DNA of 64,000 bases from Roseburia sp. Lineage in GTDB: Bacteria > Bacillota > Clostridia > Lachnospirales > Lachnospiraceae. Below are positions 1-64,000 of this stretch, one piece after another. How positions within the stretch are numbered: position 1 is the first letter of the stretch; each line of letters opens with the position of its first letter. Below the pieces are notes generated by a model. The model did no database searches. It saw nothing but the letters and a program-made list of their open reading frames with translations, and had not been told where the DNA came from. The stretch lies in contig JAPFDX010000012.1 in assembly GCA_026168605.1 (NCBI GenBank), positions 1 through 64,000 on the forward strand, in the 5' to 3' direction. The position numbers and the translations under genes were made by a program.

Positions 1-152
1 ACCTGATTCTTCAAATCTTCCGGCATATTCTTATCAATCCGAATCTCATTGGACAGATAATTGATCTCTCCTTTTCTCGGCTCAAATTTATTTACGGTAT
101 CTACCTCCTCTATTGTGTAATTTAAACCAAGAATGTTTATTGACCTTTTCAC
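1..152 (-). CDS. ImmA/IrrE-type metallopeptidase, N-terminal part (runs off left edge)
   Basis: The leftward frame opens with GTG at 150-152, eight bases after a strong AGGAGGTGA site at 161-169, and stays open to the window edge. The first 50 residues include NILGLNYTIEEV and GEINYLSNEIRIDKN, which match the start of short ImmA/IrrE-family proteases of phages and integrative elements. The zinc motif HExxH would follow a little further on, outside the window. Known members cleave XRE-type repressors to induce mobile elements, so the XRE repressor at 1963 is a possible substrate; that link is inference. The GTG start is supported by the ribosome binding site. Confidence 0.72.
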   Translation of the reverse strand, partial: MKRSINILGLNYTIEEVDTVNKFEPRKGEINYLSNEIRIDKNMPEDLKNQ

Positions 153-270
153 CTTCCCACTCACCTCCTGCCACTACACGGTTCTTTCCGACTTGCTTTT
201 TCACTCTATCCAACCTATACTTGTCTTATCAGTGTTGCCGCACTGAAATACCAGGAAAGGAGGTTTCCGC

Positions 271-438
271 ATGGATAAAAATCTTCATAATCCGGGAACT
301 GACAATCTTCCCAAAGGAGAATACAAGGAAGTCGGTCCCCGTGGCGGCGAAGTTCCACATCCCCGCCAAGTGACTATCGATCAGGGCGATCGCCTGCCTC
401 CGACCCAAGAAAAAGGTCGGAAATGGATAAAAGTCTGA
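271..438 (+). CDS. YjzC-like small protein
   Basis: This 55-residue gene has a strong AGGAGG site ten bases before its ATG. The protein is hydrophilic: it starts MDKNLHNPGTDNLPKGEYKE, continues with VGPRGGEV and GDRLPP, and ends in KGRKWIKV. The pattern PGT...G.Y.E.G..GG......GD..PPT....W resembles the Bacillus YjzC family, whose function is unknown. It is the only rightward gene among leftward small genes at this end of the element, and it converges with the gene ending at 472, with a hairpin between them. I assign the family from memory of the pattern, so the name is moderate while the gene itself is well supported. Confidence 0.7.
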   Translation: MDKNLHNPGTDNLPKGEYKEVGPRGGEVPHPRQVTIDQGDRLPPTQEKGRKWIKV

Positions 439-445
439 CTTGTCT

Positions 446-473
446 AAAAGCTGCTGCTCTTGCGGCGGCTTTT
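446..473. terminator. Bidirectional hairpin between convergent genes
   Basis: AAAGCTGCTGC pairs with GCGGCGGCTTT across a four-base TCTT loop, allowing G-T pairs, with short A and T runs outside. It lies between the rightward YjzC-like gene and the leftward operon ending at 472, where a shared terminator is expected. Confidence 0.6.
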
Positions 474-621
474 AGATTGCGATCCTTTTTCTGAAAAAAC
501 AGAACGATCGCCCAAACGCATTGATTTGAAACCATGCTTCTGCATACTTTCTCCCGTCTTCCTCATACTTCGTAAGATAATGCTTCAACCCTTTCACCTC
601 CTGCCACTTCTGTATCCTCAT
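472..621 (-). CDS. Small basic protein, last gene of leftward early operon
   Basis: A 49-residue protein, rich in Lys/Arg and aromatics (MRIQKWQEVKGLKHYLTKYE, ending FCFFRKRIAI). Its ATG overlaps the stop of the preceding gene as ATGA (618-621), so translation is probably coupled. A longer frame back to 738 exists but lies entirely within the preceding gene and is disfavoured. I do not recognise a family. It closes a run of six small leftward genes of a phage- or ICE-like element. Confidence 0.6.
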   Translation of the reverse strand: MRIQKWQEVKGLKHYLTKYEEDGRKYAEAWFQINAFGRSFCFFRKRIAI

Positions 622-1004
622 GCCTTTTCTACCGGAATCCCCATAATCTCCTGCTTCACTCTTATGTGATCTGCTGTGATTTCCACGGTTGTATATGGGT
701 CTCCTTTTTCCTCCAGCCAGTCTGCAATCGGTCTGCACAGTTTGTGCAGCTCCTCCGGTTCCAGCCTTCCCACATCTTTTCTGATTCCGCCAAAGCCCTG
801 ATTGATCGTCCTTCTCTCCACAACAAAATCAAATACTTCCATGTGATGCAGTTTTATATCCAGCTTCTCCGCTAAATACAGCGCATTTTCTTCATTTCCA
901 TTTTTCAGACAGCTCCTTAAGTTCAGCGCATACGCGCGCGCTTCTCTCGACAACTTCTCAAATTCTGCCAGATTGACGATTCTTTCTGATTCGATCTGCT
1001 TCAT
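618..1004 (-). CDS. Unknown mobile-element protein, 128 aa
   Basis: Starts MKQIESERIVNLAEFEKLSR. The ATG at 1002-1004 is preceded by GGGAGGTGAGAGGG, the same ribosome binding site used by its neighbours, so I prefer it over the in-frame ATG at 1022. The first half is predicted helical (REARAYALNLRSCL); the second half has a short mixed segment with TTVEITADHIRVKQ. No family recognised. Third from the end of the leftward operon. Confidence 0.68.
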   Translation of the reverse strand: MKQIESERIVNLAEFEKLSREARAYALNLRSCLKNGNEENALYLAEKLDIKLHHMEVFDFVVERRTINQGFGGIRKDVGRLEPEELHKLCRPIADWLEEKGDPYTTVEITADHIRVKQEIMGIPVEKA

Positions 1005-1086
1005 CCCTCTCACCTCCCTCAATGGTTCTTGTGCTTTCGCTGTCCTTGCAAAAAAAGCGATTCACGATGCAAAAAAGCAAGCCCCC

Positions 1087-1242
1087 TCAAACTCTTGTGC
1101 TGATAAGTAATTCCCGGGTCAAAGCAATCATTTTAAGCGTCTGTCTGCTTAATTTGGTTGCTTTTTCTTTCCTTATCATTTTCAATGTCTTTTTTGCGAC
1201 TTCCGCATAGATTAAATCTATGGTTCTTTTCTCCTGCTTCAT
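1087..1242 (-). CDS. Small basic helical protein, 51 aa
   Basis: Starts MKQEKRTIDLIYAEVAKKTL and is strongly basic and helical throughout. The ATG at 1240-1242 follows GGGAGGTGAGA at standard spacing. An upstream in-frame ATG at 1293 lies inside the preceding gene and is less likely. No recognised family. Part of the leftward operon whose genes share almost identical ribosome binding sites. Confidence 0.6.
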   Translation of the reverse strand: MKQEKRTIDLIYAEVAKKTLKMIRKEKATKLSRQTLKMIALTRELLISTRV

Positions 1243-1255
1243 CTTCTCACCTCCC

Positions 1256-1414
1256 TTATGATGCCGCCCGAACACAGACGTACACCAGAGCAATGCTATC
1301 TCCCAACGCTTTGCCTATAAGCCCCGCTCTCTCATACTCTTTGCAGTAGCACACTATTGAAAAAACATTTAAAAATAAAACAAGAGCAATGATACCGATC
1401 TCTATTCCTCTCAC
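1256..1414 (-). CDS. Possible small membrane protein, 52 aa (GTG start uncertain)
   Basis: An open frame between two well-supported small genes of the same operon. It contains one hydrophobic segment (IGIIALVLFLNVFSIVCY), then a short charged tail ending VCVRAAS. No ATG is available. The only reasonable starts are the GTG at 1412-1414, which overlaps the ribosome-binding sequence, or a rare ATA just after it. The coding call therefore rests on position, tight packing and the membrane segment. Confidence 0.42.
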   Translation of the reverse strand: MRGIEIGIIALVLFLNVFSIVCYCKEYERAGLIGKALGDSIALVYVCVRAAS

Positions 1415-1443
1415 CTCCCTGTTGCTACATCAGCCAGAAAAAT

Positions 1444-1629
1444 TTATAGTTTTACCGGTTTTTCCTTTATCATACTTTCTACATCCGACAAGATAATCTT
1501 GATAATTGCTGCAGTTTGGCATCTTTCCGGAAGTTCTTTTTTTATTGTTTTTATGATTTCTTCTGCGACTTTGTATTTGGTTAAGTTTGAAATTGCCACT
1601 CCACCAATATTCATACTGTAATCAAGCAC
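1444..1629 (-). CDS. Small mobile-element protein, 61 aa (GTG start)
   Basis: The frame extends further upstream, but GTG at 1627-1629 sits eight bases after GGGAGGTGAGA and gives a 61-residue protein starting VLDYSMNIGGVAISNLTKYK. The rest is helical and basic (AEEIIKTIKKELPERCQ, ending MIKEKPVKL). An internal ATG gives 56 residues. No recognised family. Second gene of the leftward operon. Confidence 0.58.
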   Translation of the reverse strand: MLDYSMNIGGVAISNLTKYKVAEEIIKTIKKELPERCQTAAIIKIILSDVESMIKEKPVKL

Positions 1630-1642
1630 CCCTCTCACCTCC

Positions 1643-1813
1643 CTACTGCTGCACCAGCTCATGCTCACACTTCGCATCCGCGCTGCATCCGCTCATTTTC
1701 TGATACATCAGAAGCGTATTCGCGCTGTTCTGCACAAGCATCCGCTGTGTGTTGTCTAACTGGCTCAATGTTTCTACTAAATTTTCCAGTTCCTCTTTTT
1801 CGTCTTTTGACAT
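1643..1813 (-). CDS. Small helical protein, first gene of leftward operon, 56 aa
   Basis: Starts MSKDEKEELENLVETLSQLD and ends KCEHELVQQ. The sequence is acidic, probably helical or coiled-coil, with two cysteines near the end. The ATG follows GGAGTGAGCAGG. It is the first gene behind the leftward promoter at 1855-1883, so it would be among the first products made when the XRE repressor is released. No family recognised. Confidence 0.6.
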   Translation of the reverse strand: MSKDEKEELENLVETLSQLDNTQRMLVQNSANTLLMYQKMSGCSADAKCEHELVQQ

Positions 1814-1839
1814 TCCTGCTCACTCCTTTCTTCTTGTTT

Positions 1840-1907
1840 GTTACTTATAGTTACATGATAATTTCTTACAGTTACTTTGTCAAGCATTTTTTGTTACTTT
1901 ACGTAAC
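1840..1907. promoter_or_regulatory. Operator repeats of the divergent XRE switch
   Basis: The five-base half-site GTTAC occurs at 1840, 1850, 1871 and 1893, and its complement GTAAC at 1903. The best operator is the palindrome GTTACTTTACGTAAC (1893-1907). Imperfect copies lie at 1840-1854 and 1871-1885. Together they overlap the leftward promoter and abut the -35 box of the rightward one, the arrangement of a phage repressor switch. Binding by the adjacent XRE protein is inference. Confidence 0.7.
1855..1883 (-). promoter_or_regulatory. Leftward sigma-A promoter of small-gene operon
   Basis: On the minus strand TTGACA (1878-1883) and TATCAT (1855-1860) are 17 bases apart. Transcription would start about 30 bases before the first small gene (start 1813). 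GTTAC repeats overlap the promoter, so repression by the XRE protein is likely. Confidence 0.7.
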
Positions 1908-1913
1908 TTTTTG

Positions 1914-1941
1914 TTGACATTGATTTTTCTGCTGATATAAT
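1914..1941 (+). promoter_or_regulatory. Rightward sigma-A promoter of XRE gene
   Basis: TTGACA (1914-1919) and TATAAT (1936-1941) are 16 bases apart. The GTTAC-GTAAC palindrome ends seven bases before the -35 box, consistent with autoregulation of the repressor gene beginning at 1963. Confidence 0.8.
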
Positions 1942-1962
1942 GAATACATGAAGGAGGTCTCT

Positions 1963-2349
1963 ATGAACGAAAGAATTAGATATCTAAGAAAAGAATTACT
2001 CGGTCTTACCTTAGAGAAATTTGGAGAACGACTTGGTGTTACAAAAGTTACTATCAGTCGATTGGAAAATGGCATAAATGCTGTAACAGATCAGATGTTT
2101 AAATCCATCTGCCGGGAGTTCAATGTGAATGAGGACTGGCTTCGTGATGGAATAGGCGAGCCCTTTGATCTACCAGAAGATGAGACTGCTGCCCTTGTAA
2201 CCGATATACTTATAGATCCGGACGATGAGGTCTACCGAACGATTTTGAATGTCGTCAAAACTTATCAGCAGCTAAACCCGGATGCCAAGAAAGTGCTCCG
2301 CGATTTCTGCTCGCAACTCACTGAAAACGCAAAAAACCGGAAAGACTAA
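1963..2349 (+). CDS. XRE-family repressor
   Basis: The 128-residue protein has an N-terminal XRE helix-turn-helix (residues about 5-62: LTLEKFGERLGVTKVTISRL is the recognition region) followed by FNVNEDWLRDG, common in phage repressors of this size. The C-terminal half is helical (IDPDDEVYRTILNVVKTYQQ) and probably dimerises. I chose the ATG after AAGGAGG at 1950-1956; an in-frame ATG 15 bases earlier lies too close to the promoter. It probably binds the GTTAC operators and holds the leftward operon silent. Confidence 0.88.
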   Translation: MNERIRYLRKELLGLTLEKFGERLGVTKVTISRLENGINAVTDQMFKSICREFNVNEDWLRDGIGEPFDLPEDETAALVTDILIDPDDEVYRTILNVVKTYQQLNPDAKKVLRDFCSQLTENAKNRKD

Positions 2350-2367
2350 TCGTCTCTCCGGTTTTTT
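2331..2367 (+). terminator. Terminator of XRE gene
   Basis: AAAAAACCGG at 2331-2340 pairs with CCGGTTTTTT at 2358-2367, with further pairing inside (AGAC with GTCT). The last codons of the XRE gene form the 5' arm. A second weaker hairpin with a T-run follows at 2397-2425, so read-through is doubly blocked. Confidence 0.8.
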
Positions 2368-2405
2368 CTGTAAAAACCAAGCTCATGATTTAAAAAGCGG
2401 AAAGC

Positions 2406-2531
2406 TCAAAGCCTTCCGTTTTTTTCTAAGTAGGACTTTAAAATTGTGTAAATTCTCTCTATAAATATCGCATCTCTTCTATCCAACATATCCACATATT
2501 CTTTGATTTTCTTCTTAAATTTATCTTCCAT
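2406..2531 (-). CDS. Small charged protein, 41 aa
   Basis: The ATG at 2529-2531 follows a good GGAGGG site. The protein, MEDKFKKKIKEYVDMLDRRD then AIFIERIYTIL and ending LEKNGRL, is helical and amphipathic. Similar very short proteins occur in Lachnospiraceae mobile elements, as I recall, but I cannot name a family. It has its own promoter (2596-2623) and its 3' end overlaps the hairpin at 2397-2425. Confidence 0.55.
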   Translation of the reverse strand: MEDKFKKKIKEYVDMLDRRDAIFIERIYTILKSYLEKNGRL

Positions 2532-2595
2532 GTTTCCCTCCGTGAATCTTCTCCTAGATTTGTTAGAGGGTTGCGCGCTTCCCTTTGATGTTTTT

Positions 2596-2623
2596 ATTGT
2601 ATCATGTGTAGTTAATTTTGCAA
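2596..2623 (-). promoter_or_regulatory. Promoter for the 41-aa gene
   Basis: On the minus strand TTGCAA (2618-2623) and TACAAT (2596-2601) are 16 bases apart, about 65 bases before the start codon at 2531. The rest of the 2532-2768 gap is AT-rich with no further gene seen. Confidence 0.5.
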
Positions 2624-2768
2624 TATTTTCACTGCATTTTTGTCAAAATTGGCAAGGTTTTGTAGTTTGATTGCCGATTTTTTTCTAAAGTTGTAGAATT
2701 TTCTTCGATTGTATGTTAATATACAGACGTATCTCCAATACAAAATCTAAAGAAAAGAGGATTTGATT

Positions 2769-3335
2769 ATGAAAAACAAACTTATTACCCTTTCACTTAC
2801 GTTTTGCCTATTGCTATCTATTAGTGCGTGCGGCTCTGGAAACACAGAACAGCCACAGCAAACTTCTACGCCAGAATCGCAGGCTTCTCAGGCTTCCAAT
2901 GATTTAGAAAAGACCCCTAATGCTGATACAGAAGTTGAAGTTGAAACTGAAACTGAATCCGCTGATGACGGAGTGATCAACTTTGATGGGGAAGGATTTA
3001 ATGTCACTTACCTCAGACACGAAATGTCAGAAGACTATGAGGGCAACCCTTGTGTTATTTTCTACTACAATTTCACAAATAATGGTGAGGAAAATACAAG
3101 TGCCACTGTTGCAACATCTTTCAAAGCCTTTCAAAACGGTATCCAGTGTGAAACTGCCATTTTAATGGATGCCCCAGAAGTATATGACAATTCCATGAAG
3201 GAAATACAGCCTGGTGCAACGATTGAAGCGTGTCAGGCATTCTCCGTCAGCGATACTTCCGATGTTCAGATTGAAGTATCTTCCTTTTTGTCATTCGATG
3301 ATGCAAAAGATGTTCAGGTTCTTACATTAGAATAG
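2769..3335 (+). CDS. Secreted lipoprotein with DUF5067-like domain
   Basis: The 188-residue precursor has a lipoprotein signal (hydrophobic LITLSLTFCLLL, lipobox SISAC, mature Cys near residue 21). A Ser/Thr/Gln/Glu-rich linker follows to about residue 75. A beta-rich domain then begins FDGEGFNVTYLRHEM and contains VIFYYNFTNNGEENTS, typical of DUF5067, a family of Gram-positive extracellular lipoproteins of unknown role. The ATG at 2769 follows AAAGAGGA. As cargo of a mobile element it could modify the cell surface; this is inference. Confidence 0.75.
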   Translation: MKNKLITLSLTFCLLLSISACGSGNTEQPQQTSTPESQASQASNDLEKTPNADTEVEVETETESADDGVINFDGEGFNVTYLRHEMSEDYEGNPCVIFYYNFTNNGEENTSATVATSFKAFQNGIQCETAILMDAPEVYDNSMKEIQPGATIEACQAFSVSDTSDVQIEVSSFLSFDDAKDVQVLTLE

Positions 3336-3351
3336 TTTGATATGCCTTTTT

Positions 3352-3378
3352 AAGCCTCCGCTCCTGCGGGGGCTTTTT
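3352..3378 (+). terminator. Terminator after DUF5067 lipoprotein
   Basis: AAGCCTCCGC pairs with GCGGGGGCTT across a TCCT loop, followed by a T-run. It separates the two lipoprotein genes. Confidence 0.85.
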
Positions 3379-3453
3379 CATTCTATTCTAGCATTTTCTA
3401 CATATGTATGTTATTATGTGGTTATCATTACAAAACACAAAGGAGATTTACTT

Positions 3454-4089
3454 ATGAAAAGAAAAATTGTTACTTCGCTACTGATCTGCACACTCGCACT
3501 CTCCGGATGCGGCGCCTCCGGTGCTCCGGCTGACACCTCCGACGTATCATCCGAGACTTCCACAGAAGGGGACGTCTCAGATCTGGATGTCATTGGGGAT
3601 ATCGAAGTTGACGAGAATCTTCTCACAATGGAATTTACCGTTCCTGCTGATTATGTTGAGGAAACCTCGCAGGAGGAACTCGACGCCATCGCACAGGAGC
3701 ATGGTTACAAATCCGTGACACTGAATGAAGACGGAAGCGCCACCTACGTCATGACCAAAGGACAGCACAAAGAAATGATGGATGAAATGGCAGAATCCAT
3801 CAACACCGAACTCGCAAAAATGATTGGTTCCGAAGATTATTCAACGATCACTGACATTACCGCGAATGATGACTTTACAGAATTTACCGTTACCACGACA
3901 TCCACGGAGCCAAGCCTGAATGAATCTTTCGCAGTCATTATTTTCTATATGTACGGCGGTATGTACAATATCTTTAACGGCACTCCCGTTGACAATGTTC
4001 ATGTCGACTTTGTAAATGCAGACTCCGGAGAAATCATCGGTTCTTCTGATTCCTCTGAAACGGAAAGCACACAGCAGCCTGCGGAATAG
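3454..4089 (+). CDS. Secreted lipoprotein of unknown function, 211 aa
   Basis: The ATG at 3454 follows AAAGGAGAT. The precursor starts MKRKIVTSLLICTLALSGCG with a clear lipobox (LSGC). An acidic Ser/Thr-rich linker (residues about 20-55) leads to a mixed alpha/beta domain containing MEFTVPADYV and EFTVTTTSTEP, ending in a low-complexity ETESTQQPAE tail. It probably sits on the outer face of the membrane. No family recognised. A longer frame back to 3337 has no ribosome binding site and would hide the signal peptide. Confidence 0.72.
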   Translation: MKRKIVTSLLICTLALSGCGASGAPADTSDVSSETSTEGDVSDLDVIGDIEVDENLLTMEFTVPADYVEETSQEELDAIAQEHGYKSVTLNEDGSATYVMTKGQHKEMMDEMAESINTELAKMIGSEDYSTITDITANDDFTEFTVTTTSTEPSLNESFAVIIFYMYGGMYNIFNGTPVDNVHVDFVNADSGEIIGSSDSSETESTQQPAE

Positions 4090-4102
4090 TAAGAATGTTT
4101 TT

Positions 4103-4127
4103 ATCCCCCACTTCGGTGGGGGATTTT
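4103..4127 (+). terminator. Terminator after second lipoprotein
   Basis: ATCCCCCAC pairs perfectly with GTGGGGGAT across a TTCG tetraloop, followed by TTTT. Confidence 0.9.
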
Positions 4128-4159
4128 ATATAACACATATAAAAATATTTGCTTTTATA

Positions 4160-4188
4160 TTGACAAATACTTTTATATTTGTTATTAT
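4160..4188 (+). promoter_or_regulatory. Promoter and operator of first HicAB locus
   Basis: TTGACA (4160-4165) and TATTAT (4183-4188) are 17 bases apart. An inverted repeat, CAAATA and TATTTG with a six-base spacer (4164-4181), fills the spacer region and is a plausible operator for the HicB antitoxin. Confidence 0.7.
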
Positions 4189-4211
4189 AATAATGTCAGG
4201 AGGGAACATAC

Positions 4212-4409
4212 ATGAAAAGTTATTCATCCAGAGAGGTTATCAAAATGCTGAAAGCGGACGGCTGGTATGAAGTAAATGTGGAGGGCAGCCATCACCAGTA
4301 CAAACATCCAACCAAAAAGGGACGTACCACAGTGAAACATCCTGACAAAGACATCCCGCTAAAAACGCTAAGACGCATTGAGGAACAGTCGGGGCTAAAA
4401 TTCAGATAG
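4212..4409 (+). CDS. hicA: HicA-family toxin (first copy)
   Basis: The 65-residue protein has the HicA dsRNA-binding-like fold pattern: SSREVIKMLKADGW, then GSHHQYKHP with the conserved catalytic histidine, then TTVKHPDKDIPLKTLRRI. Known HicA proteins are ribosome-independent mRNA interferases neutralised by HicB. Start follows AGGAGGG. The antitoxin gene lies 42 bases downstream in the same operon. Toxin-first order is standard for this family. Confidence 0.93.
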   Translation: MKSYSSREVIKMLKADGWYEVNVEGSHHQYKHPTKKGRTTVKHPDKDIPLKTLRRIEEQSGLKFR

Positions 4410-4451
4410 CTCCGGCTCCCTCCCGGCACATCAAATTAAGGAGATGATACC

Positions 4452-4856
4452 ATGAAAAAAGTAGAACGCTATTTTTACCCCGCAGTTTTCGCCTATGAAG
4501 CAGGTCAGGAAATTTCTGTTGATTTTCCAGACTTAAGGTGCGCTACAAGCGGCATCAATGACGATGACGCACTCTTGTCGGCGAGAGAGCTTCTCGGCTG
4601 TGTCCTTTATGGTTTGGAGGAAGATGGCGAGGAAATCCCCGCCCCTACCCCGCTATCCGAGATCAAGGCAGCTCCGAATGAGCGGGCGGTTCTCGTGGAT
4701 GTGTATATGCCGTCCATTCGTCAGGCTCATGTGAATCGTTCCGTCAACCGCACGGTAACACTTCCGGCTTGGCTCAATGCCGCGGCACTGGAGCGCAATA
4801 TCAATTTCTCGCAGGTATTGCAGGACGCTTTGAAGTCACAACTGCACATCGGTTAG
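4452..4856 (+). CDS. hicB: HicB-family antitoxin (first copy)
   Basis: The 134-residue protein opens with the HicB partial-RNase-H-like domain (FYPAVFAYEAGQEISVDFPD, DDALLSARELLG). Its C-terminal segment, VTLPAWLNAAALERNINFSQ followed by VLQDALK, is the ribbon-helix-helix-type DNA-binding tail seen in HicB proteins. It should neutralise the adjacent HicA and repress the operon. The tail is nearly identical in design to the second copy at 7196, but the N-terminal halves differ. Confidence 0.93.
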   Translation: MKKVERYFYPAVFAYEAGQEISVDFPDLRCATSGINDDDALLSARELLGCVLYGLEEDGEEIPAPTPLSEIKAAPNERAVLVDVYMPSIRQAHVNRSVNRTVTLPAWLNAAALERNINFSQVLQDALKSQLHIG

Positions 4857-4877
4857 CCTGAAGCATGGAGAATCTGT

Positions 4878-5105
4878 ATGAACTGCTTTTTATGCAAAGG
4901 CAGCTTGACTGCTGCCACAACTTCCTATATGACCACTTGCCACAACTGCTGCATCATCATCAAAAATGTTCCATGCTCCAGGTGCAGCCAGTGCGGCAAA
5001 GAATTTATTAACGGCACATCCCTGCTCAAGATCGAAAAGATTGTTGACAGCCTATCCCCCATGATGGCGGAAGTCGCTGTGATAGATTTTAAAAGTGTTG
5101 CGTAG
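4878..5105 (+). CDS. YgiT/MqsA-type zinc-finger protein
   Basis: The 75-residue protein starts MNCFLCKGSL, continues with KNVPCSRCSQCG, and carries several other Cys residues. This is the YgiT-type zinc finger found in MqsA-like antitoxins, usually partnered with a short toxin. No such partner is visible; instead it follows hicB by 21 bases and may be a third gene of that operon. It lacks the C-terminal HTH of full MqsA. The start lacks a strong ribosome binding site but gives the complete Cys motif. Confidence 0.68.
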   Translation: MNCFLCKGSLTAATTSYMTTCHNCCIIIKNVPCSRCSQCGKEFINGTSLLKIEKIVDSLSPMMAEVAVIDFKSVA

Positions 5106-5127
5106 CTGGATGTGGAATGATAGAAAA

Positions 5128-5155
5128 GAGGAGGCTTTCGCTCCTCCTTCTCTCT
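5128..5155. terminator. Terminator after HicAB-YgiT operon
   Basis: AGGAGG pairs with CCTCCT across an eight-base loop, with purine- and pyrimidine-rich flanks. The gap 5106-5265 is otherwise AT-rich with no gene seen. Confidence 0.5.
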
Positions 5156-5265
5156 TCTTCTCCATCTTTCTGAATAAATTTTCAATATTTTGTAGTTTGA
5201 TAACTTGACGATTACTTTTGACATGATATAATTTATATCAAAATACTATTTTTTATCTGGAATAC

Positions 5266-5293
5266 TTGACAAGACATCTACATATGATATAAT
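5266..5293 (+). promoter_or_regulatory. Promoter of the Abi leader RNA
   Basis: TTGACA (5266-5271) and TATAAT (5288-5293) are 16 bases apart. Transcription would start near 5300, directly before the structured leader RNA and 80 bases before the Abi gene. Confidence 0.85.
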
Positions 5294-5299
5294 GTAGCT

Positions 5300-5363
5300 G
5301 ATTAGCGAATGACTGCTGTGCGGTCGCAGAGAAAGTCTTGGATTTTATTCCAAGGCTTTTTTT
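5300..5363 (+). ncRNA. Candidate short antitoxin-type RNA upstream of HEPN Abi gene
   Basis: Between a strong promoter and the Abi start codon lies a sequence of about 64 nt with two hairpins. GACTGC pairs with GCGGTC across a TGT loop (5311-5325), flanked by GCGA and GC. Then AGTCTTGGA (5334-5342) pairs fully with TCCAAGGCT (5349-5357, one G-U pair), followed by seven T: a complete intrinsic terminator placed before the gene. The usual product would be a short RNA, with occasional read-through making the protein. Abi_2/AbiF HEPN proteins are known to be encoded with such upstream RNAs. Exact ends are inferred. Confidence 0.7.
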
Positions 5364-5381
5364 GCGTTAAGGAGTCATACT

Positions 5382-6443
5382 ATGGACGAAATCATTTATA
5401 CAACACCATCAGAACAATTACAAAAACTAAAAGAGCAACATTTGATCATCGAGGATGAAGCTTTTGCTACAAAAGCACTTGCAAATTTTGGATACTCTAA
5501 CTTAATAAAAAGCTACCGGGAACCATATATGTTTATTTCGGATGACAAGAAAATATATCGCTCTGGTATTACCTTTAACCGGATTTATTCACTATACTTC
5601 CTCGATAAAACACTACGAAATGCCGTCATGGCAACGATGCTTGATTTGGAAGAATATGTCAAAGAGGCTGCTGCCAACATTATTTCCAATGACTTTGGGA
5701 CACATCCCGAGGATTATTTAAAATTCAGAAATTATGCAAACAAAAGAAAGCGAAAAGATCGTTTCTCCCTTGCAGGTGTTCTTAAAACGATGAACAACAC
5801 TCTCAACACTGACAAAAATCCTATTCATCATTATCAGGAAACTCATGGCATTGTTCCTCCATGGATTCTTTTTAAAAGTGTATACTTTAGCACCATTACA
5901 AATTTTATTGACCAATTCAAGACAGCACAGAAAAACAAGCTTGTTCATAAGCTTTATGACCTTTCTGACCTAAAAATTAGCGAAGATGCTGCGCGTCTAC
6001 TCATGATGGATACCTTATTTACTTGTCAGGAATACAGAAATACTGCTGCGCACGGAGGACGTATATACAACTATAATGTGCACTGCACTTTGCACACAGA
6101 AAAAATCTGGGGACTTGACTCAAACAACACAAAATCCGGCTTCAGTCAGTTACTGTTCCTATTGGATCTTTTAAAATATAGGAAACCATATAAATATTTA
6201 CAAACTATTTTGACTGATGAAGTAAACAGACATTGCTCTCATTTCCCAGAAGATGTTACCTACTTGGCGCAAATACTCAATGTTGATATTGAAAGACACC
6301 ATGTTGTTTATATTTCTGGTCGTTCTAAGAAGTATCACAATGACCCGCATTGTAGCGGCTTAGCTAATGCACGTGAAGTTCTATTTGAAGAAGCCGAAAA
6401 GGATGGATATCTTCCATGCAAAAGATGTTGCTTATATAATTAA
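5382..6443 (+). CDS. Abi_2/AbiD-AbiF family HEPN protein with C-terminal metal-binding-like tail
   Basis: The 353-residue protein has the Abi_2 architecture: helical N-terminal half with ALANFGYSNLIKSYREPYMF, then KTLRNAVMATMLDLEEYVKE, and the HEPN motif RNTAAH (Arg219-His224, R-x4-H) that forms the RNase active site in this superfamily. Residues about 300-353 (VYISGRSKKYHNDPHCSGLA, then GYLPCKRCC) resemble the small Ada-like Cys domain found at the end of some nucleases; this is not usual in plain Abi_2 proteins. Start follows AAGGAG. Likely an abortive-infection or toxin RNase controlled by the RNA just upstream; function is inferred from family. Confidence 0.85.
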   Translation: MDEIIYTTPSEQLQKLKEQHLIIEDEAFATKALANFGYSNLIKSYREPYMFISDDKKIYRSGITFNRIYSLYFLDKTLRNAVMATMLDLEEYVKEAAANIISNDFGTHPEDYLKFRNYANKRKRKDRFSLAGVLKTMNNTLNTDKNPIHHYQETHGIVPPWILFKSVYFSTITNFIDQFKTAQKNKLVHKLYDLSDLKISEDAARLLMMDTLFTCQEYRNTAAHGGRIYNYNVHCTLHTEKIWGLDSNNTKSGFSQLLFLLDLLKYRKPYKYLQTILTDEVNRHCSHFPEDVTYLAQILNVDIERHHVVYISGRSKKYHNDPHCSGLANAREVLFEEAEKDGYLPCKRCCLYN

Positions 6444-6537
6444 AATGGAAAGTATCCCACTGTTTCATGCCAACAAGCATAATAAGAATATACCATTTTG
6501 CCTATGCTGGCAAAATCATAGAAACTATTATCCACCT

Positions 6538-6600
6538 AAAAAGGCTCTAGGCAGTCCGGCTCCAAGTATATTGGAACAACCGGCTCCTAGAGCCTTTTTA
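6538..6600. terminator. Bidirectional terminator between Abi gene and HTH gene
   Basis: AAAAAGGCTCTAGG at 6538-6551 pairs with CCTAGAGCCTTTTT at 6586-6599. The interior also pairs (CCAA with TTGG). It serves both convergent genes and includes the last base pairs of the HTH gene. Confidence 0.85.
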
Positions 6601-6846
6601 TATCTGCTCCTCCTCTTCTTTCTCGCTTTCCACCCTAATCTCATACCCGTCGCTCTCGATCGTGAACAGATCCATGATCGGCGTCTTTAGCGCCGCAGAG
6701 AAGCACACCAGATCCACCAGCGTCGGGCAGCGCTGCGCCCGGATGGTTCGGTAGATGGTTCTCTCACTGATCTTCATATACGGTGCGATGTCCTTCGGCG
6801 TCAGTTTTTTCTCGTCCATAATTTCCTGAAAATGTAAATGTATCAT
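6598..6846 (-). CDS. Small HTH protein (XRE-like), 82 aa
   Basis: Residues about 14-60 form an XRE-like helix-turn-helix: KKLTPKDIAPYMKISERTIY followed by RTIRAQRCPTLVDLVCFSAAL. An acidic tail (RVESEKEEEEQI) follows. Small stand-alone proteins like this usually act as local regulators. It is divergent from the second HicAB locus with about 130 bases between, so it might also bind there; that is a guess. Internal ATGs offer a shorter start. Confidence 0.68.
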   Translation of the reverse strand: MIHLHFQEIMDEKKLTPKDIAPYMKISERTIYRTIRAQRCPTLVDLVCFSAALKTPIMDLFTIESDGYEIRVESEKEEEEQI

Positions 6847-6903
6847 GTCTTATATGATAACATCCTCCTCTGCATATTCCTACTGGTAGTTTCTGGATTT
6901 TAG

Positions 6904-6953
6904 CGTAAATTTACGTATTCCCTATTGACTTACGTATATTTACGTATTATAAT
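6904..6953 (+). promoter_or_regulatory. Promoter and operators of second HicAB locus
   Basis: TTGACT (6925-6930) and TATAAT (6948-6953) are 17 bases apart. CGTAAATTTACG (6904-6915) is a perfect 12-bp palindrome, and CGTATATTTACG (6933-6944) is a near copy within the promoter spacer, 29 bases away. Paired operators like these suit binding by HicB; they are unrelated to the CAAATA operator of the first locus. Confidence 0.78.
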
Positions 6954-6973
6954 AAGATCATACAAAGGAGGAA

Positions 6974-7171
6974 ATGCAGGATATGCCAATGATGCCACGA
7001 GAGATGATCCGTCTCTTACAGAAAAACGGTTTTGAAACCATCAGTCAGAACGGTTCCCATGTAAAATTACGAAACAGCGAAACCGGAAAAACAGTGATCG
7101 TTCCCTACCACAACAAGGCTCTGAAAAAGGGACTTGAACACCAGATTTTAAAGCAGGCGGGGCTTATATAG
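6974..7171 (+). CDS. hicA: HicA-family toxin (second copy)
   Basis: The 65-residue protein carries MIRLLQKNGFETISQNGSHV and PYHNKALKKGLEHQILKQAG, the HicA pattern with the catalytic His in GSH. It follows AGGAGG very closely; an internal ATG three codons later would give better spacing. hicB lies 24 bases downstream. It is only distantly similar to the copy at 4212, so the two pairs are probably independent systems rather than a recent duplication. Confidence 0.92.
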   Translation: MQDMPMMPREMIRLLQKNGFETISQNGSHVKLRNSETGKTVIVPYHNKALKKGLEHQILKQAGLI

Positions 7172-7195
7172 CCCGCCGGACACAAGGAGGATTTT

Positions 7196-7600
7196 ATGAA
7201 TAAATTATTTTATCCCGCAGTTTTTCACAAGGCAGAAGAAGGAGGATTCTGGATCACCTTTCCCGACCTCCCGGAATGTATGACGCAGGGAGATACACTT
7301 GAGGAAGCCTATACGATGGCGATCGATGCCCTCGGTCTCTGCCTTGCAGATATGGAAAAGTCTCATGATCCCCTCCCGGAAGCAAGCGTGCCGAACACGA
7401 TCGAGCTTGGAGCCGACGATTTCCTTATGTTGGTCGAGTTTGATATGCTCGCTTACAAGAAACGCACGAACCCTTCGTTTGTCAAAAAAACCCTTTCCAT
7501 CCCCGGGTGGCTGAACGAGGAGGCGCTCGCGCTCAATGTCAACTTCTCTCAGGTATTGCAGGAAGCTCTCACGGAACTCGTTACCAGACAACGCGCCTAG
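7196..7600 (+). CDS. hicB: HicB-family antitoxin (second copy)
   Basis: 134 residues: N-terminal HicB domain (FYPAVFHKAEEGGFWITFPD, LPECMTQGDTLEEAYTMAID) and C-terminal DNA-binding tail (LSIPGWLNEEALALNVNFSQ). It should inhibit the neighbouring HicA and repress the promoter at 6925-6953. The integrase gene follows after 35 bases without a terminator, so this toxin-antitoxin operon may also drive or influence integrase expression. Confidence 0.93.
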   Translation: MNKLFYPAVFHKAEEGGFWITFPDLPECMTQGDTLEEAYTMAIDALGLCLADMEKSHDPLPEASVPNTIELGADDFLMLVEFDMLAYKKRTNPSFVKKTLSIPGWLNEEALALNVNFSQVLQEALTELVTRQRA

Positions 7601-7616
7601 TTGCACTGGTGCAACT
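7599..7616. promoter_or_regulatory. Perfect 18-bp palindrome between hicB and the integrase
   Basis: AGTTGCAC and GTGCAACT flank a two-base TG centre. The palindrome overlaps the hicB stop codon and lies 20 bases before the integrase start, where a repressor could control recombinase expression. It is too short in loop and lacks a T-run, so it is not an intrinsic terminator. Protein binder unknown. Confidence 0.5.
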
Positions 7617-7635
7617 TGAAGAATGAGGTATCACT

Positions 7636-9120
7636 ATGATTGAATCCATAAAAACCGGCGCGCTCTATATCCGCGTCTCCACCGACAAGCAGGAAGAACT
7701 CTCCCCCGACGCACAGATCCGTCTCGGGCGCGAATATGCCGCACAGCACAAGATCCATATCCCGGACGAGTATATCTTCCGCGATGACGGCATCTCCGGC
7801 AAAAAGGCTGACCGCCGTCCCGGGTTTAAGGCGCTCATCGCACTGGCGCGCTCCAAGGAGCACCCGATCGACTGCATTCTCGTGTGGAAGTTCAGCCGCT
7901 TTGCCCGCAATCAGGAGGAAAGCATCGTCTACAAGTCCATGCTCGCACGCGACCATGTTGAAGTGATCAGCATCTCCGAGCCGCTCCCGGACGGTCCATT
8001 CGGCGCGCTCAACGAGCGTATCATCGAATGGATGGATGAATATTACCTGACCAACCTTTCTTCCGAAGTGACCCGCGGAATGACGGAGAACGCGATGCGC
8101 GGCAACTATCAGGCGTCCCCCGGCATCGGTTACCGCTCCCCCGGTCCTAAGCAGGTCCCGGAGAAAGACCCTGACACCTTCCCGGTCATCGCCTTCTGTG
8201 ACCGCGCCTTTATGCAGGAGCATCTGACACTCCGGCAGATCGCCTTACAGCTCAACGCTATGGGCTACAAGACAAAGCGCGGCAACGCCTTTGACGCGCG
8301 CGGCGTCGAGTATATTCTGCGCAATCCGTTCTACGCTGGAAAAATCCGCTGGAATTACACCGAGCGCGGGCGCCGCTTAAAGCCCTCCGAGGACGTAATC
8401 CTCGTTGACGGCAGGCATGAGCCTGCATGGAGCTGGGAGCACCATCTGGAGATCCAGAAGCGGCTGGATGATCTGGCTGACATCAATAAGCGCTCCGACA
8501 GCCGGAAAAAGCGTGACGTCTCCTCCTGCCACCACTGGCTCTCCGGTCTCCTTGTCTGCTCCTCGTGCGGAAAGACTTTAGCTTACACCGGAAGCGCGCG
8601 CTGCAAGAGTTTTCAGTGCTGGGCTTACTCGAAGGGAATGTGTCAGGAATCCCATGCGATCCTCGTCAAAAAGGCAGAGGAGTATGTGATCGAGGGACTG
8701 GCACAGCTTCTGGTGTCTGACCGCCTGCAGTACAGCATCGTTCCGGCGACGTCCTCGTCCTCCGCCCGCGAGCAGGAACTCCGCCAGATGCTCACACGCC
8801 TTGACCAGCGGGAGAAACGCGCAAAAGACGCCTATCTGAATGAGATCGACACGATCGAGGAGTACAAAGAGACACGGATGAAGATACAGAGTGAGCGCGG
8901 GCGTATTATGTCCGAGCTTGAGGCTATGACGTCTCCCGCTGTCGCCGCTTCGGATGATGATACCCGGATGATCGACAACGTGCAGGCGGTGCTCTCCGTC
9001 CTGCAGGATCCGGACACCGACTTTGCGAAAAAGGGGCTTGCGATCCGCAGTATCGTCGATAAAATCGTCTATGACCGCAAAAATACCAGCTTCGATTTCT
9101 ATCTGAAGCTGGTAAAATAG
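7636..9120 (+). CDS. Large serine recombinase (element integrase)
   Basis: The 494-residue protein has an N-terminal resolvase catalytic domain (YIRVSTDKQ with nucleophile Ser15, DDGISGKKADRRPGF, VWKFSRFARNQEES), a recombinase domain (about 170-270, GIGYRSPGPK to YAGKIRWNYTERGRR), a zinc ribbon (CSSCGKTLAYTG ... C...C, about 315-345) and a C-terminal coiled coil (REQELRQMLTRLDQREKRAK). These features define large serine integrases of phages, ICEs and skin elements. It ends about 35 bases from the junction with cotJC, the usual position of such an integrase relative to its attachment site. Confidence 0.95.
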   Translation: MIESIKTGALYIRVSTDKQEELSPDAQIRLGREYAAQHKIHIPDEYIFRDDGISGKKADRRPGFKALIALARSKEHPIDCILVWKFSRFARNQEESIVYKSMLARDHVEVISISEPLPDGPFGALNERIIEWMDEYYLTNLSSEVTRGMTENAMRGNYQASPGIGYRSPGPKQVPEKDPDTFPVIAFCDRAFMQEHLTLRQIALQLNAMGYKTKRGNAFDARGVEYILRNPFYAGKIRWNYTERGRRLKPSEDVILVDGRHEPAWSWEHHLEIQKRLDDLADINKRSDSRKKRDVSSCHHWLSGLLVCSSCGKTLAYTGSARCKSFQCWAYSKGMCQESHAILVKKAEEYVIEGLAQLLVSDRLQYSIVPATSSSSAREQELRQMLTRLDQREKRAKDAYLNEIDTIEEYKETRMKIQSERGRIMSELEAMTSPAVAASDDDTRMIDNVQAVLSVLQDPDTDFAKKGLAIRSIVDKIVYDRKNTSFDFYLKLVK

Positions 9121-9134
9121 CGGCTTCGCGGCAT

Positions 9135-9248
9135 TTATCTGTTATTGCCGTACAGTCCTCCATACTGGCTGATAATGATCTGTGCAATCTTTGCATTCGG
9201 CTTTGTGATCTTCACCGGATACTGAAGTCTTCTCTCATAATTCCACAT
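9135..9248 (-). pseudogene. cotJC: cotJC interrupted by the integrated element (5' fragment)
   Basis: The frame starts with ATG at 9246-9248, overlapping the cotJB stop (TGATG). It reads MWNYERRLQYPVKITKPNAK then IAQIIISQYGG, the conserved start of the CotJC manganese-catalase-like spore coat protein. After Gly31, where family members continue with DGEL and about 160 more residues, it changes to LYGNNR and stops. Sequence past the break belongs to the mobile element. The rest of cotJC is expected at the other end of the element, outside the window. Whether the gene is restored by excision cannot be seen here. Confidence 0.9.
9150..9162. other. Right attachment junction (attR) of the element in cotJC
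   Basis: The cotJC reading frame diverges from its family after the codons for QYGG (9156-9167 on the minus strand), so the crossover lies within or next to this short stretch. Serine integrases exchange at a central dinucleotide inside an att site of about 40-50 bp; the exact dinucleotide cannot be fixed without the left end. Confidence 0.75.
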
Positions 9249-9514
9249 CAGCAGTTACCCCCTTCCCACGGAAGCGGCACATCCGACCAGTCCCAGTAAT
9301 TTCCCGGTCTTGCCGTATCGATCGTGAGCGGTCCGTAATTTTCTGCATAGGCGCGCAGCGCAGCCCTGCGCTGTTCCGCATAATGGTTAAAATACTTTAA
9401 CGCCTCCTCATCCTTCGGATGCGTATCTAAATACTCCGTAATATCCACCACCGCGAAGCTGACCATATTGATCCAGTGCATCAACTGTTCACGGTTCATC
9501 TGACTCATCATCAT
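9248..9514 (-). CDS. cotJB: Spore coat protein CotJB
   Basis: 88 residues matching CotJB: QLMHWINMVSFAVVDITEYL then DTHPKDEEALKYFNHY and a C-terminal YGPLTIDTARPGNYWDWSDV segment typical of the family. Its start overlaps the cotJA stop (ATGA at 9511-9514) and its end overlaps the cotJC start, so the three genes are translated together. CotJ proteins are made in the mother cell and incorporated into the spore coat. Confidence 0.93.
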   Translation of the reverse strand: MMMSQMNREQLMHWINMVSFAVVDITEYLDTHPKDEEALKYFNHYAEQRRAALRAYAENYGPLTIDTARPGNYWDWSDVPLPWEGGNC

Positions 9515-9732
9515 AACCGGCAGACCCTCCCTCCCGCTAAGAACGGTTTATCCAGCTCCGGGAAAATCGTCCCTACCTCAAGTGCCTGATCCGGCTCATA
9601 TACATTGGTAAAGTACTGCCACGGCACATACGCCATCGCAAGCACATAGTCTTCTCTGGAAACAGGTGTTTCCTGCCTGCCCGTACATCCGCAGCCGCGC
9701 TCCGCAGCCTGCGGCATCGTGTAGCCTCTCAT
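9511..9732 (-). CDS. cotJA: Spore coat associated protein CotJA
   Basis: 73 residues with the CotJA core LAMAYVPWQYFTNVYEPDQA followed by LEVGTIFPELDKPFL. The N-terminal 25 residues (with GCGCTG) are variable. ATG at 9732 follows AGAGGATG; MPQ five codons later is an alternative. First gene of the cotJABC operon. Confidence 0.92.
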   Translation of the reverse strand: MRGYTMPQAAERGCGCTGRQETPVSREDYVLAMAYVPWQYFTNVYEPDQALEVGTIFPELDKPFLAGGRVCRL

Positions 9733-9762
9733 ATGACATCCTCTCTGAAATTTCTTTCTTAA

Positions 9763-9771
9763 TAATTTATG
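9763..9771 (-). promoter_or_regulatory. Possible mother-cell sigma factor -10 element for cotJ operon
   Basis: On the minus strand CATAAATTA fits the CATAnnnTA -10 pattern of sigma-K, and loosely sigma-E; an AC dinucleotide lies 17 bases upstream. It is 31 bases before the cotJA start. The -35 match is weak. Confidence 0.35.
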
Positions 9772-9805
9772 TTCTGAAATTCCAAAGGGTGCATATCTTT
9801 TCCTT

Positions 9806-10984
9806 TTAACCTTCGCTCAGGCGGTCGATCGCATCCAGGATATGCTCCGCCTGCGGACGCATATGCTCCGCTTTGCCCAGGAGTTCCTCCGTCTCCTTTT
9901 TCTGTTCTCTGATCACGTTCATATTGTACTCGATCCGTCCCCGCAGCTTCTGTCTGCGGCTGATCAGACCGTGCTTCACCTCAACCATCTCCTTGGGATC
10001 TACCAGCGCAGCCGCCTGCGTCACCCACACCTGCGCGTCATACAGACGGTACTGCCTGAGCAGGCGCACCAGCCGTCCCTTGAAATAATCCAGATCATCA
10101 TTCGTGCGCTGGTATTTTTCCCGCTCCTTGACCGCTTCCAGATAGTACTCCCACTGCTCCTTAAACTCTGCAGCGCTGTTCACATGATACTTCTCCCGCG
10201 CATACTCCACGGCATTTTCCATATTGACATACTTGATCTTTACTTTATTCTGCAATACGATCGCACGGTTCTGACTGCGCTCCGCCTGCGCGATCTCATC
10301 CACATCCCCCTGCATTTTCAGGTAAATGGCGCAGATGACCACCGCCGTCGCAAAAATCCAGCCCATCCACCCGTAGAACACATCCATCTCCAGGACAAAC
10401 TGCAGGATACCGAGGACGACCGCAGCCGTGACAGCAACACCTACCATAATATAGAGCAGATAGCGCAGATGGCTGATCTGATTCTTTAAATACTCCTTGC
10501 GCAGCACCCACTCTGACTTCTCCCGCTCCAGGTATTTCATATCTTTGCGCAGGGTATCCCTGTAAATCTCGTTTGCGGAAAAGCGCTTGATCGCCGCCGG
10601 GATCTCCTCCTCCATCCGCTCGATCTGGTTAAACTGCGCGTCGGAAAGCTTTTTCGCAGAATTTAAAAATTCCGTGCGCGCCGCATTTAACTGCACGACG
10701 TTAACCGCGATCTCTTCCAGTTGCTTGTGCTCCTCCTCGGGCAGTTCCGCGATCATCTGGATATCATTCAGGTAAGCGGTCACGATATGGTACTCCGACT
10801 TGCTCTCCTCAATCTCCTTTGTGAGCTCGATCATCTGCTCTAAGCGCCCCACGATGTTTTGCTCCAGATTGTCCGTGACCTTTTCCTCTCCGCCGGATAA
10901 TTCCTCCGCCGCCACTTCCTCCAACTGCTGCTCAAAATTTTTTTGTTTCTTTCTCTTCCAAAAGCCCATGTATTTTTCCCTCAT
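9806..10984 (-). CDS. Coiled-coil membrane protein, last gene of DUF5717 operon
   Basis: 392 residues starting MREKYMGFWKRKKQKNFEQQ. Long heptad-rich helices occupy about 20-180. Two membrane segments follow (YLLYIMVGVAVTAAVVLGIL and YGWMGWIFATAVVICAIYL), then another charged helical region to the end. The ATG overlaps the upstream stop as ATGA (10981-10984), so translation is coupled. No family name is certain. With a long cytoplasmic coiled coil it may anchor the operon's other products to the membrane; that is inference. Confidence 0.75.
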   Translation of the reverse strand: MREKYMGFWKRKKQKNFEQQLEEVAAEELSGGEEKVTDNLEQNIVGRLEQMIELTKEIEESKSEYHIVTAYLNDIQMIAELPEEEHKQLEEIAVNVVQLNAARTEFLNSAKKLSDAQFNQIERMEEEIPAAIKRFSANEIYRDTLRKDMKYLEREKSEWVLRKEYLKNQISHLRYLLYIMVGVAVTAAVVLGILQFVLEMDVFYGWMGWIFATAVVICAIYLKMQGDVDEIAQAERSQNRAIVLQNKVKIKYVNMENAVEYAREKYHVNSAAEFKEQWEYYLEAVKEREKYQRTNDDLDYFKGRLVRLLRQYRLYDAQVWVTQAAALVDPKEMVEVKHGLISRRQKLRGRIEYNMNVIREQKKETEELLGKAEHMRPQAEHILDAIDRLSEG

Positions 10985-11787
10985 ACTCTGCAATTTTTCC
11001 GATAGGTATCCTTCCACTCCGTCACCGTCCGGCTGGCTGACTTCTCCTTTTTATCGCCGGATGTCCGCCCTGATACGGCAATCTCCCCGTCCACCGTCCG
11101 CGCCGCATCCCGCAGCGTGCGCCGGATATCCGACAGTTCCTCCGCATCCGCGCCAAACTCTTTTGCCGCCGCCACAAGCCCGTCCACATTCCCGGCACAG
11201 GCGCGCGCATACAGACACTCCTGCAGGGACTGTGGATTCCGGTTTTTCCCGTACGCCTTCGCATAACAGTCCGCCGCCTCCTCAAACAAAAACATACGGG
11301 CGCAGGCGCAGCCGAGATTGTGCCAGATATCACCGCACAGGATCTCGTTCTCTCCGTCCCATTCTGCGAGCAGCCTGCGGTATTCGTAGACGGCATACCG
11401 CAGCCGTCCCCCCGCAGCATAGCGGTCTGCCCGCAGCTTGCCGCGCTCGGCTTTTGATTTGTACGCCATTTCACGCAGCCCCATGACGACCTTTCCCGTC
11501 TTTACCGCGTCAAAATATCCGGTCTCGCGCAAAATACATTCCGCAAACTCCGCCACGGTACCGTCACGGTCACAAATTGCGGCAAGCCGTTCCCCCAGTT
11601 CCGGGAACTCCAATTCCTGCCCGATCCAGACACACAGCTCCTCATCCAAAAAGCTCTCGTCCAGAAGGTACATATTTTTCTCAATATAATAGCACAGCTC
11701 CTCCAGTGAATAGATGTTTATCCCCACATTTTCCAGATGATAGGGGAACTTTGCCAGAGGTCTGCTGCATAAGATCAACTCGCCCAT
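10981..11787 (-). CDS. Tetratricopeptide-like protein of DUF5717 operon
   Basis: 268 residues. The middle contains TPR-like helices (RYAVYEYRRLLAEWDGENEI; HNLGCACARMFLFEEAADCY; AKAYGKNRNPQSLQE). The N-terminal part begins MGELILCSRPLAKFPYHLEN and the C-terminus is basic. Lies one base from the DUF5716 stop and overlaps the next gene, so all are one transcript. Probably a protein-protein interaction partner in a complex with the Hsp70-like and DUF5717 proteins. Confidence 0.75.
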   Translation of the reverse strand: MGELILCSRPLAKFPYHLENVGINIYSLEELCYYIEKNMYLLDESFLDEELCVWIGQELEFPELGERLAAICDRDGTVAEFAECILRETGYFDAVKTGKVVMGLREMAYKSKAERGKLRADRYAAGGRLRYAVYEYRRLLAEWDGENEILCGDIWHNLGCACARMFLFEEAADCYAKAYGKNRNPQSLQECLYARACAGNVDGLVAAAKEFGADAEELSDIRRTLRDAARTVDGEIAVSGRTSGDKKEKSASRTVTEWKDTYRKNCRV

Positions 11788-11788
11788 A

Positions 11789-13024
11789 CTACTCCCCTTC
11801 CAGTGACATCACATATTCCCAGACCTTACCCGAACTGCGGAAAAACTCACCGAATCCGAGATCACGGATACGTATCTGCACCCGCTCGTCGGACAGCGGC
11901 TTTGCCGTAATGCGAAGCCTTGTCGTCCCTGCCGGGCGCTCCGGCAGATCGGCGAGCTCCAGCCGCTCCATCCTTGCACTTTTATCCTCCGGCGCCTGGA
12001 GCCAGAAAGAGATCTCCGGCGTGCCGTCCAGCAGAACCTCACATTCTCCCACTGTCTCATACCAGTTCGCCCCGGCGCTGATCAGAGTATAAAATTCCGT
12101 CACACCCCTCTGCAGTACCTTCAGGCTGACATTCACCTTCATCTCATTGTCCCCGAGGTACACATACTGCCATTCCCGCTGTCCGTCCAGCACCGCCGCC
12201 GCGTAGCAGGCGCCTTTGGAATACAGGTTTTTTCCCATAAATGCACGCCGTCCCTGACACAGCAGACTGACCGAGCGTTTCATCCAGCCGCCGTCAAAGC
12301 CGTCTCCGGTCAGGTAGGCGGACGACACGATGCGCCCCTGAAAACAGTCCCCGAGGATCCGCAAAAAAGCCTCATCCTGCCCGCTCCCGCTGATACTCCT
12401 CGTCTCCTCCGTGATCGTGACAAGCTGCGGCGACGTGCCCTTGCGGTGCGTCAGCAGACAGCACTGCACCCTGCCGTCCCGGCAGTCAAACAGATACACG
12501 TCATGCAGCACAAGCTCACGCGGCTGGCAGCACGCGAAATAATAAAAACATTCCTTCCGGTCGAGCAGCGTGATCTGCGTCTCCGAAAATCCAAGCCGTG
12601 GCGCAAGACCGGCAAAAAGCTCCACCAGCCCGCGCGAAAGCTGTTCCACACAGACGACCAGCTTGTCCGCCGGACGGCTGCTTCCGATCCCTCCTGCGAG
12701 GATCAGAAGCTTTTTTAAGAAAAGGCATAAGAGCTCCTCCGCCGGATAATTCTCCCCGTCGACAAAAACCATCTCCTGCCTTAAGGCGCGCGTCAGCAAG
12801 GCTTCCACGCTTCCGCCGCCCTGCTCCATCGCAAGCCGTCCTGCCTCCTCGCCGATCAGCCACTGTCCCATGCCGTTTTTCTTTGCGAGCAGCACCGGAA
12901 TCTGGTAGAGCTGGCTTCCCGCCACCATGCTAAACGTCTCAGGCTCTCTCATATTCAGTTCATAGCAGCTTAACACTGCGTTCCCGTCATCCAGATCGAT
13001 GCCGAGATAAAAACGATGTTCCAT
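11789..13024 (-). CDS. Hsp70/actin-like protein, DUF5716 family
   Basis: 411 residues. The start, FYLGIDLDDGNAVLSCYEL, resembles the phosphate-1 loop of Hsp70/actin ATPases, with QLYQIPVLLAKKNGMGQWLI then GEEAGRLA in the place where DnaK-like proteins have their second strand pair. A later VYLFDCRDGRVQCCLL segment would be phosphate-2. The C-terminal 150 residues are beta-rich (VSLKVLQRGVTEFYTLISAG). DUF5716 proteins accompany DUF5717 in Lachnospiraceae as I recall. ATP binding is inferred, since the signature residues are degenerate. Confidence 0.72.
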   Translation of the reverse strand: MEHRFYLGIDLDDGNAVLSCYELNMREPETFSMVAGSQLYQIPVLLAKKNGMGQWLIGEEAGRLAMEQGGGSVEALLTRALRQEMVFVDGENYPAEELLCLFLKKLLILAGGIGSSRPADKLVVCVEQLSRGLVELFAGLAPRLGFSETQITLLDRKECFYYFACCQPRELVLHDVYLFDCRDGRVQCCLLTHRKGTSPQLVTITEETRSISGSGQDEAFLRILGDCFQGRIVSSAYLTGDGFDGGWMKRSVSLLCQGRRAFMGKNLYSKGACYAAAVLDGQREWQYVYLGDNEMKVNVSLKVLQRGVTEFYTLISAGANWYETVGECEVLLDGTPEISFWLQAPEDKSARMERLELADLPERPAGTTRLRITAKPLSDERVQIRIRDLGFGEFFRSSGKVWEYVMSLEGE

Positions 13025-13041
13025 GATCCTGCCCCTTATGT

Positions 13042-16000
13042 CTATAATCGCCGGAACAAAAGTTCCGTCAGTCTGTCCGTGCGCTCATACCTGCGCATCA
13101 GCGACTGAAGCTTCTCCATGTCTCCCATCGTGCCGGCGAGCAGCATTTCATTCAGCCAGGCGTAGCGCCCTTTTTGCTCCTGCCCGGTCACCTCACTGTT
13201 ACTGATACAGCCGCTCTCGATCACCGCCGCTTCTTCGTCCTGTTCTTCCGAAATATAATACTGCACGGTCTCCCCGAAAAACAGCAGGAGCTCTTTCACA
13301 TAGATTCCCGCGTACATCTCCGTCATCCTCTGGGTCCTGTACGCTTCCTCCTCCATGCGGTAGCTGACCCGTATATGCCTGCCCGGTCCGGCGTGATGCT
13401 CGATGAAAAAACGGTCGTACAGATGATATTTTTCCACGAGCCTTGGATCCAGTTTCCGGTAGAAGGCAAAGCAGATATTCTTTGTCACATACTCCGCAAG
13501 CAGCCCGTCCGCGACCGCAAGCTGCGTCTCCGTCAGACTGCCCCGCTCCGCAAAATGCTTCAGCAGCGCAAGCCTGCACGCGTCGTTTAATTCTTTCTTT
13601 TCCAGCCAGCGCTGGCGGATCTGCACAAACACATGACCCGGCACAACCGCGTCCTGCCTGAGATAGCCGTCCGCAAAATACGACAGGTACGCCAGACAGA
13701 GTGTCTCCCTGCCGCCCCCGGCATAGTAGCTGTCATAGATCTGCTCAATGTAGGGCGTGTACTCCGTCGTATAGAGCATCTGCGTCAGGATGCGTTCCTC
13801 CAGATCAAACGTGTCGATCTGAAACTCTCCCGCCACCTGCCAGAGCTCCTCCATGCACTTGGTCGCCGCATTGTAATACTTGCACAGATAAATAAGCATC
13901 ACGTCATTGTACTTGCCCTGCGCAAATGTATCCGCGGCAAAGCCAAGAAGGAAATCGTCCTCCTCGAAGCCGCTCTCCGTGACCGCATAACTGCAAAGCG
14001 CCACGCGCGCGCCGCTCTCCAGATAATCGTAGCCGTCTGTCTGCACCATGCGGTACGCTTTCTCGTAGAGACGCTCCGCCGCAAGCAGCTCCACCAGACG
14101 CCGTCTGACGGCAACGGGAAGCGTCTCCAGGTCTGTCTGCGCCAGATATGTGCCAAGCGTCTGTCTCCCGGCGCCAGACTCCGGGCTTCTCTTGTACTCC
14201 TCCAAAAGTCCGAGCAAAAGCTTCTGCTTAAACCCGGCAGCGATCTCATCCGCCAGAAGCAGCACAGTCAGATACTGCTGCCGCCGTTCCTCCGGCACCG
14301 GCATCTGCGCCTGCTGCTCATACCACAAAAGCGCATACTGCCACTCCTTGGGCGCCGCCAGAAGGCACTTCTCCAGATAAAGTTCCGGGTGCATCAGCGG
14401 TTCGTCCTCAAACAGCCCGCTCTCACAGAACCTCCTGCCGCCGGTATCCTCAAGCACCACAACATAATTTGGCGTATACGCCGTAAAATATGCCATGCCG
14501 TTTACGACCGGAACCGTCTGCGGCTCTGTAAGCTCCTCCTGCCAGATCTGCGCCCGCGCCACCTGACGGTTTTCACAGAGCAGTCGGTGTGTAAAAAGAA
14601 TCCCGGTCAGACGGTGCGCCAGCTCTTCGCTGAACACGCCGGACAACAGCATCTCGTCGTAGATCACGGCAAGATTCTCATCCATATGCCCCGCCTCGAT
14701 CTGCTCCATCGCAAACAGCTCCGTCCCCCGGCGGTATCGCTGGTACATATCCGGCTGACGCTTCTTTGCCGCGATGATATTGACCAGAAGCGCCGCCTTC
14801 TGACGGTAGGGAAGCGCGCTGTCATACTGGAAATACATCTGGACGACCTTGGGCACCTCACGGATCCCGCCACCGTCCATCGACATCAGATATGCTTCGT
14901 ACAGTCCGGTCAGACGGATCTCCCGCTCGATGCCAAGCTCGTACCATTTGTGGTAACAGTGGTCATAGCGCTGGTTCCGGATGAGATAACCGCAGAAAGC
15001 GGCGAGCATCTCCTCCTTTTTGCACACGCGGCAGCACTCCTCCAAAATGCGGCAGACTGCCGGGTGAAAGCCGTGCAGCCTAGGCACAGCCTCCAGGATC
15101 TGGGCTGCGAGCTCCGCGTTGAGCGCGTGCTGCTTCACCGCCCAGTTTAACACCGCAATCTCAAAGTTTCCGAGCTTCCCCAGAAGATACGGATCCTGCC
15201 ACAGCAGATAATACGCCTCCAGATAGAGGTACGGACTTCTGTTTCCCTCCGCCATCCACGCCCCGATCGCCTGATAGCGTCCGGCATTGCTGCGGTAGTA
15301 GGAATCCTTGAGAAACAGAAGGATCCAAAACAGCAGGGAGCTGTCCGGATATCTCTGAAAAAGCTCCTCGATCTCCGCCGCCATCCTGTCCACAAAGGAA
15401 GGCTCCCGCTCCTGCAAGGTGCGCAGATACAGATAATACCCCCACTCCGGCGTATTTTTTCTGCAGCTGTTCCTCTTGTAATCGTCGAGGATCCATGCCG
15501 CCTCCTGCTTTTGCTTATTGATCAGCAGCGCCTGCGCCTTCATCAGCGGGTACATTCCATCCTCCGGCCGCATCGCCATCAGATGATCCAGCAGTTCGAT
15601 GGATCGGTTCGCCCACACTCCGGTCACGATCTTTTTCAGACGGTAATCCATATAGAGCTTTGCCAGCTCCACGCGTCCCTCGCCGATCTCCCGGCGCGTG
15701 CGTCCCCGTCCGCTCTCCTCCTCACTCCCGCGGGAAGCGCAGACCTCAAACCGGAACTCGCCCCCCGGCATACGGAAGGTCAGCCTGCCGTAATTTCTTC
15801 CCGCGTGCAGCGCCTCCTCCCGGATGTCATACGCAAACGCGCAGGTGCTCCCGATAAAATCTTCCTCCGTCACCTGCTCCTTCACCGGCACGAGAAAATC
15901 TGCGTCCGACTCCGCCAAAAGCACAAAATTTCCCCAGTGCTCCCGCTGTAAGACAAGGATCTCACGGTGTGTCTCCGTCACCTCATAAAACGCCGCCGAC

Positions 16001-16593
16001 TCTGCGGCCGGGGTGATGCGGACAGCTTTCTTTTTGTGGATGGCGACCAGAAACTCCTCCACCTTCTGCGCGGATGCACCGCCCCGTGCAAGCCCCTCAT
16101 AGCAGAGACGCTCCCTGCCCTCGTCCGGTTTTATGATATTCTTAAAATTCTTGGAATAAAACAGATGCTGCGCTTCTGGCAGACTGCGCTTTGCAAGCTC
16201 CGCAAAATCATTCAGACTGCGCACAGACCCCACAGAGGTCTTTGCGTACATTCTGGAAACAGACGCAACAAAAGAAAGGTTATATTCTCCCTGGCTGCAG
16301 ATCATATAAAACTCGCCCTTTTGAATATCCCCTTCCACCAGTCCGTTGCTGTGAAATTGATACCGGATCCGTACTTCCTCACCCTCAAACTGGGGTGTCA
16401 GACACTCCATCCTCCCATTCGAGGTATAGATGACTCCCCGCATCGGCACATGATTTGCACTTGTTATGACAAAATCTCCCGTGTAGTCCTTGCCCTCTGA
16501 CACCTCGATCTCAACCTTGTCGGTTGAAAATGAGAGAATCGGTCTGGCGTATTCGAACTTTCCTCTTGCTAGCTGCTGTATCCGTTTACGCAA
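13042..16593 (-). CDS. Giant repeat protein, DUF5717 family (1183 aa)
   Basis: First gene of the operon, apparently starting at TTG (16591-16593) after AGCAGGTG. Residues about 20-130 look like a beta-sandwich (VEIEVSEGKDYTGDFVITSA, YQFHSNGLVEGDIQKGEFYM). From about 300 to the end it is a helical solenoid with many TPR-like units (for example LMAMRPEDGMYPLMKAQALL). No signal peptide or membrane segment. The family is uncharacterised. Together with an Hsp70-like protein and a TPR protein it suggests a large cytoplasmic or membrane-associated assembly. Confidence 0.82.
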   Translation of the reverse strand: MRKRIQQLARGKFEYARPILSFSTDKVEIEVSEGKDYTGDFVITSANHVPMRGVIYTSNGRMECLTPQFEGEEVRIRYQFHSNGLVEGDIQKGEFYMICSQGEYNLSFVASVSRMYAKTSVGSVRSLNDFAELAKRSLPEAQHLFYSKNFKNIIKPDEGRERLCYEGLARGGASAQKVEEFLVAIHKKKAVRITPAAESAAFYEVTETHREILVLQREHWGNFVLLAESDADFLVPVKEQVTEEDFIGSTCAFAYDIREEALHAGRNYGRLTFRMPGGEFRFEVCASRGSEEESGRGRTRREIGEGRVELAKLYMDYRLKKIVTGVWANRSIELLDHLMAMRPEDGMYPLMKAQALLINKQKQEAAWILDDYKRNSCRKNTPEWGYYLYLRTLQEREPSFVDRMAAEIEELFQRYPDSSLLFWILLFLKDSYYRSNAGRYQAIGAWMAEGNRSPYLYLEAYYLLWQDPYLLGKLGNFEIAVLNWAVKQHALNAELAAQILEAVPRLHGFHPAVCRILEECCRVCKKEEMLAAFCGYLIRNQRYDHCYHKWYELGIEREIRLTGLYEAYLMSMDGGGIREVPKVVQMYFQYDSALPYRQKAALLVNIIAAKKRQPDMYQRYRRGTELFAMEQIEAGHMDENLAVIYDEMLLSGVFSEELAHRLTGILFTHRLLCENRQVARAQIWQEELTEPQTVPVVNGMAYFTAYTPNYVVVLEDTGGRRFCESGLFEDEPLMHPELYLEKCLLAAPKEWQYALLWYEQQAQMPVPEERRQQYLTVLLLADEIAAGFKQKLLLGLLEEYKRSPESGAGRQTLGTYLAQTDLETLPVAVRRRLVELLAAERLYEKAYRMVQTDGYDYLESGARVALCSYAVTESGFEEDDFLLGFAADTFAQGKYNDVMLIYLCKYYNAATKCMEELWQVAGEFQIDTFDLEERILTQMLYTTEYTPYIEQIYDSYYAGGGRETLCLAYLSYFADGYLRQDAVVPGHVFVQIRQRWLEKKELNDACRLALLKHFAERGSLTETQLAVADGLLAEYVTKNICFAFYRKLDPRLVEKYHLYDRFFIEHHAGPGRHIRVSYRMEEEAYRTQRMTEMYAGIYVKELLLFFGETVQYYISEEQDEEAAVIESGCISNSEVTGQEQKGRYAWLNEMLLAGTMGDMEKLQSLMRRYERTDRLTELLFRRL

Positions 16594-16612
16594 ATCGACA
16601 CCTGCTTTTCTA

Positions 16613-16671
16613 TTGCTTTTTTATACGCAATGACTATAATAGATTATAAACTAATTCGAAGGAGTTATCAA
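16613..16671. promoter_or_regulatory. Divergent sigma-A promoters for DUF5717 operon and aminotransferase-like gene
   Basis: Rightward: TTGCTT (16613-16618), 16-base spacer, TATAAT (16635-16640). Leftward on the minus strand: TTGATA (16666-16671), 17-base spacer, TATAAT (16643-16648). The two promoters overlap back to back, and the leftward -35 covers the first base of the rightward start codon, so they probably interfere with each other. Confidence 0.65.
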
Positions 16672-17771
16672 TGATAAAACAGAAAGACCATTTTCATGGA
16701 AGTGATTTAGAAAAAATAGAGGAAATCTACGGTATACGCAAGGAGGAGATTGTCAGCTTTTCGGCAAATGTCAACCCTCTTGGTGTCTCACCGCTGCTGC
16801 GCGAGACACTCTCGGCAAGGATCGACGCCATCACCTCGTATCCCGACAGGGAATATACCTCGCTGCGCAGATGCATCGCCGCTTACTGCGGCACGGATGC
16901 GGAATCTGTGATCGTCGGAAACGGCTCGACAGAGCTCATCTCCCTGTTTATCCAGACCGAACACCCGAAAAAGGCTCTGATCCTCGGACCGACCTACTCG
17001 GAATACGAGCGCGAGATCGCTCTCGGCGGAGGCACGACCTTCTACTATGTGCTCCACGAGACGGATGACTTTTGTCTGGACGTCGGGGATTTTCTCACAC
17101 AGCTCAATGAGAGTATTGACCTGCTGGTGATCTGCAATCCCAACAACCCCACTTCCTCCGCGATCACGCGTCAGGATATGCGCCGTATCTTAGACGCCTG
17201 CAGGCAGTATGGCATCTATGTCATGGTGGACGAGACCTACGTGGAATTTTCCGACCGCATGGATGAGATCTCCGCCGTTCCGCTGACAAACGACTATGAC
17301 AATCTCGTCATTCTGCGCGGCACCTCAAAATTTTTTGCGGCGCCGGGGCTGCGTCTCGGCTATGCCATCACGGGCAGCCGGGATCTGATCCGGGAGATTA
17401 ACACGCGGAAGAATCCGTGGACGATCAACTCCCTCGCCGTCGTCGCGGGCGAGACAATGTTCGGCGACACGGACTATATCCGTGCGACCAGAGAACTGAT
17501 CTCCACCGAGCGCGCACGCATCTTTGCTGCCTTGAGCAGCCATCCTGCGTACAAGCCGTACAAGCCGGACGGCAACTTCCTTCTGGTGCGTATTTTAAAG
17601 GAGGGGCTCACCGCCCCGGACTTGTTTGACCGCGCCATCCGCCGAAATATGATGATCCGCGACTGCTCGACCTTCCCATCCCTCGACGACCGCTACATCC
17701 GTTTCTGTTTTATGAAACCGGAGGATAATGACAGACTGCTCGCGTGTCTGATGGAGGCGGCAGAAGAATAG
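16671..17771 (+). CDS. PLP-dependent class I/II aminotransferase, CobD/HisC-like
   Basis: 366 residues. FSANVNPLGVSPLLRETL is the usual start of L-threonine-O-3-phosphate decarboxylase (CobD) and histidinol-phosphate aminotransferase relatives. ICNPNNPTSS binds the cofactor, VDETYVEF holds the pyridine-contacting Asp, and GTSKFFAAPGLRLGY carries the Schiff-base lysine (near residue 225). No other cobalamin or histidine genes are adjacent, so I cannot choose between decarboxylase and aminotransferase activity. Start follows AAGGAG. Confidence 0.85.
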   Translation: MIKQKDHFHGSDLEKIEEIYGIRKEEIVSFSANVNPLGVSPLLRETLSARIDAITSYPDREYTSLRRCIAAYCGTDAESVIVGNGSTELISLFIQTEHPKKALILGPTYSEYEREIALGGGTTFYYVLHETDDFCLDVGDFLTQLNESIDLLVICNPNNPTSSAITRQDMRRILDACRQYGIYVMVDETYVEFSDRMDEISAVPLTNDYDNLVILRGTSKFFAAPGLRLGYAITGSRDLIREINTRKNPWTINSLAVVAGETMFGDTDYIRATRELISTERARIFAALSSHPAYKPYKPDGNFLLVRILKEGLTAPDLFDRAIRRNMMIRDCSTFPSLDDRYIRFCFMKPEDNDRLLACLMEAAEE

Positions 17772-17777
17772 GCTCTC

Positions 17778-18959
17778 CTATTTCTCCTGCTTCTCTCCCG
17801 GAACGAGCAGATATTCCACGCAGCCCGACACGCGGTATAAGATAAAGTTCTGGAGAAACGCCATCGTCTCCCCGTAGACCGTATCGTCCTGCTCGTCTAA
17901 GATGCTCCCCTCGAGAAGGTAACTCATCCCGTTGTGGTAATCCCTTCCGTCCTCAAGCGTAAAGCTTCTCCACAAATATTTTCCATTCTCACTCCCCTGC
18001 CGCATCCGCTGCTCCAGCAGCCGGACGCCGCACTTCTCACCGGGGGCAAAATGATTCCTGTACAGATAAATAAAATGCTCCGGCGGCACGCGGGTGAGCT
18101 GACGCATCCCGTACTGGTTCGCCGGGTGGTTATCCTTCTGCTGCACCCACACAAACACGGTGTGAAAGGTCAGACCGCCCACATGAAAAAACTGTGTCCG
18201 CTTTGCGATCTCATCATACGGCACCGGGGACAAGCGTTCCTCCTTTGCGATCCGACCGGAGATCTGCCGAAAGAGCTGCTGCATCCCGCTCCACGCGTAG
18301 TAGTGCACGGAGTCATAAAATGTCGTTCCCGCCCAGAGCAGTCCGCAGCGCTCCACCAGTCCCCTGCCCTCCCTCTCGTTTGCGGCAACGCTTTTCCTCG
18401 CATTGACCCGCGAGAAATATTCGTACAGCGTCTCTAAAATCTCCTGCTTTTTTTCGTTTGGGAGAACCCGGTTCTTTTTCCCCTCCACGCATTTGTGATA
18501 GCACTCGTAAAACAGCTCTCCCACCGCCTGCATCCCGAGCGCATGGGTGTAGTAATCCTGCATGATCGCACACGCGATCTTGTAAAGAATATTTGCCTGC
18601 CAGTTCCCCACCGACTTCACGCTGTCGATGATGTCCTCGTAGAGCTCGCTGGTGAGCACCGGCTCCGTAAAGTCACGCGTCACCTCAAAGGAATCCCAGT
18701 CCGCGGGCACTGCCTGCTCGCCCTTTACCACGATGCGGCAATCCTCCTCGTCCTCCCACGCACCGTCCCTGTCCTTCGTCTCCTTTTTCTCAGAATGTGC
18801 GGGCTTCTCCCCGCCGGAATGTTCTTCCTCCTCAAATTCATGCAGCAGGAGTTCCAGAAAATGCGCGCTCCACTGTCTGCCCTTCTCCTGTCCGATTTCC
18901 TTTCCGATCCCGCGCTCCCCCGATGCCCCGGAGACCGCTTTTACCTTCTGCAATGCCAT
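17778..18959 (-). CDS. Unknown cytoplasmic protein, 393 aa
   Basis: The ATG at 18959 follows GGGGGAGTGCGG; a frame extension to 19001 relies on a TTG without a site. The first 80 residues are charged and low in complexity (HEFEEEEHSGGEKPAHSEKK). The rest is a globular region rich in aromatic residues (GNWQANILYKIACAIMQDYY, HVGGLTFHTVFVWVQQKDNH, YLWRSFTLEDGRDYHNGMSY). No signal peptide or membrane segment. I do not recognise the family. It converges with the aminotransferase-like gene with six bases between. Confidence 0.7.
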   Translation of the reverse strand: MALQKVKAVSGASGERGIGKEIGQEKGRQWSAHFLELLLHEFEEEEHSGGEKPAHSEKKETKDRDGAWEDEEDCRIVVKGEQAVPADWDSFEVTRDFTEPVLTSELYEDIIDSVKSVGNWQANILYKIACAIMQDYYTHALGMQAVGELFYECYHKCVEGKKNRVLPNEKKQEILETLYEYFSRVNARKSVAANEREGRGLVERCGLLWAGTTFYDSVHYYAWSGMQQLFRQISGRIAKEERLSPVPYDEIAKRTQFFHVGGLTFHTVFVWVQQKDNHPANQYGMRQLTRVPPEHFIYLYRNHFAPGEKCGVRLLEQRMRQGSENGKYLWRSFTLEDGRDYHNGMSYLLEGSILDEQDDTVYGETMAFLQNFILYRVSGCVEYLLVPGEKQEK

Positions 18960-19026
18960 AGCCGCACTCCCCCGTCTCTTTGCTACACTATATATCGGCA
19001 AAAAAATCCTGCGGCATTAAAGAAAT

Positions 19027-19653
19027 CTATTCCTTTGTGATCGTGACGATCCCGGCGCACTCCGAGATCTTCTTCCACGTCACATGGGAGAAGATGTCAT
19101 TCAGCTCGCTGTAAAGCACATACATCCCGTGATACCTCCACGCATCCCTGTTCTGCCGCTGCATCTCTTTCATATCCTCATATGTCTCAAAGGCAAGACC
19201 ACCGATGATCATCTGACCGCCCGGCGCAAGCTGACGGATGATGTCGCAGAGCAGATGCTCCTGATCGTAGGGATCCATGCGGTGAAACGCATAGACGCTG
19301 ATCATCATGTCATATTCCCGGTCGAGCAGCTCGATCGGCATACCGAGGGAATAATCTGCCGCCAGAAGCTCCGCATCCGGCATTACCTCTCTCCCCGCCG
19401 CGATCATCTTCTCCGACGGATCCACTCCTGTGATCTGGTAGCCGTCCTTATACAGCTTTTCGGCAATGATGCCGGTGCCAAAGCCGATATCAAGAATGCG
19501 CTTCGCATCCGACTGGCGCACCATGCGGTACACCTCTCCAAACACACGCGCGTAGCCCGCAAACGGATACTCATCCATATCGTTAAACTGTGCTACGCTC
19601 TCCCGGTATCCATCCGACCATAAATCATAATTTTCATTCTTCAATTCACTCAA
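19027..19653 (-). CDS. SAM-dependent methyltransferase, class I
   Basis: 208 residues with the Rossmann methyltransferase motifs: RILDIGFGTGIIAEKLYKDG (motif I), ITGVDPSEKMIAAGREV (acidic residue binding ribose), then MISVYAFHRM and LAPGGQMIIGGLAF. Substrate unknown. The start appears to be TTG (19651-19653) after AGGGAAAGAGG. Lies 67 bases upstream of the unknown gene and divergent from the GntR cassette. Confidence 0.82.
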   Translation of the reverse strand: MSELKNENYDLWSDGYRESVAQFNDMDEYPFAGYARVFGEVYRMVRQSDAKRILDIGFGTGIIAEKLYKDGYQITGVDPSEKMIAAGREVMPDAELLAADYSLGMPIELLDREYDMMISVYAFHRMDPYDQEHLLCDIIRQLAPGGQMIIGGLAFETYEDMKEMQRQNRDAWRYHGMYVLYSELNDIFSHVTWKKISECAGIVTITKE

Positions 19654-19767
19654 CCTCTTTCCCTGTATCCTCTGTGTCCTCTCGGATATTTTCTGATTCC
19701 ATTATAGCACGTTTCCCTTCCGTTTCAACTATAACAGCCCTCACATTTTTTTCCCTCAAAAAAATGG

Positions 19768-19810
19768 TTGACATTTTCATTGTGTCATTGTATTATTTGT
19801 CTAGTACAAA
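19768..19810 (+). promoter_or_regulatory. Promoter and operator of GntR-ABC cassette
   Basis: TTGACA (19768-19773) and TATTAT (19791-19796) are 17 bases apart. TTTGT and ACAAA form an inverted repeat with spacer CTAGT (19796-19810) covering the end of the -10 box and the start site, a plausible autoregulatory site for the YtrA-like regulator. Confidence 0.68.
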
Positions 19811-19836
19811 ATATATTTGAGAAAGCAGGTGAATCT

Positions 19837-20208
19837 ATGGCTTGGAATCTTGATTCTGACAGACCCATCTTTTTGCAGATTGTGGAGCGGATCCAGCAGG
19901 ACATCATCTCCGGGAAGTATTCGCCCGGCGAGAAGCTGCCAAGCGTGCGCGATCTTGCCGCCGAGGCAGCCGTCAATCCCAACACGATGCAGAAAGCATT
20001 TTCAGAGCTTGAGCGCACCGGTCTGGTCTATTCCGTGCGAACCAGCGGGCGCTATATTACGGAGGACAATACGATGATCGAGGAATTAAAATCTTCCATT
20101 GCAAAAGAAAAAATACAGGAATTTCTGATTCTGATGCAGAATCTCGGCTACAAAAACGAAGAGATACTGGCGCTTATGAGCCAGACCATGAAAGGAGCAG
20201 AGCAATGA
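19837..20208 (+). CDS. GntR-family regulator, YtrA subfamily
   Basis: 123 residues: winged helix (RPIFLQIVERIQQDIISGKY; GEKLPSVRDLAAEAAVNPNT; MQKAFSELERTGLVYS) plus a short C-terminal helix pair, the size of the YtrA subfamily that lacks a large effector domain. ATG at 19837 follows AGCAGGTGA. It overlaps the ABC ATPase gene by four bases and probably represses its own operon, responding to antibiotic or envelope stress as YtrA relatives do. Confidence 0.9.
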   Translation: MAWNLDSDRPIFLQIVERIQQDIISGKYSPGEKLPSVRDLAAEAAVNPNTMQKAFSELERTGLVYSVRTSGRYITEDNTMIEELKSSIAKEKIQEFLILMQNLGYKNEEILALMSQTMKGAEQ

Positions 20209-20903
20209 GCACCTTATTAGAATGTAAGGATTTAACAAAAAAGTATGGTCATAAAACCGCCATCGACCACATCAGTCTCGCGATCGAGAGCGGTCACATT
20301 ATCGGTCTGCTGGGTCCCAACGGAAGCGGCAAGACAACCCTCATCAAAATGATCAACGGTCTGCTGACGCCGACCTCGGGCACGCTCTATCTGCATGAGC
20401 AGCCCATCGGTGTGGAGAGCAAGAAGCACATTTCCTATCTGCCTGACCACACATACCTCAATATGAACCAGCGCGTATCCGAGGTGATCGCCTTTTTTAA
20501 GGACTTCTATGAGGATTTCGACGAGCAGCGCGCCTACGATATGCTGGAGAAGCTGCATATCGACCCGAGGGACCGCTTAAAGTCAATGTCCAAAGGCACC
20601 AAGGAGAAGGTGCAGCTCATTCTGGTCATGAGCCGCCGCGCAGATCTCTATATTCTCGACGAACCGATCGCAGGCGTCGACCCCGCCGCCAGAGACTACA
20701 TTTTAAATGTCATTCTCTCCAACTACGAGCCGGAGGCCTCGATCCTCATATCGACTCATCTGATCGCCGATATCGAGAATATTTTGGACGAGGTTATTTT
20801 TATTCAGAACGGACAGGTACGCCTCACTTCCTCTGTGGATGATATCCGCCAGAATCAGGGCAAGTCCGTCGATGCACTTTTCAGGGAGGTATTCCGATGC
20901 TAG
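20205..20903 (+). CDS. ABC transporter ATP-binding protein (YtrB-like)
   Basis: 232 residues with Walker A GPNGSGKTT, a variant signature (LKSMSKGTKEKVQL in place of LSGGQ), Walker B ADLYILDEPIAGVDP and the H-loop STH. Degenerate signatures of this type are common in YtrB-like ATPases. Starts with ATGA overlap on the regulator and overlaps the permease by seven bases. Confidence 0.92.
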   Translation: MSTLLECKDLTKKYGHKTAIDHISLAIESGHIIGLLGPNGSGKTTLIKMINGLLTPTSGTLYLHEQPIGVESKKHISYLPDHTYLNMNQRVSEVIAFFKDFYEDFDEQRAYDMLEKLHIDPRDRLKSMSKGTKEKVQLILVMSRRADLYILDEPIAGVDPAARDYILNVILSNYEPEASILISTHLIADIENILDEVIFIQNGQVRLTSSVDDIRQNQGKSVDALFREVFRC

Positions 20904-21733
20904 GAAAATTATTCAAATACGAATTCAAAAATACTGCCAAAGTAATGCTTGCCATCTACGGCGTTCTGGTCTTTGCGACGCTGCTCGTATCGATCGGCTC
21001 TTCCATGGAGGCGATGCAGGGGGTAAACCTCACGGATGTTCCCCCGGTCGTTGAGCTCTTTTTCGCCGCTTCCGTTTTGATGTATGTGCTCTCGATCTTC
21101 GCACTGTTTACCGTGTCCTACGTCTATCTGTGCATCCACTTTTATAAGACGATGTACTCGGACCAGGGCTATCTGACCCATACGCTGCCCGTAAAACCGG
21201 TCACACTTTTCAATGTGAAGCTTGTCACCTCGCTCGTGTGGATGATCCTCACCGCCGTACTGTTTGCACTCTCCATTTTTGCGTTTCTGATCGGCGCATC
21301 CCGCGGTGAAATATTCTCCTCCGAGGTCGCAGGACGGATGGCTGAGATCATCAAATATGAGTTTGTACCGATTTTCGGCATGACCTTCGGACAGTTCCTG
21401 CTCTTTATCATCCTGTCGTTCATCATCAGTTGTCTGTCCTACCTTTTGATGATCTTTGCAAGCATCTCGATCGGACAGCTTTTTACCGGGCACAAGATCG
21501 CCGGCTCCTTTGCCGCAGGCGTCGTCATTTATATGGTCCAGCAGGTCATTGCCACGATCGTGATCCTCGTCACCGGTTTCTCGACCTTTCTGGATTATGA
21601 AAAAATTGTGACCTTTGCCGACGTCCTGTTCTCCCCAGCCATGATCATTTCCATGGTGATCTCGGTTCTGTTCACAGTCGCCCTCTATGTCATCTGCATC
21701 GTGATGCAGACACGTCACCTGAATCTGGACTAG
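20897..21733 (+). CDS. ABC transporter permease, six membrane segments
   Basis: 278 residues with about six hydrophobic segments (for example MLAIYGVLVFATLLVSIG, SVLMYVLSIFALFTVSYVYL, LVTSLVWMILTAVLFALSIF). It belongs with the preceding ATPase and GntR regulator as an ABC-2-like exporter of unknown substrate. Its last four bases (CTAG) overlap the end of the convergent VanZ gene. Confidence 0.88.
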   Translation: MLGKLFKYEFKNTAKVMLAIYGVLVFATLLVSIGSSMEAMQGVNLTDVPPVVELFFAASVLMYVLSIFALFTVSYVYLCIHFYKTMYSDQGYLTHTLPVKPVTLFNVKLVTSLVWMILTAVLFALSIFAFLIGASRGEIFSSEVAGRMAEIIKYEFVPIFGMTFGQFLLFIILSFIISCLSYLLMIFASISIGQLFTGHKIAGSFAAGVVIYMVQQVIATIVILVTGFSTFLDYEKIVTFADVLFSPAMIISMVISVLFTVALYVICIVMQTRHLNLD

Positions 21734-22215
21734 TGGCTTTGCTTTTTTGCCGCCGCACCTATGGCTTTGGCTGCCCGAAAGGCGCCAAAGCCAAGCGCTG
21801 CGCCAATCACATTTAAGATCAGATCATCGATATCACAGATCCCACGCAATGTAAAAAGCTGTATGGTTTCCACCGTCACCAGCCCCAGACTAAAACAGAA
21901 CAGGTACCGGCGGAAGGACTGCAGACGCCGAAAAAGTGCGGGCAGAAAGAATCCGCAGGGAACGAACACGAGCACATTTCCATACAAATTGATCTCCGAT
22001 GCGGAAAGTCCGTAGGTTCCCGCCTCCTCCCCGAGCCTCTTCGCGTACTCCATGATCGTCCGAAAAGGTATCAGATTGATGTTATCGCAGATCTGCTGAC
22101 AGTATGTGCCTGACACGGTGACCGGTGTTCTTCCGAACAACAGCCACAGCATCACCGCAATATATAAAATGAACAGCAGCCAGACTGCCGGGTACACTTT
22201 TTTCTTTATGCCCAA
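21730..22215 (-). CDS. VanZ-family membrane protein
   Basis: 161 residues with four membrane segments and the VanZ pattern NINLIPFRTI, NVLVFVPCGFFLPAL and CDIDDLILNVIGAALGF. The start is TTG (22213-22215) after GGAGGG. VanZ-like proteins are common single genes in Firmicutes; some lower teicoplanin sensitivity, most are uncharacterised. It lies 11 bases after the preceding lipoprotein gene and is probably co-transcribed with it. Confidence 0.88.
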   Translation of the reverse strand: MGIKKKVYPAVWLLFILYIAVMLWLLFGRTPVTVSGTYCQQICDNINLIPFRTIMEYAKRLGEEAGTYGLSASEINLYGNVLVFVPCGFFLPALFRRLQSFRRYLFCFSLGLVTVETIQLFTLRGICDIDDLILNVIGAALGFGAFRAAKAIGAAAKKQSH

Positions 22216-22226
22216 ATTTTACCCTC

Positions 22227-23990
22227 CTATGGATTTCCCATATAGTTACTTTCACTTTTTCCCACTTGTATATCCAGCGCATCTTTTAAGACTGCGAAAT
22301 CCGAATACAACTGCAAATGCGTCTCCCACATTACTTCAATGCCCTCTGTCATCGTCCCCGCCTGCGCCTCCTGCAAAGCCTCTTCCTCAGAAATCTCTAT
22401 ATCCATGCGGTATCGGAACAGATAAAGGATTGCCGCCGTGATCACACGCTGCTGCTCCTCGTCGTCGGCAGCCTGATACTCCTCGTAGGTGTAGGAAAGA
22501 TAGGGCTTATATTCACCCAGATCAACCTCCTCGATATCTTCGCCCTCGGAAAGATTCTGCGCCACCTGATTTGCATGATCCATCGTTTCCTTCAGATTGT
22601 CAAGCCCCATCATGTGCATATTCTCGATAGAATTCTCTACGAATGCCTGCATACCTTCCACATAGTTTTCCATTACTTCCTGCGCGTCCCGGATATCGCT
22701 CTCCGTCAATTCTCCTTCTTCCACCTGACCGCCTAAAATTGCCTGATACAGGACAAGCGCTATTCCAATATCCCAGAGTTCCTCTTCCCCTGCATTCTGA
22801 CAGTCCTCATAATCATAATCAAGCAGGTACGCGTCGTAATAATGGCTGGTGATCGGATCACCCTTCAGTTCTCCCTCTGCCACCAGTGTCTGTTTCGCCA
22901 CGTCCTTTCCACTTAAAATCTCCACCCGTTCACTGGCATAGGCAGTCCCGGACGGGCTCGTCCTCTCCTTCTCCGAAAAAACTTCCAGCTTCATCTGGCT
23001 GTCATAAAACTCCGGAAGCTTCACTTCCACCGTCCCACTGCCGGAACTGCTGGTATCCGCAATTTTCCCGTAGGCATATACATCGTTCTTTTTCTGACTG
23101 CGGATCACTGCATACAACCCGTTTCCCTCTCCCGTGGTTGCGTTGTAGTAGCGAAAGCGGCATACATCTTCGTCCAGTTCCACGTCCTCGATCGTCACAT
23201 ACTGCGCTGCGGAAGATACAACAAGGCTCCACTCCCCGGAAGGCTCTTCCTCCTGCTCAAAGGTGGAAAGCTCCTGCGATACCTCCATAGAAAGCGGAAG
23301 AGAAGCATCCCTGATATAGGCGATACTGTTTTTGTCTATCTCACAGCAGGGGCGGAAGATTGCCGCCTCTTCCAGGCGCTGGATCTCCTCCGAATACACA
23401 TCACCACTGTCCGAAAGTATGTATGAGCCATCCGCCTCTATGCGAACCGGCTTGTTGCCTTCACACGCCCACCATGTTTCTTGGTAGCCCAACCCTTCAT
23501 TCGACTCCCCAAATCCCATATCCTTCCAGTCCCCTCCCATATAGTTGAAAGACAGCGGATACAGTCTGTCATCCCAGCCATAAGATGACTGGATGCTCAT
23601 CAACTGCTGTTCTTCTGTTGAAAATGCCATTTGCAGAAAATCACCGTTCAGATATTCCCTCATATCACTGTTTTCCCAGGTCACCTCCCCGCCTCCTGCA
23701 CTCTGGGAAAGAAACGGGCGTCTCAGTTCCTGCTCATACTCTTCCGGCATTTCGTCTAAAAACAACACCATCCTGCCATCTGCCGCTTTGCCCGAAAGCA
23801 GCCGCCATTTCATGTCTCCAAAATATACATACTCTCCTCTCCATTCGCCGTCCTCCGGTGCCTGCGGATCATTTAAACCGGAGGCAGACATCCGGATCTG
23901 TCCGGAGACGGCGATATCCCCCGTCGAACTGCAGCCGGAAAGAGCAAGGATGCCAATGAAAGCTGCCGCGATACCAATCCATTTTTTCAT
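22227..23990 (-). CDS. Large secreted lipoprotein with DUF6273-like region
   Basis: 587 residues. Signal MKKWIGIAAAFIGILALSGC with lipobox LSGC. Residues about 45-235 resemble the DUF6273-type module (WRLLSGKAADGRMVLFLDEM; SDMREYLNGDFLQMAF). A beta-rich middle contains YGKIADTSSSGSGTVEVKLP, and the last third is acidic and helical. Role unknown, outer face of the membrane. The ATG at 23990 follows AGAAGAAGGG; the frame upstream to 24092 has no site and runs through the hairpin repeat at 24013. Confidence 0.75.
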   Translation of the reverse strand: MKKWIGIAAAFIGILALSGCSSTGDIAVSGQIRMSASGLNDPQAPEDGEWRGEYVYFGDMKWRLLSGKAADGRMVLFLDEMPEEYEQELRRPFLSQSAGGGEVTWENSDMREYLNGDFLQMAFSTEEQQLMSIQSSYGWDDRLYPLSFNYMGGDWKDMGFGESNEGLGYQETWWACEGNKPVRIEADGSYILSDSGDVYSEEIQRLEEAAIFRPCCEIDKNSIAYIRDASLPLSMEVSQELSTFEQEEEPSGEWSLVVSSAAQYVTIEDVELDEDVCRFRYYNATTGEGNGLYAVIRSQKKNDVYAYGKIADTSSSGSGTVEVKLPEFYDSQMKLEVFSEKERTSPSGTAYASERVEILSGKDVAKQTLVAEGELKGDPITSHYYDAYLLDYDYEDCQNAGEEELWDIGIALVLYQAILGGQVEEGELTESDIRDAQEVMENYVEGMQAFVENSIENMHMMGLDNLKETMDHANQVAQNLSEGEDIEEVDLGEYKPYLSYTYEEYQAADDEEQQRVITAAILYLFRYRMDIEISEEEALQEAQAGTMTEGIEVMWETHLQLYSDFAVLKDALDIQVGKSESNYMGNP

Positions 23991-24012
23991 ACCCTTCTTC
24001 TCCTTTGTTTGA

Positions 24013-24047
24013 CATAAGAGGGGCTCGCAAAGCGTGCCTCTCGCTGT
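24013..24047. repeat. 35-bp hairpin repeat, copy 1
   Basis: Matches the copy at 61158-61192 at 31 of 35 positions. GAGGGGC pairs with GCCTCTC and the inner CGC pairs with GCG around an AAA loop. Two of the four differences (positions 9 and 27) pair with each other and keep a G-U pair in both copies on the plus strand. Here it lies upstream of the lipoprotein gene. Confidence 0.65.
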
Positions 24048-24094
24048 TATCTTACCATAACCCCGCGAGCATGAAAATATTTTCTTTTCCAATT

Positions 24095-25693
24095 TTAACC
24101 GACGGTGCCAAGATTTGTCCGCGCATTTCTCCGGTATAAAAACGCGGTTGCCGCAAGTACTGCGGCGAGCACGGCAAACCGCATCAGGTGCGCAGATACC
24201 TGCGTCACAAAAACCACCGGAAACGCGCCAAGAAGGATCAGCAGACAGCCTCCAAAGCCGCCGACCGCCCCCGAGGCGCTCTGCTTTACGATCGTCACCT
24301 CATTCTCCCAGTCGAACACTGCCAACCGCAGATTCACGGTGATCCCAAAGACGCAGGCAAACGTCATCAAAACCACCGGGAGCACGAGAAGCCAGACCGA
24401 CTCCATGAGCCCCGGGGAAAAGACGATCAGAAGCAGCGCCTCGGACACCGCATAAAACGGCGCGATCACCGCCAGATTCAGCAGTATCTTTGCGTCAAAC
24501 ACATCCTTTGCCGAGACCGGGAGACTTTTCGTGATCCACCACTGTTTTCCCTCCATCGAAACGGAGGTCGCCGTCGTCGTCATCATGCAGGACATCGCCG
24601 CCATCAGAAATGGCACGGCGCGCAGGATCAGTTCCGGTGGCACCGGCACCAGTTCCAGTATTTTTTCTTTTCCGGCAACAAAGATCCCGACCGCAAACAG
24701 CAGCATAAGCACCGGTCCCATGATCGTGTTGACGGTATACACACTCGAGGAAACATAGCGCTTCCACTCCTTGACAAACAGCGCGCAGGGAATGGAACGG
24801 ATCTTTAACTCCTGCATCCGGTAGTCGTGACGCGCCGTCACGCTGTAAAGACTTCTGCAGATCCGCCTGAAATTCACGGCGACCAGCGCCATGACCGCCG
24901 CAAACAGCGCGATGGATCTGCAAAAATACATCGCCGCCGCACGCGGGCTGCCGTCCGTCATCATCTGTCCCAGCCAGACCGCCGGGGGATAGACCGAAGC
25001 GATCGCCTCACTGAGAATCCCCGAAAAATTCCGCATCAGATCCGCGGTCAGCTCCCCACGCTCCTCGAGCACGGAAAGTCCTGACCCCATCGCCATCAGC
25101 CCAAAGACGAGCAGCACTGACAGCAGCGTCGCGACCATACTCTTGTGCTTCATCCGCGACGAGACGGCCGTGATCACCGCCCCGAAAAGAACCGCGACCG
25201 TCATCGGGAGCATCGGCAGAAACAGCGTCCCGACCACTCCCCACACATAAAACGACAGCGCCGGGCGCAGCATCACGCCGTACACCGCCATCCCCGGCAG
25301 CATAATGGCAGTCGCCAGCAGCAGATTTCCCAGATACATCACGAGAAAACGGCTCACCACAACCGCCGTCTGCGAGATGGGAAGCGCACACAGCACCTCG
25401 TAGGAATTTTTCTGAAAGATCACGCTGCCCGCCTGAAACATCCCAAAAAAGAAAATGAAAACTCCGGCGATCATGCCAAGATACATCGGGAGAACGTCTT
25501 CCATCCCCAGAAGAATGTACGCGTACGCAGCGCCGCCCACATAGCCAGCCATCATCAGCACCAGCAGCCCCCGGAGCGCCGCCATCGCGATCATTCCCGC
25601 ACGCTTTTTCCGATCCCTGGAATACCGCACAGCATTGATATTCCAGACATTCAAAAGCTGCGCTTTCGTCAAAAGCTCAATCTGTCTGACCAT
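24095..25693 (-). CDS. ABC transporter permease, ABC-2 type
   Basis: 532 residues with about twelve hydrophobic segments, for example GLLVLMMAGYVGGAAYAYIL, MYLGMIAGVFIFFFGMFQAG and VALVAVNF. The segment SYEVLCALPISQTAVVVSRF resembles permeases of the putative ABC-2 exporter group. The ATG at 25693 overlaps the ATPase gene by 17 bases; the frame continues open upstream only as a shadow of that gene. Together they form an exporter of unknown substrate. Confidence 0.85.
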   Translation of the reverse strand: MVRQIELLTKAQLLNVWNINAVRYSRDRKKRAGMIAMAALRGLLVLMMAGYVGGAAYAYILLGMEDVLPMYLGMIAGVFIFFFGMFQAGSVIFQKNSYEVLCALPISQTAVVVSRFLVMYLGNLLLATAIMLPGMAVYGVMLRPALSFYVWGVVGTLFLPMLPMTVAVLFGAVITAVSSRMKHKSMVATLLSVLLVFGLMAMGSGLSVLEERGELTADLMRNFSGILSEAIASVYPPAVWLGQMMTDGSPRAAAMYFCRSIALFAAVMALVAVNFRRICRSLYSVTARHDYRMQELKIRSIPCALFVKEWKRYVSSSVYTVNTIMGPVLMLLFAVGIFVAGKEKILELVPVPPELILRAVPFLMAAMSCMMTTTATSVSMEGKQWWITKSLPVSAKDVFDAKILLNLAVIAPFYAVSEALLLIVFSPGLMESVWLLVLPVVLMTFACVFGITVNLRLAVFDWENEVTIVKQSASGAVGGFGGCLLILLGAFPVVFVTQVSAHLMRFAVLAAVLAATAFLYRRNARTNLGTVG

Positions 25694-26402
25694 TGACTGC
25701 CACCTCCATAAACGTGGATTCCAGCGATCCGCCCTTCGCCACGATGTCCTCCATCCTGCCCGCCGCGACCAGCCTGCCGTCCCTGATGATCGCCACCTTG
25801 TTGCAGAGTTTCTCCGCCACCTCCAGCACATGGGTCGAGAAAAAGATCGCGCCGCCCTCCGCGCAGAGATTCCGCATGACGTCTTTTAACACCAGCGACG
25901 CCTTCGGATCGAGCCCGACAAACGGCTCATCCAGGATCAGAAGCTTCGGTGTATGTACCAACGCCGACAGGATCGCCAGCTTCTGCTTCATGCCATGCGA
26001 ATAGGACGAGATCAGATCGCCGAGCGACGACGTGATCTCAAAGGCGTCCGCGTAGGTTTCGATGCGTTCCCTGCGCTCCGCCGCCGAAACCCGGAAAATA
26101 TCCGAGATAAAGTTCAGATACTGGATACCCGTCATATATTCGTACAGATCCGGGTTGTCCGGGATGTATGCCGTCCGCTCCTTGCACGCCATCGCGTCCT
26201 TCTTTACGGACAAGCCGTCAATCCATATCTCTCCCTCGTCAAAATCCTGGATCCCGGTGATACACTTGATCGTCGTCGTCTTGCCCGCACCGTTATGCCC
26301 GATAAATCCGTAAATGTCCCCCGCCTCAATCTCCAGATCAAGACCGGTCACTCCCTTGTCACTCCCCTTGTAGTGTTTCGTTAAATTCTGAATGGTAAGC
26401 AT
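25677..26402 (-). CDS. ABC transporter ATP-binding protein
   Basis: 241 residues: Walker A GHNGAGKTT, signature YSHGMKQKLAILSAL (a SHGMKQ variant common in ABC-2 exporters), Walker B KLLILDEPFVGLDP and H-loop STHVLEVAEKL. Partner of the permease immediately downstream and expressed behind the winged-helix regulator. Confidence 0.93.
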   Translation of the reverse strand: MLTIQNLTKHYKGSDKGVTGLDLEIEAGDIYGFIGHNGAGKTTTIKCITGIQDFDEGEIWIDGLSVKKDAMACKERTAYIPDNPDLYEYMTGIQYLNFISDIFRVSAAERRERIETYADAFEITSSLGDLISSYSHGMKQKLAILSALVHTPKLLILDEPFVGLDPKASLVLKDVMRNLCAEGGAIFFSTHVLEVAEKLCNKVAIIRDGRLVAAGRMEDIVAKGGSLESTFMEVAVNGQTD

Positions 26403-26414
26403 TGTTTCCTCCTT

Positions 26415-26936
26415 CTATGTCTCCTCGCCCGGCGAGGAGATAAATGTGATGCGGCGCATTTTTCTGCCCTCCGCGGGCTTATTTCCTGCCACCTCGGCAA
26501 ACACCGCGCTAAGCTTCTGCAAAAACTCCATAAATTCTTCATCCGACAGCAGCAGCGTAGAATTTTGCAGCGCCAGCATATCCCTCCCGGCGTCCGCATC
26601 CTCCCTCTGAAAATATCTCAGAAAAGAGGTCTGAAGCGACAGCAAAAATGTGTAAAAGACAGTCGCAAGTTCCTTCGCCCCGGGTTCCTTCGGGAGCGGA
26701 TCTCTCACCAGCGCATACGTCTTTTCCACCGCGCCCCGCACGCTCTTCTCCTCTGTCACCTCGATACATCCCGCTTCGTACAACTTTTTGATGTGCCGGT
26801 AGCAGCTCGCAACCGGGATATCCGAAAGCTCCCGCTGCATCTCCTTCGCCGTCCCTTTTCCATGCACAATCAGATACTGTATGATGCGCTGCCGCACCGG
26901 ATTCATCACGACTTCTGCCATTGAATCAAAATCCAT
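26415..26936 (-). CDS. Winged-helix regulator of the ABC exporter
   Basis: 173 residues. An ArsR-like winged helix spans about 8-70 (VVMNPVRQRIIQYLIVHGKG; TAKEMQRELSDIPVASCYRH; IKKLYEAGCIEV), followed by a helical C-terminal domain and a tail ending FISSPGEET. First gene of a three-gene operon, 12 bases before the ATPase gene. It probably represses its own promoter, where GATAATA is repeated. Confidence 0.85.
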   Translation of the reverse strand: MDFDSMAEVVMNPVRQRIIQYLIVHGKGTAKEMQRELSDIPVASCYRHIKKLYEAGCIEVTEEKSVRGAVEKTYALVRDPLPKEPGAKELATVFYTFLLSLQTSFLRYFQREDADAGRDMLALQNSTLLLSDEEFMEFLQKLSAVFAEVAGNKPAEGRKMRRITFISSPGEET

Positions 26937-26966
26937 CCAATCCCTCCTCTAATATTATTGATTTTG

Positions 26967-26995
26967 ATAATACTCTCATTTATGATAATAGTCAA
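26967..26995 (-). promoter_or_regulatory. Promoter of winged-helix/ABC operon
   Basis: On the minus strand TTGACT (26990-26995) and TATTAT (26967-26972) are 17 bases apart. The heptamer GATAATA occurs at 26966-26972 and 26984-26990 on the plus strand, 18 bases apart, possible repressor half-sites. Confidence 0.68.
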
Positions 26996-26999
26996 GTAA

Positions 27000-27031
27000 A
27001 AACTACGGTACGGGGAAAAATCCCCGTACCG
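27000..27031 (-). terminator. Terminator of the NfnAB-like operon
   Basis: CGGTACGGGG pairs perfectly with CCCCGTACCG across AAAAAT. On the minus strand it is followed by TAGTTTTTAC, and it sits 18 bases after the stop at 27049. Confidence 0.8.
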
Positions 27032-27048
27032 GTATTTTGTAACATCTT

Positions 27049-28434
27049 TTATTTGTTCCGCAGGTATTCGTCGATCCCCGCTGCCGCCGCCTTGCCTGCG
27101 CCCATCGCAAGGATCACGGTCGCCGCGCCCGTCACTGCGTCTCCCCCGGCAAAAACGCCCGGCTTTGACGTCGCTCCGTTCTCCTCCGACGCCACAATAC
27201 ACTTTCTGCGGTTGGTCTCAAGTCCCTTCGTCGTCGAAGAGATCAGCGGATTCGGCGAAGTGCCCAGCGACATGATCACGGTGTCAGCCTCCATGACATA
27301 CTCCGAGCCGGGGATTTCCACCGGACTTCTTCTACCGGACTCATCCGGCTCTCCGAGCTCCATACGGATGATCTTCGCGCCCTTCACACAGCCGTTCTCG
27401 TCGACCAGAAGCTCCGTCGGATTCTGGAGAAGATCAAAAATGATCCCCTCCTCCTTCGCGTGGTGGATCTCCTCCCGGCGCGCCGGAAGCTCCTCCTCGC
27501 CGCGGCGGTACACGATATGTACCTCCGCCCCGAGACGTCTCGCCGTTCTCGCCGCATCCATCGCGACATTGCCGCCGCCGACCACGATCACTTTATTTCC
27601 CGCCTTCACCGGGGTGTCGTAGTCCTCCAGGAACGCTTTCATCAGATTGTTTCTCGTCAGATACTCATTTGCCGAGAACACGCCCATCGCCTGCTCTCCC
27701 GGGATCCCCATGAAACGCGGAAGCCCTGCGCCCGAACCGATAAAGACTGCCTCAAAGCCCTCGTCCTCCATCAGCTCGTCGATCGTCACGGACTTGCCGA
27801 TCACCACATTCGTCTCGATCTTCACACCGAGCGCACGCACATTTTCCACCTCGGCAGCCACAACTTCCTGCTTTGGCAGACGAAACTCCGGAATACCGTA
27901 GACCAGTACGCCGCCCGCCTCGTGCAGCGCCTCAAAAATCGTCACATCGTAGCCCATCTTTGCCAGATCCCCGGCACAGGTCAGACCCGCCGGACCGGAA
28001 CCGATCACCGCAACCTTGCGCCCGTTCTTCTCTCCGGCGCACTCCGGACGGATGCCGTGCTCTCTTGCCCAGTCAGCCACAAAACGCTCCAGCTTGCCGA
28101 TGGAAACCGGATCGCCCTTGATCCCGCGGATACACTTGCCCTCGCACTGTGTCTCCTGCGGGCAGACACGTCCGCAGACCGCCGGAAGCGCTGAGGATCT
28201 GCTGATGATCCGGTAAGCCTCCTTGAAATTCCCCTCTTTTACCTGGGTGATAAAGCCCGGAATATCGATGGAAACCGGACAGCCTTTCATGCACTGCGCA
28301 TTTTTACAATTTAAGCAGCGCGCCGCCTCCGCCATCGCCTCCTCCTCATTATAACCCAAGCATACTTCCTCAAAATTCGCCGCACGAACCGCCGGTTCCT
28401 GCTCGCGAACCGGAACTTTGTTTAATACGTCCAT
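27049..28434 (-). CDS. NADPH-dependent oxidoreductase, GltD-like large subunit (NfnB/NfnL type)
   Basis: 461 residues. N-terminal iron-sulfur domain with CLNCKNAQCMKGCPV and CGRVCPQETQCEGKC, FAD site VAVIGSGPAGLTCAGDLAKM and NADPH site VIVVGGGNVAMDAARTARRL. Annotated in genomes as glutamate synthase small subunit, but no large subunit is present and the neighbour is a ferredoxin-NADP reductase-like protein, the pairing of the NfnAB transhydrogenase that couples NADH and ferredoxin to NADP by electron bifurcation. Function by context. Confidence 0.85.
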   Translation of the reverse strand: MDVLNKVPVREQEPAVRAANFEEVCLGYNEEEAMAEAARCLNCKNAQCMKGCPVSIDIPGFITQVKEGNFKEAYRIISRSSALPAVCGRVCPQETQCEGKCIRGIKGDPVSIGKLERFVADWAREHGIRPECAGEKNGRKVAVIGSGPAGLTCAGDLAKMGYDVTIFEALHEAGGVLVYGIPEFRLPKQEVVAAEVENVRALGVKIETNVVIGKSVTIDELMEDEGFEAVFIGSGAGLPRFMGIPGEQAMGVFSANEYLTRNNLMKAFLEDYDTPVKAGNKVIVVGGGNVAMDAARTARRLGAEVHIVYRRGEEELPARREEIHHAKEEGIIFDLLQNPTELLVDENGCVKGAKIIRMELGEPDESGRRSPVEIPGSEYVMEADTVIMSLGTSPNPLISSTTKGLETNRRKCIVASEENGATSKPGVFAGGDAVTGAATVILAMGAGKAAAAGIDEYLRNK

Positions 28435-28446
28435 TATCTGCCTCCT

Positions 28447-29325
28447 CTATTCACAGTTTCCACATCCGCCATGATGTGTGTCGCCTTCCTGAAGCTTTAA
28501 TGCCGCGCGTCCCTCCTCGGTCCGGTACTGTCTCTGGCGCTGCATTGCCTGGTCAAAATCTACCAGATGCCCGTCAAACTCCGGTCCGTCCACGCACGCA
28601 AACTTCACCTCGCCGCCAACCAAAAGACGGCACGCACCGCACATCCCCGTTCCGTCCACCATGACCGGATTCATCGAGACGACCGTCGGTATGCCGAGCT
28701 CCTTTGTCAGCACACACACAAACTTCATCATGATCATCGGTCCGATGGCAACGCAGTGGTCGTAGCGCACGCCCTCATCCCACAGCGCCTGTAACTGCGC
28801 CGTGCCGGTTCCCTGAAAACCGTAGGAGCCGTCGTCCGTGGTCACATAAAGATTGGTCGCCACTTCCCGCATCTCATCCTCTAAAATCAGCAGATCTTTG
28901 TTTCTCGCACCCATGATCACGTCACACTCCACGCCGTGCTCATGCAGCCACTTTACCTGCGGATAGACCGGCGCCGTGCCGACGCCGCCCGCCACGAATA
29001 AAATCTTCTTTTTCTTAAGCTCCTCTATATCCTCATGGATCAGGTCGGACGGACAGCCCAGCGGTCCCACAAAATCCTGAAAGGCATCGCCCTCCTTCAG
29101 ATCCGCCATGCGCTCTGTCGATGAGCCGACTGTCTGAAATACGATTGTAATCAGCCCTTCTTTCCTGTTATAGTCACAAATCGTCAGCGGGATGCGCTCT
29201 CCCACCTCATCCACCTTCACAATCACAAACTGCCCCGGTTCACAGTACTGTGCCACGCGCGGCGCTTTGACGTCCATCAGATAAATCCTGTCCGCCAGCT
29301 TCTCTCTTTTCACGATCGGGTACAT
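28447..29325 (-). CDS. Ferredoxin-NADP reductase-like small subunit (NfnA/NfnS type)
   Basis: 292 residues: FAD domain (CEPGQFVIVKVDEVGERIPL), NAD domain (ILFVAGGVGTAPVYPQVKWL) and C-terminal 2Fe-2S ligands in DGTGMCGACRLLVGG and FACVDGPEF. The ATG at 29325 follows AAGGAGG. The C-terminus, HHGGCGNCE, adds two Cys. It precedes the GltD-like gene by 12 bases; together they look like NfnAB. Sulfide dehydrogenase subunit B is the alternative name. Confidence 0.87.
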   Translation of the reverse strand: MYPIVKREKLADRIYLMDVKAPRVAQYCEPGQFVIVKVDEVGERIPLTICDYNRKEGLITIVFQTVGSSTERMADLKEGDAFQDFVGPLGCPSDLIHEDIEELKKKKILFVAGGVGTAPVYPQVKWLHEHGVECDVIMGARNKDLLILEDEMREVATNLYVTTDDGSYGFQGTGTAQLQALWDEGVRYDHCVAIGPMIMMKFVCVLTKELGIPTVVSMNPVMVDGTGMCGACRLLVGGEVKFACVDGPEFDGHLVDFDQAMQRQRQYRTEEGRAALKLQEGDTHHGGCGNCE

Positions 29326-29382
29326 AAACAACCTCCTTGGGATCTGAAACCCCTCTATTTTGCCTCACTTTTCTATCATAAA

Positions 29383-29413
29383 GGAAAAGCCGTTACAATT
29401 CAACGGCTTTTCC
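29383..29413 (-). terminator. Terminator of the CobW-type GTPase operon
   Basis: GGAAAAGCCGTT pairs perfectly with AACGGCTTTTCC across a seven-base loop. On the minus strand it lies 70 bases after the stop at 29483. Confidence 0.75.
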
Positions 29414-29482
29414 CCCATATTTTCGCTTTTTCAGTTGAAACTTTTGCCGCGCACTCGCATGACTGCGGCGCATTTTCCCGTG

Positions 29483-30433
29483 TCATGAAAAATACACCAG
29501 CTCGTCCTCCGGCGTCGCCGGTTTCTCCGCCGGCTCGATCGATACCGGATAGAGCACCGGTCCTTTCCCCTTGTATTCTTTGGCAAATTCCAGACGCACC
29601 TCCGCGGTGATGTAGATCCACGATTTGTGCGGGATCTTATCCTCATCCGGGTACTTGCACTTAAAGCCGATAAAGGTCACGTCCTCGACACAGCAGGTCA
29701 TCGCAAATCTGCCCGGCACGAACACGCCCTTTTTCAGGTTGTCCGGATTGTAGACAAGCGCCAGGAAACGCACCCTTTTGCCAACGTATTTCTTCGGATT
29801 CTCCATGCAGTCCATATACCAGATGGCATAATCTGCATCCGTGATCTCAAGCTCGTCCCCGGAAATATCAAACGGGAGTTCCTCCTCCCGCTCGTCGAGC
29901 GTTCCGTCCGCGCGCTCATAGACAAGCTGCGCCTTGCGGTTTAACGCCTTGACGTTGCGGCGGTATTTTCCCTTGTCCGTACTGTCGTCGCAGCGGTTGA
30001 AGATCACGACGTCCGCCATAAAAAGCTGCTCCATGATCATTGAACGCATATTGTTCAGATACATATCAAAGGTCGTGGCGTCCACCGTCGCAAGGGACTG
30101 GATGATGACCCAGCCCCGCGGCAGCTTCGTCTCCATCAGCGTATCCATGCCCCAGGTACCGTTGTACTCAAGAAAAATCTGGTCGGGACGGTATTCGGCA
30201 TTGATCCTGGCAAGGCGCTCCTCTGTCAGATCCTCCTCATTCTCGATCATGACAAGCTTCGCATGGATCCTCGCAAGCTCCGTCTCGTCGTATTCGACTT
30301 CACCGTCCTCGCAGCAGATGATCAGGCTTTCGCCCTCCTCCGCAAACCCGTTTTCAAAAAGCGTCTCCTTTATCAGCGTCGTCTTTCCGCTGTCCATAAA
30401 TCCGGTAAATAAATAAATCGGTATTTCCTGCAT
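29483..30433 (-). CDS. CobW/HypB-type GTPase with TIGR03943-like C-terminal domain
   Basis: 316 residues. P-loop GFMDSGKTT near the N-terminus, IFLEYNGTWG as the Walker-B-like region, and VVIFNRCDD as the base-recognition motif. The last 110 residues (VGKRVRFLALVYNPDNLKKG, SWIYITAEVRLEFAKEYKGK) form a beta-rich domain like that in TIGR03943 proteins. The CxCC metal motif of typical CobW proteins is replaced by IICCED. The ATG at 30433 follows GGAGAGAGAT. Likely a metal-handling or chaperone GTPase working with the gene upstream. Confidence 0.78.
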   Translation of the reverse strand: MQEIPIYLFTGFMDSGKTTLIKETLFENGFAEEGESLIICCEDGEVEYDETELARIHAKLVMIENEEDLTEERLARINAEYRPDQIFLEYNGTWGMDTLMETKLPRGWVIIQSLATVDATTFDMYLNNMRSMIMEQLFMADVVIFNRCDDSTDKGKYRRNVKALNRKAQLVYERADGTLDEREEELPFDISGDELEITDADYAIWYMDCMENPKKYVGKRVRFLALVYNPDNLKKGVFVPGRFAMTCCVEDVTFIGFKCKYPDEDKIPHKSWIYITAEVRLEFAKEYKGKGPVLYPVSIEPAEKPATPEDELVYFS

Positions 30434-30447
30434 ATCTCTCTCCATTC

Positions 30448-31593
30448 TTATGCAAGCTCAAACAATTCCAAAAGTCCGTGCTCGTCCAGATCTGTTCCGA
30501 TCACACACAGACGTCCGGTGTAATCCGGTTCACCCTCGCGCAGCTCGTACTCGCCCGGAACCATGTCAAAATAGATCCAGCCGCCGTTTGCATCCTCAAC
30601 CATGCCCTTTGCGCGCAGGATCTCGCCGAAGTCGTCGGTCTCGCAGAGTGTCTTTAAAATCTCCTCCACCTTCTCCCGCGTGTACTTGTGCGGCGTCTCC
30701 CTGCCCCAGCTTGTAAACACCTCGTCGGCGTGATGGTGTCCGTGCGCATGGTCATGGCAGCCGCAGGTACAGTTCTCGTCGTGTTCGTGGTGATGTTCAT
30801 GGTCGTGGTGCTCATGCCCGTGATGTTCATGCTCATGATGTTCGTGATCGTGACAACCGCAGGTGCAGTTCTCGTCGTGGTCGTGCTCATGATGTTCGTG
30901 GTCATGGCAGCCACACGTGCAGTTCTCGTCATGTTCATGATCGTGGTGCTCATGATCGTGATCATGCTCCTCCGCCATCAGCTTCCTCTCCAGTGAATCC
31001 TGTCCCTCGATCACCTTTAAAATCTGCTCTCCACGGATCTCCTCCCACGGCGTCGTGATCACAGCCGCCTGATGGTTCAATGCCTGGATCTGCTTCACAC
31101 AGAGCTCCAACTGCTCCGGCGTGGCGTTCTGCGTGCGGCTTAACACAACCGTGGTCGCATACTCGATCTGGTTGTTAAAAAATTCGCCAAAGGCTTTCAT
31201 CTGCTTGCTCGCCTTTAAGGCGTTTACAACCGTGACCAGACCGTTTAACTTCACATCCTCTTCCTTCTCGACATCGATCACGGATTTCATAACGTCCGAG
31301 AGCTTGCCGACGCCTGACGGCTCGATCAGGATGCGGTCCGGGTGAAATTTGTGGATCACCTCGTGCAGGTTCTTTCCAAAATCTCCGACAAGCGAGCAGC
31401 AGATACAGCCGGAATTCATCTCCGTGATCTCAATGCCCGCATCCTTTAAAAATCCGCCGTCGATGCCGATCTCGCCAAACTCATTCTCGATCAGCACGAT
31501 CTTCTCGCCCGCAAATACCTCGTCTAACATCTTTTTGATAAATGTTGTCTTACCGGCTCCGAGAAAGCCGGAAATAATATCAATCTTTGTCAT
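30448..31593 (-). CDS. CobW-family GTPase with Cys/His-rich metal-binding repeats
   Basis: 381 residues. P-loop SGFLGAGKTT, metal motif GCICCS, ILIEPSGVGK as Walker B, and the NxxD-type site replaced by VLSRTQN. Between residues about 210 and 300 is a run of His with three copies of HDENCTCGCHDH, giving about 12 Cys and more than 30 His. A C-terminal CobW_C domain follows (GGWIYFDMVPGEYEL). Such GTPases insert or deliver Zn, Co or Ni. The ATG at 31593 follows AAAGGAAG. Fourteen bases separate it from the next GTPase gene. Confidence 0.88.
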   Translation of the reverse strand: MTKIDIISGFLGAGKTTFIKKMLDEVFAGEKIVLIENEFGEIGIDGGFLKDAGIEITEMNSGCICCSLVGDFGKNLHEVIHKFHPDRILIEPSGVGKLSDVMKSVIDVEKEEDVKLNGLVTVVNALKASKQMKAFGEFFNNQIEYATTVVLSRTQNATPEQLELCVKQIQALNHQAAVITTPWEEIRGEQILKVIEGQDSLERKLMAEEHDHDHEHHDHEHDENCTCGCHDHEHHEHDHDENCTCGCHDHEHHEHEHHGHEHHDHEHHHEHDENCTCGCHDHAHGHHHADEVFTSWGRETPHKYTREKVEEILKTLCETDDFGEILRAKGMVEDANGGWIYFDMVPGEYELREGEPDYTGRLCVIGTDLDEHGLLELFELA

Positions 31594-31691
31594 TTTTTCG
31601 CTTCCTTTCCAAAACACATTCATTTTACCCGTTTTTCCCATCATTTGCAAATTTTACGGGAAAATTTATCGTATTTTTATAAATTGTCCGC

Positions 31692-33431
31692 TCACTGTCT
31701 CTGGAACTGCATATTGTAAAGCTTCTCATAAATGCCGCCCTGTGCCAGCAGCTCGTCGTGCGTTCCCTCCTCCTCGATGCCCTCGTCGCTCAACACCAGA
31801 ATCTTCTCTGCATTTTTGATGGTGGAGAGACGGTGCGCGATCACGAAGGTCGTCCGGTTCTTCGCCAGCTTCTCGAGCGAATCCTGCACCACCTTCTCGC
31901 TCTCGTTGTCGAGCGCCGACGTCGCCTCGTCAAAAATCAGGATCGGCGGATTCTTTAAGAATACGCGCGCGATCGAAAGCCGCTGCTTCTGTCCGCCGGA
32001 AAGCTTGATGCCCCGCTGTCCGATATCCGTCTCGTAGCCGTTTGGCAGAGACATGATAAACTCGTGGGCATTCGCATTCTTCGCCGCCTCGATGACCTCC
32101 TCGCGCGTCGCGTCCGGTCTGCCATAGCGGATATTGTCATACACCGTTCCGACAAACAGATAGACGTCCTGCTGTACGATCCCGATATGCTCGCGCAGAC
32201 TCTTAAGCTGAATGTCGCGGACGTCCGTTCCGTCGATCTTCACCGCTCCGCCCGTCACGTCATAAAAACGCGGGATCAGCGAACAGAGCGTACTTTTTCC
32301 TGCGCCTGATGAACCGACCAACGCCATGTACGCGCCTGCCGGAACATTTAAGTTGATATTTTTGAGCACGCGCTCCGTGTTCTCCTCGTACTGGAAGGAC
32401 ACATTTTCAAAGCGGATATCCCCCCGGACGTCCTTTAACGCCACAGCGTCCTTTTTGTCCTGGATATCCGGCTCGATCGCCATGATCTCGCAGAAACGCT
32501 CAAACCCGGTATACCCGTTCTGGAACTGCTCCGTAAAATCGATCAGGGTGCGCACCGGGTCGGTAAACACGCTGATATAGAGCAGAAACGTCACCATATC
32601 GCTGACGCTCACACTGCCCTTCGCGATCAAAACCGCACCCACGATAATGACGTTGACCTGGATGAGCGTCGTGAACGCGCCAAGCCCCGCGTGAAAGCTT
32701 CCCATGTAGTGATAGCTGTTCTTTTTTGCGGAGAGAAAGCCGTCGTTGCCGCCCTTGAACTTCCGGTTCTCCACCTCCTCATTCGCAAAGGATTTCACCA
32801 CGCGGATGCCGGAAAGGTTGTCCTCGATCTGCGCGTTGATCTCCGCGATGCGGACACGGTTCTGCTTGAAGGCGCGGCGCATCTTCCCGTTTAAGAAATA
32901 CGCGTAGGCAAACATAAACGGCAGCACGCCAAACGCGGCAAATGCGAGCGCCGGACTGATCGTCACAAGGATTACAAACGCTCCCACGATCTTTACCACC
33001 GACAGGATCAGGTTCTCCGGCCCGTGGTGCATCAGTTCTGTGATGTCAAACAAGTCCGTCGTGATGCGCGACATCAGTTGTCCGACCTTCTGGTTGTCGT
33101 AGAACCCGAAGGAAAGCTTCTGCAAATGGTCAAAAATCTCCGCGCGCATATTATACTCGATCTTTGCCCCCATCACATGACCGTAATTGGAGATAAAAAA
33201 TTTGCTGTAACACTCGACTGCCACCATCGCAAACAGCACCAGTGCAAGGACTTTGATCTGCGAGAGGATCACGTCCGTCTCCAGATAGATCAGCGTCGAC
33301 GTCACATAGCGGATGATCAGCGGCAGCGCCAGCACGATACCCGCCGACAGCGTGGCAAAAAACATATCCGCCCAGAAAATTTTGCGGTACGGCTTATAAT
33401 AAGAAAGCATCTTTTTTAAATTCTGATTCAT
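31692..33431 (-). CDS. ABC exporter, fused membrane and ATPase domains
   Basis: 579 residues: six membrane segments in about 1-310, then a nucleotide-binding domain with Walker A GSSGAGKST, signature KLSGGQKQRLSIARV, Walker B ILIFDEATSALD and H-loop IAHRLST. This is the MsbA/LmrA-like homodimeric or half-exporter type; no partner half is adjacent, so it probably forms a homodimer. ATG at 33431 follows GGGAGG. Confidence 0.93.
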   Translation of the reverse strand: MNQNLKKMLSYYKPYRKIFWADMFFATLSAGIVLALPLIIRYVTSTLIYLETDVILSQIKVLALVLFAMVAVECYSKFFISNYGHVMGAKIEYNMRAEIFDHLQKLSFGFYDNQKVGQLMSRITTDLFDITELMHHGPENLILSVVKIVGAFVILVTISPALAFAAFGVLPFMFAYAYFLNGKMRRAFKQNRVRIAEINAQIEDNLSGIRVVKSFANEEVENRKFKGGNDGFLSAKKNSYHYMGSFHAGLGAFTTLIQVNVIIVGAVLIAKGSVSVSDMVTFLLYISVFTDPVRTLIDFTEQFQNGYTGFERFCEIMAIEPDIQDKKDAVALKDVRGDIRFENVSFQYEENTERVLKNINLNVPAGAYMALVGSSGAGKSTLCSLIPRFYDVTGGAVKIDGTDVRDIQLKSLREHIGIVQQDVYLFVGTVYDNIRYGRPDATREEVIEAAKNANAHEFIMSLPNGYETDIGQRGIKLSGGQKQRLSIARVFLKNPPILIFDEATSALDNESEKVVQDSLEKLAKNRTTFVIAHRLSTIKNAEKILVLSDEGIEEEGTHDELLAQGGIYEKLYNMQFQRQ

Positions 33432-33551
33432 ACATAACCTCCCTGCCGCCTGTCCCTTACGCATACGGCATCTTTCATTTTATCTGCTTATGGAAAAAAG
33501 TCAAGCGGAGTGTTATACTATTCTCAAATCACGCAACAGGGAGGTACTACC

Positions 33552-34190
33552 ATGAATCCAAAACAGATGCACTATGAAACTCTCGCCAATACAGTGATCA
33601 AAAATCTCGCGAAACGGCGGATGGAGGGCTGCTACTGCGCCACTGTCGAGGAGGCTGAAAAAAAAGCCTTCTCCTATCTGACGGACGGCTGCACCGTCTC
33701 CTTCGGCGGTTCCATGACACTTGAGGAGACCGGGATGCTCACAGCGCTGCGCCATGACCCGAATATCCGTCTGATCGACCGCGCGACGGCAAAGACCCCG
33801 GAGGAAGTCCGACAGGTTTATCACGACGCGCTCTCCGCAGATTTTTATTTTATGAGCACAAACGCCATCACCGTGGACGGTGAGCTCGTCAACATCGACG
33901 GCACCGGGAACCGCCTTGCCGCGCTGATCTATGGTCCGGAAAATGTGATCGTTATGGCTGGCATGAACAAGGTCGCAACAAACGTCGACGAGGCGTTGAG
34001 CCGTGTACATAACACAGCGTCACCGATGAACTGCAGGCGGCTCTCCAAAAAGACGCCGTGCGCTGCCACCGGAGTCTGCGCCGACTGCCTCTCCCCGGAC
34101 TGTATCTGCAGCCAGACGGTCATCACCAGACGCAGCCATATCGAGAACCGTATTAAAGTCATTCTGATCGGGGAAGAGTTTGGGTATTAA
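33552..34190 (+). CDS. LUD-domain protein (LutC/YkgG-like)
   Basis: 212 residues. VSFGGSMTLEETGMLTAL, DFYFMSTNAITVDGELVNID and GTGNRLAALIYGPENVIVMA are the conserved LUD blocks. A Cys-rich segment near the end (CAATGVCADCLSPDCIC) is common in the stand-alone clostridial version. The lutA/lutB partners of lactate use are absent, so the substrate is open. ATG at 33552 follows GGGAGG. Confidence 0.9.
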   Translation: MNPKQMHYETLANTVIKNLAKRRMEGCYCATVEEAEKKAFSYLTDGCTVSFGGSMTLEETGMLTALRHDPNIRLIDRATAKTPEEVRQVYHDALSADFYFMSTNAITVDGELVNIDGTGNRLAALIYGPENVIVMAGMNKVATNVDEALSRVHNTASPMNCRRLSKKTPCAATGVCADCLSPDCICSQTVITRRSHIENRIKVILIGEEFGY

Positions 34191-34208
34191 AATTTTCCTA
34201 TAAAACGA

Positions 34209-34240
34209 AAAAAGAGGTATCGCGGAGCGATACCTCTTTT
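34209..34240. terminator. Bidirectional terminator between LUD gene and rpsU
   Basis: AAAAGAGGTATCG pairs with CGATACCTCTTTT across a short GC-rich loop, with A- and T-runs on both sides. Confidence 0.92.
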
Positions 34241-34246
34241 GATACA

Positions 34247-34423
34247 TTAGTTGTACTTTCTTTTTCTAGCTGCTTCAGATTTCTTCTTACGCTTAACGCT
34301 TGGCTTCTCGTAGTGTTCTCTCTTACGAATCTCCTGCTGGATACCTGCCTTCGCGCAGTTTCTCTTGAAACGACGTAAAGCGCTATCTAAAGTCTCGTTC
34401 TCTTTTACAATTACACTAGACAT
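34247..34423 (-). CDS. rpsU: 30S ribosomal protein S21
   Basis: 58 residues: [20 protein letters not shown], basic helix [20 protein letters not shown] and the lysine/arginine tail [15 protein letters not shown]. Complete and of usual length. The ATG at 34423 is chosen because it starts the conserved protein; the open frame upstream to 34468 is not conserved. Confidence 0.97.
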
Positions 34424-34500
34424 TATCTCACACCTAACCTCCCTCCAGTTGCTTATTGTGCATATCAACTGTTTGGGTCATAATCATTGCACTATAAGTA

Positions 34501-34528
34501 ATTATAGCATACTTTTTTTATACGTCAA
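34501..34528 (-). promoter_or_regulatory. Promoter of rpsU
   Basis: On the minus strand TTGACG (34523-34528) and TATAAT (34501-34506) are 16 bases apart, giving a leader of about 70 bases before rpsU. Confidence 0.75.
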
Positions 34529-34583
34529 CTGTTTTTCTAAAATTTTAAAAAATTCAGATAATTCTGTCTTTTTACGCAACACA

Positions 34584-35870
34584 CTACGCACGAAGACGGA
34601 ATTTTGCGACCAGACCATCCAGGGAATCTGCCTCCGCAGAGAGCTCCTCGCTTGTCGCCGAGGTCTCCTCCGAAGCTGCGGAATTGCTCTGGATCGTATC
34701 GCCGATCTGCTTCACGCCCTGCTCGATCTTTCTGACCGAAGCCGCCTGCTGGTCGGACGCCACACGGATGCTCGCCACCTCACCGATGATCACATCCAGC
34801 TCGGTCAGCACCTTGTTTAAAGATTCTGCCGTCTGCTGTGTCACCTCGTTTCCATAGCCGACCTCCTTCTGGTTTGCCTCCAGAAGCTGCTTGGAGGTTT
34901 CCGCAGATTTGGCGCTGTCCTCTGCAAGCATACGGATCTGCTCCGCGACAACCGCAAAACCGCGTCCCGCCTCACCGGCACGCGCTGCCTCGATCGAGGC
35001 GTTTAAGGACAGCAGGTTCGTCTGGGAGGCAATGCTCTCGATCTGTCCGATCACCTGCTCAAGCTGCTGTGAAGCATCAAAAATCCTTCCCATCGCCTTT
35101 GTCAGCTCTTCCATCTTCTTCTGGCTGTTGACCGCCTCCGCACCGACCTCTTTTGCCTTGTCATGCACCACGTCCGTCGACTTACTGTTTGCCACCACCT
35201 GGTTTGTGACCTCGCTCACGCTCTCAACCAGCGCATCGACTGCCGCCGCCTGGTCGGTCGCGCCCTTCGCCAGATCCTGCGAGCTGACTGCAAGCTGCTC
35301 CGCGCCCGCCGCTACCTGGTCGGAGGACTCCCGGATCATACGGAGTGTCTGGCTGACATTTGTCACCGTCTCCACCAGACGCTCCAGCATCAGTTTAAAG
35401 TTTCCGACATAAGCGTCCCTATGCTGCGACCGCACCGCATAATTTCCTTTTGCAAACTCTTCCAGTATATTATTTAAATCCTGAATGATCTCATTTAAAG
35501 TAGAGACCGTCTGACGAAAACTGTCCGCCAGATCCCCGAGCTCGTCATCCGACTGGTATGTGATGCTCACATCCAGGTTGCCCGCCGCAATCTGTTTTGC
35601 CACCTCTGTCAGCTCCACGACCGGAGTTGCGATATACTCCTCCAGCTCTCTGCCGAGCCGTGCGGTCATCCTGACCGCGATCACGACGATCACTGCCAAA
35701 AGAAGCACGGTTCCCACCACATAGCCTTTGATAATGCCCGATGGCAGAAACTGCGTCAGCACCAGCGCGACCACCGCGTACACGATCGTCACTGAAAATA
35801 ACAGCAATACATTCCGGAAGGATCTGCGGATCCTTTCACCGATTCTACCTCTTCTTAAGTTGTCTTCCAT
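34584..35870 (-). CDS. Methyl-accepting chemotaxis-type protein without a sensor domain
   Basis: 428 residues. Two membrane helices (about 20-68) are joined by only a few outside residues, so there is no ligand-binding domain. A HAMP-like linker (TPVVELTEVAKQIAAGNLDV) is followed by a long coiled coil with the signalling hairpin tip QIESIASQTNLLSLNASIEA followed by ARAGEAGRGFAVVA. It may sense membrane state or a cytoplasmic signal. No other chemotaxis genes are in the window. It lies 17 bases after alaS and may share its transcript. Confidence 0.9.
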   Translation of the reverse strand: MEDNLRRGRIGERIRRSFRNVLLLFSVTIVYAVVALVLTQFLPSGIIKGYVVGTVLLLAVIVVIAVRMTARLGRELEEYIATPVVELTEVAKQIAAGNLDVSITYQSDDELGDLADSFRQTVSTLNEIIQDLNNILEEFAKGNYAVRSQHRDAYVGNFKLMLERLVETVTNVSQTLRMIRESSDQVAAGAEQLAVSSQDLAKGATDQAAAVDALVESVSEVTNQVVANSKSTDVVHDKAKEVGAEAVNSQKKMEELTKAMGRIFDASQQLEQVIGQIESIASQTNLLSLNASIEAARAGEAGRGFAVVAEQIRMLAEDSAKSAETSKQLLEANQKEVGYGNEVTQQTAESLNKVLTELDVIIGEVASIRVASDQQAASVRKIEQGVKQIGDTIQSNSAASEETSATSEELSAEADSLDGLVAKFRLRA

Positions 35871-35887
35871 CTTTTGTCTCTTCCTTC

Positions 35888-38548
35888 CTATACAAGCTGT
35901 GCCAAAAGCGCTGTCTTTGCCTCTGCGACTGCTTCCGGAATACCTGCCGGGTTCTTGCCGCCTGCCTGCGCCATATTCGGGCGTCCGCCGCCACCACCGC
36001 CGACCTTTCCGGCGATCGCCTTGATCAGATTGCCCGCGTGTGCCCCCTTCGCCATGGCTTCGTCCGTTGCCATCGCAACAAGACTGACTTTGCCGCCTGC
36101 CTCAGACGCCAAAACAACCACGCCCTCGCCAAGCTTTTCCTTCAACTGGTCGCCAAGGTCGCGCAGACCGTTCATATCCACGCCCGGCACACTCGCTGCG
36201 AGCAGCTTCACGCCGCCAACCTCAGTCACCTGATCCATAACGTCTCCGAGCGCCTCCTTTGCCGCCTTGCTCTTTAAGGACTCGTTCTCGCTCTGGAGTG
36301 CCTTGATCTGCTCCTGCATATGCGCAATCTTCTCCGCCAGTCCGGCAGGGGTTGTCTTTGCCGCCTTCGCTGCGGACAAAAGCTCCTCTTCCTCCCTGCG
36401 GTAATAGTCGAACACATTGCTTCCCGTCAAAGCCTCGATACGGCGCACTCCGGCAGCCACACCGCTCTCTGATATGATCTTAAACGCGGTGATATCCGCT
36501 GTATTTCCCACGTGCGTTCCGCCGCAGAACTCTTTGGAGAAATCGCTCATGGAAACGACGCGCACCTTCTCGCCGTACTTCTCGCCAAACAACGCCATCG
36601 CACCCGTCTTTTTCGCTTCCTCCACGGTCATGACCTGTGTCTCAACCGGAATGTGCTCCGCGATCTTCTCATTGACAAGCTGCTCCACGCGGGAGATCTC
36701 CTCCGGCGTCATCGCCGCAAAATGACTGAAGTCAAAACGCGTGCGCTCTCCATCCTGATAGGAACCTGCCTGCTCCACGTGCGTTCCGAGCACCTCTCGC
36801 AGCGCCTTCTGGAGCAGATGGGTCGCCGAGTGGTTGCGGCAGGTCTTTGCGCGGAGCCTTGCATCCACGATCAGTTCCGCCTCGTCCCCGTTTTTGATCA
36901 TACCGCCCGTCATCTTACCGATATGACCGATCTTGCCGCCCAGAAGCGGAATCGTATCCTCGACCTCAAACGTGCCGGACGCCGTGCGGATGACACCCTT
37001 ATCGCCCTGCTGTCCGCCCATCGTCGCATAAAACGGCGTCTGCTCCACGATCACTGTGCCGGTCTCACCGTCGGAAAGCGCCTCCACAAGCTCTGTCTCT
37101 GTCGTTAAAACCGTGATCCTTGACGTCGTCTGCGTCCTGTCATAGCCGACAAACTCCGAGGTGACGGATGGATCGATCGACTCATACACTGTCACATCTG
37201 CCCCCATGTAGTTTGTGACCTTGCGGGCAGCACGCGCAGTATTTCTCTGCACCTCCATCGCCTGACGGAAGCCCTCCTCGTCAATCGTAAATCCCTTTTC
37301 CTCGAGAATCTCCTGCGTCAGGTCGATCGGGAAACCATAGGTATCATAGAGCTTAAATGCGTCCTCGCCAGAGAGACACTTTTCTCCCTTCTCCTCCAGC
37401 TTCGTCTGCATCTCAGCTAAAATGGAGAGTCCCTGGTCAATCGTTCTGCCAAACTTCTCCTCCTCCTGCGTGAGCACCTTGAAAATAAAATCCTGCTTCT
37501 CCTCCAGCTCCGGATAACCGTCCTTGCTCTCAGCGATCACGGTCGCGGCAAGCTCTGCCATAAAGCAGCCCTCAATGCCAAGTATCCTGCCGTGTCTTGC
37601 CGCACGGCGGATAATGCGGCGCAGCACATAGCCGCGTCCCTCATTGGACGGCATGATGCCGTCGGAAACCATAAAGGTCGCCGAGCGGATATGATCCGTG
37701 ATCAGACGGATCGAAACGTCATCCAGCGCATCCTTCTGATAGGTCTTTCCCGAAAGCGCGCAGACCTTGTCGCGGATTGCCTTCATCGTGTCGATATCAA
37801 ACACAGAATCCACGTCCTGCATGACAACGGCAAGACGCTCCAATCCCATACCGGTATCGATATTCTTCTGCTCAAGCTCCTCGTAACCGCCCTTGCCGTC
37901 TCCGTTGAACTGAGTAAATACGTTGTTCCAGACCTCCATAAAGCGGTCGCACTCACACCCCACCTTACAGTCCGGGTTTCCGCAGCCGTATTTCTCCCCG
38001 CGGTCATAATAAATCTCCGAGCATGGACCGCACGGACCTGCGCCGTGCTCCCAGAAATTATCGCACGCGCCGGTTTCCGGATCACGGTAAAAGCGCGTAA
38101 TGCGCTCTGCCGGAACGCCAACCTCCTTGTTCCAAATCTCAAACGCCTCGTCATCCTCGCCGTAAATCGACGGATAGAGCCTGTCCTCCTCAAGACCAAG
38201 CACCTTCGTCAAAAATTCCCATGACCACGCGATTGCCTCGTGCTTAAAATAATCGCCGAACGAAAAGTTTCCAAGCATCTCAAAAAAGGTCAGATGTCTC
38301 GCGGTCTTTCCGACGTTCTCAATGTCTCCGGTACGGATACATTTCTGACAGGTTGTCACTCTCCTGCGCGGCGGGATCTCCTGCCCGGTAAAGTACGGCT
38401 TTAACGGCGCCATACCGGCATTGATCAGCAATAAGCTGTTGTCGTTGTGCGGCACCAGCGAAAAGCTGTTCATTTTTAAATGCCCCTTGCTCTCGAAGAA
38501 CTCCAGATACATTCTGCGCAGTTCGTTCTCTCCATAAAACTTCTTCAC
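35888..38548 (-). CDS. alaS: Alanyl-tRNA synthetase
   Basis: 886 residues, the usual length. Class II core (FFESKGHLKMNSFSLVP; GHLTFFEM region), tRNA contact NEGRGYVLRRIIRRAARHGR, editing domain zinc ligands HSATHLLQ and CGGTHV, and a C-terminal DHHA1/C-Ala region with a Gly run GKVGGGGGGRPN. The start is GTG (38546-38548) nine bases after GGAGG; the ATG within that site is out of frame and stops at once. The cysteine-rich insert GCGNPDCKVGCECD is seen in many clostridial AlaS proteins. Confidence 0.97.
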   Translation of the reverse strand: MKKFYGENELRRMYLEFFESKGHLKMNSFSLVPHNDNSLLLINAGMAPLKPYFTGQEIPPRRRVTTCQKCIRTGDIENVGKTARHLTFFEMLGNFSFGDYFKHEAIAWSWEFLTKVLGLEEDRLYPSIYGEDDEAFEIWNKEVGVPAERITRFYRDPETGACDNFWEHGAGPCGPCSEIYYDRGEKYGCGNPDCKVGCECDRFMEVWNNVFTQFNGDGKGGYEELEQKNIDTGMGLERLAVVMQDVDSVFDIDTMKAIRDKVCALSGKTYQKDALDDVSIRLITDHIRSATFMVSDGIMPSNEGRGYVLRRIIRRAARHGRILGIEGCFMAELAATVIAESKDGYPELEEKQDFIFKVLTQEEEKFGRTIDQGLSILAEMQTKLEEKGEKCLSGEDAFKLYDTYGFPIDLTQEILEEKGFTIDEEGFRQAMEVQRNTARAARKVTNYMGADVTVYESIDPSVTSEFVGYDRTQTTSRITVLTTETELVEALSDGETGTVIVEQTPFYATMGGQQGDKGVIRTASGTFEVEDTIPLLGGKIGHIGKMTGGMIKNGDEAELIVDARLRAKTCRNHSATHLLQKALREVLGTHVEQAGSYQDGERTRFDFSHFAAMTPEEISRVEQLVNEKIAEHIPVETQVMTVEEAKKTGAMALFGEKYGEKVRVVSMSDFSKEFCGGTHVGNTADITAFKIISESGVAAGVRRIEALTGSNVFDYYRREEEELLSAAKAAKTTPAGLAEKIAHMQEQIKALQSENESLKSKAAKEALGDVMDQVTEVGGVKLLAASVPGVDMNGLRDLGDQLKEKLGEGVVVLASEAGGKVSLVAMATDEAMAKGAHAGNLIKAIAGKVGGGGGGRPNMAQAGGKNPAGIPEAVAEAKTALLAQLV

Positions 38549-38588
38549 GACTTCATTCCTCCAAAAACTCTGTTGTAATAGTATGTCT

Positions 38589-38735
38589 TTATTTGATCTC
38601 CTCTGTCTCCGCAGAGCCGCTCTTTTCGTTCTTCTTATCGGCAAGCTTCTTTCCCGCGAAAATGCCAAGGCACGCTACCCCTGCCAGAACAACAAAAATC
38701 ACTAAATAATGTACAAACCATCCAAAAAATGTCAT
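38589..38735 (-). CDS. Small single-span membrane protein upstream of alaS, 48 aa
   Basis: MTFFGWFVHYLVIFVVLAGV begins one membrane helix, followed by a basic stretch (GKKLADKKNEK) and an acidic tail (SGSAETEEIK). The start follows AAAGGTGGAAGG. It lies 40 bases before the alaS start, in the same direction. Function unknown; too short for most gene finders. Confidence 0.6.
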   Translation of the reverse strand: MTFFGWFVHYLVIFVVLAGVACLGIFAGKKLADKKNEKSGSAETEEIK

Positions 38736-38800
38736 GTTTCCTTCCACCTTTCTGCAATCATTAAGTATAGCGCAACTATTTTGCCATCGTCAAGTACCCA

Positions 38801-39556
38801 TTATTCCTCGCGTATCTCAAAAATCTGGTTCTCACATCTGGTCTCCACGATGCGCTCTGCCATCTCCCCGTTTGAAATCCGGCGCTTATACTCTGCGATC
38901 GCGGAGTAGTCCCTCCACATATGCATCGGAAAAATATAGTCGGTATCCGTATGCTTTAGGAAATAGTCGATACCAAGAAATTTGTTTTCACCAAGCCGCG
39001 GGTCGAGCGGCACAAACGCCAGATGGATCTTCTTTCCGGAAAGACGCTTGATCTGCGCCTTGTAATTTGCCGCCATATTGCCGTTGACGAGATCTCCCGC
39101 CCCGTTCCAGCACCAGTTATTTAAGTCTCCGGCATGGTAGAAGGACGCCCCGTTTGTCGTCACATAAAACGCGACGCCCTCGTCCGTTGAGCGCAGCGTC
39201 TCGATGGTAAGATCATCGACCTGATATTTCGCACACGGCGCAACATAGGTGATCTTTTCCCTGATGTCCGGCGAAAATCCATGCTTTTTCAAAAAATTCG
39301 GGCTCATCTTACAATCCTTTGACAAAATAAACCGGATCTTTGGGTACCGCTCTGCCAGATGCAGCACGTCCATATCAAAGTGATCCTGATGCTTATGACT
39401 GGCAAACACATAGACCGGGGTGTCCGGCTCATAGACCGGGAGCACGCCGCCAAAATGGTATCCCTCCACCGCATCCCCATCAAACCAGTCGAAGATCAGC
39501 ACCTTCTCGTCCACCTCCACCACAAAACAACTGTGGTGCACAAAAATTACCTGCAT
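38801..39556 (-). CDS. Metallo-beta-lactamase-fold hydrolase
   Basis: 251 residues with the short UlaG-like form of the fold: VHHSCFVVEVDEKVLIFDWF at the start, metal ligands SHKHQDHFD, later ASFYHAGDLNNWCW and a C-terminal FPMHMWRDY histidine. Such proteins hydrolyse phosphodiesters, lactones or act on RNA; the substrate is unknown. Lies 14 bases downstream of the amidohydrolase stop. Confidence 0.87.
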   Translation of the reverse strand: MQVIFVHHSCFVVEVDEKVLIFDWFDGDAVEGYHFGGVLPVYEPDTPVYVFASHKHQDHFDMDVLHLAERYPKIRFILSKDCKMSPNFLKKHGFSPDIREKITYVAPCAKYQVDDLTIETLRSTDEGVAFYVTTNGASFYHAGDLNNWCWNGAGDLVNGNMAANYKAQIKRLSGKKIHLAFVPLDPRLGENKFLGIDYFLKHTDTDYIFPMHMWRDYSAIAEYKRRISNGEMAERIVETRCENQIFEIREE

Positions 39557-39570
39557 AATTTCCTCTTTTC

Positions 39571-40848
39571 TTATTTCATGCGCCCGATAATGGCGTTGGC
39601 ACGCGCATAGATTTCTGCCGGGTCAAATCCGATGTCAAAATCCTGGTTCTCATAGAGCACTTTGCCGTTGACCATTGTCAGCTTCACATTCTGCTTGCTG
39701 CCACTGTATACCAGATTTTTCACGAGATTATTTTCCGGCTGCATATTGGGCTGTTTCAGGTCGATCATGACAATATCCGCCTTTTTGCCAACCGCAAGAC
39801 TGTCGCAATCCGAAAGCTGCATCGCGTGCGCGCCGCCCGCCGTCGCCATGTAGAGGATCTCGTCTGCGCCCACGCACTCCGCATCCATCTCGCGCACCTT
39901 TGCCAGCGTCGAAGTCAAAAACATCTCGCGGAACATATCCAGGCAGTTGTTGCTCGCCGGACCATCCGTGCCGATCGCCATCGCGATCCCCTCGTCCACA
40001 AAACGTTTTACCGGGCAGATACCGGAGGCAAGCTTTAAGTTCGACGCCGGATTTGTCACCGCCGTTAACCCGCGCTTTTTGAAAATCTCAAAATCAGGCT
40101 CCTCCACCCACACGCAGTGGTAGCCACCGCCGCCGTACTCGTACATACCGAGGCTGTCCGTCAACTGCGTCGGCGTCATGCCCCAGCGCTCCTTGCACTC
40201 GTCCACCTCGATCTTCGTCTCGGAATTGTGCACCCACACCGGGGATTTCAGCTTCTGTGCCAGCTTTGCAACGCCCTCCATCAGCTCCTTCGACGTGGTG
40301 TACTCCGCGTGAAATCCTACAATAAAGGAGGTCAGGTCGCTGAGCTCATTGACAATATGATAATTCTCCTCCATCAGTTCCACCGTTCCGCCGAAATTAT
40401 TCAGCCCGCTCGTCTGGACGGTGCGGAATCCCGTGTCCGCCGAAGCCTTTGCGTTCACCGGCGGGAAAAAGTACATATCAAAATTGGAAGTGATGCCGCT
40501 CGTCAGATACTCCATAATGCCGAGAATGTTCAGCCAGTAGACGTCGTCCTCGGTGAGCTGCCCCTCGCGCGGAAACACCTGCTGGTGCAGCCACTCGTGG
40601 AGCGGCAGATCGTCCGCATAGGAGCGCAGAAACGTCATGCCCGTGTGCGTGTGCGCATTTTTAAATCCCGGGATCAAAAGATTGCCTTCCGCGTCAATCT
40701 CCCTGTCCCATGCGGGCGGCGCCGCATCCGTTCCGTCTCCAATGTAGCGGATCGTATCGCCCTCCACCCAGAGCTCACCCTCTGTGACTTCAAACTTATG
40801 GTTCTCTGCAAGCATTAAGATTTTTGCATGATAAAAACGTGTATTCAT
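39571..40848 (-). CDS. Amidohydrolase, MTA/SAH deaminase-like
   Basis: 425 residues. Metal ligands in PGFKNAHTHTGMTFLRSYAD, FHAEYTT in the middle, HNSET, and the catalytic Asp region AIGTDGPASNN, as in 5'-methylthioadenosine/S-adenosylhomocysteine deaminases and TrzN-like aminohydrolases. It follows the purine nucleoside phosphorylase gene by one base, so nucleoside deamination followed by phosphorolysis (or the reverse) is likely. ATG at 40848 chosen from gene context. Confidence 0.85.
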   Translation of the reverse strand: MNTRFYHAKILMLAENHKFEVTEGELWVEGDTIRYIGDGTDAAPPAWDREIDAEGNLLIPGFKNAHTHTGMTFLRSYADDLPLHEWLHQQVFPREGQLTEDDVYWLNILGIMEYLTSGITSNFDMYFFPPVNAKASADTGFRTVQTSGLNNFGGTVELMEENYHIVNELSDLTSFIVGFHAEYTTSKELMEGVAKLAQKLKSPVWVHNSETKIEVDECKERWGMTPTQLTDSLGMYEYGGGGYHCVWVEEPDFEIFKKRGLTAVTNPASNLKLASGICPVKRFVDEGIAMAIGTDGPASNNCLDMFREMFLTSTLAKVREMDAECVGADEILYMATAGGAHAMQLSDCDSLAVGKKADIVMIDLKQPNMQPENNLVKNLVYSGSKQNVKLTMVNGKVLYENQDFDIGFDPAEIYARANAIIGRMK

Positions 40849-40849
40849 C

Positions 40850-41680
40850 CTACATTTCTCCAATCTGTGTAATGATCTCGGTCACGAGCGCCTGAAACTT
40901 CGGAGCGACCTCGTCTGCGACCTCCTGCACTTCCTTGTGGGAAAGCGGGGTCGGAGAGATGCCGCACGCAAGATTCGAGATGCAGGAAATGCCGACCACC
41001 TTCATGCCCATGTGTCTCGCTGCGATTGCCTCGCACGCCGTACTCATGCCGACGGCGTCCGCGCCGAGCGTCCGGCTCATCGTGACCTCCTGCGGCGACT
41101 CATACTGCGGGCCGCTGAACTGTAAATATGTGCCCTCTTTCATATCGATGCCGAGCGTCACTGCTGCCTTTCTCACGATGCGCTGCAGATCGAGATCGTA
41201 AATCTGGCTCATATCCGGGAAGCGCCCGCCAAGCTCATCGATATTTGCCCCGCGCAGCGGAGACGGGATAAAGCTTGCGATCTGCCCGGTGATCAGCATC
41301 AGATCTCCCGCATGAAAGCCCTGCTTCACGCCGCCTGCGGCATTGGTCAAAAACAGTACCTCTGCGCCCATCAGCTTCATCAGACGCGCCGGAAGCACCA
41401 CATCCGACATCTCATATCCCTCGTAATAGTGCACTCTGCCCTGCATACAGACAACCGGAACCTCGCCGACATAGCCGAAAATAAATCTTCCGGTGTGTCC
41501 CGGCACAGTCGAAACCGGAAATCCCTCAATATCATGATAGTCAAGCGTGTCCACCACGCGTATCGTCTCTGCAAAATCGCCGAGCCCCGATCCCAGCACC
41601 AGCGCAACCTTCGGGGTAAAATCAATCCTCTCCTTATAACACTCATAGCATTTTAACAGCTTCTCGTATACCTCACTCAT
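40850..41680 (-). CDS. punA: Purine nucleoside phosphorylase
   Basis: 276 residues of the trimeric PNP family: VALVLGSGLGDFAE, VPGHTGRFIFGYV, CMQGRVHYYEGYEM, LTNAAGGVKQGFHAGDLML, and AVGMSTACEAIAARHMGMKV with the substrate-contacting Met and Glu. Cleaves purine nucleosides with phosphate. ATG at 41680 follows AAAGGAGAGAGG; the extension to 41770 has no site. First gene of a purine salvage pair. Confidence 0.93.
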   Translation of the reverse strand: MSEVYEKLLKCYECYKERIDFTPKVALVLGSGLGDFAETIRVVDTLDYHDIEGFPVSTVPGHTGRFIFGYVGEVPVVCMQGRVHYYEGYEMSDVVLPARLMKLMGAEVLFLTNAAGGVKQGFHAGDLMLITGQIASFIPSPLRGANIDELGGRFPDMSQIYDLDLQRIVRKAAVTLGIDMKEGTYLQFSGPQYESPQEVTMSRTLGADAVGMSTACEAIAARHMGMKVVGISCISNLACGISPTPLSHKEVQEVADEVAPKFQALVTEIITQIGEM

Positions 41681-41718
41681 AGATCCTCTCTCCTTTTGCA
41701 TCCTTTTTACCATGTATG

Positions 41719-41839
41719 ATGTTTGGGTCAAAAAGGGCTTGCGCAAATTATATCTGGCGATTGCACCCATTCCATTCTGATTGTTCAGGGTTGCGATCTG
41801 CCAACTTCGATTTTAACAAACCCGCTTTGATCCCAACAT
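41719..41839. repeat. Degenerate inverted-repeat element, possible MITE remnant
   Basis: Left end (41719-41741) contains GTTTGGGTCAAAAAGGGCTT. The reverse complement of the right end (41817-41839) contains GTTGGGATCAAAGCGGGTTT. They match at about 17 of 23 positions. The GGGTCAAAA-GGG core resembles the ends of the clear MITE at 51706. The 121-bp stretch has no gene. Confidence 0.4.
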
Positions 41840-41968
41840 CACTGTAACATTGTAGCATACTCTCTGCTCTTTTTCCAGATTTTAAATGATCAAAAACAAT
41901 CCGCTCACCATGATTTCTGACCGGATTTCGAAAAAACATAAAATTTTCTGAACAGAAGTGCACTGTGC

Positions 41969-42063
41969 AGGAGCGCCGGAACGGAAAAATCTTTCACGGA
42001 CTTTTGTACCGCTCTTATTAGAGCGACTAAAAAGTCTGTGTGATTTTCCGTTCCGGCGCTCCT
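41969..42063. repeat. 95-bp near-perfect hairpin next to spoIVA
   Basis: AGGAGCGCCGGAACGGAAAA at the left end pairs with TTTTCCGTTCCGGCGCTCCT at the right end. Inside, CACGGACTTTT pairs with AAAAGTCTGTG, and CGCTC pairs with GAGCG around TTATTA. The three nested stems make one long rod with small bulges. There is no T-run on either strand. It begins 15 bases after the spoIVA stop on the minus strand. Confidence 0.8.
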
Positions 42064-42078
42064 ATGCATAACACATCC

Positions 42079-43563
42079 TTATATGATAATGCACACCATC
42101 CCGCCGTTATTATCATTGACGATTTTCTGCATGGTATCCTGAAGCTTGATCTGACATTCATCATCCATCATTGCAATCTTATTGCGGATGCCGTCCTCCA
42201 TGAGTTCCCCGACTGATTTTCCAAAGATATTGGTCTCCCACGCGCCTTCGGCGCTCTGCTGTCCCTCCTTGATGTAGGCGATGAGGTCATTTGCCTGCTC
42301 CTCGCTGCCGACGATCGGCGCGATCTCCGTCTCGATATTCGCCTTAATCATATGGATGGACGGTGAGACGGCGCGCATTTTCACGCCGAATTTATTACCA
42401 TGACGAATCAAAACCGGCTCCTCCATATGGATATCCGAGAGCCCCGGCCCGACCACACTGTACCCCTTGACCTGCACCGCCTCAAACGCGTCCGCCACCT
42501 TCTCGTAGGAGTCTTTGCGCTGTGCCATCTCCTTGATCAGCGCGATCAGCTCATACTCCCCGGAAACCGGTACGCCCGCAAGCTCGCTCAAATTCTCGTA
42601 GTAATATTTCTCATCGACGTCCATGCAGATTTTCACACAGCCGGAGGACAAGTCGAGTTCCTCGACTTTGACCTTCGACACATACTGCTCCGGGGCAAAT
42701 TCCTGCGCATAGACGTCCTTGGTCTTTCTCATCCCGTCCAAAATATTCCCCGCCATGCGGATGATCTCCGCCTTCATCGGATGCGATGCGTCCAGCATTT
42801 CCGCCCACTTCGGAATAAAAAACTCCACGCGCACCACCGGAAATTCGTACAAAATGCTCTCCAGTATCCGGTAGATGTCATCCTTTCGCATCTGCTCGCA
42901 GTTGACCGGAATGACCGCCGTGCCATACTTTTCCTTCAGTTCCTCGGCAAGCTTTACCGTCTCGTCGCTGTACGGCTTTTTGGAGTTTAGCACGATCACA
43001 TACGGCTTTCCGATCTGCGCAAGCTCCTGCACCGTCTTTTCTTCCGCGTCTATGTAACTGCTGCGCTCCAGTTCCCCGATTGAACCGTCTGTCGTCACGA
43101 CAAGACCAATGGTCGCGTGCCCCCGGATCACCTTCTCCGTCCCGATGGACGCCGCCTCCACGAACGGGATCTCGTAGTCAAACCACGGCGTTTTTACCAT
43201 GCGGTTTCCGTTCCCTTCCATATGCCCGGTCGCGCCGTCCACCATAAAGCCCACACAGTCGATCAGGCGGATCTTCACCCTGGTATCATCGGGGAGCGTG
43301 ATCTTGGCCGCGTCCTTCGGCACAAATTTGGGCTCTGTCGTCATGATCGTTCTGCCCTGCGCAGACTGCGGCAGCTCGTCGAGCGCGCGCTCCCTCTCAT
43401 TGGCGTCCTCCATGAGCGGCAGCACCATCAGATCCATGAAACGCTTGATAAATGTGGATTTTCCCGTCCGCACCGGACCGACGATCCCCAGATATACCTC
43501 GCCGTTTGTGCGGTTTTGAATATCCTTGTATAAATCAAATTCCTTTTTCTGACCCATTTCCAT
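42079..43563 (-). CDS. spoIVA: Stage IV sporulation protein A (coat morphogenetic ATPase)
   Basis: 494 residues, the usual length. LYKDIQNRTNGEVYLGIVGP leads into Walker A GPVRTGKST. IDCVGFMVDGATGHMEGNGN and VVTTDGSIGEL are family-conserved blocks, and the C-terminus NDNNGGMVCIII matches the conserved hydrophobic SpoIVA tail. It polymerises with ATP hydrolysis on the forespore surface to form the basement layer of the coat. Start follows GAAGGGG; the in-frame Met two codons on is equally possible. Confidence 0.97.
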   Translation of the reverse strand: MEMGQKKEFDLYKDIQNRTNGEVYLGIVGPVRTGKSTFIKRFMDLMVLPLMEDANERERALDELPQSAQGRTIMTTEPKFVPKDAAKITLPDDTRVKIRLIDCVGFMVDGATGHMEGNGNRMVKTPWFDYEIPFVEAASIGTEKVIRGHATIGLVVTTDGSIGELERSSYIDAEEKTVQELAQIGKPYVIVLNSKKPYSDETVKLAEELKEKYGTAVIPVNCEQMRKDDIYRILESILYEFPVVRVEFFIPKWAEMLDASHPMKAEIIRMAGNILDGMRKTKDVYAQEFAPEQYVSKVKVEELDLSSGCVKICMDVDEKYYYENLSELAGVPVSGEYELIALIKEMAQRKDSYEKVADAFEAVQVKGYSVVGPGLSDIHMEEPVLIRHGNKFGVKMRAVSPSIHMIKANIETEIAPIVGSEEQANDLIAYIKEGQQSAEGAWETNIFGKSVGELMEDGIRNKIAMMDDECQIKLQDTMQKIVNDNNGGMVCIII

Positions 43564-43589
43564 AGAAATACCCCTTCCATACTTACTAA

Positions 43590-43618
43590 AATGTATGAAA
43601 GGGGCATTTTATTTATGC
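43590..43618 (-). promoter_or_regulatory. Sigma-E-like promoter of spoIVA
   Basis: On the minus strand GCATAAA (43612-43618) and CATACATT (43590-43597) are spaced as in mother-cell sigma-E promoters, with 16 bases between the ATA and CATACA cores, 27 bases before the spoIVA start. Fits known sigma-E control of spoIVA. Confidence 0.72.
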
Positions 43619-43626
43619 GCAGATTC

Positions 43627-44565
43627 TCAGATCAGTACGCGAAGTTTCTTCGGCAGGCAGGTAAACACCGCGTCTGCCACATCCCCGCAGTATTCGCCGT
43701 CTGCGTGGAGCACCATCGGCGCCTTCAGGTGGATCCTGCACTCTGCGCAGTCCGTAATCTCAAATCCCGGGATCCACACATGGCGTCCCGCCACCAGAAA
43801 TGGCAGGGAAAAGAATGCGCGCACCCGCGAAACGTTAAAAATACTGCACGCCGACAGCCTCCCGTCCGTGGCATTTGCGTGGGGAGCAAACGGAACACCG
43901 CCTCCCTCCGCAGGAAAATTCATCACCGCGAGCGCGATATTTTTCTTGTAGCCGCGCGGCTGCTTTCTGTCAAAGCTCACCGTCGCATCCGCCGTTTTCA
44001 TCGTAAACAGCGACTGGATCGTCAGCACCACATAGGTGAGGCTGCCCAGATGGATCTTATTTAAAAAATCTTTGATCTTTGATCTGAGCGCCTTCTTGCA
44101 CACCAGAGCGTCCAGCCCGATGCCGGAGCTGATGGCAAAGAGACGCGGCGCATCGCCGCCCTTCCAGCGCACCTGTCCTAAGTCCATGGCAAAGCAGGCA
44201 TCCGCTCCCCTGTCGCGGCAGGCAAGGATCCGCTCCAGACATTCCGTGGGACTTCCCTTGATGCCAAGACCACGCGCAAGGTCATTGCCGGATCCTGTCG
44301 GTATCGTGCCAAAACGCACCTTTTCAAAATGCGTCATTCCGTTGATGACCTCGTTTGCCGTGCCGTCCCCGCCGACCACCACCAGACAGATGTCCTCCTC
44401 TTTTCGCCCGCAGATCTCCCCCGCAAGCTCCATCGCATGACCCTCGTACTCTGTCGTCCACGCCTGATACTCTATTTTTTTCTGCTTTAACGCCGCCTCC
44501 ACCTCATTCCAGATGGCTGCGCCCCTGCCGCTTCTCGATTTTTGATTGACAATAAAATACAACAC
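43627..44565 (-). CDS. Diacylglycerol/lipid kinase, DagK/YegS-like
   Basis: 312 residues with the DAGK catalytic signature VVVGGDGTANEVINGMTHFE and GTIPTGSGNDLARGLGI, and the C-terminal beta domain ending CGDVADAVFTCLPKKLRVLI. It phosphorylates diacylglycerol or a related lipid or sphingoid base. The start is GTG (44563-44565) after CAGGAGTG; the long open frame upstream is a shadow of malQ. Last gene of the malQ operon, five bases behind malQ. Confidence 0.88.
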   Translation of the reverse strand: MLYFIVNQKSRSGRGAAIWNEVEAALKQKKIEYQAWTTEYEGHAMELAGEICGRKEEDICLVVVGGDGTANEVINGMTHFEKVRFGTIPTGSGNDLARGLGIKGSPTECLERILACRDRGADACFAMDLGQVRWKGGDAPRLFAISSGIGLDALVCKKALRSKIKDFLNKIHLGSLTYVVLTIQSLFTMKTADATVSFDRKQPRGYKKNIALAVMNFPAEGGGVPFAPHANATDGRLSACSIFNVSRVRAFFSLPFLVAGRHVWIPGFEITDCAECRIHLKAPMVLHADGEYCGDVADAVFTCLPKKLRVLI

Positions 44566-44570
44566 TGTTT

Positions 44571-46061
44571 TCACTCCTGCTTCTCCGGCAGCCTGCCGTA
44601 CATCTCCATAGAACGGTATATCTTTTTCGCCAGTTTTCCGGTGATCTCCCCCGGCAGTGCGCGCCACTGCCAGTTGCCGCCGAGCGTGGAGGGCGTATTC
44701 ATCCGTCCCGCAGAACCGATGTCCAGCAGATCCTGCATCGGTACAACCGCAAGCTCTCCGACTGACGACCATGCGCCGCGCATCATGCCCCAGTTGTAAC
44801 CTTCCTCCTTCGTGAGATTTAAGTATTCTTTGGCAAACCTTACGCTCGCCCCCGGCGCGGTCTTCATCCATCCCAGCAGCGTATCGTTGTCGTGCGTTCC
44901 GGTGTAAACCACGCAGTGCTCCGTGTAGGTGTGCGGCAGATAATTGCTCCCCTCTCTGGAATCAAATGCAAACTGGATGACTTTCATTCCAGGAAAACCG
45001 GAATCCTTTACCAACTGCAGCACAGAAGGCGTTAAAAATCCCAGATCCTCGACGATGATATTCAACCTGCCAAGCTTCCGCTCAAGCGTATCAAACAGAT
45101 CCATGCCCGGACCTTGGCGCCATTCACCGTTCCTTGCCGTCGTATCGTGCGCCGGGATCGCATAATAGGAATCGAATCCCCGGAAATGGTCGATGCGCAC
45201 AATGTCATAGAGTTTCGCCATCGCCGCAATGCGCTTTGTCCACCACGCATAGCCGTCCGCTTTCATGACATCCCAACGGAACAGCGGATTGCCCCAGAGC
45301 TGTCCGTCCGCGGCAAACGCATCCGGCGGACAACCCGCCACGTCGATCGGATCAAGATTTTCATCCAGATAAAACTGTCCCGGAGCCGCCCAGACGTCCG
45401 CACTGTCCCCCGCCACATAGATCGGCAGATCGCCGATGATCTGTATCCCCTTACCGTTGACATACGCCTTTAGCTCCCGCCACTGCGCAAAGAACAAGTA
45501 CTGGAGCATCTGATAAAAATAAATGTCCTCCGCATACTCCGCCCGCGCCTGCTCCAAAGCCTCCGGCTGTCTCGTCTTTTTGTCATGCTCCCAGTTGGAC
45601 CATGCCGCCCCGCCGTTCGCATCTTTTAACGCCATAAAAAGCGCGTAATCGGAAAGCCAGTCCGCCTCCTGCTCGCAGAACGCCCCAAAATCCTCCGGTT
45701 CCTTTTTGCGGAAGCGGGCGCAGGCAAGGCGCAGCAGCTTATAACGGGACTGGTACATCGTCCCGTAATCCACCTTCTTCGGATTCTTTCCCCACGGGAA
45801 CGACTCGCACTCCTTTTTCGTCAGAAGCCTGTCCCGGCACAGATATTCCAGATCGATAAAATACGGGTTGCCCGCAAAGCTCGAAAAAGACTGATACGGG
45901 GAATCCCCGTAGCTGGTCGGGCAGACCGGAAGGATCTGCCAAAAACTCTGTCCCGCCTTCTCCAGAAAATCCGCGAATTTTCTGGCTTCTTTTCCCATCG
46001 TGCCGATCCCATAGGGCGACGGCAGGGATGAGATGTGCATCAATATGCCACTGCTTCTCAT
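44571..46061 (-). CDS. malQ: 4-alpha-glucanotransferase (amylomaltase)
   Basis: 496 residues of GH77: MHISSLPSPYGIGTMGKEAR at the start, GDLPIYVAGDSADVWAAPGQ, the nucleophile region DIVRIDHFRGFDSYYAIP, acid/base IIVEDLGFLTP and the TGTHDNDTLLGW motif near the end. Transfers glucan chains between maltodextrins, releasing glucose. Located behind the LacI regulator and sugar permeases, so it processes the transported maltodextrins. Confidence 0.96.
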   Translation of the reverse strand: MRSSGILMHISSLPSPYGIGTMGKEARKFADFLEKAGQSFWQILPVCPTSYGDSPYQSFSSFAGNPYFIDLEYLCRDRLLTKKECESFPWGKNPKKVDYGTMYQSRYKLLRLACARFRKKEPEDFGAFCEQEADWLSDYALFMALKDANGGAAWSNWEHDKKTRQPEALEQARAEYAEDIYFYQMLQYLFFAQWRELKAYVNGKGIQIIGDLPIYVAGDSADVWAAPGQFYLDENLDPIDVAGCPPDAFAADGQLWGNPLFRWDVMKADGYAWWTKRIAAMAKLYDIVRIDHFRGFDSYYAIPAHDTTARNGEWRQGPGMDLFDTLERKLGRLNIIVEDLGFLTPSVLQLVKDSGFPGMKVIQFAFDSREGSNYLPHTYTEHCVVYTGTHDNDTLLGWMKTAPGASVRFAKEYLNLTKEEGYNWGMMRGAWSSVGELAVVPMQDLLDIGSAGRMNTPSTLGGNWQWRALPGEITGKLAKKIYRSMEMYGRLPEKQE

Positions 46062-46086
46062 AACAAACTTCCTCCAAAATTGTCAT

Positions 46087-47106
46087 TCACTCGTCCGCAC
46101 CGATCACCCGGACGCTCTCTCCGCCCACGAGTTCAAAGGGGATTACCTCATGAATGGGCTGTTTTTTTAATTCGATCTGACCAAACAGAATCTCAATACT
46201 TCTTGTGGCGAGCGTCTCATACTGCTGCCTGACTGTCGCGAGCTTAGGATTATAATACTCTGCCAAAGCCGTGCCGTCAAATCCTATGACAGAAACATCC
46301 TGCGGCACCTGATACCCTCTGTCACGCAGGGCACGGACCGCACCGATCGCCGTCACGTCCGACATGGCAAATACTGCCGTGAGATCCGGAAACTTCCCGA
46401 TCAGACGGTTCATCCCCCGATAGCCGCTGCCAAAGGAAAAATGGATTTTCTCGTAACAGTGCTCCACATCCAGTTCCATGCCATGCGCGAAAAAACTCTC
46501 CTTACAGCCGCAAAACCGCAGGTAACTCGTATACGATTTTTGGATATTGCCCCCCAGGATTCCGATTTTCCGGTGTCCTGCATCAAACAGAGCATCCACC
46601 GCGCAGTGTGCTCCCTCCACATCATCCGTCGCCACACTCGACAAATTGTCGAAATCCAACTGGTCCGCAAGATTTGTCACAAGCACACACGGGATACCGA
46701 CGCGCGCAAATTCCTTTTTGAAGTACTCCGGCGTACCACCGAGGAAAAGAAGCCCTAACGGCTTGCGCTCGCGGCACAGAACGATCGCCTGCTCCACCTC
46801 GTCCTCATCCTCATCCAGATAGGAAACCACCAGCGTATAATCCGTCTTTGCGATGATCCTCTGGATCTCCTCCACGATACTGGCAAAGAGCATATTGGAG
46901 ATTCCCTTGACCAGCACGCCGATGGTTTTGGAATTATTCTGCTTTAAATGCTTGGCATTGTTGTTCGGCACAAAATGAAACTGCTCTACGACCTCTTCGA
47001 TCTTCTTCCTTGCGTCTCCGCTCACATCCCCTTTATGGTTTAACACACGGGAAACCGTGCTGATCGAATACCCGGACTCTCTTGCAATATCCTTTATCGT
47101 AACCAT
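46087..47106 (-). CDS. LacI-family regulator of the maltodextrin operon
   Basis: 339 residues. N-terminal HTH (VTIKDIARESGYSISTVSRV then LNHKGDVSGDARKKI), then a periplasmic-binding-protein-like effector domain (TIGVLVKGISNMLFASIVEE, KIGILGGNIQKSYTSYLRFC, VSVIGFDGTALAEYYNPKLA). Sits between the permease genes and malQ, four bases after the permease stop. It probably binds the palindromic site at 50427-50452 and responds to maltose or a maltodextrin. Confidence 0.92.
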   Translation of the reverse strand: MVTIKDIARESGYSISTVSRVLNHKGDVSGDARKKIEEVVEQFHFVPNNNAKHLKQNNSKTIGVLVKGISNMLFASIVEEIQRIIAKTDYTLVVSYLDEDEDEVEQAIVLCRERKPLGLLFLGGTPEYFKKEFARVGIPCVLVTNLADQLDFDNLSSVATDDVEGAHCAVDALFDAGHRKIGILGGNIQKSYTSYLRFCGCKESFFAHGMELDVEHCYEKIHFSFGSGYRGMNRLIGKFPDLTAVFAMSDVTAIGAVRALRDRGYQVPQDVSVIGFDGTALAEYYNPKLATVRQQYETLATRSIEILFGQIELKKQPIHEVIPFELVGGESVRVIGADE

Positions 47107-47110
47107 AGTC

Positions 47111-48013
47111 TTATCCTTTCACTGCTCCGGCGAGAACGCCCTCAATGATATACTTCTGGCATACCATATAAAACGCTACGATCGGAATGATCGCTAACAC
47201 CAGCACCGCCATCATTGCGCCCCAGTCGAGCTGTCCGTGGCTCTGCTTCAAAAACTGGATGGCGATCGGGAGCGTCTTGTATTTATTGATATTCAGCACA
47301 AGGCTCGGCAGAAGATAATCGTTCCAGATCCACATTGCCTGCAAAATTGCAACCGTCACAGTCGTCGGCTTTAAAATGGGGAACACCACCCAGAAAAATG
47401 TCTGTAACGGATTGCATCCATCGATCATTGCAGCTTCCTCGATCTCAACCGCGATCCCCTTGACAAAGCCTGTAAACATAAAGACCGCCAGCCCCGCGCC
47501 AAAGCCCAGATATACGATCACAATGCCGACCGGATTGCTTAATTTGAGCATATTTGCAAATTTGGACAGCGTAAACATGACCATCTGAAACGGCACGATC
47601 ATAGAGAACAGACACAGCATATAGATGCCTTTCGTCACCTTATTGTGCACTCTGGTAATGTACCACGCGCACATCGACGTGCACACGATGATCACGATCA
47701 CGGACGCTACCGTGATAAACAGCGATGTTCCAAACGCTTCAAAAAAATCCGTCATTTCAATCGCATTGACATAGTTGGTCACACCGTGAAAAGCCCGTTC
47801 CACGCCCTCCACAAAGGCGTCCCATCCGTCAGACAGGGGATTGGCGCTGATGGAAAACGGATTTCGGAAAATAAACGCCTTTTTCTTAAAGGAATTCATC
47901 AGCACCAGAAACAGCGGCGCGATCCATATCAAACTGATCACCGTAAAAAGTGCAGTCAAAAGCCCACTGTGCTTCGCCCTTCTCACCGTACTCACTTCCT
48001 GCTTTCCTGCCAT
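47111..48013 (-). CDS. Sugar ABC transporter permease, MalG-like
   Basis: 300 residues, six membrane segments; the binding-protein-dependent permease EAA motif is EEAAMIDGCNPLQTFFWVVF followed by PILKPT. Overlaps the MalF-like gene by one base. Forms the channel together with it. No ATPase gene is in the operon, so a shared MsmX-type ATPase elsewhere in the genome is expected. Confidence 0.93.
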   Translation of the reverse strand: MAGKQEVSTVRRAKHSGLLTALFTVISLIWIAPLFLVLMNSFKKKAFIFRNPFSISANPLSDGWDAFVEGVERAFHGVTNYVNAIEMTDFFEAFGTSLFITVASVIVIIVCTSMCAWYITRVHNKVTKGIYMLCLFSMIVPFQMVMFTLSKFANMLKLSNPVGIVIVYLGFGAGLAVFMFTGFVKGIAVEIEEAAMIDGCNPLQTFFWVVFPILKPTTVTVAILQAMWIWNDYLLPSLVLNINKYKTLPIAIQFLKQSHGQLDWGAMMAVLVLAIIPIVAFYMVCQKYIIEGVLAGAVKG

Positions 48014-48870
48014 CAGTCCTGCACCTCCTTACTGGTCGTCAGTTTATTCTGCGCAAGCGAAATAATTGCCACCAGGATAAAGAAAATCACTGCCTTTGCC
48101 TGACCAACGCCCTGCCAGCCGGTTGTTCCGTACATAGTATCATAAATGTTGAGCGCAAGCAACTGCGACATCTTTCCTGGATTGCCTCCCGTCAGTGCCA
48201 TATTCTGGTCAAACAGCTTAAAACCGTTTGTCAGCGTCAGGAAGGTGCAGACGGTAATGGTCGGCATCAGCATCGGAAGCGTGACATTCTTTAAAATCTG
48301 AAACGCATTCGCGCCGTCAATTTTAGCCGCCTCGATCAGTTCTCCCGGTATATTCTGGATACCCGCGACGTAGATGATCATCATGTATCCGATCTGCTGC
48401 CAGCACACCACGATGATCAGTCCCCAGAACGCATACCATTCGCTTGACACGATCGTCTTTGAGAAATGCGACAGCACACTGTTAAACAGCATCAGCCAGA
48501 TATAGCTGAGCACGATGCCGCCGATCAGATTTGGCATAAAAAACACGGTACGGAAAATATTTGTTCCCCGGATTCCTTTTGTCAGCGCCATCGCAATGAT
48601 AAACGAGACAACGTTGATGATCACGACCGACACGATTGTAAATAATGCAGTATACCACAAAGAATGGATAAATGTCGTATCCAGCTCACCGTTTACAAAA
48701 AAAATTTTCAAATAATTGCTGAGTCCAACCCACTCCCAGTCCACCACCGTGGTGAATTTACAAAAGGATAAAAAGATCCCGTAGAGAAACGGTACAATAA
48801 ATCCGATGGTAAATGCGATCATCGTCGGAAGTACAAATATTGGAAAATATTTTTTTATCGCCTTTTCCAT
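48013..48870 (-). CDS. Sugar ABC transporter permease, MalF-like
   Basis: 285 residues with six membrane segments and the EAA loop LIEAAKIDGANAFQILKNVT followed by LPMLMPT. GGNPGKMSQLLALNIYDTMY follows, as usual in MalF/UgpA-type permeases. Pairs with the next gene. It starts after the intercistronic hairpin at 48886-48927. Confidence 0.93.
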   Translation of the reverse strand: MEKAIKKYFPIFVLPTMIAFTIGFIVPFLYGIFLSFCKFTTVVDWEWVGLSNYLKIFFVNGELDTTFIHSLWYTALFTIVSVVIINVVSFIIAMALTKGIRGTNIFRTVFFMPNLIGGIVLSYIWLMLFNSVLSHFSKTIVSSEWYAFWGLIIVVCWQQIGYMMIIYVAGIQNIPGELIEAAKIDGANAFQILKNVTLPMLMPTITVCTFLTLTNGFKLFDQNMALTGGNPGKMSQLLALNIYDTMYGTTGWQGVGQAKAVIFFILVAIISLAQNKLTTSKEVQD

Positions 48871-48885
48871 ATGCTCCTCTTTCTT

Positions 48886-48927
48886 CTAAAAAAGGAGCGA
48901 GCAAATCTATTACCCACTCCTTTTTAG
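48886..48927 (-). terminator. Intercistronic hairpin between binding protein and permease genes
   Basis: On the minus strand CTAAAAAGGAG pairs with CTCCTTTTTTAG across an 19-base loop. It probably terminates part of the transcripts, so the binding protein is made in excess over the permeases, as in many sugar ABC operons. Confidence 0.65.
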
Positions 48928-48961
48928 ACAACTTCAATCAATGAACAGTTCTAACTATTTG

Positions 48962-50383
48962 TTACTTTGCTTCTTCTGCAAGCTTCCACTGGGCAGCCCA
49001 GCCGTTTACAAACGCATCTTCTACAGCATCCCACTCGCCGCTGCCATTCGTGTAGGCAGTCAGAGCAGCAACGACATCCGCTCTCCAATCGTCCACATTC
49101 GGAGTCGCATTAAAGCTCCATGCCACGGAGGTCTTTCCGTCTGCAATGTAAGCGTTGTTGTCCTTTACAAACGCGTTGTCGGACTCATAATCTCCGGTAA
49201 AGGTGTCAAACGGAGCGGAAAGTCCCATCTCGTTTGTGATCGCGTTTCGTCCTTCGTCAGAGGTGATGACCCACTCCAGGAAAGCCAGGGTTGCATCGAT
49301 ATCCTCCTGGGAAGCCTTGGCGTTGACTGCCCAGTAATTCTCTGTTCCAACACAGAGTCCCTGATTCTCATCATCAACTCCAAAGTAGATCGGCATCATG
49401 CCAAGATCCGCATCCGTCACCTCGTAGCCATTATCCGGATTTACCAGCGCGGAATACTCCCAGTTGCCGTTCTGGAAGAATACTGCCTCTCCCATACCGA
49501 ATTCCATCTCTGCATTGTAGGTTCCGCCTTCCAGCGTCATCGGATCTGCGGAAGAATTTGTCACGTACATATCCCACACGCGCTTGAAATTGTCAAGGTA
49601 GGTTCCGTCAATCGCCGGCTCGCCTGCGATCAGATCGCATCCGTCCTCGAGGAACTCATAATATAATGCCACACCTGCCAGATGCCCGGAAAATCTCCAG
49701 GAAGAGCCGTCGTCCAGTCCGGAGGAAGCAAACGCTCCGGTCAGATGCGTTCCCAACGCCTCGTTGATCTCATCCACACGGCTGTTGATATCCTTTGCAA
49801 CCGCCTCCAGAGTATCGAGATTGTTGATCTCATCCACGGAGGAGATCACTGCGCCGTCCAGGCTGCAATAATCATTTAAGATCGTCTTATTGTAGATAAT
49901 GCCATAGCACTCATAGCAGTTTGCCACGCCCGCCACTTTGCCATCATAGTTGATCACAAGCGATTTGTCGGACAGATGGTCATACAAAGCGGAGCCGGAT
50001 AAATCCAGCGTATAGTCGTTCCAGGTCTGCGCGGCGGTTACATTACCGATATTAAAAATCGTCGGTGCCTCATCCTTCGCCATCTCCGACTGCAGGGTCG
50101 TGCTGTAAGTTCCCTCTGCCGCAGTCAGGATATTGACCTCAACACCGGTCTGCTCCGTATAGATTTCTGCGAGGTCTTTCCACTGCTGGTCACTCTCCGG
50201 CTTGAAGTTCAGCATATAGACGGAGCCTTCTCCTGCCGGCGCTGCCGCCGTGTCCCCGTCTGCCTCCGTTCCCGCTGCGCCGTCCGGTGTTCCCTGCGGT
50301 TCCTCTGCCGTGTCCCCACATCCGGCAAATACAGTGACTGTCATTGCTGCTGCAAGCATTACAGATAACACTTTTCTTTTCAT
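48962..50383 (-). CDS. Sugar-binding lipoprotein of ABC transporter
   Basis: 473 residues. Signal MKRKVLSVMLAAAMTVTVFA with lipobox FAGC. An Ala/Gly/Asp-rich linker is followed by a type I extracellular solute-binding fold (WKDLAEIYTEQTGVEVNILT; ALVNPDNGYEVTDADLGMMP; FLEWVITSDEGRNAITNEMG). Its place before malF/malG-like, lacI and malQ genes points to maltodextrin. The ATG at 50383 follows CAGGAGGG. Confidence 0.93.
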   Translation of the reverse strand: MKRKVLSVMLAAAMTVTVFAGCGDTAEEPQGTPDGAAGTEADGDTAAAPAGEGSVYMLNFKPESDQQWKDLAEIYTEQTGVEVNILTAAEGTYSTTLQSEMAKDEAPTIFNIGNVTAAQTWNDYTLDLSGSALYDHLSDKSLVINYDGKVAGVANCYECYGIIYNKTILNDYCSLDGAVISSVDEINNLDTLEAVAKDINSRVDEINEALGTHLTGAFASSGLDDGSSWRFSGHLAGVALYYEFLEDGCDLIAGEPAIDGTYLDNFKRVWDMYVTNSSADPMTLEGGTYNAEMEFGMGEAVFFQNGNWEYSALVNPDNGYEVTDADLGMMPIYFGVDDENQGLCVGTENYWAVNAKASQEDIDATLAFLEWVITSDEGRNAITNEMGLSAPFDTFTGDYESDNAFVKDNNAYIADGKTSVAWSFNATPNVDDWRADVVAALTAYTNGSGEWDAVEDAFVNGWAAQWKLAEEAK

Positions 50384-50426
50384 AAAATACACCCTCCTGA
50401 ATGATTGATGTTTCAACACACGCATA

Positions 50427-50452
50427 CGTTACCGGTAATGTTTCCGGTAACG
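50427..50452. promoter_or_regulatory. LacI-type operator of maltodextrin operon
   Basis: CGTTACCGG and CCGGTAACG form an inverted repeat around TAATGTTT. The left half contains the perfect palindrome TTACCGGTAA, and the right half GTTTCCGGTAAC is a near copy. Central CCGG or CG palindromes are typical LacI-family sites. It lies just after the start point of the promoter, where binding would block transcription. Confidence 0.75.
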
Positions 50453-50470
50453 TTTTCAGTTGATATCTCA

Positions 50471-50499
50471 ATTATAGTCTTTCCATCTGCAAAATGCAA
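50471..50499 (-). promoter_or_regulatory. Promoter of maltodextrin operon
   Basis: On the minus strand TTGCAT (50494-50499) and TATAAT (50471-50476) are 17 bases apart. The operator begins about 20 bases downstream of the -10 box. Confidence 0.75.
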
Positions 50500-50562
50500 G
50501 AGCCAGTTGGCGTTTTCCACACTATCGCCAATTTTTCACAGTGATTTTTAGTGTTTCTGCAC

Positions 50563-50586
50563 AAAAAAAGAGCTGCCACAGCAGCT
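50563..50586 (-). terminator. Terminator of XRE-DUF3169 operon
   Basis: AGCTGC and GCAGCT pair across a small loop (50571-50586). On the minus strand they are followed by seven T (50563-50569). The arm overlaps the DUF3169 stop codon. Confidence 0.82.
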
Positions 50587-51337
50587 ACTTTTTCACCTGC
50601 AGGCACGCGGCGTGATAACGCACCAGCATCACCAGCCAGATCACGAGAACCATCGCCATCGGCATGATCCCGAAATCCCACGTCATCATCCCGACCGTGG
50701 AAAAGATCCACAGCAGGGCACACGCCGCCGTCCCCGCGCGCATGGAGGCATATCCCGCCTGATAGATCTGGAACTTTTCCGACTCATCGCAGCTTCGCAT
50801 CCACACCTCATGAAACCTGGAATCGTAGACGCTGCCCTGTTTCTCCGGGTTGATCTCTTTCTCAAAGCCTATGGCGCGCTTATCGAGCGCGAAATTTGCG
50901 ATCATCATATAGATCAGACCTGCAATGATCAGCACGAGTTCGCGCCCTGCTCCCTCCTGCACATCTCCGTATTCCATCAGGCTGTAAATGCCCAGTCCAA
51001 AAAGAAACATTCCTGCGATCATATTTACGCTGGTGAGCACCATCGCGTAGGCTGCTTTTCGCTCTGCCCTGTCGATGACGTCCTCATCCTCGCCGTCCCA
51101 CGACCTGTACAGACTGCGCGCCTTTCGCATGAGACAGATGCCGGCGACCAGAACCACCGTGGTCAAAAACAAGTTGCTGTACGGCGCTACGACATAGAAT
51201 GCCGCGACCGCCCCCTGAAAAAATCCCTGCGCCCAGTCTGCAATCCGGGCGGCGAACATTCCACCGAAAAATCCCAGCAGGGCACAAAATCCGGTCGTTA
51301 AAATCATTCTGCCAATCGCCCTCTTCTCACTCTTCAT
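50585..51337 (-). CDS. DUF3169-family membrane protein
   Basis: 250 residues with six membrane segments in two groups of pairs (ILTTGFCALLGFFGGMFAAR; NLFLTTVVLVAGICLM; MVLTSVNMIAGMFLFGLGIY; LVLIIAGLIYMMIANFAL). The soluble loop VYDSRFHEVWMRSCDESEKF then QIYQAGYAS is characteristic of DUF3169. These proteins are usually encoded beside a small XRE regulator, as here; function unknown. The ATG at 51337 follows AGGAGAGCGAGG and overlaps the XRE gene by 11 bases. Confidence 0.8.
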   Translation of the reverse strand: MKSEKRAIGRMILTTGFCALLGFFGGMFAARIADWAQGFFQGAVAAFYVVAPYSNLFLTTVVLVAGICLMRKARSLYRSWDGEDEDVIDRAERKAAYAMVLTSVNMIAGMFLFGLGIYSLMEYGDVQEGAGRELVLIIAGLIYMMIANFALDKRAIGFEKEINPEKQGSVYDSRFHEVWMRSCDESEKFQIYQAGYASMRAGTAACALLWIFSTVGMMTWDFGIMPMAMVLVIWLVMLVRYHAACLQVKK

Positions 51338-51545
51338 CCTCGCTCTCCTCCTCATAAACAAAAATATCCTCCACGGAAACCTCAAACACTCTGGCAAGCT
51401 TTAGCGTCAGCGTCACGGACGGCGAGTAGTCGCCGCGCTCGATCTGACTGATCGTCTGTCTCGACACGCCCACAAGCCTGCCCATCTCACACTGGTTCAC
51501 ATTCAGCTTTGCCCGGTATTCCTTCAAATGATTGTATAACGGCAT
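51327..51545 (-). CDS. Small XRE regulator of DUF3169 gene
   Basis: 72 residues, almost all helix-turn-helix: AKLNVNQCEMGRLVGVSRQT then ISQIERGDYSPSVTLTLKLA, followed by the common tail FEVSVEDIFVYEEESEDEE. It should bind the three TGACAA palindromes upstream and control its own operon. Confidence 0.92.
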   Translation of the reverse strand: MPLYNHLKEYRAKLNVNQCEMGRLVGVSRQTISQIERGDYSPSVTLTLKLARVFEVSVEDIFVYEEESEDEE

Positions 51546-51566
51546 GATGCTCCTCCCATGTTTCTA

Positions 51567-51643
51567 TGACAACTTTTCTTGTCATTTCTATCATACACAT
51601 GACAACTTTCTTTGTCAATACTTTTTGACAACTTTTCTTGTCA
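51567..51643 (-). promoter_or_regulatory. Three operators and promoter of XRE-DUF3169 operon
   Basis: The 18-bp palindrome TGACAACTTTTCTTGTCA occurs at 51567-51584 and 51626-51643, and a one-base-shifted variant with CTTTCT in the middle at 51600-51617. The minus-strand promoter TTGACA (51613-51618), 17 bases, TATGAT (51590-51595) runs through the middle copy. Autorepression by the 72-residue XRE protein is the simplest reading. Confidence 0.85.
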
Positions 51644-51705
51644 CAACAAATAAGAGGGGGGATTGCTTGCACAACTGGGCATGAAATGTTACACTTTTAT
51701 CAGTA

Positions 51706-51906
51706 GATTCGGGTGTCAAAAGGGGCTTTTCAAAAATGAGATTAGCAAAATTCACAAATGGTATTCTGATTTGTGAATATGGAGAAGGTTAGAAATTCTT
51801 TTAGAACATTTTAGAAGTTCTTAGCTTCGGAATCCTGAACAAAAAGAATATCATTTGTGCATTTTACCACCTGCAATCTGAAAAACCCCCTTTTGACACC
51901 TGAATC
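51706..51906. mobile_element. MITE-like insertion, 201 bp
   Basis: The terminal inverted repeats are 27 and 28 bp: GATTCGGGTGTCAAAAGGGG on the left, and GATTCAGGTGTCAAAAGGGG on the right as reverse complement, both continuing into TTTTCA. The flanks are near-identical seven-base direct repeats, ATCAGTA (51699-51705) and ACCAGTA (51907-51913), as expected of a target duplication. The interior is AT-rich with no reading frame. It lies between the XRE operators and the CLC gene, so it may supply part of the CLC leader or promoter. Confidence 0.8.
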
Positions 51907-51944
51907 ACCAGTAGGAAGTTTGTTATGAAAGGTCGGTTACTGCT

Positions 51945-53207
51945 ATGAAAGAAATGATCAAAAATGCATTCAGACGTGGATTTCGGGAGACTGCAGCCTC
52001 CCTGAAATGGGTGATTTTTTCTATTCTGTCCGGCGTTCTCATCGGGTCGGCGGCAACATTTTTTTCTTTTGCGCTGTCCTTCGTGACCCTCGTGCGCGAA
52101 AAGAATCCGTGGATCATCTGGCTGCTCCCCATCGGCGGTCTGCTGATCGTGGGCGCCTACCGGCTGCTCCACGATGAGAAGGACACCGGGACCAATCTCG
52201 TTCTCTCTGCCATCCACTCCGGCGATGAGCTGCCGTTTCGCATGGCTCCGCTCATCTTTTTCTCGACCCTCATCACGCATCTGTTCGGCGGCTCCGCCGG
52301 GCGGGAGGGCGCTGCCTTACAGCTTGGCGGAAGCATCGGAAACGGGCTTGGCCAGCTCTTTCACTTTGACGAAAAGGACAAGCACATCATGATCATGTGC
52401 GGCATGAGCGCCGCCTTTTCGGCGCTTTTCGGAACGCCGATGGCAGCCGCGATCTTCTCGATGGAGGTCGTCAGCGTCGGCATCATGCACTACTCCGCGC
52501 TCGTCCCGTGTGTGCTCGCATCACTGACTGCGCATGGCGTCGCACTCTTTTTCGGGGTGGCGGCGGAGCGTTTTCCGTTGGAGCACATCCCCGCTTTCAC
52601 CGTAAAGAGCGCTGTCATCGTCTCCATCCTCGCCGTTTTGTGCGCCCTTGTGAGCGTACTGTTTTGTATTCTTCTGCACCAGACGGAGCATCTTTCTAAA
52701 AAGCTGCTCAAAAATGCCTATGTGCGCATCTTCGCCGGCGGCTCTCTGGTTGCCCTCCTAACCTTTCTCGTCGGCAGCCAGACCTACAACGGCGCGGGTA
52801 TGTCGTTTATTGAAGCGTGTATGGAAACCGGCGCCGTCGCGTGGCAGGCATTTCTCTTAAAAATGCTCTTTACTGCCATCACGCTCGGCGCCGGCTACAA
52901 GGGCGGTGAAATTGTCCCGACATTTTTCGTCGGCGCGTCCTTCGGCTGTCTGTTCGCGAATCTGACGGGCTTCTCCCCGATGCTGTGTACGGCAATCGGC
53001 ATGACCGCCGTCTTCTGCGGCGTCACCAACTGCCCGCTGACCTCCCTGCTCATCAGCTTCGAGCTGTTTGGCTTTGAGGGAATGCCCTATTTTCTGCTCG
53101 CCGTCGCATTCAGCTATATGCTCTCCGGCTATTACGGACTCTACCAGAGCCAGAAGATCGTCTACTCCAAATACAAAACCAATTACATCAACCGCAAAAC
53201 GCACTGA
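51945..53207 (+). CDS. CLC-family channel/antiporter, possibly CLC-F type
   Basis: 420 residues with 10-12 membrane segments. The CLC motifs are GGSAGREGAALQLGGSIGNG and AGYKGGEIVPTFFVGASFGC. GREGAALQ in place of GREGP, and the GYKGGE motif, resemble the fluoride-specific CLC-F group rather than chloride transporters, but I cannot confirm this without alignment. A soluble CBS domain is absent. No fluoride riboswitch was found upstream. The start is weakly supported (GAAAGG region), lying 38 bases after the MITE end. Confidence 0.85.
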   Translation: MKEMIKNAFRRGFRETAASLKWVIFSILSGVLIGSAATFFSFALSFVTLVREKNPWIIWLLPIGGLLIVGAYRLLHDEKDTGTNLVLSAIHSGDELPFRMAPLIFFSTLITHLFGGSAGREGAALQLGGSIGNGLGQLFHFDEKDKHIMIMCGMSAAFSALFGTPMAAAIFSMEVVSVGIMHYSALVPCVLASLTAHGVALFFGVAAERFPLEHIPAFTVKSAVIVSILAVLCALVSVLFCILLHQTEHLSKKLLKNAYVRIFAGGSLVALLTFLVGSQTYNGAGMSFIEACMETGAVAWQAFLLKMLFTAITLGAGYKGGEIVPTFFVGASFGCLFANLTGFSPMLCTAIGMTAVFCGVTNCPLTSLLISFELFGFEGMPYFLLAVAFSYMLSGYYGLYQSQKIVYSKYKTNYINRKTH

Positions 53208-53249
53208 GCCGTAGCACGCAGGCAATGCTGCACGCAGACAGCGCAGCCC

Positions 53250-53786
53250 TTAGGCGGCTGCGCGCTCCCGGCGCAGCGCCCGCTGCAGTGGGAGTGCGAC
53301 GGCATACGCGCCCACAGCCGAGAGAACGTCCTTGAACAGATACGGCAGCGATACGGTGAGAAAGGCAGTCGCCGGCGTTGTCGCCGCCACCACGGAATAC
53401 TGCACCACACCAAGAAGGTGGCAGAGCGCCAGCCCAAATAGGCTTAGCAGAATACGGACTGCCGGCGACTTCTGCTCCTTTGCAAAGCCGCAGAGCGCCA
53501 CGAGAAACAAAAACCCCCACAGAAAGCCTCCCGTTGGTCCCACGAAGCGCGACACGCCCCCGGTCATGCCGGCAAAAACCGGAACGCCCACCGCTCCAAG
53601 CAAAAGGTAGAGTGCCACGGCAGCCGTTCCCCTCTTTGCACCCAACACATAGCCGCAGAGCGCCATCGCAAACGTCTGCAGGGTCAGCGGCACGCCGCTT
53701 GGCATCGGAATCGTCAATACTGACAGCACACCAAGCACCGCCGCAAACATCCCGACGGACACCATTGTCTTTGTAGAAATCTTCAT
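53250..53786 (-). CDS. bioY: Biotin transporter BioY
   Basis: 178 residues, six membrane segments, with the BioY core IPMPSGVPLTLQTFAMALCG and GVPVFAGMTGGVSRFVGPTG followed by GFLWGF. BioY is the substrate-binding S component of an ECF transporter. The BirA-type operator upstream supports biotin control. Confidence 0.95.
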   Translation of the reverse strand: MKISTKTMVSVGMFAAVLGVLSVLTIPMPSGVPLTLQTFAMALCGYVLGAKRGTAAVALYLLLGAVGVPVFAGMTGGVSRFVGPTGGFLWGFLFLVALCGFAKEQKSPAVRILLSLFGLALCHLLGVVQYSVVAATTPATAFLTVSLPYLFKDVLSAVGAYAVALPLQRALRRERAAA

Positions 53787-53840
53787 ATGTATTCCTCCTC
53801 ATACAGTGTTTTCCCGCCCTATCGCGGTCACCATGAGGAC

Positions 53841-53894
53841 ATCGTATTCTTTTTTCTCTCGATTGTCAACTATATTTTATTTATAGTTGACAAT
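53841..53894 (-). promoter_or_regulatory. BirA-type operator and promoter of bioY
   Basis: ATTGTCAAC (53862-53870) and GTTGACAAT (53886-53894) are perfect inverted repeats with a 15-base spacer, the geometry of Firmicute BirA operators. On the minus strand the inner TTGACA (53864-53869) is the -35 box, with TACGAT (53841-53846) 17 bases on, so binding would block transcription. Confidence 0.85.
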
Positions 53895-53904
53895 TTATCC
53901 GGTC

Positions 53905-54135
53905 TTACAGCAGCCGGATAATCTTATCATAATTCTCCGGCTGGTGCGGAAAGGTACAGTCCGTACACTCCCGGATTCTTTTTCCTCCGGCTTCGATATA
54001 GCGCGGATTCCCCGGACAATTTTTCAAATGATACAGCGGACAGTAGCAAAACAGACAGTTAAAATCCGCCAGCCCCTCATGACAAGGGAAATATTTACAC
54101 GACTTATTTTCAAAAAAACGATATGACTGTTCCAT
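53905..54135 (-). CDS. Cysteine-rich small domain protein, 76 aa
   Basis: MEQSYRFFENKSCKYFPCHE then FNCLFCYCPLY, CPGNPRYI and a final ECTDCTFPHQPENYDKIIRL: nine Cys in a pattern matching the cysteine-rich small domain family (PF04071-like), thought to bind a metal or iron-sulfur cluster. In other genomes it often lies near corrinoid genes; none is nearby. The start is at the first Met of the conserved region and lacks a strong site. Last gene of the operon, 25 bases behind the spermidine-synthase-like gene. Confidence 0.78.
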   Translation of the reverse strand: MEQSYRFFENKSCKYFPCHEGLADFNCLFCYCPLYHLKNCPGNPRYIEAGGKRIRECTDCTFPHQPENYDKIIRLL

Positions 54136-54160
54136 CCAAAACAAGGAAGTGTCGGCGTCT

Positions 54161-55765
54161 CTAAAAGCCGCCCGCCTCCAAAACCCCCTCAATTCCTTTT
54201 TCCTGAAAGATCTCCCTGTAATAGCCAAGCTCTCCCTGTATCAGCTCGTCGATGACCTGCATCCCAAGCAGCTCCACGGGCGCTTTGTCGTCGGTGAGCA
54301 GATATTCTCCCTTCTCATAGGGCGTCAGCGCCCCCGACACCTGAACCATCATCTCCCGCAACTCCTGACTAGCAAGCTCCTCTGCGCCCGCCGAAAGCTT
54401 TTCAAGACTTCCCTCTCCCATCGCCGCAAACAGCTCTCGGTTTGTCGTTCCCGGCACGTCCACCGTATAGACCTCCGGAAATACCCCGGCGATCGTATCC
54501 GAGAGATACTGGTTGATATTGCCTTCCTCCTCGGTGTGCATATTCATGTTGACGACCATCACGCCATCGTCCGTCAGATGCTCCTTCACCAACGCAAAAA
54601 ATTCCTGCGTGGACATCTGAAACGGAATCGTGATGTCCTGATAGGCGTCCACCATGATCACATCATACTTCTCCGTCACGGCGTTTAAATATGCCCTGCC
54701 GTCGTAGGTGACCACCGGAATATCCGTGGACAGTTCAAAATATTCATGCGCAAGCTCCGTGATCTTCTCGTCGATCTCCACGCCGCAGATCTCCACATCG
54801 CCGAAATAATCCTGACACTGCTTCGCAAAGGTTCCCGTTCCCATGCCGAGGATCAGCACTTTGGGGCTCTCCTTTTCCGTCACGCCCGCCATCAGCGGCG
54901 CCGCCAGCGCATAATCATAATACATTCCGGTCAGCCCCGCGTCCTTATTTAAGACAGACTGCACGCCGAACAAAACGTTGGTGGAGAGAACGACCCGTCT
55001 GTCGTTTTCCTTCACCTGCAGATAGTTGTAGACAGACTCGCCCTCATACACAAGATCTGTCTCCCAGAAAGCAAAGCTTCCGGAATGACCGAAGATACTG
55101 CAAAAGAGAAACGCGAGCACACCGACGGTGCAGGTGACGGGCTTTGCTTTGGTGCTGATAAAATAGACCAGCGCGAGCGCCAGAAGGATCCCCGAAAAAA
55201 TCAGAAACGTGACCGCCGTACCGACCGCCGGAATCGTGACAAAGGTCGGCAGAAACGTGCCGATAATACTTCCGATCGTATTGAACGCACCGAGCGCTCC
55301 CACAGTTTTACCGCTGTCCGTCAGACTGTCCACCGTATATCTGGCGAGGGACGGCGTCACCGTTCCCAGCAAAAACAGTGGAAATACAAAGATCACCATG
55401 CAGGCGAGAAACGCCGCCCAGATCAGGAAATTTGTGTTTACGGTGAGCACCAGCACGCCCGAGATCGCAAGGATCACATATTTTCCAAGCAGCGGGATCG
55501 CCGCGATCCAGACCGCTGCAATGACCAGCCGCACATACAGCTTGTCGGGGTTCGGGTCTTTATCCGCGCGCCTTCCGCCCCAGACATTGCCGAGCGCCAT
55601 CGCGATCATGATCGTGCCGATGATGATCGTCCACACGATCTGCGAAGAACTAAAGTACGGCGCCAACAGACGGCTTGCACCGAGCTCCACCGCCATCACG
55701 GACATCCCCGCAAAAAATTCCGTCAGATAAAGATAATATTTGTTTTTTAAAATATTGTGCTGCAT
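54161..55765 (-). CDS. Fused membrane and spermidine-synthase-like protein
   Basis: 534 residues. About eight membrane segments span 10-225 (FFAGMSVMAVELGASRLLAP, the conserved start of this group). The C-terminal methyltransferase-like domain has VLILGMGTGTFAKQCQDYFG, VEICGVEIDEKITELAHEYF and VIMVDAYQDITIPFQMSTQE, as in polyamine aminopropyltransferases. Whether it makes polyamines is uncertain: many fused proteins lack the substrate residues. Start three bases after the symporter stop. Confidence 0.86.
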   Translation of the reverse strand: MQHNILKNKYYLYLTEFFAGMSVMAVELGASRLLAPYFSSSQIVWTIIIGTIMIAMALGNVWGGRRADKDPNPDKLYVRLVIAAVWIAAIPLLGKYVILAISGVLVLTVNTNFLIWAAFLACMVIFVFPLFLLGTVTPSLARYTVDSLTDSGKTVGALGAFNTIGSIIGTFLPTFVTIPAVGTAVTFLIFSGILLALALVYFISTKAKPVTCTVGVLAFLFCSIFGHSGSFAFWETDLVYEGESVYNYLQVKENDRRVVLSTNVLFGVQSVLNKDAGLTGMYYDYALAAPLMAGVTEKESPKVLILGMGTGTFAKQCQDYFGDVEICGVEIDEKITELAHEYFELSTDIPVVTYDGRAYLNAVTEKYDVIMVDAYQDITIPFQMSTQEFFALVKEHLTDDGVMVVNMNMHTEEEGNINQYLSDTIAGVFPEVYTVDVPGTTNRELFAAMGEGSLEKLSAGAEELASQELREMMVQVSGALTPYEKGEYLLTDDKAPVELLGMQVIDELIQGELGYYREIFQEKGIEGVLEAGGF

Positions 55766-55768
55766 CTT

Positions 55769-57175
55769 CTAACTCCTCTCCCGCTGCTGCTTTCTCTCCC
55801 GCATCAGCCTTGTATAATCATCTAACGACTGTATCGCCTCTTTTGATTTCGGCAGGATCGCGATCATGTTAAAAATCGTCATCAGACCGATCCCGATGTC
55901 GCCCAGATCCCACACGAAGGTGTAGGTCGCAAGTCCGCCGACAAAGAGCATAAAAAGCGCCAGCAGCTTGTAGGCGGTCTGTGATTTCCAGTTATCCCCA
56001 AATAAATATGCCACATTGGAGCGCGCATAATACAAAATCCCGATAAAAGTCGAAAAGGAAAACAGCCACAGCGTCACCGCCGTAAACACCACGCCTGCCC
56101 CGCCGAAATGATAGTGCATCGCCGTCTGGAGCAGATTCATGCCGGAAAGCCCTTCCAAAAGCTCCGCCGGGGCAAGCAGCATGATCATCGCCGTGCAGGT
56201 GCAGATCACCACCGTGTCGATCAGCACGCCAAATGCCTGAAACAGTCCTGCCTTCGCCGGATGGCTCACATCCGCCGCAGCCGCCGCACATGGGGCAGAA
56301 CCGGAACCCGCCTCGTTGGAAAAGAGCCCGCGCTTCACCCCATTCATCAGCGCCGCGCCAAAGCCGCCTGCCACAACCTGACGGATGCCGAACGCCTCCT
56401 CAAAAATCCTCTGTAACACCTGCGGCATCAGACCTATATTTTTTACCATAAGAAACAGCGCGATCAAAAAATAAAACGACGCCATCACCGGGACCATCAC
56501 GTCGAGCACCTTCACCGTCGCGTTTTTGCGCAGCACGATGAACGCGGCAAGGCTTACAAGGATCACGGTGGAAACGATCGAAGGAATCCGAAACGCGTTA
56601 TAAAATGCCTCCGAGACGGAATTACTGATGACCTGGCTGATCCCGCACCAGCAAAGCAGACCGGATAGCGCAAACAGCACCGCAACGACGCAGTGGCGCT
56701 TTTTCTTGCCCTTTGCAAAAACGTCGTGGATATAATACGCCGGACCGCCGCGGTAACCGCCGTAGAGCGGGTCGTCTTCCTTGTGAAGCTGCGCCAGTGT
56801 CGCCTCCACAAACGCCGTCGAAGAACCGATCAGCGCCGTCAGCCACATCCAGAATACCGCCCCCGCGCCGCCCGCAGAGACAGCCGCCACAACGCCAACC
56901 ATATTTCCCATGCCCACGCGCGTCGCCGTCGAGACGATCAGCGCCTGCACGCCTGAGATCGCGCCTTTCTTTTTCCCCTTGCTGCGCTCCACCGAGATGC
57001 GCAGCATCTCCGGAAAAAAGCGGATGGGGAGCGCCTTTGTCCGGATCGTAAAATAAATCCCCGCTGGGATCAGTATCAGAACCAGCAGGGAAATGCCAGC
57101 CGAATTGCCGCCGGGCAGCGGGATCGTAAACAAATCCCCCCATAAAAAATTGTAAACTGCCGTAATCAGACTCAT
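55769..57175 (-). CDS. Sodium:alanine symporter family protein (AGCS)
   Basis: 468 residues, about eleven membrane segments. Family motifs are GGVQALIVSTATRVGMGN-like ISGVQALIVSTATRVGMGNM, AVFWMWLTALIGSSTAFVEA and NGVKRGLFSNEAGSGSAPCA. Imports Ala, Gly or related amino acids with Na+ or H+. Placed between asparaginase and the spermidine-synthase-like gene. ATG at 57175 follows GAGAGGAAAAG. Confidence 0.93.
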   Translation of the reverse strand: MSLITAVYNFLWGDLFTIPLPGGNSAGISLLVLILIPAGIYFTIRTKALPIRFFPEMLRISVERSKGKKKGAISGVQALIVSTATRVGMGNMVGVVAAVSAGGAGAVFWMWLTALIGSSTAFVEATLAQLHKEDDPLYGGYRGGPAYYIHDVFAKGKKKRHCVVAVLFALSGLLCWCGISQVISNSVSEAFYNAFRIPSIVSTVILVSLAAFIVLRKNATVKVLDVMVPVMASFYFLIALFLMVKNIGLMPQVLQRIFEEAFGIRQVVAGGFGAALMNGVKRGLFSNEAGSGSAPCAAAAADVSHPAKAGLFQAFGVLIDTVVICTCTAMIMLLAPAELLEGLSGMNLLQTAMHYHFGGAGVVFTAVTLWLFSFSTFIGILYYARSNVAYLFGDNWKSQTAYKLLALFMLFVGGLATYTFVWDLGDIGIGLMTIFNMIAILPKSKEAIQSLDDYTRLMRERKQQRERS

Positions 57176-57200
57176 GTTCTTTTCCTCTCTCCCCGCCGCC

Positions 57201-58223
57201 TCACTCGCACCTGCGGTTTCTGCCAAATATCACGTCATAATTGATATTCCGGTAGAAGATTTCTTCCACGTCCGCCTCTGTGACGTCATAGTTGCCGAGC
57301 ATCCACATCACCTTGGCGATCACGGACTCGAGCGTCATATCATACGATTCCAGAAAACGGCAGTACGCCTTCATATCGTGCCCGACCTCGTACACCGTCA
57401 TATCGCTGCCCTCATGCGCCACCTGCGTCGCCATCACGACAAGCTTTTTGGGATATTTCCGGCAGAGGCGGTAAAACTCGTCCGCGATCGACTGCGGGAT
57501 CCCTCCCACGCCAAAGCTCTCCACAATGATGCAGTCATAATTTTCAAAAATACTGCCAAGCACCTTCGGCTTGATCCCCGGAATCAGCTTCATCAAAAAG
57601 ACGCTCTCGTCCAGCTTCTCATAAAACTGCACCTCCTGCTCGTAGGGCAGCATCGGAATGTAGCGCATGATATTGCCGTCCTGGATCATTGCGAGACACG
57701 GGTAATCAATACTCGAAAACGCATTGTAGCTCTTGGAACGCACTTTTTTCGCACGCGTTCCGGCGATGACCTTTCCGTCAAACACGATCTGCACACCCTG
57801 CGATTTCTCGTCCGATGCGTATAAAAAGCTGTCCAGCAGGTTGGACTTCGCATCCGTGATCTCAAGGTCGATCGGCTTTTGTGCCCCGGTGATGACCACC
57901 GGCTTTTTCGTGTTCTGGATCATATAGGAAAGCGCTGCCGCCGTGTACGCCATCGTATCTGTCCCGTGCGCGATCACAAAGCCGTCAAACCGCTCATAGT
58001 TCTCCCGGATCGCATGAACCATCAGCTTCCAGTGCTCCGGCTCCATGTTGGAGCTGTCAATGTTGAGTAGCTGCACCGCCTCTATCTCACAGATCTGTGC
58101 TGCCTGCGGAATATATTGAAGCAGCTCCTCCGGCGTGATCTGCGGTTTCAAACCGTTGTCCGACTTTCTGGACGCAATCGTACCCCCCGTTGCAAGCAGT
58201 AAAATTCTCTTTTTTTGTGACAT
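57201..58223 (-). CDS. ansA: L-asparaginase, type I
   Basis: 340 residues. Catalytic blocks LLATGGTIASRKSDNGLKPQ (first Thr) and VIAHGTDTMAYTAAALSYMI (second Thr-Asp), then KPVVITGAQKP; no signal peptide, so a cytoplasmic AnsA-like enzyme converting asparagine to aspartate and ammonia. First gene of the operon with the amino-acid symporter 25 bases downstream. Confidence 0.95.
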   Translation of the reverse strand: MSQKKRILLLATGGTIASRKSDNGLKPQITPEELLQYIPQAAQICEIEAVQLLNIDSSNMEPEHWKLMVHAIRENYERFDGFVIAHGTDTMAYTAAALSYMIQNTKKPVVITGAQKPIDLEITDAKSNLLDSFLYASDEKSQGVQIVFDGKVIAGTRAKKVRSKSYNAFSSIDYPCLAMIQDGNIMRYIPMLPYEQEVQFYEKLDESVFLMKLIPGIKPKVLGSIFENYDCIIVESFGVGGIPQSIADEFYRLCRKYPKKLVVMATQVAHEGSDMTVYEVGHDMKAYCRFLESYDMTLESVIAKVMWMLGNYDVTEADVEEIFYRNINYDVIFGRNRRCE

Positions 58224-58350
58224 CTGTTTCTCTCCGTTTCCTAACGGCGTCCGCCGTTTCCTCTGGTGCCCATTGTACCAATGTAAAACAGAATTTTCAA
58301 TAATAAAAAGTTTAATTTCAAATCAATAAATGATTATTCCAAAATGGAAA

Positions 58351-58375
58351 GAGTGGGATTCCAAGAATCCCACTC
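58351..58375 (-). terminator. Terminator of secreted-peptide cassette
   Basis: GAGTGGGATT pairs perfectly with AATCCCACTC across CCAAG. On the minus strand it is followed by TTTCCATTTT. The remaining bases of the gap 58224-58479 are AT-rich with nothing else seen. Confidence 0.7.
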
Positions 58376-58479
58376 ACATCTTTACTGTCATAAAAACCTC
58401 TTAAATAATTCGCTAACTTTTTGCTTTTCGCAAATCATATGTCCACATATCATTGATGCAACATATTCTAACGGAAACG

Positions 58480-58896
58480 CTATGCCCCATCCAAAAACTC
58501 AATGAAATCGGTATCGTTTTCAAACCCTTGCCCAGTTTTTACTATATCACCGTTATTGATGATTGCGTAATAGGGTATCATATTGATGTCATCAAAAATT
58601 TGTCCTATTTCCGCCAGAAAAGCCTCTTGATTGTCCATGCTGTATCTTAAATAAAAAAATTCATACGTATCTAAATTACTGCTTTTGATAAAATCTTTTA
58701 ATTCCACACAATTTGGACAATCATCTCTTCCGATCAAAAGAATAAAACTCTCCTGATCATCAAGCTTTTGCTGAAACTCACTGTAGTTAATCACTTTGAC
58801 GTCATTTCGACCATTTGATTGCAAAAACCAAGCACACGATATACCTACCATAAGAAGTAATATGACAACAAAATACATCCACTTCTTTCTAAACAT
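58480..58896 (-). CDS. Membrane-anchored thioredoxin-like protein
   Basis: 138 residues. One N-terminal membrane helix (WMYFVVILLLMVGISCAWFL) leads to an extracytoplasmic thioredoxin fold with FILLIGRDDCPNCVELKDFI (CPNC active site) and a cis-Pro region MIPYYAIINNG. Similar proteins accompany bacteriocin and secreted-peptide genes as disulfide helpers. Third in an AT-rich operon behind a Cys-containing secreted protein, so it may form or reduce its disulfides. Inference from context. Confidence 0.8.
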   Translation of the reverse strand: MFRKKWMYFVVILLLMVGISCAWFLQSNGRNDVKVINYSEFQQKLDDQESFILLIGRDDCPNCVELKDFIKSSNLDTYEFFYLRYSMDNQEAFLAEIGQIFDDINMIPYYAIINNGDIVKTGQGFENDTDFIEFLDGA

Positions 58897-58944
58897 CCAA
58901 GTACCATTCTCTTTTCTGAAAAGTCTTTTTACCTTTATAATCGA

Positions 58945-59121
58945 CTATTGATGATGCTTTTCCCAAATAGAGCAACCACCAAAAAAAATAACGCCATTAA
59001 TAAATGTTAAGAATAATGCCATTTCACCTGAAAGGACATTTCTCTTATATAAAATGTTACAAAGAATCGACAACAAAATCATAAAACAGACAAAGAAAAA
59101 AAACATTACTTTTTTCATCAT
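58945..59121 (-). CDS. Small two-span membrane protein, 58 aa
   Basis: MMKKVMFFFFVCFMILLSIL is the first membrane helix and ALFLTFINGVIFFGGCSIW the second; the tail is EKHHQ. Its ATG overlaps the previous stop (ATGATG at 59116-59121). Situated between a secreted Cys-containing protein and a thioredoxin-like protein. Candidate immunity or accessory protein, but no family is recognised. Confidence 0.62.
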   Translation of the reverse strand: MMKKVMFFFFVCFMILLSILCNILYKRNVLSGEMALFLTFINGVIFFGGCSIWEKHHQ

Positions 59122-59654
59122 TTTTTTCTCACCTCATATCTCCAATACCCCTGATTACACGGTCCCGAGTGCATCGGTTCACATCCCGGAATATACCCTG
59201 GAATATACTCTCCCGATACAATATAATACTTCCCATATTCAATACTTGTTCCGAGGTGGCTAAGCACTATCCTACAGAGATCATGTCCTGAAACCCATTC
59301 AATCGCAGAACATGCATTAATTGCCCACCATATTGCTTCCCCTAATGCTTTTAAGCCACCTACTCGTGAAGATACAGATTCTACATCTTCATCGCTAAAC
59401 ACATGCGCATAATCGTTTATAATAATACTGCCATCGCTTTTATATATTGCCTCTGTTCCATTATCAAAAGTTTTAACTAAGTCTCCCTCTTCATTCTCAT
59501 AACTTGAAACAACATTCGGAAGTGAGGAGACCTCACAAGAAGTGCAGGATCCGTTATCTGCTGCCACAATCTCCACTGATTGAACCATACATATCATCAA
59601 GGTCAACACCAAAAGACTAGATGCCATACGTTTCAGCAAGCACTTTTTCTCCAT
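59118..59654 (-). CDS. Secreted Cys-containing protein, possible peptide precursor
   Basis: 178 residues. Sec signal peptide MEKKCLLKRMASSLLVLTLM up to about residue 32 (VEIVAA|DNG). A CTSC motif follows, then a propeptide-like region (FDNGTEAIYKSDGSIIIND), then a C-terminal part with AIWWAINACSAIEWVSGHDL, C..., and CEPMHSGPCNQGYW. Six Cys outside the signal suggest disulfides. Leading gene of a three-gene AT-rich cassette with a thioredoxin-like helper. Bacteriocin or other secreted peptide is possible but unproven. ATG follows AGGAGG. Confidence 0.72.
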   Translation of the reverse strand: MEKKCLLKRMASSLLVLTLMICMVQSVEIVAADNGSCTSCEVSSLPNVVSSYENEEGDLVKTFDNGTEAIYKSDGSIIINDYAHVFSDEDVESVSSRVGGLKALGEAIWWAINACSAIEWVSGHDLCRIVLSHLGTSIEYGKYYIVSGEYIPGYIPGCEPMHSGPCNQGYWRYEVRKK

Positions 59655-59823
59655 AAAATACCTCCTAAAATATCTCATTTAGAAATAACTTTGCAACAAT
59701 ACTGATTTCATAAATTACTGAAACATTGGAAACACCTCCTAACACAAGGACATTATATGTCATAAATATGTTCATACTCAGTGTCTCTAAAACATAGTAT
59801 ATCTTTATTTCAACTCTTATATT

Positions 59824-59862
59824 CTATGATAGAATTATAATCATAGTTTTATTTTCTGTCAA
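59824..59862 (-). promoter_or_regulatory. Promoter and inverted repeat of secreted-peptide cassette
   Basis: On the minus strand TTGACA (59857-59862) and TATAAT (59834-59839) are 17 bases apart. CTATGAT and ATCATAG (59824-59846) form an inverted repeat over the -10 box, a possible operator. The leader to 59654 is about 170 bases and contains AGGAGG followed by a three-codon ATG frame, a possible leader peptide. Confidence 0.72.
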
Positions 59863-59884
59863 TATTTTTCTCTCCACTTCTTCG

Positions 59885-60301
59885 CTAAAATTTGTAATTT
59901 TTTCCGTGTGAAAGCAGTAAACCATCCGTCAGTTCAACACATAAAATGATCGTATTTTCATCATTAAAATCATTATGTCCGTTATCAATCCATTCTACAA
60001 AAACACCTCTCAGTCTTTTTGCAATCCCGTCATTCTCCTTTTTTCCAAAGTAGCCCAGATTCACACCCTTTCCATGCGCCGTAAACCACTCTCCCGCAAT
60101 TGCAACGATTGGATGATTTTCAATCTGTTTCATTTTCCCGGAAAGCGCGTGTGTGATGATATAAAATGCGCCGTTCTCATAATAGGCATTGACATACCGC
60201 ACATAGGGCATTTCATGTTCCATTGTCGCCAAGGCAAGCACGGTGTCTTTTCCAAACCTTTCGGACATGATCTTCTCCACTTCCTGATCTATCTTTTTCA
60301 T
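59885..60301 (-). CDS. Pyridoxamine-5-phosphate-oxidase-like FMN-binding protein
   Basis: 138 residues of the PPOX split-barrel fold: VLALATMEHEMPYVRYVNAY, GAFYIITHALSGKMKQIENH, and VAIAGEWFTAHGKGVNLGYF. The family binds FMN or F420 and reduces varied small molecules; the substrate is unknown. The start overlaps the hydrolase stop by four bases (ATGA). Confidence 0.85.
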   Translation of the reverse strand: MKKIDQEVEKIMSERFGKDTVLALATMEHEMPYVRYVNAYYENGAFYIITHALSGKMKQIENHPIVAIAGEWFTAHGKGVNLGYFGKKENDGIAKRLRGVFVEWIDNGHNDFNDENTIILCVELTDGLLLSHGKNYKF

Positions 60302-60942
60302 GGTCTCATCTCCCTCTCAAAGTTATCACTGTAAAATTCACGGAGCAGTTCCGCCAGTTTTTCCGGCGCTTCGGTGTTTACCTCATGCCCCACTCCGCCG
60401 GGCTTTGCAAGTCTTGCATGGGGCAGACGGCCGGCAAGCTCTGCGGCAGCCCTTTTATTTGCCTGATCCCTCTCGCCGCACACGATCAGGGACGGGCAGA
60501 AAATTTTATCAAGGGAATCGCTAAAATCCAGTTTACTCATTGTTTTGCAGAGTTTTAAAACCTCATCCTTTTCAAAGCCCATCGAGCGGAACGCAGCCTT
60601 TGGCAGACACCGAAAGACTGCATTTTGAAACCGCAGCAAATGCTCCGGCATTTTGTACTGTGCCCCAATCAAAACCAGCGCCTTTACTCTGTCCGGATGC
60701 TCCGCCGCATAGTGGAGAGCTAACACGCCGCCCAGCGATAAGCCGCAGAGCGCGAAGGGTTCCCCGACTGCATCGCACACGGCAGAAAATGCGGTGTAGA
60801 GATTTGGGTATGTCACTTCTTTTCCGCGGACAAGCTCTGACAAGTCCGGGCATATGCAGGCTTCATCCGTATGTAACTGCTCCATTACTCCCTGCCAACT
60901 GTCCGGCTTTTGTCCCAGACCGTGCACATAAATCTGCTTCAT
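60298..60942 (-). CDS. Alpha/beta hydrolase
   Basis: 214 residues. YVHGLGQKPDSWQGVMEQL, nucleophile elbow ALCGLSLGGVLALHYAAEHP, acid strand SLIVCGERDQANKRAA and the catalytic His in GGVGHEVNTEAPEKL. Serine hydrolase of unknown substrate, co-transcribed with the FMN-binding protein. Confidence 0.9.
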   Translation of the reverse strand: MKQIYVHGLGQKPDSWQGVMEQLHTDEACICPDLSELVRGKEVTYPNLYTAFSAVCDAVGEPFALCGLSLGGVLALHYAAEHPDRVKALVLIGAQYKMPEHLLRFQNAVFRCLPKAAFRSMGFEKDEVLKLCKTMSKLDFSDSLDKIFCPSLIVCGERDQANKRAAAELAGRLPHARLAKPGGVGHEVNTEAPEKLAELLREFYSDNFEREMRP

Positions 60943-61003
60943 TCTACTCCTCCATTTCCCAAATCACGGCTGCAGATTCAGCCCTGTTTTCCTATAAAGC
61001 CAG

Positions 61004-61029
61004 AAAAAGGGCACTTCCAGTGCCCTTTT
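61004..61029. terminator. Hairpin terminator
   Basis: AAAAAGGGCACT pairs with AGTGCCCTTTT across TCC. It is symmetrical, so it can act in both directions in the gap 60943-61199. Confidence 0.82.
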
Positions 61030-61100
61030 CCCTGCCCTTGTTAGTATACCACTGCCTGCACAGTCATGACAAGCCCTGAAAATGCGGGTTTTGACATATC

Positions 61101-61149
61101 AAAAAAGTCCCCAAAGCGACGCCTCTGTGCGCCGCCCCGGGGACTTTTT
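61101..61149 (-). terminator. Terminator of second sugar transporter operon
   Basis: AAAAAAGTCCCC pairs with GGGGACTTTTT (61139-61149), with GCG pairs inside. It lies 51 bases after the binding-protein stop on the minus strand. Confidence 0.85.
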
Positions 61150-61157
61150 ATCTTTGG

Positions 61158-61192
61158 CATAAGAGTGGATCGCAAAGCGTGCCGCTCACTGT
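61158..61192. repeat. 35-bp hairpin repeat, copy 2
   Basis: 31 of 35 positions match the copy at 24013-24047. GAGTGG pairs with CCGCTC (one G-U) and inner CGC with GCG around AAA. It lies between the binding-protein stop and the terminator. Confidence 0.65.
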
Positions 61193-61199
61193 CTTCACA

Positions 61200-62708
61200 C
61201 TAGCGGTTACTGTAATCCTCTGTCGTATAGTTCTCCATCGGATCCCAGTTTTTAAACTCAAAATCGCTGACGTCTACATCTGCGCCGCTCTCCTTTGCAG
61301 CCTCGATCGCACGCTCCCATTCTGTCTGTGTCTTTTCTCCAAGATCCTTTAACTGCGCCTTGTAATCCACAGACTGTGCCAGTACACCCTGCACGATCTC
61401 GCCCAGATTCGGTGAGATTGCTGTCGCCTGCGCATAGACCTCTGCCGTTTCCGGATTTCCTACCAGTGGATCCGGAACCAGCGCTGCCGCCTCCTGGTTC
61501 AACTGATAATAGGCAAGCATCTGCTCGTCGGTCATATATTTCTCATTCACCGCATCAATGACCGATACAAAACCGCCGTCCTCGACAAGTCCGGACTGGT
61601 ACTCCTCGGAGTAAAGCGCCTTGAGATATTTTGCTGCGACATCCGGGTGCTCGCAATTCGCAGAAATTCCCATCCACGGCTGCGCTCCGATATACGGCAG
61701 CTTTCCTTTTGCCCCGTCATCCGGTACAGGGATCACCATCACGCCGAAGTCAAGATCCGGATTCTCTGCTTTCCATGTCGAGATACACCATGCGCCCTGA
61801 CAGATAAACGCCGCCTGATTCTGTGCAAATAATGCTCTTGCCTCCGGCGCCTTCAAGGTGACGGAATTTGGATGGAACACACCGGCCTTCACCAGCGAAT
61901 CATAATAGTCAAACGCTTTTACCATCGCGTCCGAATTCATGGTGTTCTGACCGTCCACCAAAAGCATCTGGGAAATATCGCCGCACTGTGCGCCCTCAAG
62001 ACTTGCCAGTGAACGGATAAACAGCTCCAGACGATTTGCCTGCGCACCGCTGTCGATGATTCCGTAATATTTTCCGTTTCCAGCCTCTGTCACCTGCTCA
62101 CAGACAGCTTTAAACTCGCTCCATGTCTCCGGCAGTTCCTCCACGCCTGCTTCCTCCAGGACTGTCTTGTTGTAAAACAGCAGCGTATTGATGATATTCG
62201 CAGACTCCGGGAGCACATACACGCTTCCGTCGAGCGTCGTGATCCCCTCATTGAGCGCCCCGTCTGCAAACGTTGCAAAAAAGTCCTCGCCCAGATAGTC
62301 GTTCAGCGGAAGATACCAGTTTTCATCGACTGCCGCCTGAAGCTTCATCCCGGACGGTAGCGGGAACAGATCCGGCGCATCCCCGCTCTTGATGGAGGAG
62401 ATCACGCTCTCCTTAAACTGATCCGCGGTCAGCACTGTGTATTCGATCGTTACATTCGGGTTTTCCTCCATAAACTTCTGGTGGAACGCCTCTCTCCGCG
62501 CCTTCGTGCTGTCGCTCCAGTCCACCACGCGCAGCGTCACCTGTTCATCCTCTCCCGTCACCACAGGTTCCTTTGTCTCTGTGTCCGCCTGCTGTACCTC
62601 GTCCTTCTGCGGCTCGTCTTTGGTAGACACATTCACACCGCCGCACGCCGCCGTCCCCAAAGCAACCGTCGCTGCCATGGCTGCCGCCATCACCCTTTTC
62701 ATCTTCAT
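61200..62708 (-). CDS. Sugar-binding lipoprotein of second ABC transporter
   Basis: 502 residues. Signal MKMKRVMAAAMAATVALGTA with lipobox TAAC. Solute-binding fold with VTLRVVDWSDSTKARREAFH, LFPLPSGMKLQAAVDENWYL, and FICQGAWCISTWKAENPDLD. Carbohydrate-type (extracellular binding protein family 1); the sugar is unknown. ATG at 62708 follows AAGGAGG. Followed upstream by the two permease genes in the order permease, permease, binding protein. Confidence 0.92.
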   Translation of the reverse strand: MKMKRVMAAAMAATVALGTAACGGVNVSTKDEPQKDEVQQADTETKEPVVTGEDEQVTLRVVDWSDSTKARREAFHQKFMEENPNVTIEYTVLTADQFKESVISSIKSGDAPDLFPLPSGMKLQAAVDENWYLPLNDYLGEDFFATFADGALNEGITTLDGSVYVLPESANIINTLLFYNKTVLEEAGVEELPETWSEFKAVCEQVTEAGNGKYYGIIDSGAQANRLELFIRSLASLEGAQCGDISQMLLVDGQNTMNSDAMVKAFDYYDSLVKAGVFHPNSVTLKAPEARALFAQNQAAFICQGAWCISTWKAENPDLDFGVMVIPVPDDGAKGKLPYIGAQPWMGISANCEHPDVAAKYLKALYSEEYQSGLVEDGGFVSVIDAVNEKYMTDEQMLAYYQLNQEAAALVPDPLVGNPETAEVYAQATAISPNLGEIVQGVLAQSVDYKAQLKDLGEKTQTEWERAIEAAKESGADVDVSDFEFKNWDPMENYTTEDYSNR

Positions 62709-62743
62709 TCTTTTTCCTCCTTGCCTTTCTTTCTTATTCTTAA

Positions 62744-63580
62744 TTAACTCTTTACCGCGCCCGCAATACCATCCACAAAGTACTTCTGGCATAGGATAAA
62801 GATAATAATTACCGGAACTACCGCAATGCTCGCTCCTGCCGCGATCCCCGTCCAGTCCACGACATTTTCTCCGCGCAGCGCATAAAGTCCGACCGCAAGC
62901 GTCCGAAGCTTCGGATTATTCAGCGTGATCGTAAGCGGGAGCAGAAAGGAATTCCACGTCCAGATAAACTGCATGATCACTACCGTTACCATGACCGGCT
63001 TTGCCAGGGGAAACATCACCTTTCCGAAAATCTGTGGAAAGCTGCACCCGTCGATCGTCGCCGCCTCCTCCATCTCCTTGGGGATCGAGGCGAAAAAGCT
63101 GGAAAACAGCATCAAAAAGATCACATGGCCGCCGCCTGCCTCCGCCAGGATCAAGCCCAAAAGATTCTGGGAAAGACCCATCTGCTTTAACAGCTCGTAA
63201 ACCGGAATGATCGTAAACACCAGCGGGATCGTGATACTCGCGACAAAAATCGAGAGAACCACTTTTTTTCCAAAAAACACATAGCGTCCCAGCACATAGC
63301 CCGCCAGCGCCGTGGTGAGCAGCACGATCACCACGACCGACACCGTGACGATAATGGAGTTTTTAAAATATACGCCAAAATTCGCATTGTTCCACGCACG
63401 TACCAGATTCTCCGTTGTAAACGATTCCGGAAACAGACTTAAGCTGTTCGCAAAAAATTCGTCCTGCGTCTTAAACGAGGATGCAACCATCCACAAAAAC
63501 GGATAGACCCACAAAAAACCGACCACCGTCAAAACCAGATACAACAGTATCTTTCCTATTTTAAGCTTTTTCTTTTTCAT
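62744..63580 (-). CDS. Sugar ABC transporter permease, MalG/AraQ-like
   Basis: 278 residues, six membrane segments, EAA loop MEEAATIDGCSFPQIFGKVM followed by FPLAKPV. It overlaps the next permease by four bases and precedes the binding-protein gene by 35 bases. No regulator or ATPase gene is seen before the window ends. Confidence 0.93.
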   Translation of the reverse strand: MKKKKLKIGKILLYLVLTVVGFLWVYPFLWMVASSFKTQDEFFANSLSLFPESFTTENLVRAWNNANFGVYFKNSIIVTVSVVVIVLLTTALAGYVLGRYVFFGKKVVLSIFVASITIPLVFTIIPVYELLKQMGLSQNLLGLILAEAGGGHVIFLMLFSSFFASIPKEMEEAATIDGCSFPQIFGKVMFPLAKPVMVTVVIMQFIWTWNSFLLPLTITLNNPKLRTLAVGLYALRGENVVDWTGIAAGASIAVVPVIIIFILCQKYFVDGIAGAVKS

Positions 63581-64000
63581 CCTTTATTCTCCGCCTTCGC
63601 TCTTTTTTGAATACCGCTCTTGACCAGATTGCCGGAAACGCCAATGACGATCACGATCAGACCGAATACGATCGCCGCCGCGCTTGCATATCCCAACCGG
63701 GGCATTCCGTTGCTCCCCGCATATGCCGTGCGGTAAACAAACGTCGCCGCAACGTCCGTTGCGTAGAACGGTCCGCCGTTTGTCATCGTCTGCACCAGAT
63801 CGAACACCTTGAGCGAACTGATGACACAGAGCGTTGCGATCACGCCTCCGATCGGAAGGATGATCGGAAATACCACTCTGCTGAACGTTTTCCACTTTCC
63901 GGCTCCGTCGATCCGCGCCGCCTCGTACACATCCTGCGGCACGCTCTGGAGCGCGGCAAGCCAGTAGATCATATAGGTACCAACATCCTTCCAGCAGCCG
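63577..64000 (-). CDS. Sugar ABC transporter permease, MalF-like, C-terminal part (runs off right edge)
   Basis: About 140 residues of the C-terminal half. The EAA loop is YEAARIDGAGKWKTFSRVVF followed by PIILP, then VFDLVQTMTNGGPFYATDVA, as in UgpA/MalF-like permeases. The frame is open to the edge (CWKDVGTYMIYW), so the gene continues right of the window. Partner of the permease at 62744. Confidence 0.93.
   Translation of the reverse strand, partial: GCWKDVGTYMIYWLAALQSVPQDVYEAARIDGAGKWKTFSRVVFPIILPIGGVIATLCVISSLKVFDLVQTMTNGGPFYATDVAATFVYRTAYAGSNGMPRLGYASAAAIVFGLIVIVIGVSGNLVKSGIQKRAKAENKG

Follow-up and report, generated by a model that had tools for sequence, protein, structure and literature searches.

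The window analysed here, a stretch of 64,000 nucleotides of a Roseburia sp. genome, carries cotJ genes adjoining one arm of a prophage (Table 1). As the earlier note had read them, cotJA and cotJB are both complete, and cotJC breaks off after about 31 residues at the edge of an element bearing a large serine recombinase; reading frame, profile search and recombinase domains all agree on this point. Translation of the cotJC frame gives MWNYERRLQYPVKITKPNAKIAQIIISQYGG followed by LYGNNR and a stop codon, the host part ending with Gly31, and in a CotJC profile search of the same genome the interval 9141-9248 corresponds to residues 1-36 (E 4.1e-13). The closest relative of the recombinase, 80% identical, is likewise situated in cotJC. 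Judging from its tail-fibre-like, lysis and immunity genes, the element is a temperate phage, the middle of which lies outside the contigs that were read.

Table 1. Features of the split cotJC locus and of the prophage. Positions are those of the window unless contig C35 is named.
Feature	Position	Strand	Basis or content
Recombinase-proximal prophage arm	1..9156	.	repressor, HicAB-like pairs, Abi-type gene
Repressor	1948-2349		PHROGs match for 1948-2346
HicAB-like pair	4212-4856		PHROGs match for 4452-4853; HicA gene from ORF reading only
Abi-type gene	5382-6443		PHROGs match for 5382-6440
HicAB-like pair	6974-7600		ORF reading only
Site-A large serine recombinase, 494 aa, aimed at the cotJC break	7636..9120	+	PF00239, PF07508, PF13408
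att arm within the element, imperfect inverted repeat of the C35 arm	9135..9156	-	ATAACAGATAA in the window, TTATCTGTTAT on C35
cotJC 5′ piece, then element sequence up to the stop	9135..9248	-	translation; host codons 1-31 at about 9156-9248
Site-A att core GGAGG	9157..9161	-	junction sequences; identical core on C35 before codon 32
cotJB, complete	9248..9514	-	PF12652, E 7.8e-30
cotJA, complete	9511..9732	-	PF11007, E 3.9e-20
Other prophage arm	C35:1-6080		PHROGs: tail-fibre-like (E 0.0005), holin and endolysin genes
cotJC residues 23-137	C35:6078-6422		CotJC profile search of the same genome, E 2.4e-64

The remainder of the gene had been expected at the other end of the element, as one block of about 160 codons. 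The first part of this expectation is borne out, since codons 32-136 close contig C35, past the phage tail, holin and endolysin genes; because this element end lies on a separate contig, its linkage to the window is deduced rather than assembled. When the two flanks are joined at GGAGG, they run in frame with a net gap of 0 and yield codons 1-136. The single block has to be abandoned, as two further breaks follow, one after codon 136 (on C35) and one near codon 172 (on C22). Thus, instead of the one element that had been proposed, the genome shows three breaks, at sites designated A, C and D, with cotJC pieces spread over contigs C36, C35 and C22. In this 99.77%-complete assembly, searches recovered neither codons 137-171 or so nor the greater part of the C element, and a search for the site-C recombinase gave no close relative in the same genome (best 30% identity). 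An insertion sequence had been considered at the second break, as suggested by an inverted repeat after C35:6433; since genomes G040, G052 and G058 show similar arms, a site-C element was preferred. The earlier note had named a second, intact cotJC, combined with an element fixed in all cells including spores, as evidence that would speak against its reading; the window genome was searched for a single intact copy elsewhere and none was found. SpoIVA is intact.

The distribution of the pieces over three contigs may raise the suspicion of an assembly or binning artefact, or of simple pseudogene decay mimicking a split. Such an explanation is hardly credible in view of contiguous splits within single contigs (genomes G005, G010 and G002, and also other loci), of breakpoints that fall repeatedly at the same codons and of the in-frame rejoining of most tested pairs. 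In G005, for instance, a single contig holds two elements within one cotJC, the pieces of which (1-68, 58-150 and 146-197) have the same direction and are separated by about 45 and 25 kb. Within the genus, 25 of the 48 cotJC-bearing genomes have a split gene. Insertions cluster in four zones, A, B, C and D, used in 8, 8, 6 and 6 genomes respectively (25 distinct of 48), and recombinases of different site types are about 20-29% identical to each other. At the family level, with one genome per genus, cotJC pieces ending at sites A-D occur in 44 of 103 listed genomes; 33 of these have no listed full copy, and 11 hold a full cotJC alongside the split one. Genome G139 was left out of this tally by hand: its pieces end at contig edges, and the break is probably such an edge because one piece begins at base 3 of its contig. 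The piece at locus L123 is a 5′ piece.

Relatives of the site-A recombinase extend this picture. Of 80 related-recombinase loci, 55 carry a cotJC piece with the shared breakpoint, and in 47 the piece follows the recombinase at a distance of 0-400 bp. The listed loci include L086, L101 and L122, from the cultured isolates Blautia schinkii DSM 10518, Blautia massiliensis GD8 and Mobilitalea sibirica DSM 26468. GGnGG is a recurrent core, accompanied by inverted-repeat arms, and similar att arms are present at most listed cotJC loci. Of 30 flank pairs joined, each at the most favourable of its candidate cores, 24 yield CotJC without gaps. The six pairs without a gapless join are G026, the 3′ piece of which has an in-frame stop; L127, G024 and L124, with one codon extra and an ambiguous core; and G005 and G058 at site C, where cores shorter than 4 bases were not accepted. 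End repeats were searched for on the contig of L163 and none were found. Two viral contigs contain the circle junction predicted for relatives, that is, a free attP. The shared breakpoint, the att arms, the in-frame joins and attP thus uphold the earlier proposal that cotJC serves as the site of a serine-recombinase element; at the sequence level, this use as an integration site is strongly supported, and it is practically certain that site-specific elements made the splits. Related recombinases also split SleC-like genes (14 loci) and pdaB (1 locus).

Considering these observations, the following mechanism may be envisaged. The gene cotJC, which encodes the spore-coat manganese catalase, would be an integration hot spot. 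Various temperate phages and small elements, all bringing large serine recombinases of their own, would insert at one of the zones A-D, which would adjoin metal-ligand codons. Vegetative cells would carry cotJC as two to four separate pieces. In sporulation, the mother cell would produce a small excision factor, the recombination directionality factor (RDF), which would switch the recombinase to excision, every element would exit as a circle and cotJC would be rejoined in frame. The forespore chromosome would retain the elements, which would therefore be inherited.

Large serine integrases normally require an RDF for excision. A conserved small ORF occurs in 56 of the 80 recombinase-relative loci, and in each of the 11 A elements that are contiguous (3.1-6.8 kb). 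Elements as small as 3.1-4.6 kb retain the recombinase and this ORF, with no phage structural gene among their listed ORFs. The small ORF has no Pfam or NCBIfam match, and its PHROGs matches, led by phrog_26314 (E 0.0014), are weak and concern only families without an assigned function. The mother-cell-type promoter pattern A[AC][CG]-N17-CATA is found upstream of 30 of 57 RDF candidates versus 22 of 1365 control genes, and CATAnnnTA upstream of 27 of 57 versus 54 of 1365; the pattern was derived from the same sequences on which it was scored, and about half of the candidates are without it. Two other signals were tried and rejected: a sigma-E-type promoter precedes 0 of 56 RDF candidates versus 11 of 1000 controls, and a sigma-A signal precedes 10 of 76 recombinases versus a shuffled mean of 12.3, hence no enrichment. 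Site-C elements carry a different small ORF, which in G002 and G005 (near-copies) likewise has a mother-cell-type promoter, and a small-ORF search in site-B elements gave nothing convincing. We infer that the small ORF encodes the RDF and that a mother-cell sigma factor reads its promoter. These candidates bear on the idea of phase variation, in which random insertion and excision of the elements would restrict CotJC to a part of the population, as bet-hedging rather than development. The att arms are nearly palindromic, both element orientations occur, and locus L113 has its 5′ piece inverted relative to its 3′ piece, as such a process might leave behind. Nevertheless, the usual dependence of these integrases on an RDF, together with the many candidates placed behind mother-cell-type promoters, makes random switching improbable.

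Selection on the pieces bears on a further alternative, that of an ordinary prophage in a dispensable gene, for which cotJC would be a handy conserved attB; the lysogen would do without CotJC and excision would occur only upon induction. The lysis and tail-fibre-like genes of the window element and the free attP forms would suit this model. It also agrees with mutant phenotypes: B. subtilis mutants without CotJC are described as having no apparent defect (PMC12122855) and C. difficile CotJC-family mutants as having little coat defect (PMC11222575), so that permanent loss of cotJC could be tolerated. However, cotJC pieces, including those between elements, have dN/dS values of 0.015-0.05 in species pairs with matching elements, values computed for the split pieces alone, with dS saturated in most pairs compared; some other pairs reach 0.21, on about 32 codons. 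The minimal elements that keep recombinase and small ORF, the promoters of many of these ORFs, and the targeting of SleC-like and pdaB sporulation genes also argue against an ordinary prophage, which we regard as unlikely, if less so than random switching. The best overall explanation, and a probable one, is the cotJC hot spot with mother-cell-timed excision. Excision during sporulation, which had been suggested earlier, gains only indirect backing, though from several lines that agree: the low dN/dS, the conserved small ORF and its promoters in relatives, the SleC-like and pdaB targets and the circle junctions in two viral contigs. Its timing by the mother cell is likely for the group. For the window strain the likelihood is somewhat lower, because one cotJC piece and the RDF gene are absent from the assembled parts seen; the RDF candidate of relatives was searched for in the window, C35 and C22 without success.

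Several known systems resemble this arrangement. The skin element in sigK of C. difficile and B. subtilis is described as a large serine recombinase element in a mother-cell sporulation gene; the target here is cotJC instead of sigK, and several unrelated elements share the one gene. In C. difficile, skin excision is timed by a small RDF of 72 aa, CD1234, the gene of which has a mother-cell promoter (PMC5025042); the small ORF may play a comparable part. SP-beta of B. subtilis is a phage in the spore-envelope gene spsM, excised in sporulation, and a sigma-E/K-type -10 lies directly upstream of its sprB (58 aa; PMC4191935); there, one site holds one element, whereas cotJC offers four zones, up to three of them filled together. 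The elements gin (gerE of B. cereus) and yin (yabG of C. botulinum) are presented as non-phage and phage-like serine-recombinase elements in sporulation genes (PMC5595907, PMC10747680); as described, they belong to single strains, whereas cotJC splits recur across a family. Finally, phi027 of C. difficile R20291 adjoins a CotJC-like gene (cotG / CDR20291_1465), but the accounts consulted place this gene downstream of attR, not split, and, as far as they go, report no developmental excision (PMC11222575, PMC12122855).

The split cotJC shares with skin, SP-beta, gin and yin an interrupted coding region, a large serine recombinase and a short core that allows in-frame rejoining, and the searches of its own genome gave no intact second copy. 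The element class is thus known, the cotJC target is new and the multiplicity is unusual; literature searches found no description of a split cotJC. Only a few strains are known in which phages leave sporulation genes as part of development. Should the proposed mechanism hold, such excision would be routine in a dominant gut family, where a single gene would act as a shared dock for unrelated elements. The many natural replicates would make it possible to ask why phages target genes of the mother cell, how multiple excisions are kept in step and how phages shrink to a recombinase and an excision factor. Annotations that call spore-coat genes absent or broken may miss split copies, and the candidate RDF family with its att sites would extend the serine-integrase toolset.

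With confidence a little above even, it may be imagined that Lachnospiraceae cotJC is like a gene with DNA introns, with up to three unrelated elements per 200-codon gene and an enzyme needing several independent mother-cell-timed excisions. Phages, reduced phages and small elements would have converged repeatedly on four metal-ligand regions, and an integrase clade with a mother-cell-controlled RDF would have specialised in cotJC, SleC-like genes and pdaB. As part of the same conjecture, some minimal elements would retain an operon composed of the candidate excision factor, a holin and an endolysin, which could in addition lyse the mother cell.

The earlier note had described cotJA and cotJB as intact and cotJC, a spore-coat manganese-catalase gene, as breaking after 31 family residues with a large serine recombinase aimed at the break, and this description was borne out (see the table). 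A gap of 14 bases separates the 3′ end of the recombinase from the stop codon of the cotJC 5′ frame. In the window genome (2.73 Mb, 50 contigs), a CotJC profile built from 12 relatives recovered three pieces: codons 1-36 in the window (positions 1-64000 of contig C36), codons 23-137 on contig C35 and codons 166-197 on contig C22. C35 carries the end of a phage, with a tail-fibre-like protein, a holin and an endolysin, then an att arm, then cotJC codons 32-136. Its att arm is an imperfect inverted repeat of that in the window, and the flanks, when fused at GGAGG, encode CotJC without gaps over codons 1-136. Because the att arms match and the reading frame rejoins, C35 and C36 would be the two ends of one prophage, lying on separate contigs in the assembly. 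The arm of this prophage beside the recombinase holds an Abi-type gene (5382-6443) between two HicAB-like pairs (4212-4856, 6974-7600).

The rest of cotJC had been expected at the other end of the element; codons 32-136 are indeed found behind the C35 phage genes, but on a separate contig and followed by a second break. The CotJC frame is lost just past C35:6419, after ...EDMAA, where another element arm begins, resembling those in G040, G052 and G058, that is, at site C of the four recurrent insertion zones (A to D) within cotJC. C22 holds a third recombinase, which is at least 488 aa long and aimed into ...RFGEGLRMVQEELDSKNF...-stop, at site D, and the arm TACTTCAATCTTCCCG is the inverted repeat, with 1 mismatch in 16, of the arm following RFGE in other genomes. 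Hence the idea of one element splitting cotJC was right as to a real split at site A, but the gene is further broken at sites C and D. The assembly of the window genome yielded no piece for codons about 137-171; therefore, site A is the only one of this strain with both of its ends in view.

Features of the cotJ operon in the window, break sites within cotJC with their cores and the genomes broken there in the genus survey, and SleC-like loci
Feature	Position	Strand	Description
cotJA	9511-9732	minus	intact
cotJB	9248-9514	minus	intact
cotJC 5′ piece	from 9248	minus	31 family residues to ...IISQYGG, then LYGNNR-stop
Large serine recombinase	7636-9120		494 aa, convergent with cotJC; PF00239, PF07508, PF13408
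Site A			core GGnGG; 8 genomes: G000, G010, G011, G019, G026, G028, G030, G044 (single junction only in G019)
Site B			core B1 GAATTAGC; core B2 ATAGGTA, just ahead of B1; 8 genomes: G005, G020, G024, G049, G050, G051, G055, G057 (single junction only in G049, G050, G051, G055, G057)
Site C			core GAG codon; 6 genomes: G000, G002, G005, G040, G052, G058 (single junction only in G000, G040, G052)
Site D			core around CGnTTCGGnGA; 6 genomes: G000, G004, G054, G059, G060, G061 (single junction only in 6 of 6)
SleC-like loci			L079, L084, L096, L099, L105, L108, L117, L128, L133, L134, L136, L137, L138, L145

The cotJC split is real and is part of a family-wide pattern. A Pfam model was run against 62 genomes of the genus, with a match in 49; on a base of 48 genomes (G023, with one weak partial match, was left out; G025 and G015 were kept though their genes run off the contig), cotJC is broken in 25 distinct genomes. 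In the one-contig genome G005, the pieces stand in order at 2413128, 2458920 and 2484055, that is, two elements within one cotJC. The family survey covered 160 genomes, one per genus, with completeness ≥ 90%, and gave a match in 104. Among the matches listed, cotJC pieces end at A, B, C or D in 44 of 103 genomes (G000 included; G139 left out, as its pieces stop at the edges of contigs), 33 of the 44 having no listed full-length copy and 11 having one besides. The counts per site among these matches are A 18, B 15, C 9 and D 8, a tally that may include other contig edges and in which the site-D assignments, resting on C-terminal ends, are the softest. The cotJC of G089 looks like a plain frameshift. 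In G026 (L057:705-707), the split 3′ piece has an in-frame TGA at the conserved cysteine of NACEF, reflecting decay, error or recoding. Pieces of cotJC with ends at sites B and C also occur in gut virome phage records (MT839049, MT839831, MT839280, MT835881).

Among nine recombinases compared, identity is 20-29% across site types (A, B1, B2, C, D), to be set against 52-97% inside B1 and 84% inside C. Alignment with the solved manganese catalase 1jku places the sites at or beside CotJC E35, E65/H68, E136 and H169, which by hand-counted positions align with chain residues 35, 66/69, 148 and 181, taken here to be metal ligands. It is plausible that the sites have been chosen because the DNA of catalytic codons is conserved.

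Relatives of the window's recombinase were considered as the best 80 of 150 found in genome_contigs (labelled Roseburia, Agathobacter, Blautia, Butyrivibrio, Lachnospira and others). A cotJC piece is present in 55 of these 80 loci and begins 0-400 bp past the recombinase in 47, where 14 recombinases adjoin the 5′ piece and 33 the 3′ piece. In most printed loci the att arms resemble TTATAGGTTATTGCA...GGnGGnCC...TGCAATAACCTATAA; a minority has other arms around the same core (e.g. L092, L095, L102, L113, L124, L126, L132). Additional B and/or C breaks occur in 8 loci (L078, L085, L093, L095, L124, L132, L135, L140), and other loci of these relatives also hold pieces ending near codon 65-69. In L113 (7889-12005), the 5′ piece runs in the opposite direction to the 3′ piece, through a flip between inverted att sites or an assembly error. 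The remaining 25 of the 80 loci lie elsewhere: 14 within or beside a cortex-lytic gene which we read as SleC-like, 1 at half a pdaB and 10 in or near other or unassigned genes. Eight SleC-like loci carry the 5′ part of the gene and six the 3′ part, with 55-90% BLAST identity within each group; the two loci scanned, one per group, gave a weak SpoIID match, below cut-off, and a PG_binding_1 match. The half pdaB (L115) matches TIGR02764 over 107 of 191 positions, below the model's cut-off. Other sporulation genes (SleC-like, pdaB) thus appear to be targets of the same recombinase group. On an 82-row recombinase tree, the window falls within an all-cotJC clade of 11 rows (support 99/96), and target labels change 5 times for cotJC and 5 times for sleC, as against 22.4 and 13.1 after shuffling.

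Selection on the split pieces was considered in pairs of species that carry similar elements at a shared site. Because the paired loci have like layouts, it is assumed that the elements were already present in each pair's common ancestor. The dN/dS values, computed for split and element genes only, are 0.015 for the middle piece of cotJC in L124/L135, bounded by the A and B breaks (44 codons, dS 0.69; recombinase 0.075), 0.05 for the pieces in L078/L081 (33 and 37 codons, with dS near 0.7; recombinase 0.13, candidate excision factor 0.22), 0.04 in L095/L102 (32 codons; recombinase 0.13, endolysin about 0.13, holin about 0.05) and 0.025 in L126/L147 (33 codons; recombinase 0.09). Other printed pairs with a finite value reach 0.21, and most pairs are dS-saturated.

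A small-ORF family (core like ...GeyrlWdsLseEek..I...LN.rAl.aiGY...) was collected at 60 loci, including 56 of the 80 genome_contigs loci, with an iterated profile seeded with these same loci, whose E-values are not independent. The ORF is opposite in strand to the recombinase at all loci except L106 and L121, and all 11 contiguous A elements between 3.1 and 6.8 kb contain it. The ORFs at L106:2611-2769 and L121:2577-2864 stand on the downstream side of cotJC and are not part of the site-A element; they may belong to another element nearby. The small ORFs scanned had no match in Pfam/NCBIfam and only weak matches to unknown families in PHROGs. Site-C elements (G002, G005, G040, G058; also L085) have a different small ORF (47 aa long in G002), which in the four G genomes sits at the start of the recombinase gene or slightly upstream of it. 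Because of their size, position and conservation, both kinds may be recombination directionality factors (RDFs); for size, the portions consulted of two reports give 58 aa for SprB (PMC4191935) and 72 aa for CD1234 (PMC5025042).

With starts chosen by ribosome-binding site, upstream stretches of 75 bases were compared between 57 distinct RDF candidates and 1365 further genes from the same loci. CATAnnnTA, which we take to be the sigma-K -10 form, occurs in 27 of 57 vs 54 of 1365, with CATA most often 25-29 bases from the start codon. Two longer patterns, derived from the same sequences in which they were counted, gave 30 vs 22 (A[AC][CG]-N17-CATA) and 17 vs 1 (G[GT]ACAA-N9..11-CATA). With longest-frame starts, A[AC]C-N17-CATA precedes 15 of 56 candidates vs 18 of 1775, and the strict -35/-10 pair 10 of 56 vs 6 of 1000 (shuffles: mean 0.34, at most 4). 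The box upstream of CATA could represent either a -35 of sigma-K or a SpoIIID site, the consensus of which in C. difficile is KRTAACARK in the part of PMC5025042 consulted. In L068/L064, the closest recombinase relative of the window (80%), AAC-N16-CATAGGATA stands ahead of the RDF candidate, one base off the counted pattern, and GTACAAGCATTTTTGCATAC precedes the 47-aa ORF in G002 and G005, which are near-copies.

Among 75 IMG/VR contigs encoding recombinase relatives, 8 carry a cotJC piece. In this set, contig L163 has a two-sided attP, AATTATAGGTTACTGCACTCCGGTGGACCGGAGTGTAATAACCTATTATA; it stops 123 bases past the attP centre and no end repeat was found on it. A degenerate attP pattern gave 5 matches in the 239 fetched loci, all from this contig and L239. 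The L239 attP is flanked on one side by a stretch encoding the C-terminal end of a recombinase, which shares 46% identity with L086 across 71 residues, and on the other by ORFs read as endolysin-, holin- and tail-protein-like, an arrangement that corresponds to the gene order predicted for an excised circle. Spore formation by the strain is probable, given an intact SpoIVA in the window (C36:42082-43542) and sigma-E/K-like factors in its genome that score under the cut-off of the sigma-K model. Developmental excision, by which the elements would leave cotJC in the mother cell during sporulation, is the best explanation for the split, and a probable one. The sections consulted of earlier reports name sigK, spsM, spoVFB, gerE, kamA and yabG as split sporulation genes (PMC5595907, PMC10747680, PMC6957869, PMC4191935, PMC5025042). 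No recognisable report of a cotJC or sleC split was found in open-licence PMC text, mostly judged at title level; the nearest known case, from partial views of PMC11222575 and PMC12122855, is phi027 of C. difficile, a phage adjoining a CotJC-like gene.

Single elements measure about 24 kb in G002 and about 36 kb in G010, the latter being the upper end of contiguous A elements, which start at 3.1 kb (L095, L102, L132); the C element of G058 is spread over two contigs whose ends hint at an overlap, which would put its size at about 3.4 kb. The smallest A elements consist of the recombinase and the small ORF and have the appearance of phages of which just the two ends are left. Those of L095, L102, L126 and L132 (3.1-3.8 kb) add, by ORF reading, a holin-like and an endolysin-like gene sharing one direction with the RDF candidate, the endolysin-like ORF lying downstream of it on the same strand in these 4 of the 60 loci; such genes might help lyse the mother cell. 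Finally, two Roseburia loci (L078:6897-11448, L081:6906-11477) have in common a 4.6 kb site-A element with, as cargo, an 850-aa gene read from its ORF as chemoreceptor-like.
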